The translations under genes and the position numbers were made by a program. The notes below the pieces were generated by a model. That model had not been told where the DNA came from. It did not search any database and worked only from the letters and a program-made list of their open reading frames with translations. From Campylobacterales bacterium (GTDB taxonomy: Bacteria; Campylobacterota; Campylobacteria; Campylobacterales; QNZT01), in contig JAMOMC010000101.1 in assembly GCA_027068765.1 (NCBI GenBank), forward strand, positions 1-33,086: 33,086 bases of DNA. Direction: 5' to 3'. This document shows positions 1 to 33,086 of this stretch, in pieces (position 1 is the stretch's first letter; every line of letters begins with the position of its first letter).

Positions 1-111
1 AACTGTTGATGGTGGTACATTTACAGCTCTACCTATTGCTCTTATTGATATATCAGTTATATATTTTAACTGCAATATCTCCTTAATCTTCTTCATTGAA
101 AGTCTCCCCAT
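1..111 (-). CDS. istA: IS21-family transposase IstA, N-terminal fragment (runs off the left edge)
   Basis: The reverse strand from 111 reads 37 residues open to the window edge. It begins MGRLSMKKIKEIL and contains IRAIGRAVNVPPSTV, the helix-turn-helix that opens IS21-type IstA transposases. The start is the ATG at 111-109, preceded by an AAAGGTG ribosome site; a second in-frame ATG lies at 96-94. IstA is the DDE transposase that works with the ATPase IstB. Only the DNA-binding start is visible, so activity cannot be judged. The element end appears to lie near 239, inside an IS630 gene. Confidence 0.75.
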   Translation of the reverse strand, partial: MGRLSMKKIKEILQLKYITDISIRAIGRAVNVPPSTV

Positions 112-239
112 TTTTACACCTTTTTTTCCAAAAAGTGTAGTTAAATTTTAGAGAATTTCTTACTTATAAAATCCCAGCCGAAAATTTCTAGAAATTGTCC
201 GAAAACAAATCGGCTGGCTGTCCGAATTTGACCGGCTCA
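112..239 (-). mobile_element. Probable left terminus of the IS21-type element
   Basis: Between the istA start and the interrupted IS630 gene lies a non-coding stretch. On the reverse strand it begins TGAGCCGGTCAAATTCGGAC at 239. It contains the motif TGTCCGA twice, and the inverted pair CAGCCGA (175-181) and TCGGCTG (210-216). A TG-starting end with internal repeats followed by istA is the usual IS21 layout. IS630 coding homology begins directly after 240, which places the boundary there. The other end of the element and the target duplication are outside the window. Confidence 0.5.
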
Positions 240-240
240 T

Positions 241-675
241 GCACTTTATCTTGTCGAACTTAGTATACCAGCAAAAAGATCAAAAAATTTAAATGTACTT
301 GGATTTTTAAATATCAACAATTCAAAACTTTTTGCTTCCACTACATATTATAGAGTTGATACAGATGTAGTAATTGATGTGTTTAACCAATTTGTCAAAC
401 AAATTACAAAAAAGACAATAGTAGTTTTAGATAATGCTTCTATTCATACAAGTAAAAAGTTTAAAGCAAAAATTGATGAATGGAAACAACAAGGATTAAC
501 TCTCTTTTATCTTCCACCTTATTCTCCTGAATTAAACCCTATTGAGATGCTTTGGAAGTTTATGAAATATTATTGGATTGAATTTGATGCTTATAAATCA
601 ACAAAAAATATGAAAACTTATGTTGAAAAGATTATTAGTAACTATGATGATGAATTTGAAATGTGTTTTGGATAG
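241..675 (+). pseudogene. IS630-family transposase, 3' part only
   Basis: An open frame runs from 241 to the TAG at 673-675. It continues upstream of the GTG at 379, which is therefore not a true start. The translation includes KRSKNLNVLGFLN, VVLDNASIHTS and LPPYSPELNPIEMLWKFMK, which are the second and third acidic blocks (D and E) of the IS630 DDE domain. The N-terminal helix-turn-helix and first catalytic Asp are missing. The break coincides with the IS21-type end at about 239, so the gene was probably disrupted by that insertion. The C-terminus stops close to where the family normally ends. Confidence 0.8.
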
Positions 676-677
676 TT

Positions 678-839
678 ACTTACTGCCCCTTTTATTATCT
701 CTATCTCACATGTCTGTCTTATTAACTCTCTTACTTTTAATCCTACATCACCTTTCAGTACTTTATATCTGTACTTTGTTACAAATACAAAGTGTTACTC
801 TATTTTATATACTGTATGGCTCCCTTATCTGTATTTCAT
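678..839 (-). pseudogene. tnpA: IS200/IS605-family TnpA remnant with two nonsense codons
   Basis: Reading the reverse strand from the ATG at 839 gives MKYR*GSHTVYKIE*HFVFV and then TKYRYKVLKGDVGLKVREL. This matches the N-terminal third of the Y1 HUH transposases, including the HFVFVTKYR strand. The two TAA codons interrupt the frame, a few residues seem to be missing after RQTCE, and the match ends at 678 just before the IS630 fragment. The catalytic HUH and Tyr blocks are absent, so this is a dead fragment. I rely on recognition of the family consensus. Confidence 0.7.
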
Positions 840-891
840 ATCCCCTCTTTTTGAAATACATTAATATCATTTACTAGCAATTGGAGATAAA

Positions 892-918
892 TCTGTCTGC
901 CTAAAGGCGGAGGTTTTT
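892..918. repeat. Small hairpin beside the IS200/IS605 remnant
   Basis: CTGCC-taaa-GGCGG followed by AGGTTTTTA forms a short stem-loop upstream (on the reverse strand) of the tnpA remnant. IS200/IS605 elements carry subterminal hairpins recognised by TnpA, so this may be the old element end. A weak rho-independent terminator reading rightward is the alternative, since T residues follow. Confidence 0.35.
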
Positions 919-960
919 ACCTTTGAAGAAACTAATAAACTTTAGAGTTGTTTTTTACCC

Positions 961-1140
961 TCAGTAAAAACAGGTCAGCATAAATGCTACACTATCAGCT
1001 TCTCTATCAATTATATGAACTATCTGTTTACAATTGTCTTTTTTATTTTTTGAAGTTAAATCTTTTTTTGATATATGCTTTTTATAATCCAAATGTGACC
1101 AATCTGAAAGGACAAATTTGAAATATTTTTCTATAATATG
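961..1140 (-). pseudogene. IS4-type transposase fragment abutting tRNA-Ser
   Basis: The reverse frame between the tRNA 3' end and the TGA at 963-961 reads DWSHLDYKKHISKKDL and later QIVHIIDREADSVAFM. These resemble two separate blocks of IS4-group DDE transposases; the second is the V-x-x-x-DREAD-S block around a catalytic Asp. In intact proteins they are separated by many more residues, so an internal deletion is likely, and both protein ends are missing. The same frame continues into the tRNA as an artefact and I exclude that part. Confidence 0.5.
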
Positions 1141-1228
1141 TGGCAGAGAGGAAGGGATTCGAACCCTCGGTGAGTTGCCCCACACCCGCGTTCCAGGCGA
1201 GCGCCTTCGACCACTCGGCCACCTCTCT
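1141..1228 (-). tRNA. tRNA-Ser(GGA)
   Basis: On the reverse strand the molecule starts AGAGAGGTGGCCGAGTGG and ends CCTCTCT-G-CCA with the CCA encoded. The acceptor stem AGAGAGG/CCTCTCT pairs fully. The anticodon arm CTCGC-CTGGAAC-GCGGG puts GGA in the anticodon position, and there is a long class II variable arm followed by GGTTCGAATCC. The length is 88 nt. It reads UCC/UCU serine codons. An IS4-type remnant abuts its 3' end. Confidence 0.95.
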
Positions 1229-1248
1229 ATATTTTAAGAATTGGTATT

Positions 1249-1698
1249 TTATCGTAATTTATTATAATCTTCTATTGATTTTTCTAAAAACTCTATAATT
1301 CTTATCTGAGTGTAGTGAGTCTCTTCATCATCTTTTGAGCAGGTTAAAAAACGTTTTAATTGCTTTATATCTATCTTTTGATGAAATCTTTTTGTCTCTT
1401 TTAAGTCTTGATTTATACTTAAAATCAGCTCATTTATATCTAGTCCATTTTTTTCTACTATCTTTTCTACATACTCTTTTGTTGCATTTACAAGCACATC
1501 TACTCTTGCTTCGTCTTCTGGATAAATCTCTTTTGCTATCTCTAAAAGTTCTCCCATTTCGCATTTGTTTATAGTTTTGTTTGCTCCAATAACTACTGCT
1601 AAAAGCTTTGCACGAAACTCTAATGAGCTATTATGATAGACAAAAATTTCTCTAAAAAATGACAAAAACCAACTTTTAGCTCTTCTTTTTATGCTCAT
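1249..1698 (-). CDS. Conserved hypothetical protein, possible TerB-like helical domain
   Basis: A 149-residue, mostly helical, charged protein without signal peptide or membrane segment. Residues of about 28-95 (FRAKLLAVVIGANKTINKCE...IYPEDEARVD) resemble the TerB/DUF533-type all-helical domain, in which an acidic loop follows the first helix pair. That assignment is tentative. No catalytic motif is visible and I do not know its role. It lies between tRNA-Ser and the SRP RNA gene, which runs the other way, so its promoter must sit in 1699-1776. The ATG at 1698 follows an AAGGAAAAAA stretch. Confidence 0.6.
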   Translation of the reverse strand: MSIKRRAKSWFLSFFREIFVYHNSSLEFRAKLLAVVIGANKTINKCEMGELLEIAKEIYPEDEARVDVLVNATKEYVEKIVEKNGLDINELILSINQDLKETKRFHQKIDIKQLKRFLTCSKDDEETHYTQIRIIEFLEKSIEDYNKLR

Positions 1699-1734
1699 TT
1701 TTTTCCTTTTATCATTAATTAAGGTACATTTTCG

Positions 1735-1740
1735 TACAAT
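1735..1740 (+). promoter_or_regulatory. Candidate -10 box for the SRP RNA gene
   Basis: TACAAT at 1735-1740 is a good -10 element. A start about 7 bases later would give a leader of about 30 nt before the SRP fold, and that leader contains a 6-bp hairpin (AGGAAG...CTTCTT). No convincing -35 is seen, which is usual for AT-rich Campylobacterota promoters. Confidence 0.4.
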
Positions 1741-1776
1741 CTCGCTCCAGCATTGAGGAAGTTTAGCTTCTTGAGT

Positions 1777-1882
1777 GCTCTCCTTAAGACCTATGCAATG
1801 GGATTTTAGGACAATGTGTCAGGTCGGGAACGAAGCAGCACACCCTAACTTCTTATGTGCCGTAGGAACCTTGAGGGGGGTC
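1777..1882 (+). ncRNA. ffs: Signal recognition particle RNA, small bacterial type (4.5S-like)
   Basis: The core TGTCAGGTCGGGAACGAAGC (1817-1836) carries the GGAA-type tetraloop region and the asymmetric AGCAGC bulge bound by Ffh. Flanking arms pair at long range: TGTGT with ACACC nearest the tip, CCTATGC with the GCCGTAGG region, and CTCCTTAAG with CTTGAGGGGG at the base. This gives a single rod of roughly 106 nt. The RNA pairs with Ffh to target nascent membrane proteins. Ends are estimated from the pairing. Its 3' third lies antisense to the end of the neighbouring HD-domain gene. Confidence 0.9.
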
Positions 1883-3091
1883 TATTAAAGACTTCTCTAT
1901 AGATACTGCCAACTCATAAAAATCTACACCATTTATACTATTATTCTCTTTTAGTTTAGCTAATGTTTGTTTTTTTCCATTTATCAACTCTTTTGATTTT
2001 ACACCATGAGATATTGATAAGGTTGCTTCTATAAATGCTGCAAGTCTATCACAAGCTTTTAAAGCTACTCCATCTATGGCATTGTATCTATCTTCATTGT
2101 AGGCATTTAGAGTATCTACTTCTTTTATATTTTTTTGGTAGATTTTATTTTTAAACTCATCTTTTTTTCCATCATAAAGACCTAAAAGATATGAAAATTC
2201 ATCTTGCAAAGAGTTGGGTATGAGAGGAAGTATATCATTTTGAATTTTTACTATCTCATATTCGCTGATTATATCTTCCATTCCGCTTACTGAGTACTTT
2301 ACGGGTGTGATAATATCACGAGTCAATGCTTCAGGCAAATCGTGAAATAAGGCACAAAAGAAGTTATTAACAAGTCGTTTTTCACAAGCATTTACTTTGA
2401 TAGAGTAAAAATAACTAAAAATAGCAACTATAAGCATATGACCTAACACCGAAGTCTCTGGAACTCTTGGAGTTTGAGCCCATCGTTTTTGAAATCTAAG
2501 TCTTCCACTAAGATCAATAAATCTAGACAATTTTTTTCCAAGTGAAAATTTTCGAACTCCTAAAAGCTCATAATAATCCTCAATCTCTGCATCTACATCT
2601 CTTTTTACTTCATCTATGTCATTTAAAAATTGACTTGTTTGATAGATGATAGAAAATTCCCATTTTGTTGATATATATGAAGCAGCTTTATGTATAAATC
2701 TCTCTTTTTTATACATATCTTCATCTTCTAAATATTTTTTAAATCTCTCTAAAAACTCTCCATCATCTATATCGTCTATCATCTCACTAAGTTGGCTTAG
2801 AACCCAGCTGTTTAACTCTTTTTTTTTCTTTTGAAGCATTATGTGAAAAACATCAGGTCTTATATCTGTAACAACAACTCTTCTTAAAAACTCAAATATT
2901 CCAGCTTCAACAAGTGATTTCATATCAATTTCATTTCCATTGTCTATCTCTATTTTGGCAAAAAGATAGGCTATTATGAACTTATGAGCTTGTTTGTCTA
3001 ACTCAACTAAATCTACCATTCTTGGATAATCATTCCATCTTTGTATAGATGCAGCTGTAAAGATTGAATTTATAAGTTTTGGATTTATCAT
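1853..3091 (-). CDS. HD-domain protein (putative metal-dependent phosphohydrolase)
   Basis: A 412-residue cytoplasmic protein. The middle part contains SVLGHMLIVAIFSY, FFCALFHDLPEALTRDIITP and, later, KACDRLAAFIEA. This is the H...HD...D pattern of HD-superfamily phosphohydrolases, closest in style to the YfbR/HD_3 group that acts on nucleotides. The substrate cannot be told. The first 180 residues are helical and unrecognised. Its ATG overlaps the queF stop by four bases (ATGA), so the two are translationally coupled at the end of the dnaN-gyrB-queF series. The last codons (DPPQGSYGT) lie antisense to the SRP RNA. Confidence 0.8.
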   Translation of the reverse strand: MINPKLINSIFTAASIQRWNDYPRMVDLVELDKQAHKFIIAYLFAKIEIDNGNEIDMKSLVEAGIFEFLRRVVVTDIRPDVFHIMLQKKKKELNSWVLSQLSEMIDDIDDGEFLERFKKYLEDEDMYKKERFIHKAASYISTKWEFSIIYQTSQFLNDIDEVKRDVDAEIEDYYELLGVRKFSLGKKLSRFIDLSGRLRFQKRWAQTPRVPETSVLGHMLIVAIFSYFYSIKVNACEKRLVNNFFCALFHDLPEALTRDIITPVKYSVSGMEDIISEYEIVKIQNDILPLIPNSLQDEFSYLLGLYDGKKDEFKNKIYQKNIKEVDTLNAYNEDRYNAIDGVALKACDRLAAFIEATLSISHGVKSKELINGKKQTLAKLKENNSINGVDFYELAVSIEKSLIDPPQGSYGT

Positions 3092-3471
3092 TTTTTTATT
3101 TTTTCACTATCTATTTCTATTGTAGTGTGAACATTTCCTCTAGGGTTAAAATCTGCTGTAATTTTTAGTGATTTTGGTTTTAATTTACTTTGCAGTACAT
3201 CATAAATCTCATTTGCACTATCTTCATGAGAGATATGACGAGTTAGAAATGAGTTTATATAAAGCTTAATAGCCTTTAACTCCACAACAAATTCATTGGG
3301 AATATACTCTAGATATATAGTAGCAAAGTCAGGATAACCACTACGAGGACAAAGACAAGCAAACTCAGGAAGAGTAATCTTTATAAGATACTCTTTTTTA
3401 TGCTTATTTTCCCAAATTTCCAAATCCTTATCTACATCAAACTCTTTTATCTCTTTTTCGCCATATTTCAT
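3088..3471 (-). CDS. queF: NADPH-dependent 7-cyano-7-deazaguanine (preQ0) reductase
   Basis: A 127-residue single-domain (T-fold) QueF that reduces the nitrile of preQ0 to preQ1 for queuosine in tRNA. CLCPRSGYPDFATIYLEY carries the catalytic Cys (C41, in LCP) and Asp (D48). VELKAIKLYINSF and RHISHEDSAN supply the QueF-specific E-rich motif and the His/Glu region. The length matches the short, B. subtilis-like type. Its ATG directly abuts the gyrB stop, and its end overlaps the HD-domain gene, so it is co-transcribed with gyrB. Confidence 0.95.
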   Translation of the reverse strand: MKYGEKEIKEFDVDKDLEIWENKHKKEYLIKITLPEFACLCPRSGYPDFATIYLEYIPNEFVVELKAIKLYINSFLTRHISHEDSANEIYDVLQSKLKPKSLKITADFNPRGNVHTTIEIDSEKIKK

Positions 3472-6863
<3,392 letters not shown>

Positions 6864-7003
6864 TTGAAATCCCTTATTATATTATTATTTATAGTTTTAG
6901 TAGTAGTTGTATGTGAAAATGTGAAAAACATATCATAACACCTAAATTTAGCTTTTTTTTGAGTTTGAAACTTTTTAATTTTTTTCACAATTGTTCACCT
7001 TTT
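6864..7003. other. oriC: Chromosomal replication origin (oriC) in the dnaA-dnaN gap
   Basis: Four DnaA-box-like sites are visible: TGTGAAAA at 6912-6919 and, directly adjacent, 6920-6927 (TTTTCACA on the reverse strand), TTTTCACA at 6982-6989, and TGTTCACC at 6992-6999. Next to the adjacent pair is TAGTAGTAG (6898-6906), a DnaA-trio-like run, preceded by the AT-rich TTATTATATTATTATTTAT (6873-6891), a plausible unwinding element. From knowledge of the group, epsilonproteobacterial origins commonly lie between dnaA and dnaN. Genes on either side mostly point away from this gap. Confidence 0.8.
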
Positions 7004-8314
7004 TTAATCATCTTTTGATTTAACTTTATTTTTAATCTCTTCAACTTTTACTTTAAAGTTCTCATTTGTTTCTAATAGCTCATTAATCTTTTTTACATTA
7101 TGAGAAACGGCTGTATGATCTTTCATATCGAAATAAGATGCAAGAACAGGCATAGAGTTTACTGTAAGAATACGAGCTAGATATATAGCTATTCTTCTAG
7201 CCTCTACTATGTTTTTGTTTCTTTTTTTTGATTTTATATCACTAGGTTTTATGTTTAACTCTTTTGAAATTGTTTTTATAATATCTTCTAGTGTTATGTC
7301 TTTGTTTGCATCTGCTGTTAAATCTTTCATAACATGTTTTGCAAAATCTAGTGTAAGCTCTTGTGATAGCATCTTTGCATGAGCATTTAAACTTATGATA
7401 GCACTCTCTATCTCTCTTATATTATCACCCATATTAGATGCAATATAATTTATAATATCTTCATTTAAGTCAATTCCATCAAGTTCACATTTTTTCTGTA
7501 TAATTGAGATTTTTGTTTCAAGTCCTGGTGGTTGAACATCCGCTATCAAACCCCACTCAAAACGGCTTTTAAGTCTATCTTCAAAACCTGCAATTTTTTT
7601 TGGTGGTTTATCTGAAGTTAAAACTATCTGTTTGTTTAGAGAGTGAAGTTCGTTAAAAGTGTGAAAAAACTCTTCTTGAGTCTGCTCTTTTCTATTTAGA
7701 AATTGAATATCATCAATCAAAAGAAAATCACACTCTCTATATTTTTTACGAAAACGATCCATCGTCTGGTTTCTAATGTTAAAGATAAAATCATTCATAA
7801 ATTGTTCACTTGTAGTAAATATGACAGAATAACCAAAATGAAGAGCTTGATTTCCAATAGCTTGAAGTAGATGTGTTTTTCCAAGTCCGCTAAAACCGTA
7901 TATAAAAAGAGGATTGTAACTAGATCCTGGTTTTTTAGCAACAGCTTGAGCAGAAGAGAATACAAACTGATTTGAACTTCCTACTATAAAGTTATCAAAA
8001 GTATAAGATGGGTTTAAAATAGTTGATATAACTTTTGGTTCACTTGTTATCGCTGTTTTTGTCACACCCTCTATGTTGTCTTTTGTTTTTATTAGAATTT
8101 TTGGTTTTTTTCCTGTTTGACTCTCATAAATATGTGAAATTTTATCGCAGTATTTTGTCTTTATCCATTTTGCTATGAGTGGGTTTGGTGCTGTAAATAC
8201 GACTGTATCTGATTTTGTTTCATCTTCTTGAAATTTTAACTGTTTTATATATCTTTTATATTCGTTTGTTGGAATTTCTTTCTCTAGGAGGTTTAAAACA
8301 CTGGCAATTAACAA
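7004..8314 (-). CDS. dnaA: Chromosomal replication initiator protein DnaA
   Basis: DnaA binds the origin boxes and melts the DNA. The AAA+ domain shows Walker A GFSGLGKTHLL, Walker B LLIDDIQFL and the sensor block GDNIREIES. The C-terminal domain IV carries the DnaA signature MKDHTAVSHNVKKI. I place the start at TTG 8314-8312: AGGAG stands six bases upstream (reverse strand of 8321-8325), and the first residues MLIASVLNLLEKEIPTNEY then align in length with Campylobacter DnaA. The longer GTG start at 8335 has no ribosome site and overlaps a DnaA box. It is transcribed toward the origin. Confidence 0.95.
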   Translation of the reverse strand: MLIASVLNLLEKEIPTNEYKRYIKQLKFQEDETKSDTVVFTAPNPLIAKWIKTKYCDKISHIYESQTGKKPKILIKTKDNIEGVTKTAITSEPKVISTILNPSYTFDNFIVGSSNQFVFSSAQAVAKKPGSSYNPLFIYGFSGLGKTHLLQAIGNQALHFGYSVIFTTSEQFMNDFIFNIRNQTMDRFRKKYRECDFLLIDDIQFLNRKEQTQEEFFHTFNELHSLNKQIVLTSDKPPKKIAGFEDRLKSRFEWGLIADVQPPGLETKISIIQKKCELDGIDLNEDIINYIASNMGDNIREIESAIISLNAHAKMLSQELTLDFAKHVMKDLTADANKDITLEDIIKTISKELNIKPSDIKSKKRNKNIVEARRIAIYLARILTVNSMPVLASYFDMKDHTAVSHNVKKINELLETNENFKVKVEEIKNKVKSKDD

Positions 8315-8328
8315 AAAAATCTCCTCTC

Positions 8329-8356
8329 TTTTCACATGAAACTTTTCACATGTGAA
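8329..8356. promoter_or_regulatory. DnaA-box pair and palindrome upstream of dnaA
   Basis: TTTTCACA occurs at 8329-8336 and again at 8343-8350, the second merging into the palindrome TTCACATGTGAA (8345-8356). The 78-bp region between dnaA and ruvC thus holds at least two, arguably three, copies of the box found in the dnaA-dnaN gap. DnaA autoregulation or a second half of a bipartite origin are the obvious roles. Confidence 0.6.
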
Positions 8357-8413
8357 TATTTTATCAAAATTATTTTAAAATAGCCACTATTTAGGTAGAT
8401 AAGGTAAAGAATT

Positions 8414-8881
8414 ATGACTATTTTAGGTATTGATCCTGGTACGATAAATTGTGGTTATGCCATCATAGAAAAAACAAAAAGTAGAACTATTTTACTTGAA
8501 GCTGGATTAATCAAAATAAAAGAGAGAAAATTACAACATCAGATTATGGAGTTAGTTGAGGGGTTAGATACAATTTTAAAAGATAGAGTAATAGATGAAG
8601 TTGCTATCGAAGATATATTTTATGCTTATAATCCAAAAACATTTATAAAATTAGCTCAATTTCGTGGAGCTTTGAGTTTAAAAATATTGCAAGAGATTGG
8701 AAATTTTAGCGAATATACCCCTTTACAAGTAAAAAAAGCAGTCACAGGAAATGGAAAAGCAAAAAAAGAGCAAGTAGCTTTTATGGTAAAAAGAATTTTA
8801 AAAATTACAAAAGAGATAAAACCATTAGATATAACAGATGCAATAGCAGTAGCATTAACTCATGCTCAAAGATGCCGTTAA
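8414..8881 (+). CDS. ruvC: Crossover junction endodeoxyribonuclease RuvC
   Basis: A 155-residue Holliday-junction resolvase that cuts symmetrically with RuvAB during recombination repair. The RNase-H fold motifs are all present: ILGIDPGT with D7, VAIEDIF with E66, and [14 protein letters not shown] with D139 and D142. [20 protein letters not shown] is the family signature. The length is close to typical. It starts 12 bases downstream of GGTAGATAAGG and is divergent from dnaA, so the dnaA promoter and the box cluster lie between them. Confidence 0.96.
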
Positions 8882-8901
8882 ATTTAATTTTGTTATATAC
8901 T

Positions 8902-9315
8902 CTATGCACTTAATAATCTAGAAAAACCTTTTTTTAAACTTCCAACTATTCCATATTCAACTTTTGCTCGTTGCAATATGTAGTTTTTTATCATAAATAG
9001 ACTCCATAGACGAAACTCTGTTGCTTCTTTTGGGTTTAATCTGTAGCCAATTGCCATAATTATATCTAAGTTATAAAAGTTACCGATAGATTTGTTTCCG
9101 CTTATTGAGGTGACTTCTAAGTGTTTGTTTGAAGCAATTGTGTTTAGAGAGTTGCATTTTTCCATCTCTTTTAAAGTTAAGTATATCTTAGATGCACTAC
9201 AGTTAAAAAGTTCTGTCATACTGTTTAATGTTAACCAAAAAGTATTTCCATGATAGTAGACATTTAACTCTTTTTCATCTTTTTGTGATTGGTAAGATAA
9301 TGTTTGTGTGTTCAT
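8902..9315 (-). CDS. Short RhuM-like (virulence-associated) N-terminal domain protein
   Basis: A 137-residue protein. Residues 15-115 (ELNVYYHGNTFWLTLNSMTE, then GNFYNLDIIMAIGYRLNP and ATEFRLWSLFMIKNYILQ) resemble the N-terminal region of RhuM-family proteins, whose motif is WLTQ-x-MAELF ... YNLDVIISVGYRV ... FRIWAT. Full-length RhuM proteins are about 330 residues, so this is only the first domain, a probable DNA- or ligand-binding module. No toxin partner is adjacent. The ATG has AGAGGAAAAAAC in front. It is divergent from the PfkB gene, with a near-perfect palindrome between them. Function is unknown. Confidence 0.6.
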   Translation of the reverse strand: MNTQTLSYQSQKDEKELNVYYHGNTFWLTLNSMTELFNCSASKIYLTLKEMEKCNSLNTIASNKHLEVTSISGNKSIGNFYNLDIIMAIGYRLNPKEATEFRLWSLFMIKNYILQRAKVEYGIVGSLKKGFSRLLSA

Positions 9316-9367
9316 GTTTTTTCCTCTATTTTTATTTGTCTATAGTATATAAAAAAAATTGCAAAAT

Positions 9368-9402
9368 ATTAAAAAATATTTCATTTTGAAACATTTTTTA
9401 AT
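9368..9402. repeat. Large palindrome in a divergent promoter region
   Basis: ATTAAAAAATATTTCA (9368-9383), three T residues, then TGAAACATTTTTTAAT (9387-9402). The arms are complementary at 15 of 16 positions. It sits between the RhuM-like gene (start 9315) and the PfkB gene (start 9460), away from any gene end, so an operator is more likely than a terminator. Which gene it controls is not shown. Confidence 0.6.
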
Positions 9403-9459
9403 GATAAAAAATAGCTTATTATTCATTATTAATTAAGAGCATTTATATTAGAATAACAT

Positions 9460-10551
9460 ATGAAAAAAGAAAATATCATAGTCATCGGTGGAGCGAACAT
9501 CGAATATATTGTAAAAAGTGAAACAGATATTGTTCAAGGCTCTAAAAACTATGTGGAGATTGAAGAACTTTATGGAGGAAGTGGGTTAAATTATACTCTT
9601 CGTCTTTTAAAAAGTGGCAAATCTGTAATACCTCTGCTTTATGTTGGTGAAGATAGCATAGGGATTGATATACAGAAGCATCTTTTGAAATATTGTGATG
9701 AGGAGTCTGCAAAGTTTATAGATAGTGATACTTTTTTTGTAAAAGGGATTAAAACTCTTCGCTCAGTCATCGTAGTTGAGGGAGTGCATCGTACTATTTT
9801 GGCACAAGATCAAAATAGTAAAAACCTTTTTTTACCATTTTTAAAAGATAAACTTTCTAAAGAGCTTGAAGTATCTTCAGTTGTAATTGGGCATATTCAT
9901 AACGATGCATCTAGTATAAATAAAAATTTTCATAAACTTAGTAGTGAGTTTGTGATTGATTACTTTAGTGATTTAGGAAAGTTAATTTATTGTAATTTTG
10001 GCTCTTCTCAGTTATCTTATGGATTTTTGTTTTGGAAAGATAGATTAAAAAAAATAGATATATTTCAATTAAATATTCATGAAGCAAAAACTTTTTTTAA
10101 AACAGATGATAACCCCCCTACTCTTTTAGAAATAATTAACCATTTTAGCTTTTTAGAGATTTCTGGAATTATAACTCTTGATAAGTTTGGTGCTATTGGC
10201 TTTACAAAGGCATTAAAAAAGACAATTTTTATGGCAAGACCAGTTTCGCTTGGAGAAGAGTTTGTAGACTCTACAGGGGCAGGAGATGCATTTTGTGCGG
10301 GTATGGTTTATACATTAGACCAAAATGTATCTTTTACATCTGATAATTTTAAAGATGCCATGGAAGTTGCAAGGTCGTGGGCTGTGTATGCTTGTAAATC
10401 TTATGGAGGTGCAAACTCTTGTCCTTCACTAGATACAATTGAGAATTTTCATAAAAAGATAAATAGTGAAAATGATGTTTTGATTTACAAAGATGAGCAG
10501 ATGGTTGATATTCTCTCACTTATAGATAGTACTTTTGAGGTAAACTCATAG
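9460..10551 (+). CDS. PfkB-family carbohydrate/nucleoside kinase
   Basis: A 363-residue ribokinase-fold kinase. The N-terminal signature is IIVIGGANIEYIVK, then LYGGSGLNYTLRLLKSG (substrate GG region). The C-terminal signature DSTGAGDAFCAGMVYTL holds the anion hole and catalytic Asp. The natural substrate (sugar, nucleoside or analogue) cannot be inferred from these motifs. The C-terminal 25 residues extend past the fold. Its TAG overlaps by one base the GTG start of the deiminase gene, so the two are probably one operon, an unusual pairing. Confidence 0.85.
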   Translation: MKKENIIVIGGANIEYIVKSETDIVQGSKNYVEIEELYGGSGLNYTLRLLKSGKSVIPLLYVGEDSIGIDIQKHLLKYCDEESAKFIDSDTFFVKGIKTLRSVIVVEGVHRTILAQDQNSKNLFLPFLKDKLSKELEVSSVVIGHIHNDASSINKNFHKLSSEFVIDYFSDLGKLIYCNFGSSQLSYGFLFWKDRLKKIDIFQLNIHEAKTFFKTDDNPPTLLEIINHFSFLEISGIITLDKFGAIGFTKALKKTIFMARPVSLGEEFVDSTGAGDAFCAGMVYTLDQNVSFTSDNFKDAMEVARSWAVYACKSYGGANSCPSLDTIENFHKKINSENDVLIYKDEQMVDILSLIDSTFEVNS

Positions 10552-11546
10552 TGATAAAATTACCAGCTCAGTGGGAGAGGCAAGATTGTATCTTGATGGT
10601 GTTTCCTCATAAAGATTCTGATTGGGCTGATGATTTGGAGTCTGCAAAATCTGTTTTTATCAAGATTGCTAGTTCTATCTGTTTTAAACAGAAGCTTATT
10701 TTGATTTGTAATGATGTTGAAGCTGTAAAATCACTCTTTTGTTATATAGATAAAATCTCATTTGTTAAGTTAGAGAGTAATGATACTTGGATTAGAGATT
10801 TTGGTGTTATTTCTGTTTATGAAAATGGGGTGCGAAAATTAATTGATTTTCAATTTAATGCTTGGGGAGGTAAATTTCCTTTTTTACTTGACAATGAGAT
10901 AAATAAAAAGCTTCATTCAAAATTGGTTTTTAAAGATGCAAAACTTCAAAGTGAAGATTTTGTTTTAGAGGGTGGCTCAATCGAGAGTGATGGATGCTGT
11001 ACAATTTTGACAACTACAAAGTGCCTTTTAAATCCAAATAGAAATCCAAACTTAAATAAAAATCAGATTGAAAATAGACTAAAAACAACTTTAGGTGCAA
11101 AGAGAATTTTATGGTTAAATCATGGAGAGTTATTAGGTGATGATACAGATGCACATATAGATACTTTAGCTCGTTTTATAGATAGAGATACTATAGCCTA
11201 TGTTAGTTGTGAAGATAAAAAAGACCCACACTTTGAAGAGCTTTTGAAAATGAAAATGGAGTTAAAAACTTTTATAAGAGGAGATGGAAAGCCTTATAGA
11301 TTAATTCCCCTGCCCTTACCATTACCAAAATATAAAAATAATAAGCGACTTCCAGCAACTTATGCAAATTTTTTAATTACAAATTATGCTGTATTACTTC
11401 CAACTTATGAAGATTTATTAGATAAAAAGATGATAATTTTATTTAAAGAACTTTTTCCAACTCGTGAAATTATTCCAATTAATTCAATTCGTTTAATTGA
11501 GGAAGGAGGAAGTATCCACTGTTCAACTATAAATGTCTGTTTTTAA
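10551..11546 (+). CDS. aguA: Agmatine deiminase / peptidyl-arginine deiminase family protein
   Basis: A 331-residue pentein-fold guanidine hydrolase. The start LPAQWERQDCILMVFPHKDSDW is typical. SNDTWIRDFGVISV holds the substrate Asp region, EDFVLEGGSIESDG and LLGDDTDAHIDTLARF the Glu/His pair, and IEEGGSIHCSTINVCF the nucleophilic Cys (C324). Agmatine deiminases convert agmatine to N-carbamoylputrescine for polyamine synthesis. Its length and motifs fit that branch. The GTG start overlaps the kinase stop (TAGTG). Confidence 0.85.
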   Translation: MIKLPAQWERQDCILMVFPHKDSDWADDLESAKSVFIKIASSICFKQKLILICNDVEAVKSLFCYIDKISFVKLESNDTWIRDFGVISVYENGVRKLIDFQFNAWGGKFPFLLDNEINKKLHSKLVFKDAKLQSEDFVLEGGSIESDGCCTILTTTKCLLNPNRNPNLNKNQIENRLKTTLGAKRILWLNHGELLGDDTDAHIDTLARFIDRDTIAYVSCEDKKDPHFEELLKMKMELKTFIRGDGKPYRLIPLPLPLPKYKNNKRLPATYANFLITNYAVLLPTYEDLLDKKMIILFKELFPTREIIPINSIRLIEEGGSIHCSTINVCF

Positions 11547-11591
11547 TAATATATATTTTATAATTTAAACTATTTTAAATAAAGGGTCAAC
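11547..11591 (+). promoter_or_regulatory. Promoter region of the carbonic anhydrase gene
   Basis: The 45-bp gap contains TATAAT within ATTTTATAATTTAAAC, a consensus -10 box, followed by a short leader and AAGGGTCAAC before the ATG. This separates the carbonic anhydrase from the kinase-deiminase pair. Confidence 0.45.
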
Positions 11592-12239
11592 ATGAATGTA
11601 GAAGCATTAGCTAAAAGTCATCAGCAATTTAAAGAGAAATATGGTAAAAAATATTCTCAACTTTTTAAAGACCTAGTAGAAAAAGGTCAAAGTCCTAAAA
11701 CTCTTTTTATCACTTGTAGTGATTCAAGAATAGTTCCAAATCTTATAACATTTTCAAAACCAGGAGATCTTTTTATAGCTAGAAATATTGGAAATTTTGT
11801 ACCACCTTATAATCCAAATTCAGAAGCTTCAGCTACACCTGCTGTAATTGAATATGCAGTGTCTGTTTTAGGTGTATCTAATATTATTGTTTGTGGTCAT
11901 ACTTCTTGTGGAGCTTGTAAAAGTTTACATGATGATATACCTGATAATGATGAAATGATGAATATAAATAAATGGCTTAAATTTGGAGAGAGTGCAAAAC
12001 ATAAAGCTATAGAATTAGTAGGAGAGAGTGATTTAGATGCTTTATATACAGCTACAGAAAAATTTAATATTACAGAACAACTTAAAAACTTACTTACATA
12101 TCCAGCTGTTAAAAGAAAAGTTGCAAATGGAGATATTAATGTTTTTGGTTGGTATTATCATCTTAAAAGTGGTGAATTAGAGTGTTTTGATCCAGTTGAT
12201 AAATGTTTTATTGCTCTTGAAGGAGTATTAGAAAAATAG
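11592..12239 (+). CDS. Beta-class carbonic anhydrase
   Basis: A 215-residue zinc enzyme interconverting CO2 and bicarbonate. The metal and active-site residues are visible: C42, D44 and R46 in TCSDSRIVP, and H103 and C106 in CGHTSCGACK. There is no signal peptide, so it is cytoplasmic, as expected for supplying bicarbonate to carboxylases in an autotroph or to general metabolism. It appears monocistronic, with its own -10 box upstream and a long palindrome downstream. Confidence 0.95.
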   Translation: MNVEALAKSHQQFKEKYGKKYSQLFKDLVEKGQSPKTLFITCSDSRIVPNLITFSKPGDLFIARNIGNFVPPYNPNSEASATPAVIEYAVSVLGVSNIIVCGHTSCGACKSLHDDIPDNDEMMNINKWLKFGESAKHKAIELVGESDLDALYTATEKFNITEQLKNLLTYPAVKRKVANGDINVFGWYYHLKSGELECFDPVDKCFIALEGVLEK

Positions 12240-12242
12240 AAA

Positions 12243-12278
12243 TTAGCATGATTGTTTCACATGAAACAATCATGCTAA
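12243..12278. repeat. Perfect 17-bp-arm palindrome with an embedded parS-like core
   Basis: TTAGCATGATTGTTTCA (12243-12259), CA, then TGAAACAATCATGCTAA (12262-12278), with no mismatch in the arms. The centre TGTTTCACATGAAACA (12253-12268) differs from the parS consensus at a single position. No T-run follows, so simple rho-independent termination is not obvious. A hairpin that ends the carbonic anhydrase transcript and a ParB site are both possible. Confidence 0.75.
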
Positions 12279-12321
12279 ATCTTCATAATATCTGTGATAA
12301 CATGATAATAAAAAGGTTATT

Positions 12322-13083
12322 ATGGAACATTTCGCAAAAAGAATAATTCCTTGTTTAGATGTTGATAATGGAAGAGTTGTAAAAGGTGTAAATTTTGTAG
12401 GATTAAGAGATGCTGGAGATCCTGTTGAAGTTGCAAAAAGATACAACGATGAAGGTGCTGATGAGATAACATTTTTAGATATAACTGCAAGCCATCAAGA
12501 GAGAGATACAATTGTTCATATAGTAGAAGAAGTTGCAAAAGAGGTTTTTATACCTTTGACTGTTGGTGGAGGAATTCGAAAACTTGATGATATTTACAAT
12601 CTTTTAAAAGTAGGGTGCGATAAGGTTAGTATAAATTCTGCTGCTATTAAAAATCCTGATTTTATAGATGAGAGTGCAAAACGATTTGGCTCACAATGTA
12701 TAGTTGTAGCAATAGATGCAAAAAAAACTAATGGCTCTTGGAATATATATCTAAATGGTGGTAGAAAAGATACTGGCATAGATGCAATCAAATGGGCAAA
12801 AGAAGTTTATGAAAGAGGAGCAGGTGAGATACTTTTGACATCGATGGATTGTGATGGAACAAAAGCAGGCTTTGATAATGAACTAAATCTCTCAGTTAGT
12901 TCATCAATATCTATACCAGTTATTGCAAGTGGTGGAGCAGGGACAATGGAACACATAAAAGATGCATTTACTAAAGGTGGAGCAGATGCTGCTTTGGCTG
13001 CTTCGATATTTCATTTTAAAGAGATAGATATAATGGATTTAAAACACTATCTCAAAGAAAATAACATACCAGTAAGGATTTAA
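12322..13083 (+). CDS. hisF: Imidazole glycerol phosphate synthase, cyclase subunit HisF
   Basis: A 253-residue TIM barrel that takes ammonia from HisH and PRFAR to make imidazole glycerol phosphate and AICAR in histidine synthesis. [16 protein letters not shown] contains the general acid D13, and IVVAIDAKK contains D132. The phosphate sites VGGGIR and [10 protein letters not shown] are intact. HisH is not next to it. The SD is AAAAGG, 5 bases before the ATG. The SIMPL-domain gene starts one base after the stop. Confidence 0.97.
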
Positions 13084-13084
13084 T

Positions 13085-13744
13085 ATGAGAATAATTGCAA
13101 TTTTAACACTATTTTCACTCTCTCTATCTGCTGTTAATATAAAGTTTTCTAAGCCATTTGAGCAAGAGTTAAAACCAAATACACTTCAAGCACAAATATC
13201 TATAACAGTCATACAATCATCAGAAGAGAAAGTTTCACAACTGCTTGGTAAGTTTTCAAGCTTTATAGATAATCAAATAGAGATAGAGAAAAAGGGAGGT
13301 AATTATAATATTTATCCACAATATAATTATGAAAATAATCAAAGATATAAGAGTGATTATATAGGTACGATAAATTATAGTATCTCTTCTAACTCCTCAG
13401 AGAAATTAAATCTATTTTTAACAAGTTTGTATAAACAAAAAAGTAATAATAGAACAAATATAAATACAAACTCATTAAGATGGATAATGAGTGAAGAGTT
13501 AAAAGAAGGGAAGGTTGATAAGTTAAGATTAGATGCTATACTTTGGTCAGATGTTTATGCAAAAGAGCTATCTGCAACTCTATCAAAAGTGTGTGAAGTG
13601 GCTAAAATATCTTTTGGAAATATAGGTAATCTTTATCCTGTATTTGCAGAATTAGCTGGATCTTCTAAATCTTCAGCCCCTACTCCAACTCAAGATTTAC
13701 AAAAAATAACAATAAATCCTACTTTTGAGTTGGAGTGCAAATGA
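13085..13744 (+). CDS. Secreted SIMPL (DUF541) domain protein
   Basis: A 219-residue protein with an N-terminal signal peptide (MRIIAILTLFSLSLSA), so exported to the periplasm. The mature part (LKPNTLQAQISITVIQSSEE...YIGTINYSISSNSSEKLN...LRLDAILWSDVYAKELSATL) fits the SIMPL/DUF541 domain, found in bacterial periplasmic or outer-membrane proteins of unclear function. A short Ser/Pro-rich linker precedes the C-terminus. It ends with ATGA overlapping the next gene. Confidence 0.75.
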   Translation: MRIIAILTLFSLSLSAVNIKFSKPFEQELKPNTLQAQISITVIQSSEEKVSQLLGKFSSFIDNQIEIEKKGGNYNIYPQYNYENNQRYKSDYIGTINYSISSNSSEKLNLFLTSLYKQKSNNRTNINTNSLRWIMSEELKEGKVDKLRLDAILWSDVYAKELSATLSKVCEVAKISFGNIGNLYPVFAELAGSSKSSAPTPTQDLQKITINPTFELECK

Positions 13745-14292
13745 TAGTATGTGCAGGAAATATAGAGAGTTTTGAGTTTGCTACGGCTATTGGTGTTGGT
13801 TTGATTGAGAGTGCAATGAATTTAACTCGTCTTGCTCTATTTGATAAGCCTGATTTTTTGATATTTATTGGTAGTGCTGGGAGTTATGGTAAGTATAAAC
13901 CTTTTGATATCGTAGAGTCTTCCATAGCTGCAAATATAGAAAACTCCTTTTTAACTGGTGGCTCTTATACGCCACTTGACAATGTAATACAAGCTTATAA
14001 TGATGACAATGTTTCACGTGAAACAAAAGATATTGTAAACTCTAGCAACTATATAACAACTGATGAAGAGTTATCAAGTAGCTACCAAAAGCACAATATT
14101 GAATTAGAAAACATGGAGTTTTTCTCTGTTTTAAAAATCGCCCAAGAGTTTAAAATACCAGTTTTAGGAATATTTGTAGTCACAAATTATTGTAATAAAT
14201 CAGCACATAAAGATTTTTTAGTAAACCATGATAAAGCAAAATACTTACTTTCAGAATACATGTTAGAAAAATATAAAGAGTTAAAATTGTGA
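13741..14292 (+). CDS. Phosphorylase-superfamily (nucleosidase-like) protein
   Basis: A 183-residue protein. [38 protein letters not shown] and the late [18 protein letters not shown] match the PNP/MTA-SAH nucleosidase fold, where GSAG binds the substrate phosphate or ribose and the E-N-M-E segment binds ribose. It is shorter than MTA/SAH nucleosidases (about 230), so the base it acts on is uncertain. I choose ATG 13741 over GTG 13735 because GGAG is five bases ahead and it forms the ATGA overlap with the previous stop. A perfect parS site lies within its codons. Confidence 0.7.
14010..14025. promoter_or_regulatory. parS: parS site (perfect 16-mer), intragenic
   Basis: TGTTTCACGTGAAACA is identical to the universal bacterial parS consensus bound by ParB, and is fully palindromic. 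It lies in codons reading N-V-S-R-E-T of the nucleosidase-like gene, about 7 kb from the putative oriC. ParB spreading from such sites loads SMC and segregates the origin. Confidence 0.9.
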
Positions 14293-15359
14293 AAAAATCT
14301 ATCTTAGATTTTACAAAAGATGAGTTAGCTGATATTGTAAAGCCCTCCTTTCGCTCCAAACAACTCTATCATTGGATATACCAAAAGTATGCCAACTCAT
14401 ACGAAGAGATGAAAAATATCCCAAAAGATATAAGAGAAGATTTATCAGAAAATTATATTTTAAACCCTTTAGAGATTGTGAAAATTGAAGAGAGTTTAGA
14501 TGGAAGTAAGAAGTATCTTTTTAAACTTCACGACGGCTACACAATGGAGTCTGTTTTGTTGCCAATGAAAAATAAAAAGATAGATGAAGATGGAAAAATT
14601 ATCTCACTTACAAAGTACTCTATCTGTGTTTCAAGTCAAGTAGGATGTAAAATAGGCTGTGCATTTTGTTTAACAGCAAAAGAGGGGTTTAAACGAAATC
14701 TTACATCAGGAGAGATAGTAGCCCAAGTATTAGAGATTAAAAAAGATAACGATATAGCACAAAATAGAAGAGTAAATATAGTCTATATGGGTATGGGTGA
14801 ACCGCTTGATAATATGACAAATTTGGTAAAAGCTATTGAGATTTTTAAAGATGAAGAGGGTTTAGCGATAGGAGCAAGACGACAAACTATCTCAACAAGT
14901 GGATTAAGTTCTCAAATAGAAAAACTTGGAAAGATGGATTTAGGTGTGCTTTTAGCAATCTCTCTTCATGCTGTTGATGATGAGCTAAGAGAAAAACTTA
15001 TGCCAATCAATAAAGCTTACAATATAGACTCAGTTATATCTGCTGTAAAAAACTTTCCAATAGATGCAAGAAAGAGAGTTATGTTTGAGTATCTTGTTAT
15101 GAAAGATTTAAATGATGGTTTGAAATCTGCTAAAAAACTTGTAAAATTACTTCATGGTATCAAAGCAAAAGTCAATCTTATCTACTTTAACCCCTACCCT
15201 AATTCACCATTTCAAAGACCAGATGAAAAAGATATGTTAGAGTTTAAAGAGTATCTAAACACCCATGGTGTAATATGCACAATTCGTCAATCTAAAGGTT
15301 TAGACATTAGTGCAGCTTGCGGGCAATTAAAGGAGAAAATAGACAATGACTACTCTTGA
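14289..15359 (+). CDS. rlmN: Dual-specificity rRNA (A2503-C2) / tRNA (A37-C2) methyltransferase RlmN
   Basis: A 356-residue radical SAM enzyme that methylates C2 of A2503 in 23S rRNA and of A37 in some tRNAs. The cluster motif CKIGCAFC gives C120, C124 and C127. [11 protein letters not shown] and the late AACGQL Cys (C344), the methyl-carrying resolving Cys region, are present. [14 protein letters not shown] matches the N-terminal domain. The GTG start overlaps the previous stop (GTGA). A small membrane-protein gene starts inside its last 14 bases. Confidence 0.96.
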
Positions 15360-15444
15360 CATAGTACAGATAGTTTTTATAGCGACAGTTGCAATTGTAG
15401 GAATTGCAGGTTTGATTAAAGCGATATTTTTTGATAAGGACTAA
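15346..15444 (+). CDS. Small single-span membrane protein (32 residues)
   Basis: An ATG at 15346 opens [20 protein letters not shown] and continues [12 protein letters not shown] to a TAA at 15442. AAAGGAG stands 10 bases upstream (15331-15335 core). The protein is one hydrophobic helix (residues 6-27) with a short charged tail K-A-I-F-F-D-K-D. It overlaps the rlmN end by 14 bases in another frame and converges on the pseudouridine synthase gene with a 29-bp overlap. I know no function. The strong ribosome site and the helix argue that it is real. Confidence 0.6.
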
Positions 15445-16300
15445 ATAGTTTAAACCTATTTTTGTAGGTAAATTCAATCCAATTTGCATGAAGCATTAAT
15501 CTTTTTGCTCCAGTTATGTTAATTCGCTTTTTCATATCTAGTTTTCCATTTAGGTATAAATCAGCATTTTCATAACTAACTCCATAAATTGGATCACCAA
15601 CTATACTATGTTTCACGTGAAACAAATGTACTCTAATTTGATGTTGTCTTCCTGTTAGCGGAATTGCCTCTACAAGAGTTTGGTTTGTCTCTTTATAATA
15701 TTCAATAGGTTTGATAATCGTTTGAGCTAATTTGCCCTGCTCCATGATTTGTACTTTTACTTTAATTTGTGAAAATTCACGATTTTTCATTATTGGTTCA
15801 TCTATAAAAAGCTCTTTGTTTATCTCTCCTTTTACAAGTGCAATATAACCTTTTTTAATTTCCCTATTTTCAAATAACCATTTTATCTCTTTTTCTGCTT
15901 TTTTGTTTTTAGAAACTACAACAAGACCACTTGTCTCTTTGTCAATTCTATGTACTATATTTGCATCTTTTCCATAGAGATATTTTGCTTCGTGAGTTAG
16001 AGAGTATTTTGTATCTCTATTTGTTGGGTGTACTAAAATACCTGAAGGTTTATCAAAAACTGCAAACTCTTTATTTTCAAAGATTGGTTTAAGCCCTATG
16101 CTTGTTGGAGTAAAAACAGCGACAAAAACTTCTCCGATAATCTCTATAGATTTTTGATTTATTGTAACCCCATTAAAACTAACTCTTCCCTTATCTATCC
16201 ACCTTTGAGCCTCTTTCATCTGTATATTAAAATTTTCTAATAAAAATTTAAAAACTTTGACTTTTCTTTGAAGATAAAACTTCTTTATTTCGTATGACAA
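15416..16300 (-). CDS. RluA-family 23S rRNA pseudouridine synthase (RluD-like)
   Basis: A 294-residue enzyme that isomerises uridine in RNA. An S4-type RNA-binding domain occupies residues 12-62 (VFKFLLENFNIQMKEAQRWI, then GRVSFNG). The catalytic motif NIVHRIDKETSGLVVVSK gives D120, and GRQHQIRVHLFHVKHSIVGDP closes the active site. The precise uridine targets (1911/1915/1917-like or other) are not determined by these motifs. A perfect parS site lies within the codons for F-H-V-K-H. Divergent from purB. Confidence 0.88.
   Translation of the reverse strand: MSYEIKKFYLQRKVKVFKFLLENFNIQMKEAQRWIDKGRVSFNGVTINQKSIEIIGEVFVAVFTPTSIGLKPIFENKEFAVFDKPSGILVHPTNRDTKYSLTHEAKYLYGKDANIVHRIDKETSGLVVVSKNKKAEKEIKWLFENREIKKGYIALVKGEINKELFIDEPIMKNREFSQIKVKVQIMEQGKLAQTIIKPIEYYKETNQTLVEAIPLTGRQHQIRVHLFHVKHSIVGDPIYGVSYENADLYLNGKLDMKKRINITGAKRLMLHANWIEFTYKNRFKLFSPYQKISL
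15609..15624. promoter_or_regulatory. parS: parS site (perfect 16-mer), intragenic
   Basis: A second exact TGTTTCACGTGAAACA, inside the pseudouridine synthase gene, 1.6 kb from the first and 8.7 kb from the putative oriC. Repetition of a 16-bp palindrome at two unrelated coding loci makes chance unlikely. Confidence 0.9.
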
Positions 16301-16423
16301 ATTTAAACCCTTTTTAATCGATTTTTTATTTTCACTTAGTTAAAATCTCTATATAAATAAAGAATATTAAATTATTGCAAAATTTAATTTAAACTTAAAA
16401 CTAATCAAAAGGTTTTTTCAAAA

Positions 16424-17755
16424 ATGATTGACAGATATGCAAGAGATGAGATGAAAAACAAGTGGAGTATTGGAGCCAAATACGATGCTTGGCTAAAGGT
16501 TGAAAAGTCAGCAGTAAAAGCTTGGAATTCTCTTGGACTTATACCAGATGATGATTGTAAAAAGATTGTAGAAAATGCAGCTTTTTCAATTGAAAAAATT
16601 GACGAGATAGAAAAAGTGACAAAACATGATGTTATTGCATTTTTAACCTCAGTTGCTGATTCTCTTGGAAAAGAGAGTAGGTGGGTTCATTATGGGATGA
16701 CAAGTTCTGATTGTATCGATACGGCGGTTGCTTTACAGATGAGAGATTCATTAGAACTTATCATAAGTGATGTTCAGATGGTTATGGGCTCTTTAGAGAA
16801 ACGAGCAAAAGAGCATAAGATGACTTTGATGGTTGGAAGAAGTCACGGAATTCACGGAGAGCCTATTACCTTTGGCTTGGTGCTTGCTATATGGCATGAT
16901 GAGATGAAGAGAAATTTAGAAAACCTCAAACAGAGTTTGGAGGTTATCTCAGTAGGGCAGATAAGTGGAGCGATGGGCAATTTTGCTCATGCACCAATGG
17001 AGCTTGAAGAGTATGTTTGTAAAGATTTAGGTTTAAAAGTAGCTCCTGTTTCAAACCAAGTAATTCAAAGAGATAGATATGCAAATCTTATGAATGCTTT
17101 AGCACTTTTGGCTTCAACTTGTGAGAAGATAGCAGTTGCGATTAGACACTATCAAAGAACTGAAGTTTATGAGGCAGAAGAGTTTTTTGCAAAGGGGCAA
17201 AAGGGAAGTTCAGCAATGCCTCATAAAAGAAATCCAATACTTACAGAAAACATAACAGGACTTTGCAGAATGATAAGAAGTTATGCGATGCCTGCAATGG
17301 AAAATGTAGCACTTTGGCATGAGAGAGATATATCTCACTCTAGTGTTGAGAGATTTATATTACCAGATGGTTTTATAACTACTGATTTTATGCTTCATCG
17401 TTTAAACTCTGTTATTGACAAGCTAGTTGTCTATCCAGAAAATATGATGAAAAACTTAAATCTCACAGGAGGTTTAGTCTTTTCACAAAGAGTTCTTTTA
17501 GAGTTACCGCTAAAAGGAGTTTCTCGTGAAGATGCTTATAAAATTGTTCAAAGAAATGCGATGAAAGTTTGGGGTGATTTGCAAAAAGGTCAATCAGCAC
17601 TAAATGAAAAAAATGAGAGCCTCTATCTACAGCATCTTCTAAATGACGAAGAGCTTAGAAAAAAATTAGATGAAGATGAGATAAGAGGCTGTTTTGATTA
17701 TGATTATTATACAAAAAATGTAGAAAATATTTTTAAAAGGGTATTTGAAATATGA
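16424..17755 (+). CDS. purB: Adenylosuccinate lyase
   Basis: A 443-residue fumarase-superfamily homotetramer acting twice in purine synthesis (SAICAR to AICAR, adenylosuccinate to AMP), each time releasing fumarate. MIDRYARDEMKNKWS is the usual start, MTSSDCIDTA and GRSHGIHGEPITFG hold active-site residues, and the signature GSSAMPHKRNP (residues 261-271) holds the catalytic Ser loop. Its stop overlaps nrdA by four bases (ATGA), coupling purine and deoxynucleotide supply. Confidence 0.97.
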   Translation: MIDRYARDEMKNKWSIGAKYDAWLKVEKSAVKAWNSLGLIPDDDCKKIVENAAFSIEKIDEIEKVTKHDVIAFLTSVADSLGKESRWVHYGMTSSDCIDTAVALQMRDSLELIISDVQMVMGSLEKRAKEHKMTLMVGRSHGIHGEPITFGLVLAIWHDEMKRNLENLKQSLEVISVGQISGAMGNFAHAPMELEEYVCKDLGLKVAPVSNQVIQRDRYANLMNALALLASTCEKIAVAIRHYQRTEVYEAEEFFAKGQKGSSAMPHKRNPILTENITGLCRMIRSYAMPAMENVALWHERDISHSSVERFILPDGFITTDFMLHRLNSVIDKLVVYPENMMKNLNLTGGLVFSQRVLLELPLKGVSREDAYKIVQRNAMKVWGDLQKGQSALNEKNESLYLQHLLNDEELRKKLDEDEIRGCFDYDYYTKNVENIFKRVFEI

Positions 17756-20130
17756 CAAGCAAAATGTTAACTGTAACCAAAAGAAGTGGGCGAATTGAAC
17801 CATTAGATATAACTAAAATTCAAAAATATACTCACGAAGCAATGGAAGGGCTTGAAAATGTAAGCCAAAGTGAGCTAGAGTTAGATGCGAAAATTCAATT
17901 TCGTGATAAGATAAGCACAGAAGAGATTCAACAAACCCTTATTAAAACGGCTGTTGATAAGATAGATATTGATAGACCTGATTGGACTTTTGTTGCTGCA
18001 AGACTCTTTATATATGATTTATATCATAAAGTTACAAATTTTACAGGTTATGGAAAACTTGAAGATTATTTTATAAAAGGTGAAAAAGAGGGTAGAATTG
18101 TAAAAGGTTTAAAAGATAAATATAATCTTGATGATTTAGATGCATATATAAAACCACAGAGAGATTTACAGTTTAATTATCTTGGTGTTAAAACCCTTTA
18201 TGATAGATACCTCTTAAAAGATAAGCAAGGAAATCCGATAGAACTTCCTCAACATATGTTTATGGCAATTGCTATGTTTTTAGCACAAGATGAGTTTAAC
18301 TCACAGGATTGGGCAAAGAAGTTTTATGATCTTATCTCAAAGTTTGAAGTTATGTTAGCTACTCCAACTCTCTCAAATGCAAGAACACCAAGACACCAGT
18401 TAAGCTCTTGTTATATTGGAAGTACACCTGATAATATCGAAGGTATTTTTGATGCATATAAAGAGATGGCACTTTTGAGTAAGTTTGGTGGAGGAATTGG
18501 CTGGGATTGGTCAAAAGTTAGAGGTCTTGGAAGCTCAATTGATGGTCATAAAAATGCGGCAGGAGGAATTATTCCATTTTTGAAAATTACAAATGATGTA
18601 GCTCTTGCTGTAGATCAGCTTGGAACTAGAAAAGGGGCAATTGCTGTCTATCTTGAGCCTTGGCATAGTGATATACTTGATTTTTTAGATTTGAAGAAAA
18701 ACTCAGGTGAAGAGCGTCGTAGAGCTCATGATCTTTTTCCTGCCCTTTGGATAAATGATTTATTTATGAGAAGAGTTGAAGAAAATGGAGTCTGGACACT
18801 TTTAGATCCACTAGATGCAAGTGATCTTCCACAGCTTTTTGGAGAAGAATTTGAAAAAAGATATATAGAGTATGAAAATGACCCTGATATAATAAAAGAG
18901 ACTATAGGCGCTAAAGAGCTTTGGAAGAAAGTATTGCTTAGTTATTTTGAGACTGGAAATCCATTTCTTTGTTTTAAAGATAGTGCAAATAGAACTAATC
19001 CAAACTCTCATACAGGTTTTATTAGAAGCTCAAACCTCTGTACAGAAATATTTCAAAACACAGAGCCAAATCATTATGATATAAAATTAACATTTGAAGA
19101 TAGCTCAGTTATGACTTTTGGAGAAGATGAAGATATAGCTGTAGATGCAGGAATTGTGAAAAAAGCAAAAAAAGTAACGGCTCTTGATAGTATAAATGGT
19201 AAACGAGTTTTTATAGTAGAAAAAGAGAAACTTGATGGAAAAACAGCTGTTTGTAACTTAGCTAGCATAAACCTCTCAAAAATTAATACAAAAGAGCAGA
19301 TAGAGAGAGTTGTGCCAACTGCGATTAGAATGTTAGATAATGTAATTGAGTTAAATTTCTATCCATTAGATAAAGTAAAACAGACAAATTTATCAACAAG
19401 ATCAATTGGGCTTGGTGTTATGGGTGAAGCACAGATGTTAGCTGAACAGGCTATTATGTGGGGAAGTAGTGAGCATTTTGAGAAGATTGATGAAATTATG
19501 GAAGCTGTTAGTTACAATGCTATTAAAGCATCTTCAAATCTCTCTATCGAAAAAGGAAGATATAGTGAGTTTGAAGGATCAAGTTGGAGCAAGGGAATTT
19601 TCCCGATAGATGTTGCAAACCAAGATGCAAAAAAACTTGTTGATCGTGGAGGGTTGTTTGGATACACTTATGATTGGAATGAGTTAAAAGAGAAAGTTAA
19701 AAAAGATGGCATGAGAAATGGATATCTTATGGCTGTAGCTCCAACTAGCTCTATTTCTATTTTGGTTGGTACTACTCAAGCTATTGAACCAGTTTATAAA
19801 AGAAAATGGTTTGAAGAGAATTTAAGTGGGCTTATTCCCGTTGTTGCTCCTAAAATGAGTGCTTCGACTTGGCAGTTTTATACTCCAGCATATGAGTTAG
19901 ATCAAGAAGTTTTGGTAAAAGCAGGAGCTATTAGACAAAAATGGATAGATCAAGGACAGAGTTTAAATATCTTTATGACACTAGATAAAGCAAGTGGTAG
20001 GTATCTTAACAATATCTATATGTTGGCTTGGAAATTAGGGCTTAAATCAACTTATTATTTAAGAAGTGAATCTCCTAATGCTGAAAAAGATATTGCAGAT
20101 AGAAGTATAGAGTGTGTGAGTTGTCAATAG
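17752..20130 (+). CDS. nrdA: Ribonucleoside-diphosphate reductase, alpha subunit (class I)
   Basis: A 792-residue catalytic subunit reducing NDPs to dNDPs. An N-terminal ATP-cone (residues 5-95, VTKRSGRIEPLDITKIQKYT) suggests allosteric control by dATP. The radical site is NLCTE with N428, C430 and E432. LATPTLSNARTPRHQLSSCY contains the first redox Cys, and the C-terminal ECVSCQ supplies the shuttle Cys pair (C788, C791). Between the active-site Cys block and AVCNLASINLS is a long variable insertion of the kind seen in other epsilonproteobacterial NrdA. No nrdB is adjacent. Confidence 0.95.
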   Translation: MTSKMLTVTKRSGRIEPLDITKIQKYTHEAMEGLENVSQSELELDAKIQFRDKISTEEIQQTLIKTAVDKIDIDRPDWTFVAARLFIYDLYHKVTNFTGYGKLEDYFIKGEKEGRIVKGLKDKYNLDDLDAYIKPQRDLQFNYLGVKTLYDRYLLKDKQGNPIELPQHMFMAIAMFLAQDEFNSQDWAKKFYDLISKFEVMLATPTLSNARTPRHQLSSCYIGSTPDNIEGIFDAYKEMALLSKFGGGIGWDWSKVRGLGSSIDGHKNAAGGIIPFLKITNDVALAVDQLGTRKGAIAVYLEPWHSDILDFLDLKKNSGEERRRAHDLFPALWINDLFMRRVEENGVWTLLDPLDASDLPQLFGEEFEKRYIEYENDPDIIKETIGAKELWKKVLLSYFETGNPFLCFKDSANRTNPNSHTGFIRSSNLCTEIFQNTEPNHYDIKLTFEDSSVMTFGEDEDIAVDAGIVKKAKKVTALDSINGKRVFIVEKEKLDGKTAVCNLASINLSKINTKEQIERVVPTAIRMLDNVIELNFYPLDKVKQTNLSTRSIGLGVMGEAQMLAEQAIMWGSSEHFEKIDEIMEAVSYNAIKASSNLSIEKGRYSEFEGSSWSKGIFPIDVANQDAKKLVDRGGLFGYTYDWNELKEKVKKDGMRNGYLMAVAPTSSISILVGTTQAIEPVYKRKWFEENLSGLIPVVAPKMSASTWQFYTPAYELDQEVLVKAGAIRQKWIDQGQSLNIFMTLDKASGRYLNNIYMLAWKLGLKSTYYLRSESPNAEKDIADRSIECVSCQ

Positions 20131-20243
20131 TATTTTAAAAAAGATTATGTTTTTTCAAGATATTTAACCTTTTTAACCTTTTCTACAACTATTTTTTGTT
20201 ATAGTAAATAAAATTAAATCGTCCTGATTGTAGGGGAATAGAT

Positions 20244-21464
20244 ATGGGTAGTAAAGGTATTTTTGTTGTTGGTACACTTGTAAGCGGAGCTTTTTTATAT
20301 TATTCGATATATAAGACTAGTATGCCATCAACGATAAGTAAAAATAACATTGAGCAGTCACAAATTTCAAAAACCAAAATAGATGCAAAATTAGAAGTTT
20401 TAGAGAAAGAGACTAAGGTAGTTAAAGTAGAGCCTGAAGTAACTAAAAAAGAGGCAATAAGCGAAGAAGTTGTTATTGAAGAAGTTATAGAGAGAATTTC
20501 TATACCAGCATTTGGATTTATGTCATCAAAAAATAAAAATCAAATAGTAGCTTTGATGTCTGATAATGAAAAAGATGGTGAATTATCAAAATATTTAAAA
20601 TGGTTGTGTGCAAAAAAAGAGTGTTCAAAAGATATTCGGTTTGAAAATAATATAATGGATTCATCATGGCAAAAGGGTGCTGTAAAGATTATAGAGCTTT
20701 TTGAAGATGAAAGCATATCAGGAGGCTCTTTATTTATAGAAAGTGATACTTTAAAACTAGAGGGTAAAGTTAACTCTAAAGAAGCACAAAATAGATTAGA
20801 TTTGATATTGGAATCTCTAAAAAATACTAATTTAAAAATTCAAAGTTACATAAAATTAGCAGACTTTGCTGAACAACAATTTAAGCCTCAAAAAATTGAA
20901 ACTCCTAAAGTGGTAGAAGTTGCACCTACTGAAGCTCCAAAGATAACGAAAGTGACAAAACCTATTGTAAAAGAGGTAGTGAAACCAGTAGAGGTTGTAA
21001 AGCCAGTTGTAAGATCTGCACCTAAACCAGAAATTGTGCCTGAACCTTTTATGGAAACAACACTTGATGTGCCAGTTCAAAAAGCAGTTGTTTTGGATGA
21101 ATCTGTATACTTGATAGAAGATGCACAGATACAATTAGACAATATACTTAAAACTGAAGCAATTACCTTTGAAGGCAGTACTAACTTAATTAGTGAAAAT
21201 AGTAAAAAAACATTGCAAAAACTTATAAAACTTATAAATACTCTTAATAGTCAAGAGATTAAAGTTTCAGGGTTTACAGACTTTAGTAGTGATAAAGTTT
21301 ACAATAAAGTTTTGAGTCAAAAAAGAGCAGATACTATTACAAGATATTTAAAAAATAGAGGTCTTAAATCAAAACATATTAAATCAATAGGATATGGAGA
21401 TGCAAAACCTAGTAATGGGGACAATGTAGCAATAGAGATAGAGATATTAGGAGAGACAAAATGA
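20244..21464 (+). CDS. Membrane-anchored OmpA-domain protein with BON-like middle
   Basis: A 406-residue envelope protein. Residues 5-23 form an uncleaved membrane anchor, followed by a coil-rich stretch. The middle (SGGSLFIESDTLKLEGKVNS, then NRLDLILESL) resembles a BON domain, then a Pro/Val/Lys-rich linker (about 215-275). The C-terminus (ITFEGSTNLISENSKKTLQK, then SQKRADTITRYLKNRGLKSK and SIGYGDAKP) is an OmpA-type peptidoglycan-binding domain. The architecture resembles OmpATb/ArfA-like proteins. It overlaps the next gene by ATGA. A binding role at the cell wall is inferred. Confidence 0.75.
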   Translation: MGSKGIFVVGTLVSGAFLYYSIYKTSMPSTISKNNIEQSQISKTKIDAKLEVLEKETKVVKVEPEVTKKEAISEEVVIEEVIERISIPAFGFMSSKNKNQIVALMSDNEKDGELSKYLKWLCAKKECSKDIRFENNIMDSSWQKGAVKIIELFEDESISGGSLFIESDTLKLEGKVNSKEAQNRLDLILESLKNTNLKIQSYIKLADFAEQQFKPQKIETPKVVEVAPTEAPKITKVTKPIVKEVVKPVEVVKPVVRSAPKPEIVPEPFMETTLDVPVQKAVVLDESVYLIEDAQIQLDNILKTEAITFEGSTNLISENSKKTLQKLIKLINTLNSQEIKVSGFTDFSSDKVYNKVLSQKRADTITRYLKNRGLKSKHIKSIGYGDAKPSNGDNVAIEIEILGETK

Positions 21465-22045
21465 CACTTAGTGCGGAACAACTACAATTATTATATTATC
21501 TTTTACCTGCAATTTTTATAGGTTTTTTCTTTGGATATTTGCTTTCTCGTGCATTTTCAAAAGAGAAGTATGAGCCAAAATTAGCCACATTGTCAAAAAA
21601 GATAAGTGGTAAAAATATAAAAATTGAACAAGCTTCAAAACAGCAGATACACTTAGAAAGTCATATAGCAAATCAAGCAACCCAGTTATTGTCTTCAAAA
21701 AAAAGAACAGAAGACATTCAGTCTCTTACACAGAAATTTGAACAGACTTCAGCTTTATTAAATAGTGAAAAAGAGACTTTACAATCTATGCTTATACAAA
21801 GAGAAGATGAGCTAGATAAGATAAACGAAGAGGTTGATATAGTTAAAAGCGAGTTGATGGATATACAAGATATAGCTGATAAATTTAAAGATGAAACACT
21901 AAGTCAAAAAGAGAAAATTTTTGAATTACAAAGTGAGATGCAGATGTTAACACAAGGTATTTCAAAAAGAGACAGTTTGATGAGTGAGCTTGAAAAGAGA
22001 AACAAAGAGCAAAAAGAAGAAATTATATCAAATTCTAAAGAGTAA
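21461..22045 (+). CDS. Membrane-anchored coiled-coil protein
   Basis: A 194-residue protein with one membrane helix (LLYYLLPAIFIGFFFGYLLS, residues 10-29) and then an almost uninterrupted charged coiled coil rich in K, E and Q to the end. It has no catalytic motif. The four-base overlap with the OmpA-domain gene suggests the two act together, perhaps one spanning the periplasm and the other the cytoplasmic side. Function unknown. Confidence 0.65.
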   Translation: MTLSAEQLQLLYYLLPAIFIGFFFGYLLSRAFSKEKYEPKLATLSKKISGKNIKIEQASKQQIHLESHIANQATQLLSSKKRTEDIQSLTQKFEQTSALLNSEKETLQSMLIQREDELDKINEEVDIVKSELMDIQDIADKFKDETLSQKEKIFELQSEMQMLTQGISKRDSLMSELEKRNKEQKEEIISNSKE

Positions 22046-22069
22046 CCCATAAAGTAATAGGGAAATTTT

Positions 22070-23170
22070 ATGTTTAAAAATATTTTACTTTCAAATATAG
22101 AAATTGATGAAAGTCATAAAAACTATAGACGACTTATTATGTCTAATTTTGCATATTTAATTGCTCTATTTATACTTTTTATCTTCTTTTTTATTAATTT
22201 TTTTATTAGAGGCAATACAACGGCTGCATTAATAGAGATATTTTTTGTGCTACCAACTTTATATGGTTTTATAATGCTTCGTAGAGATAAAAATATAGAA
22301 AAAGGTGCTTTGTTTGCAACTTATATATTTTTTATTGCGATTATTATTGTTCATTTTTTATTTGAATTTGATGAGGGTATAACTTTTTGGGCATTACTAT
22401 TTCCTTTTGTTGCTATGAGTTTGATAGGTGCAAAAAAAGGTTTTCTTTTCTCTTTTGTATTTTATATTATTATTTATGCTGGAGCATATTATTATTGGCA
22501 TGATAGTGATGTTGAGGTGATGTTTTATATAAGATTTTTGATTGTTTCTTTTATTATTACATATTTGTTATATTTTCATGAATCATTTAGCTCTGACTCT
22601 TTTGAAAAACTAGCTGCGGCAAATAAATCTCTTGAAGAAAAATTTGAAGAAGTTAGACAACTATCTATCACAGATTCTTTAACTACCCTTTACAATAAAA
22701 GACATTTTGATGTAGTTTTAAATGAAGAGTTTAATAGAGCAAAAAGAGCAGATGAAGCTTTTATTCTTGGTATTATTGATATTGATAATTTTAAACTATA
22801 CAATGACACTTATGGACATGATAAAGGAAATGATGCATTAGAAAGAGTTGGAGAAATTTTAAATAGTCAAACTTCAAGATCTGGAGATTATGCTTTTCGT
22901 ATAGGTGGAGAAGAGTTTGCTATTATTTTACAATCTAGTAGTTCAGAAGATAGTTATAGTCACTTTAATAATTTAAGAAAGAAAATTGAAGCAGAAAGTA
23001 TAGAGCATATAAATAATAAACCTTTTGGTGTGCTTACAGTATCAATTGGTGCAACAAATGTAGTAAATTATAAAAACTTAAACATAATAGATGTATATAA
23101 AAAAGCAGATAAAAATTTATATAGTATAAAAGGAAATGGCAGAAATAGGGTAAAACTTAGTATCCTTTAA
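22070..23170 (+). CDS. Membrane diguanylate cyclase (GGDEF domain)
   Basis: A 366-residue protein with about six hydrophobic segments between residues 25 and 165, then a linker coil, then a GGDEF domain (about 195-366). The active-site motif is GGEEF (279-283). RSGD (270-273) sits five residues before it, the standard I-site RxxD for product inhibition by c-di-GMP. LTTLYNKRHFD and IDIDNFKLYNDTYGHDKGND contain the metal-binding Asp residues, so it is probably active. The N-terminal membrane region is likely the sensor; its ligand is unknown. Confidence 0.9.
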   Translation: MFKNILLSNIEIDESHKNYRRLIMSNFAYLIALFILFIFFFINFFIRGNTTAALIEIFFVLPTLYGFIMLRRDKNIEKGALFATYIFFIAIIIVHFLFEFDEGITFWALLFPFVAMSLIGAKKGFLFSFVFYIIIYAGAYYYWHDSDVEVMFYIRFLIVSFIITYLLYFHESFSSDSFEKLAAANKSLEEKFEEVRQLSITDSLTTLYNKRHFDVVLNEEFNRAKRADEAFILGIIDIDNFKLYNDTYGHDKGNDALERVGEILNSQTSRSGDYAFRIGGEEFAIILQSSSSEDSYSHFNNLRKKIEAESIEHINNKPFGVLTVSIGATNVVNYKNLNIIDVYKKADKNLYSIKGNGRNRVKLSIL

Positions 23171-23202
23171 GTAGAATTATAAAAATTATTTTACTTAAAG
23201 GA
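23163..23202 (+). promoter_or_regulatory. Hairpin covering the ribosome site of the lipoprotein gene
   Basis: TCCTTTAAGTA (23163-23173) pairs perfectly with TACTTAAAGGA (23192-23202). The 18 bases between continue the stem with one G-T pair and one mismatch to an AAAA loop. The left arm contains the GGDEF stop codon, the right arm the AAAGGA that serves the GTG at 23209. In RNA it would hide the ribosome site. No T-run follows, so it is unlikely to be a simple terminator. Confidence 0.55.
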
Positions 23203-23208
23203 AGTTTT

Positions 23209-23685
23209 GTGAAAAGAGATAAATTTTATATAAAAACTGTAATGAGTTTATTTACCGTTTTGTTTTTAGTGTCATGTGAGCAAAAACAGCTTGAGAGAGA
23301 CTCTAATTTTGAAGAAAAAAAAGATATATCTGTTTTGAATGAAAATAATTATATCAATCAAGCTAAATATCACTATGCTAGATATTCACAGATAAAACAG
23401 CAGAAAAATCAGAGTGATGAAAAAGTAAAAACTACAACAAGAGCTTACCCGGGAGCAAAATTAAATAGAGATAATGGTGGGAACTATATGAGTGTTATAG
23501 AAGGAAATATGGGTGAAAATATCGATACACTTTTGTTAAATCAAAATGGAGTTGAGGTTAAAATTTTACTAGATAAAGAGAGTAAAAATGTGACTATAAT
23601 ATTTGATGGTCAAAAAAAATCAGTAAATAAAAAGATGACACTTTTAGAGTTTAAAAATTTTAATAAAGGAGTAGAAAATGAATAA
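23209..23685 (+). CDS. Putative lipoprotein, function unknown
   Basis: A 158-residue protein with a lipoprotein signal: YIKTVMSLFTVLFLVSCEQK, lipobox L-V-S-C with C23 as the acylation site. The mature part is charged and polar, with a short repeat-like C-terminal beta region (GVEVKILLDKESKNVTIIFD). No family recognised. The start is a GTG behind AAAGGA, which is buried in a hairpin. It overlaps the next gene by eight bases, suggesting one transcript with the secreted repeat protein. Confidence 0.65.
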   Translation: MKRDKFYIKTVMSLFTVLFLVSCEQKQLERDSNFEEKKDISVLNENNYINQAKYHYARYSQIKQQKNQSDEKVKTTTRAYPGAKLNRDNGGNYMSVIEGNMGENIDTLLLNQNGVEVKILLDKESKNVTIIFDGQKKSVNKKMTLLEFKNFNKGVENE

Positions 23686-24928
23686 GATAATTACACTATT
23701 AACACTATTGGCTATATCTCTTTTTGCTACAGGTGGAGGGTATTATGATGATAGAAATATAGAAACTTCTATATCCACTTCAAAAGCAGTATATGAAGTA
23801 GATGAAAAGATAGAAGTTATAGTTAACGATATGTTAGGAGATGGAGAAGATTGGGTTGGCATATATCCTTTTGGTTCATCAAATGATTGGGGAAATGTTC
23901 TCTCTTGGAGTTGGACAAACGGCATAAAAGATGGAACTCTAAATCTAGCTGGGTTGCAAGCAGGAGAGTATGAAGTTCGTGCATTTTTTTCAAACTCTTT
24001 TGATTTAGAAGCGAGTGTTAAAATATCTGTAAATAAACAACAACAAATTGAAGATGCACAAATTGTTACTTCAAAATACTCCTATGACAAAGGAGAAAAT
24101 ATAAAGGTTACGGTTAGTCATATGTTAGGAGATGGAGAAGATTGGGTTGGCATATATCCTTTTGGTTCATCAAATGATTGGGGAAATGTTCTCTCTTGGA
24201 GTTGGACAAACGGCATAAAAGATGGAACTCTAAATTTAGCTGGGTTGCAAGCAGGAGAGTATGAAGTTCGTGCATTTTTTTCAAACTCTTTTAATTTAGA
24301 AGCAAGCACTAAAATAGTAGTAGAAGATGTAGATATTGCAGATACACTTTATGAAGATGCTGAAGATGGATTGTCATCAAATTGGTTTACAGTTTTGGGT
24401 AATTATAATCCAAAAAGACAAACAGGAGGGTATAAAAGCAAATACTCAGTCAAGTTAACAACTCATTGGATTAATGAAATTTATAACTCTACAGAGTATA
24501 TGCTTTTGATTAATAACACAAATCAAAAGGTCTTAGAATTAGATATAGGAGGAGTTGGAAAAGCTGGTGGTAAAGTTGGTGGTATACATGCAAATAATGG
24601 ATTAGGATCTATGCCTCACTATTTTATAGGTATAAGAGTGATGACTAGAGATGGAGAGAGAAGTATGATTTGGGACTCTTGGTTTAATCATGCTGATTTA
24701 TCTGGTGGAAGAGTGGACTATGGAAATGGTTTTATAGAATTAGCTTATCCATCACCAATAGAACTTGTTCGAGGTTTTGGATATGAATCAATTAATAAAT
24801 GGGAACATTTTAAAGTTGATCTTGAAGAACATTTAAAACGATACGAGCCAAATAACACAATAACCTCTGTTTTATCATTTAGAGCATCTGGTGGTTATCT
24901 GGACAATATCAAACTCTCATCAAAATAG
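23678..24928 (+). CDS. Secreted protein with duplicated SKICH/Ig-like domain
   Basis: A 416-residue exported protein with signal peptide MNKIITLLTLLAISLFA. Two beta domains follow (about 30-115 and 127-212), each with DMLGDGEDWVGIYP or HMLGDGEDWVGIYP and LAGLQAGEYEVRAFFSNS, resembling the SKICH-type Ig-like modules found before hydrolases. The C-terminal 200 residues (GGVGKAGGKVGGIHANNGLG, then MIWDSWFNH) look like a lectin-like beta sandwich, family unknown. The two copies are almost identical at DNA level. An SD (AAAGGAG) precedes the ATG. Confidence 0.65.
   Translation: MNKIITLLTLLAISLFATGGGYYDDRNIETSISTSKAVYEVDEKIEVIVNDMLGDGEDWVGIYPFGSSNDWGNVLSWSWTNGIKDGTLNLAGLQAGEYEVRAFFSNSFDLEASVKISVNKQQQIEDAQIVTSKYSYDKGENIKVTVSHMLGDGEDWVGIYPFGSSNDWGNVLSWSWTNGIKDGTLNLAGLQAGEYEVRAFFSNSFNLEASTKIVVEDVDIADTLYEDAEDGLSSNWFTVLGNYNPKRQTGGYKSKYSVKLTTHWINEIYNSTEYMLLINNTNQKVLELDIGGVGKAGGKVGGIHANNGLGSMPHYFIGIRVMTRDGERSMIWDSWFNHADLSGGRVDYGNGFIELAYPSPIELVRGFGYESINKWEHFKVDLEEHLKRYEPNNTITSVLSFRASGGYLDNIKLSSK
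23829..24306 (+). repeat. Intragenic tandem repeat, period 291 bp
   Basis: The 187 bases at 23829-24015 recur at 24120-24306 with only a few substitutions (for example CTAGCT versus TTAGCT, and GATTTAGAAGCGAG versus AATTTAGAAGCAAG). The period is 291 bases, 97 codons, in frame. The intervening linkers are not similar, so the identity is confined to the core of the domain. Confidence 0.9.
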
Positions 24929-24948
24929 ATGCTTTTCATAGCATCTAT
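24925..24948. terminator. Bidirectional terminator between convergent genes
   Basis: ATAGATGC (24925-24932), an 8-base loop, GCATCTAT (24941-24948), followed by TTTTCGACTTTT. It contains the stop codons of both the repeat protein and ccoG, which converge here with 16 bases between them. Confidence 0.7.
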
Positions 24949-26381
24949 TTTCGACTTTTCTCTATCAAGTCATATCTTGGATAGACAAAGATAGAAGCTC
25001 TTTCTACAGTTACTCTCTCTTTGTCATCAATCGCATAAGCTCTTATGGTTATTGGAAATGAAGTATCTTTTGTATAGTCTTTTATCAAGGCTTTGTTGGT
25101 TTTTAAAACTACTATTTTAGTTGCTTTTTTGCCAGCTTGCAAAGAAAATGATTTTTTTGGTCTTTGTATAACAATATCATCATTTCCTACGATTTCAAAA
25201 TAGTATCTATGGTCTTTGTTTTCAGTGTTTTGAAATAAAAATTTATAAGCATTTGTAACTCTTTGTCCATCATCTTTTATCTTGTATAGCTGTGTATCAC
25301 GATTTATATTTAAAAGCATAAACTCTTTTGTTGAGCTCATCCAAAATAGTCCAATAAGTGAAGCAGTAAGAGCCACACCATAAGCAATAGTTCTAAATCT
25401 AAAAAATTTTGCTTTTCTCTCCTCTTCAATAGCACTATAACTAGTCCAAGTTATTAAAGATGGTTTACCTAAAGCCCCCATAACTTCTGTACATGCATCT
25501 GCACACTCTAGACAATTTATACACTCTAGTTGAGTTCCTGCTTTTATATCTATATGAGTAGGACAAACCCTAACACAAGAGTTGCAATAGGTGCATTCAT
25601 TGTTTTCATCAATTGCTAGTAGTTCATTGTGTGTGTTTGCCAATTTTGTATGTTGATCTTTTTCATAGATACGACCACCTCTGTGTGTATTGTATATAGT
25701 TTGAATAGTCTCTTCATCATACATTACAGATTGTATTCTTGCATATGGACATACATAGATACAAAAATCCTCTTTTAATTTAATGATATCATATATTAAA
25801 AATCCAGCAATAACTGCTAAGGTTCCCATCATAATATTATGTTCATTAGGGTTTTTAATATATTCAAAAAAATCTTCAGGAGGTACAAAAAACCAGATAA
25901 AATTTGCAGCAGCAATAACAGATAAAATAGACCAAATGCTAAAAGCTATAACTCTTTTACCGTATTGACCTTTTACAATTTCTTGTTTATTTTGAATAGT
26001 TCGCCTTATTCCTAGAATTTTAGTACTAATTAAATCTCTATAAATAATTCTAAAAATTGTCTGAGGACAGAGCCAGCCACACCAGATACGACCTGCTAAA
26101 GTTGTAAGAAAGAAGACACCCAAAAATCCAAAAATAAGCAAAAATGGTAACATATAGAGCTCTTGCATATCAAATTTTGTAAAAAATAGATGCATCTGTT
26201 TGTGATCAAAGTTTAATAAAAAGAAGTGTACATCGTCTATCGTTATCCAAGGAATTATCAAAGCAAATAGAGTTATAATAGCAAAGGTATAATACCTTTT
26301 GTATCGATAAGGTGACCAACCTTTTAGATACTCTTTCATTTTTTGTTTTCTATTCATTTTTATTTCTTTTTCTTCAGCCAT
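24945..26381 (-). CDS. ccoG: Cytochrome c oxidase accessory protein CcoG
   Basis: A 478-residue membrane ferredoxin-type protein (FixG/RdxA family) needed for copper delivery to cbb3 oxidase, probably by reducing Cu(II). It shows membrane segments at about 30-55, 85-110, 150-170 and 180-200, the FixG motif IWCGWLCPQTIFR, and CIYVCPYARIQS. The polyferredoxin segment CTYCNSCVRVCP and CINCLECADAC gives two 4Fe-4S sites. A final Ig-like FixG_C domain follows a membrane helix near 335. It shares a strand with, and lies 11 bases downstream of, the recombinase-like gene. Confidence 0.95.
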   Translation of the reverse strand: MAEEKEIKMNRKQKMKEYLKGWSPYRYKRYYTFAIITLFALIIPWITIDDVHFFLLNFDHKQMHLFFTKFDMQELYMLPFLLIFGFLGVFFLTTLAGRIWCGWLCPQTIFRIIYRDLISTKILGIRRTIQNKQEIVKGQYGKRVIAFSIWSILSVIAAANFIWFFVPPEDFFEYIKNPNEHNIMMGTLAVIAGFLIYDIIKLKEDFCIYVCPYARIQSVMYDEETIQTIYNTHRGGRIYEKDQHTKLANTHNELLAIDENNECTYCNSCVRVCPTHIDIKAGTQLECINCLECADACTEVMGALGKPSLITWTSYSAIEEERKAKFFRFRTIAYGVALTASLIGLFWMSSTKEFMLLNINRDTQLYKIKDDGQRVTNAYKFLFQNTENKDHRYYFEIVGNDDIVIQRPKKSFSLQAGKKATKIVVLKTNKALIKDYTKDTSFPITIRAYAIDDKERVTVERASIFVYPRYDLIEKSRK

Positions 26382-26392
26382 TTTTTCCCTTT

Positions 26393-27055
26393 TTAAATTT
26401 TTTTATCTGTTAGTGGACATTCGTTTGGGTTTGGAAACTTAAAAGTTTTATTTTTGTTCATATCTTTTCTTTTATTTGTTAGTTTTGATTTAGCTAACTC
26501 TTTTAATGATCTAGAATTTATATAATCTTTTAAAGAACTTCTGCTTACTTTTAATCTTTTTGCAATTTCACTAACTGATAAATTTTCACAAATCATAGAG
26601 ACAATTTGGCTTTTAAACTTGTCAAATTTTGATTTAGAGATACTTCCTTTTGGTCTTCCTATGTCTATTTTTTTATCGATAAGATTTTGTTCTCTTTGCA
26701 TCGATAGTAGATTTATTATAATTATTGATGGTATTTTATCATCGATAATTAAATCTTTTTTACAAATATGGACTTTTAAGTGATGTCTAAATATACAATC
26801 AAAAACTTTAGTTAACTCTCCTGCTTTTTGGCTAAAAATCCAAAGGTCATATATTAAAATTGTATCACCTTTTTTTAAAGATTTTAATATATTTAAAAGA
26901 GTTTTTCTAGTCTCTAGTACTTGTGAAGATAAATCGTTGTCAATTTCCGTTATATCTATTGAAATTTTATGATTTTTGGCATATTTAATAATAAACTCTT
27001 GTTGAGCTGAGGTTGAAAAAAGTTTATTTTTACCTCTTAAAAATGCAATAACCAT
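26393..27055 (-). CDS. Serine-recombinase-like protein lacking catalytic residues, with helix-turn-helix
   Basis: A 220-residue protein with the resolvase/invertase layout. An N-terminal fold (1-103) is followed by GRPKG (133-137) and a helix-turn-helix LSVSEIAKRLKVSRSSLKDY (159-178). The catalytic block is degenerate. The family's RVST motif appears here as LRGKNK (no Ser at the catalytic position), and the L-x-R-L-x-R segment appears as YDLWIFSQKAG (both Arg lost). So it is unlikely to recombine DNA; a DNA-binding regulator is inferred. It is 11 bases ahead of ccoG, with an inverted repeat just upstream of its start. Confidence 0.7.
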   Translation of the reverse strand: MVIAFLRGKNKLFSTSAQQEFIIKYAKNHKISIDITEIDNDLSSQVLETRKTLLNILKSLKKGDTILIYDLWIFSQKAGELTKVFDCIFRHHLKVHICKKDLIIDDKIPSIIIINLLSMQREQNLIDKKIDIGRPKGSISKSKFDKFKSQIVSMICENLSVSEIAKRLKVSRSSLKDYINSRSLKELAKSKLTNKRKDMNKNKTFKFPNPNECPLTDKKI

Positions 27056-27093
27056 AAAGTCTCCTCAAAAAAACTTTTTAATTATAACATAAC

Positions 27094-27132
27094 TGACGAT
27101 ATAAATCAATAGATTTTATATTATTATCGTCA
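27094..27132. repeat. Inverted repeat upstream of the recombinase-like gene
   Basis: TGACGATA (27094-27101) and TATCGTCA (27125-27132) are perfect complements around an AT-rich centre that can extend the pairing partly (ATAAATC with GATTTTAT). It lies 39 bases upstream of the recombinase-like start, a suitable operator position for that protein's own helix-turn-helix. Confidence 0.5.
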
Positions 27133-27398
27133 ATAGAAAGCTTTTGCTACCTAGTTAATTTTGAATGATAATGGTAGTTTTGATTTTATAAAGATAATTT
27201 TTTTTGGCATGAAGATGCTAAAAATAAAGTGATAGAGAGAAATTAAGCTTGTTGATATGGGCTTATCTAGTAGTTTAGGAGATATTATGGGCATGATTAG
27301 GTAAGCTTTTTAATAAGTAGTTTTGCCTAAATTTGGGGATTTAAAACCCTCAAAAAAACTTTTATTAATTTTATTAATTATTTTCCTAAATTTTACGA

Positions 27399-27404
27399 TA
27401 TAAT
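27399..27404 (+). promoter_or_regulatory. -10 box of the Bax-inhibitor family gene
   Basis: A consensus TATAAT stands in an AT-rich upstream stretch. A leader of about 40 bases ends in AAAAGGAT before the ATG at 27454. No clear -35 is seen. Confidence 0.5.
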
Positions 27405-27453
27405 ATAACACTTTGTAATAAAAGTGACTTAATAACAAAAAAGGATATTTAAA

Positions 27454-28164
27454 ATGGCTTTATATGATAGAGATTATGTAAAAAATAGTAGTGTCGGCAC
27501 ACAAGCTGAAGAAGTTGAACAGGTACAAGGTGATAGAGCTTCGTTTATAAAGGCTACCTATCAGCTTTTTGCTGCAACGATGATTTCAGGGGCAGCTGGT
27601 GCATATGTAGGTATAGGTATAGCAGATGTAGTTGCTGCAAATTATTGGTGGATTGCAATTCCTTGGATGCTTTTTGGTATGTTTGGACTTATGATGGTTA
27701 AGGATAAAACACCGATAAATTATATAGTGCTTTTTGCATTTACTTTTGTTGGTGGTATCATAATGGCTCCACTTCTTAGTAATGTACTTGGTATGAGTGG
27801 TGGCGGTGCTTTGGTGGCAAATGCTTTTATCACAACTTCGGTGATATTTGGCTCACTTAGTATCTATGCGATGAACTCAAAGAGTGATTTTTCAGCTTGG
27901 GGAAAACCTCTGATGATTGCTTTGGTGATAGTGATAGTTGCAATGCTTTTAAATGCATTTGTGTTTAATAGCCCAATTATGCATGTTATCATGCTTGGTG
28001 GGATTGTTATGCTTATGAGTGGATTTATACTTTATGATACTCAAAATATTATCAAAGGTGCTTACTCTACTCCGATAGAGGGTGCTTTTGCTCTGTATTT
28101 GAACTTTTTCAATATGTTTACAGCAATTCTCCAAATATTTGGAATTTTTGGTGGCGACGACTAA
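27454..28164 (+). CDS. Bax inhibitor-1 / YccA family integral membrane protein
   Basis: A 236-residue protein with about seven membrane helices from residue 35 on. The cytoplasmic start (MALYDRDYVKNSSVGTQ) and FIKATYQLFAATMISGAAGA fit the family. MLMSGFILYDTQNIIKGAY is the BI-1 signature with the conserved Asp near the last helices, and ALYLNFFNMFTAILQIFG the final helix. In bacteria the family includes FtsH-interacting YccA and pH-sensitive calcium-leak channels; the role here is not shown. The ThiD2 gene begins inside its last codons. Confidence 0.88.
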   Translation: MALYDRDYVKNSSVGTQAEEVEQVQGDRASFIKATYQLFAATMISGAAGAYVGIGIADVVAANYWWIAIPWMLFGMFGLMMVKDKTPINYIVLFAFTFVGGIIMAPLLSNVLGMSGGGALVANAFITTSVIFGSLSIYAMNSKSDFSAWGKPLMIALVIVIVAMLLNAFVFNSPIMHVIMLGGIVMLMSGFILYDTQNIIKGAYSTPIEGAFALYLNFFNMFTAILQIFGIFGGDD

Positions 28165-28552
28165 AAACACTCTGCATCGATTAATCGATGCAAATCTCAA
28201 TCGTCTTCGTGAAGGCATTCGTGTTTGCGAAGATATTGAGAGATATATAAACAACAACAAACAACTCTCCCAAAAACTAAAATCTATTCGACATGAAGCA
28301 AGAGTAAAAGATGGAGAAATCTATCTAAAATCTAGAGATATCATAGGTGATGTACTAAAAGAGACAACCTTGTCAGAAACCAAAAGAGAAGATATAAAAT
28401 CAATTCAAATTTCAAATATCAAAAGAGCTCAAGAGAGTGCAAGAGTGCTTGAAGAGAGCTTAAAGCTAATAGATACAAAAGAGGCTGAAAAATTTAAACA
28501 GATACGATATGAGTTGTATGATGTTGAGAAGGGAATTTTTGAAAATATTTAG
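28151..28552 (+). CDS. thiD2: Standalone ThiD2-type thiamine biosynthesis protein
   Basis: A protein of about 133 residues. HRLIDANLNRLREGIRVCED, then ERYINNNKQLSQKLKSIRHE and NIKRAQESARVLEESLKL, match the ThiD2 domain. That domain is usually fused to ThiE (often labelled thiamine-phosphate pyrophosphorylase) and has been described as a monofunctional HMP-P kinase. No ThiE domain follows. Starts TTG 28139, TTG 28148 and GTG 28151 are possible; I prefer GTG 28151, which leaves a 14-base overlap with the Bax-inhibitor gene. It converges with the BioC-like gene, sharing four bases. Confidence 0.75.
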   Translation: MATTKNTLHRLIDANLNRLREGIRVCEDIERYINNNKQLSQKLKSIRHEARVKDGEIYLKSRDIIGDVLKETTLSETKREDIKSIQISNIKRAQESARVLEESLKLIDTKEAEKFKQIRYELYDVEKGIFENI

Positions 28553-29232
28553 TTTTTAGTTTTCCCCCAAATAAACATAACTTCAAACTCTAAATATTTA
28601 TGAGGATAGCTAGAAATTAGTTTTTTTGTATCTTTAAAGTTTAATTTTCTCACTCCCGTGCTAACTCCACTATTTTTAATGTAGCGAAACTTTGAGAGAT
28701 TATCTTCAAAATCTAGCTTATAATTAACTATTTCATAATCAAATTCAAAGTAGCGATTTAAAAGTTTTATTAGTTCATCTTTATTTGGTAAAAAGGTTTT
28801 TAAATTTGCAACTTCATAGATTGTTTTAAATGTGCCATCACAAAATATAGAAAAAGCTATTTTATCTGTTTTTTTAGATATTTTTTGAAAAAGTGCATCT
28901 AAGTTTTTTGCCCATTGAATGGCCGAAGATGAGATGATTATATCAGCTTGATTAAATTCATATGTTTCAAAATCTTCATTTATAAGCTTTATTTTGGAAT
29001 TTGTAGTATGCAATAAACACATATTTGTCGCACTGTCAATGCCTGTAAACTCCTCTATTTGCCAGAAAATTTGCTCATATACAGCACCACTTCCACACCC
29101 TAAGTCTAAAATTCTTTTAGGATTTGATTTGATGTTTTCTATCAGTTTTTTTACAACTTTTTTCTGAATAACATTGTGTTTTGTATAAGAAAAGGCTTTT
29201 TTAGAGAACTCGTTTGTCTGAATTGATGGCAT
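28549..29232 (-). CDS. BioC-like SAM-dependent methyltransferase
   Basis: A class I methyltransferase of about 227 residues. FSKKAFSYTKHNVIQKKVVK is the BioC-style start, RILDLGCGSGAVYEQIF the SAM-binding motif I, and ADIIISSSAIQWAKNLDALF motif II/post, typical of malonyl-ACP O-methyltransferases that start biotin synthesis. No bio genes are adjacent, so a general methyltransferase is possible. The ORF can be extended to TTG 29271, but that falls in the promoter palindrome. ATG 29232 fits family length; ATG 29241 is the alternative. Confidence 0.7.
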   Translation of the reverse strand: MPSIQTNEFSKKAFSYTKHNVIQKKVVKKLIENIKSNPKRILDLGCGSGAVYEQIFWQIEEFTGIDSATNMCLLHTTNSKIKLINEDFETYEFNQADIIISSSAIQWAKNLDALFQKISKKTDKIAFSIFCDGTFKTIYEVANLKTFLPNKDELIKLLNRYFEFDYEIVNYKLDFEDNLSKFRYIKNSGVSTGVRKLNFKDTKKLISSYPHKYLEFEVMFIWGKTKN

Positions 29233-29255
29233 TTTTAACATTACTTTTAAAAAAT

Positions 29256-29283
29256 TTAGATATAATCGCAAAATTATATCTAA
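29256..29283. promoter_or_regulatory. Palindromic divergent promoter of secG and the methyltransferase gene
   Basis: TTAGATATAAT (29256-29266), CGCAAA, ATTATATCTAA (29273-29283) is a perfect 11-bp inverted repeat. Each arm contains TATAAT, one reading toward secG (29261-29266) and one toward the methyltransferase gene (29278-29273). The start sites would nearly face each other, so the two polymerases must compete. Confidence 0.6.
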
Positions 29284-29298
29284 AAAAGGTTTTAATTT

Positions 29299-29712
29299 AT
29301 GACATCAGTTCTTTTAATATCACAATTTGCACTTGCAGTAATTTTAACAATTGTAGTGCTTTTACAAAAAAGTTCATCAATCGGATTAGGAGCATATAGT
29401 GGAAGCAATGAGTCTGTCTTTGGAGCTAAAGGTCCAGCTGGATTTTTGACAAAAATGACATTTTTTCTTGGATTTTTATTTGTTATCAATACTTTGACAC
29501 TTGGTTACTTTTACAATCAAGATAGAAAAGCTTCAATCATCGATGGCATCAGTGTTGAACAAAATGTTCCATCATCACCAGTAGCTCCTATAAAAGGCAA
29601 TGCTCCACAAGCTCCGTCAAGCTCATCTGTACCAGAAGCTAGTGTTCCAGTAGTTCCTAGCTCTCCTGCAGTTCCACAAGCTCCAGTGGTTGAGATAAAT
29701 CAATCAAAATAA
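29299..29712 (+). CDS. secG: Preprotein translocase subunit SecG
   Basis: A 137-residue subunit of the SecYEG channel that aids SecA-driven export. Two membrane helices, at 4-22 and 53-70, enclose the conserved [20 protein letters not shown] and [18 protein letters not shown]. The C-terminal 60 residues are an Ala/Pro/Ser/Val-rich tail, longer than the E. coli protein but usual in this phylum. The SD AAAAAAGG precedes the ATG. It heads the run secG-frr-pyrE-ugd. Confidence 0.93.
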
Positions 29713-29725
29713 AAAGGAAAACCCA

Positions 29726-30286
29726 ATGGATTTAAGTGAAATTTACAATCACCAAAATGAGGGAAACGATAAAGCAACAGATGCTCTTAAGAAAGAGTTT
29801 ATGACTATTAGAAGTGGAAAAGTATCTACAACTATTCTTGATAATATCACGATAAATTATTATGATAATCCAACACCTCTAAATCAAGTAGGATCAGTTT
29901 TAGCAACAGATGCAACAACTATCACCATATCTCCTTGGGAAAAAAATCTTTTAGGTGATATAGAAAAAGCGATAATGTCTGCAAATATAGGCATAAACCC
30001 GAATAATGATGGCGAAGTAATAAAACTTTTTTTCCCACCAATGACAACTGAACAAAGAGCTGAGAGTGCAAAAAAAGCAAAAGGCATGGGTGAAAATGCA
30101 AAAATTTCAGTTAGAAATGTGCGAAAAGATGCAAACAATAGAGTAAAAAACTTGGAAAAAGAGAAAGAGATTACAGAAGATGAGAGCAAAAAAGCTCAAG
30201 ATCAAATCCAAAAAGCAACCGATAATACATCTACTAAAATTGATACTCTCGTAAAAGAGAAAGAAGCGGAACTTCTAAAAATATAG
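29726..30286 (+). CDS. frr: Ribosome recycling factor
   Basis: A 186-residue tRNA-shaped factor that with EF-G splits the post-termination ribosome. [20 protein letters not shown], then [19 protein letters not shown] and the highly charged helix [20 protein letters not shown] match the family along its full length. The SD AAAAGGAAAACCC precedes the ATG. Its TAG directly abuts the pyrE ATG. Confidence 0.97.
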
Positions 30287-30898
30287 ATGAAAAATTTAGA
30301 AGATATTTATAGAGATGCAGGAGCATATCTAGAGGGGCATTTTTTACTTAGTAGCGGAAAACATTCGCAATTTTATCTCCAAAGTGCCAAAGTTTTAGAA
30401 GATCCAAAAGTAGCTTCACTTTTAGCAAAAAAACTAGCTGATATGATTAAATTCTCAGGTATAAAAGTAGATACAGTCTGCTCACCGGCCCTTGGTGGCA
30501 TCTTAGCTGGGTATGAGTTAGCAAGAGAGTTAGATGCAAGGTTCATTTTTACAGAAAGAGTTGATAAGGTTATGACACTAAGACGAGGCTTTGAAGTTTC
30601 TAAGGGTGAAAATATCTTGATTTGTGAAGATATCATAACTACAGGGGGTTCAGCACTTGAAGCTGCAAAAGTAGTTCAAAAAAGTGGAGCAAATATTGTT
30701 GCATTTTCAGCACTTGCAAATCGTGGATTTTGTAAAACGGATGGAAGTAGCATAAGTTCAAAAAATGAGTGTAAACTCCCTTGTGATGTGCCATTTTTTG
30801 CATTAGATGATTTTATATTTGATATTTATGATAGTGAAAATTGTCCACTTTGTAAAGATGGCTCAATTGCAATTAAACCAGGAAGTAGAGGAAACTAG
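30287..30898 (+). CDS. pyrE: Orotate phosphoribosyltransferase
   Basis: A 203-residue enzyme joining orotate and PRPP to give OMP in pyrimidine synthesis. [20 protein letters not shown] is the N-terminal signature, [18 protein letters not shown] follows, and [20 protein letters not shown] is the PRPP-binding loop. The C-terminal part has CPLCKDGS and other Cys residues, a feature of one PyrE subfamily. It directly abuts both frr and ugd. Confidence 0.95.
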
Positions 30899-32221
30899 AT
30901 GAATATATCGGTAATTGGAACAGGTTATGTTGGACTTGTCACTGGAACTTGCTTTGCTGAAATGGGAAATAGAGTAACTTGTGTTGATATAGATGAAAAA
31001 AAAGTAGATGATTTAAAAAAAGGTATTATCCCTATATATGAGCCTGGATTAGAGAAGATGGTTCTTAACAATTTTGATATTAAAACTTTAAACTTCACAA
31101 CAGATATAAAAGAGGCACTTTTAGATAGTAGTATCTGTTTTATCGCCGTTGGAACACCAATGGGGGAAGATGGAAGTGCGGATTTACAATATGTATTAGC
31201 AGTTGCAAAAAGCATTGGCGAAAACATGACTCATCATATGTATATCATAGATAAATCAACAGTTCCAGTTGGAACGGCCGAAAAAGTTAGAAAAATGATA
31301 CAAGATACACTAGATGCAAGAGGAAGCTCTTTGACATTTGATGTTATCTCTAATCCAGAGTTTTTAAAAGAGGGAGCGGCAGTTGGGGACTTTATGAAGC
31401 CAGATCGTGTTGTAATTGGTGCTGATAATGAAGATGCATTTGAGATGATGAGAGAGCTTTATTCACCTTTTACCCACTCACGAGAGAGATTTGTAGCGAT
31501 GGATATAAAATCAGCAGAGATGACAAAATATGCTGCAAATGCGATGCTTGCAACAAAGATAAGCTTTATGAATGAGATAGCAAATATCTGTGAAAGAGTT
31601 GGAGCTAATGTAAATAAAGTTAGAGAAGGCATAGGAAGTGACAGTCGTATAGGTTATAGTTTTATCTATCCAGGTTGTGGATATGGTGGGAGCTGTTTTC
31701 CAAAAGATGTACAAGCTTTAGCAAAAACAAGTGAAAAATTTGGATATGAGCCAAAACTTTTAAATGCAGTAGAAGCTGTTAATTATGCACAAAAAAGAGT
31801 TATTAGTGATAAAGTGATAAAAAGATTTGGTGAGGATTTGACAGGTTTTACATTTGCTGTATGGGGATTGGCATTTAAGCCAGAGACTGATGATATGAGA
31901 GAGGCTAGTTCTATTACTATTATCAATGAGCTTACTAAAAGAGGTGCAAAGATAAAAGCATATGATCCAAAAGCGGAAAATGAAGCAAAATCTCACTATC
32001 TAAAAGAAAATGATAGTGTTCAGTATCTATCTTCAAAATATGATGCTTTAAATGAAGCAGATGCTATGATTTTGGTGACAGAGTGGAAAGAGTTTAGAAG
32101 TCCTGATTTTGGTGAGATGCAAAAAAGACTTAAAAATTTAGTTATATTTGATGGTCGAAATCAGTATAGTAGAAAAAGATTGGAAGATAGTGGGTTTGAG
32201 TATTTCGAGATAGGGGTGTAG
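30899..32221 (+). CDS. ugd: UDP-glucose 6-dehydrogenase
   Basis: A 440-residue NAD-dependent enzyme oxidising UDP-glucose to UDP-glucuronate for surface polysaccharides. The Rossmann motif is VIGTGYVGLVTGTCFAEMG, then NPEFLKEGAAVGDFMKPDRV, and the catalytic Cys C266 in GYGGSCFPKDVQAL. The C-terminal UDP-binding domain holds AVWGLAFKPETDDMREASS. Its ATG directly follows the pyrE stop. GDP-mannose dehydrogenase is a related alternative but the motifs favour UDP-glucose. Confidence 0.92.
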   Translation: MNISVIGTGYVGLVTGTCFAEMGNRVTCVDIDEKKVDDLKKGIIPIYEPGLEKMVLNNFDIKTLNFTTDIKEALLDSSICFIAVGTPMGEDGSADLQYVLAVAKSIGENMTHHMYIIDKSTVPVGTAEKVRKMIQDTLDARGSSLTFDVISNPEFLKEGAAVGDFMKPDRVVIGADNEDAFEMMRELYSPFTHSRERFVAMDIKSAEMTKYAANAMLATKISFMNEIANICERVGANVNKVREGIGSDSRIGYSFIYPGCGYGGSCFPKDVQALAKTSEKFGYEPKLLNAVEAVNYAQKRVISDKVIKRFGEDLTGFTFAVWGLAFKPETDDMREASSITIINELTKRGAKIKAYDPKAENEAKSHYLKENDSVQYLSSKYDALNEADAMILVTEWKEFRSPDFGEMQKRLKNLVIFDGRNQYSRKRLEDSGFEYFEIGV

Positions 32222-32230
32222 TTTTAAAAA

Positions 32231-32250
32231 TAGGGTATATTTCAACCCTA
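32231..32250. terminator. Weak stem-loop between ugd and the ComEA-like gene
   Basis: TAGGGT (32231-32236), an 8-base loop, ACCCTA (32245-32250). It lies between two convergent genes and can form on either strand, but the stem is only six pairs and no T-run follows on the plus strand. On the reverse strand the stem is followed by TTTTTAAAAC. Confidence 0.45.
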
Positions 32251-32254
32251 CTAA

Positions 32255-32485
32255 CTAATTCTCACTTTTGATAATTTGAACGATTTTTTTACCAATACCC
32301 TTAACATTTTTAAGCTCATCAACACTGCCAAACTTACCATGTTCATCTCTATAAGCGATAATTCTCTCAGCTTTTTTATCACCAATTCCTTTGATAGTTG
32401 TAAACTCTTCAGCAGAAGCGGTATTGATATCTATAGCAAATAAACTTGCAGCAGCGATTAAAAGTGAAAATAGTATTTTTTTCAT
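32255..32485 (-). CDS. Small exported helix-hairpin-helix protein (ComEA-like)
   Basis: A 76-residue protein with a signal peptide (MKKILFSLLIAAASLFA) and one double helix-hairpin-helix domain: INTASAEEFTTIKGIGDKKA and GSVDELKNVKGIGKKIVQII. This is the DNA-binding end of ComEA, which binds incoming DNA in the periplasm during natural transformation. The membrane anchor and linker of classical ComEA are replaced by a cleavable signal, as in many Gram-negatives. The ATG at 32485 is chosen because AAGGA is eight bases ahead; the ATG at 32494 is too close. Confidence 0.85.
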   Translation of the reverse strand: MKKILFSLLIAAASLFAIDINTASAEEFTTIKGIGDKKAERIIAYRDEHGKFGSVDELKNVKGIGKKIVQIIKSEN

Positions 32486-32920
32486 ATAAAACATCCTTGT
32501 GTAAAATTTTTGTTACAAAGGTAAAATCGGTTTGTTTTTTAGGTTCTGAAGTAGGAAGATATAAATTTGTATAGATTTAATAAAAAATGAAAATAGTTGG
32601 TTTTTATGTATTGTTCAAGAAATTAAATCAGAGAATTTGAGTTATGATTTTTGTGATTGATAAAAAACTAATCCAATAAATAAATTATTTTCCATTGTTA
32701 TAATATTAAATTTTGTGTTTCAAGTTGGATAATTTTTTATCTTTTCTTTTTCATTAAGTTTATTTGTAACCATTCAGCACCCTAACCAAGAGGGACAAAA
32801 GCCCTACTCACAAAAACATTATTAAGTTCAAGCAAGACAGACCTGGGGTTTGCAGTTTAAGCTTTTTCAAAGCAAAAAACCAATAAGAATAGATACAATT
32901 TTTATTCCCATAAAAGGCAA
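32486..32920. other. 435-bp gene-free stretch ending in a probable IS terminus
   Basis: The first 250 bases are very AT-rich, with many stop codons in all frames and no recognisable gene. From about 32774 the composition changes (CAGCACCCTAACCAAGAGGG and CCTGGGGTTTGCAG), which probably marks the left end of the insertion sequence whose gene starts at 32921. The element's exact end and inverted repeat cannot be fixed without its other side. Confidence 0.4.
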
Positions 32921-33086
32921 ATGAATATGAAAGAAAAAACATATAAAAGTCCACTAAAGAAACTCGTAAGATTTTTTGAACAAAGCAGAGATGGCTGGAA
33001 AACAAAATATTTTGAAAAAAAGAAAGAGTTAAAAAGAGTGACAAATCATATATATGATTTAGAAAAAAGAAAAGATGATTGGAAAA
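32921..33086 (+). CDS. Transposase-type protein, N-terminal fragment (runs off the right edge)
   Basis: The open frame from ATG 32921 (or ATG 32927) runs to the window end, about 55 residues: MNMKEKTYKSPLKKLVRFFE, then QSRDGWKTKYFEKKKELKRV and EKRKDDWKK. This charged, coiled N-terminus with repeated SRD-x-WK units is one I associate with a group of insertion-sequence DDE transposases. The catalytic part lies outside the window. An AAAGGC ribosome site precedes the start. Confidence 0.5.
   Translation, partial: MNMKEKTYKSPLKKLVRFFEQSRDGWKTKYFEKKKELKRVTNHIYDLEKRKDDWK

Follow-up and report, generated by a model that had tools for sequence, protein, structure and literature searches.

Within the window, by which is meant the whole stretch of 33,086 nucleotides that was analysed (contig JAMOMC010000101.1 of a Campylobacterales bacterium), an open reading frame of 220 codons with an ATG start is found on the minus strand. 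With the stop codon ending at 26393 and the ATG of ccoG beginning at 26381, the two genes are separated by the 11 bp given in the initial annotation. The features of the locus are as follows.

24945..26381, minus strand: ccoG, a RdxA/FixG-type cupric reductase of cbb3 oxidase assembly (TIGR02745), presumed to be cotranscribed with the 220-aa reading frame
26393..27055, minus strand: non-catalytic serine-recombinase-like protein of 220 aa, putative transcriptional repressor (profile, alignment, structure model)
Residues 1-127 of this protein: resolvase-like domain with a shortened helix E
Residues 133-137: GRPKG hinge
Residues ~145-198: helix-turn-helix (HTH) and an extra helix
C-terminal tail: bears the invariant C213; C87 is invariant as well
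27081..27109, minus strand: Sigma70-like promoter TTGATT-17-TATAAT, with a TG before the -10; its -35 and spacer lie under the operator
27094..27132, minus strand: putative operator, inverted repeat of 39 bp, TGACGATAATAATATAAAATCTATTGATTTATATCGTCA (motif, relatives, shuffles)
27126..27132, minus strand: upstream half-site TGACGAT, conserved in relatives
27094..27100, minus strand: downstream half-site ATCGTCA, within the -35/-10 spacer, conserved in relatives

The product of ccoG scored 473.7 bits with TIGR02745 (cut-off 316.7), and CcoG is a cupric reductase serving cbb3 assembly (PMC8267372). Elsewhere in the window, a dnaA-dnaN-gyrB cluster was recognised by eye at 3472-8335, so the window is probably near the replication origin. 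A fragment resembling an IS630-type transposase lies at the contig end (379-675, by eye).

The 220-aa protein matched the Pfam Resolvase model PF00239 with 29.3 bits (cut-off 23.3), and HTH models weakly. A Foldseek search with an AlphaFold model returned the DNA complexes of gamma-delta and Tn3 resolvases as top PDB matches (1gdt and 5cy1, E 6e-7); the model is modest (pLDDT 64, from a 5-sequence alignment), does not place the cysteine tail, and has a helix E spanning residues 110-127 only. The proposal that a resolvase-type domain and an HTH were retained is thus borne out, and judging from profile and model the protein is by descent a member of the resolvase/invertase (small serine recombinase) superfamily.

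Alignment of the window protein with gamma-delta resolvase revealed that the nucleophile S10 is replaced by K, D67 by W, R68 by I and R71 by Q, whereas R8, Q19 and R45 are retained, and that some 13 residues of helix E are deleted. The nucleophilic serine and both arginines of the LDRLxR block are therefore lost, as had been read from the sequence. The survey was extended to 47 full-length orthologues from many Campylobacterales families, aligned with the same resolvase. None of them has Ser at position S10 (K in 19, R in 8, and D, V or others in the rest) or Arg at R68, where V, T, A, S and others are found, and only 3/47 have Arg at R71. R8 is kept in 41, Q19 in 45 and R45 in all 47. Common to all is a deletion of about 13 residues in helix E, a helix that ordinarily extends to the minor groove. 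In contrast, intact invertases of the same genome group (L056, L058-L060, L064) retain the Ser and both Arg, and the active relatives L058 and L064 have a full helix E as well. The alignment contained no conserved replacement Ser or Arg, and relocated catalytic residues were therefore rejected.

The retained fold, with R8, Q19, R45 and the HTH, and a repeat that resembles a two-half-site recombination site, could suggest an active site-specific recombinase with an unusual active site, the repeat serving for inversion or resolution. We consider this highly improbable: the nucleophile, R68 and the end of helix E are missing in every orthologue, no substitute serine is conserved, and a single operator is conserved at a fixed promoter position instead of paired sites.

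Nor does the gene look like a relic that stands ahead of ccoG by chance. Its catalytic residues are lost and its sequence is strongly diverged between families, as might be expected of a decaying gene, but the reading frame is intact in nearly all relatives, and pairwise dN/dS between close orthologues was 0.05-0.14, a sign of strong purifying selection on the non-catalytic protein. In one genome (G059, L213:3312-5600), the linked ccoG has decayed, with 12 stops, while the recombinase-like gene is intact. With these data, decay is an explanation to which we give almost no credence. In G059 the oxidoreductase gene after the linked ccoG has decayed as well, and a second, intact ccoG is present elsewhere in the genome.

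A search of 99 relatives yielded 45 full-length orthologues and a partial one (G017). Linkage with ccoG, proposed for a survey of relatives, proved nearly universal: in 43 of the 45 testable genomes, ccoG is the next gene downstream and has the same orientation. Genome G084, where a contig edge intervenes, is outside this count, and the same linkage was seen in two further MAGs (L033, L034) and in G123. The exceptions are G068 and G037, both of family f17, where the gene is located elsewhere. When 101 genomes were drawn evenly from the phylum, the family was present in a minority, every match falling inside the same order; some of the 22 matches were invertases or Arcobacteraceae-like paralogues. 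A match in G142, an intact invertase, was rejected as a family member.

Inspection of the upstream region confirmed an exact inverted repeat, TGACGATA (27094-27101) and TATCGTCA (27125-27132). Its presence had been correctly noted, and only its extent was understated: the arms span 39 bp, and span and position are kept in relatives. The motif TGACGAT-N25-ATCGTCA occurs once in the window, where shuffled sequence predicts 0 copies, and its exact form once in the 2.3-Mb genome. The promoter-like sequence TTGATT-17-TATAAT is the best of the region. Ahead of nearly every copy of the gene, a consensus TGRCG-N29-CGYCA covers the -35 and the spacer; typically the downstream half-site follows TTGAC and is itself followed by a TATAAT-like -10. 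A span of 39 bp is clearly favoured: at least 11 of the 12 half-site bases were matched with the 39-bp span in 24 of 47 upstream regions, with 38 bp in 8 and with 40 bp in 4 (0-5 for any other span), and the 38- and 40-bp spans are found in some lineages. In some families (L020, L022), both arms have shifted together to TGGCG...CGCCA. L034 gave only a partial match. A covariation of these TGGCG half-sites with a K to R change in the recognition helix is no more than suggestive, because K-type genomes also carry TCGCCA at cyd.

Of the gene-linked ccoG loci with sufficient sequence upstream, 19/19 have the operator; of the ccoG loci without the gene, 0/9 have it, the latter including second ccoG copies within the ccoNOQP clusters of gene-bearing genomes. 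In family f17 (L047, L048), where ccoG is located elsewhere, the operator still accompanies the gene. The operator therefore goes with the recombinase-like protein and not with ccoG. Binding of the repeat by the protein is something we infer from these associations, which leaves room for the repeat being the site of another regulator while the protein serves CcoG in some other way. This seems very unlikely, since no gene-lacking genome has the operator ahead of ccoG, second ccoG copies are without it, and it remains with the gene where ccoG is elsewhere.

To look for further targets, genomes were searched with an operator model built solely from self-promoter sites. Matches at self-promoters are partly circular, as the model was trained on them; sites ahead of other genes stood outside the training and are not circular. 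No match of at least 20 bits was obtained in 0.57 Mb of shuffled sequence. The cyd operon is preceded by an operator of 20-26 bits in G012, G013, G015, G018 and G019. In G037 (f17), an operator of at least 20 bits precedes a NifX-like gene, a small DUF4492-like gene and cydA (L132), with the same -35/half-site/-10 layout as the self-promoters. The cyd operator was present in none of 12 cydA genomes without the gene, and in only 6-8 of the 18 that bear it, cydA being in the same operon in 3 more. In G003, G004, G005 and G008, the operator stands ahead of genes for a cytochrome b561/diheme protein and, next to it, a molybdopterin-type enzyme.

Family f18 has an apparent operon made of the gene, ccoG, a NifX-like gene, a small membrane protein, a FAD oxidoreductase, DUF4492 and cydAB. 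Its NifX-like gene is homologous to that of G037 (E 1e-12), and its small membrane protein to one that follows an operator in G036 and G092 (E 2e-9). Since members of the f18 operon recur behind operators, the same genes are tied to the protein either by operon or by operator. The small membrane protein (L211:5475-5690, L131:2294-2500) has a single helix and 69-80 aa, is without Pfam match, and is regulon-linked in two families. Also in G036 (L134:2412-2917), a strong operator lies upstream of a DUF6858 gene, possibly a further target. Weak matches in four genomes lacking the gene (G058, G075, G031, G097) were taken as chance; they fall in coding regions or have no adjacent respiratory regulon gene, except for a Nuo-like ORF at G075.

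For the window's own genome, the model gave a single convincing site, at the gene's own promoter. There, ccoN is present without an operator in the model search, cydA is absent, and no b561 target was found in a search that had no positive control. A broad regulon was therefore rejected for this genome, and the local function may be autoregulation together with ccoG alone.

The position of the operator bears on the sign of the regulation. One half-site lies upstream of the -35, and some promoters (f16, f4, G013) have additional half-sites or a second site nearby that would suit cooperative or looped complexes, as expected if the protein were an activator or an architectural, DNA-looping protein instead of a simple repressor. 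Against this, the downstream half-site occupies the region between -35 and -10 in near-consensus promoters with 17-bp spacing, and at the cyd and f17 sites a -10-like element is inside the operator, a repressor position. Promoters of the MerR type have spacers of 19-20 bp, and MerR-like activation is disfavoured because the spacer is 17 bp here. An activating or looping role is therefore unlikely, though less so than the other alternatives, and repression is what we infer from operator position.

Exactly two cysteines, C87 and the tail residue C213, are invariant in 45 of the 47 members; the two others, f17 members not placed beside ccoG, are without both. The active serine recombinases in the alignment have neither. 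The natural guess would be a switch that responds to Cu(I) or redox state through this pair. The f17 members (L047, L048, L110, L132; G068, G037) have lost cysteines and tail and kept the operator. In G068, genes for PCuAC-like and Sco-like copper chaperones adjoin the recombinase-like gene.

Computation thus establishes the loss of catalysis, the purifying selection, the linkage, an operator over the promoter that tracks the gene, and additional operators at respiratory genes. The most plausible scenario is that Campylobacterales domesticated a chromosomal serine recombinase (resolvase/invertase type), turning it into a repressor that binds DNA without cutting it. As a dimer, it would bind the 39-bp repeat, whose half-sites TGACGA and TCGTCA lie on either side of the -35 and occupy the -35/-10 spacer of the gene's own promoter; because of this arrangement, RNA polymerase is proposed to be blocked and the bicistron with ccoG to be autoregulated. 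In relatives, the same protein would control a small respiratory regulon, in one operon or through further operator copies, comprising cytochrome bd oxidase, the FAD oxidoreductase, and the diheme/cytochrome b561 protein with its molybdopterin enzyme. Most plausibly, C87 and C213 would sense thiol redox state or Cu(I), and a failure of copper supply or of cbb3 function might then derepress ccoG and a copper-free oxidase. Self-promoter autoregulation is an ability already present in Tn3 resolvase, to which this family would have added respiratory targets.

On these sequence data, it appears likely to us that the protein descends from a recombinase and represses its own gene along with ccoG and alternative-oxidase genes, its cysteine pair perhaps serving as a sensor of redox state or Cu(I), and the family probably controls respiratory-oxidase genes across many Campylobacterales families. 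The initial annotation had suggested a recombinase turned into a transcription factor for cbb3 oxidase assembly. Catalytic loss, linkage and operator support the conversion, with regulation itself predicted; the scope was probably too narrow, because relatives carry the same operator ahead of cytochrome bd and other respiratory operons. Cytochrome bd has no copper requirement. A bolder version, in which a two-cysteine copper/redox sensor derived from a serine recombinase represses ccoG and cytochrome bd and thereby switches Campylobacterales between copper-dependent cbb3 and copper-free bd respiration, is tentative, and we regard it as somewhat less likely than not.

In a phylogenetic tree, the family grouped with an Arcobacteraceae-like non-catalytic paralogue (support 1.0), itself a clade apart. 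The family sits on a long branch with poor support at its own basal node (0.48), and f17 falls among its other members, with moderate support. We rejected the idea that the dead resolvase of the Arcobacteraceae-like genomes (L050-L055) is the same gene: it keeps helix E, precedes rplI-hslVU and belongs to the separate clade. In these paralogues (L053, L055, L214, L215), R68 is lost, Ser is mostly lost and helix E is kept; they are conserved before rplI-hslV-hslU, divergent from ubiX, with TTTTGTATAA repeats upstream, and are candidates for a second domestication.

A literature search, from which subscription papers were mostly absent, found no paper combining ccoG and resolvase and no host transcription factor derived from a serine recombinase. 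A review on how respiration is regulated in Campylobacterota mentions neither recombinase nor invertase nor CcoG (PMC6682613). The family is likely, though not proven, to be novel. It would be easily overlooked, because its members would score as resolvases or recombinases with the usual models. If the proposal is right, the family would be a clear example of a serine recombinase that gave up catalysis to serve its host as a transcription factor, now fixed in many families, and Campylobacterota would gain a regulator of terminal-oxidase genes belonging to a new transcription-factor family. The operator, the cysteine pair and the natural variants of f17 make the hypothesis directly testable.

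Among known systems, regulators of the CueR type are two-cysteine Cu(I) sensors with a MerR fold, and are activators. The 220-aa family resembles them in its predicted DNA binding, its invariant cysteine pair and its linkage to copper genes; it differs in being neither of the MerR fold nor an activator by our proposal, and copper binding is hypothetical in its case. The nearest curated family was that of the Mpi-type DNA invertases (NCBIfam NF009949), with 54.9 bits, far below the cut-off of 272, and by this measure the protein appears to fall outside it. The domain order is the same in both, but active relatives in the same genomes (L058, L064) keep Ser, both Arg and the full helix E. The TnpR resolvase of Tn3/gamma-delta binds res and thereby represses tnpA and tnpR (PMC7157771). 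The 220-aa protein shares with it the fold, the HTH and, presumably, autoregulation by sites over its own promoter. Unlike TnpR, which is active and transposon-borne, it is non-catalytic, has a cut helix E and is chromosomal, among respiratory genes. The one comparable case of a recombinase turned regulator met in the literature search is MrpR (YopR), the master repressor of phage SP-beta and a dead tyrosine recombinase (PMC10516654). Both would use a recombinase fold without catalysis as a DNA-binding repressor, MrpR being of the tyrosine class and acting in phage lysogeny, whereas the family described here is of the serine class and would act in host respiration.
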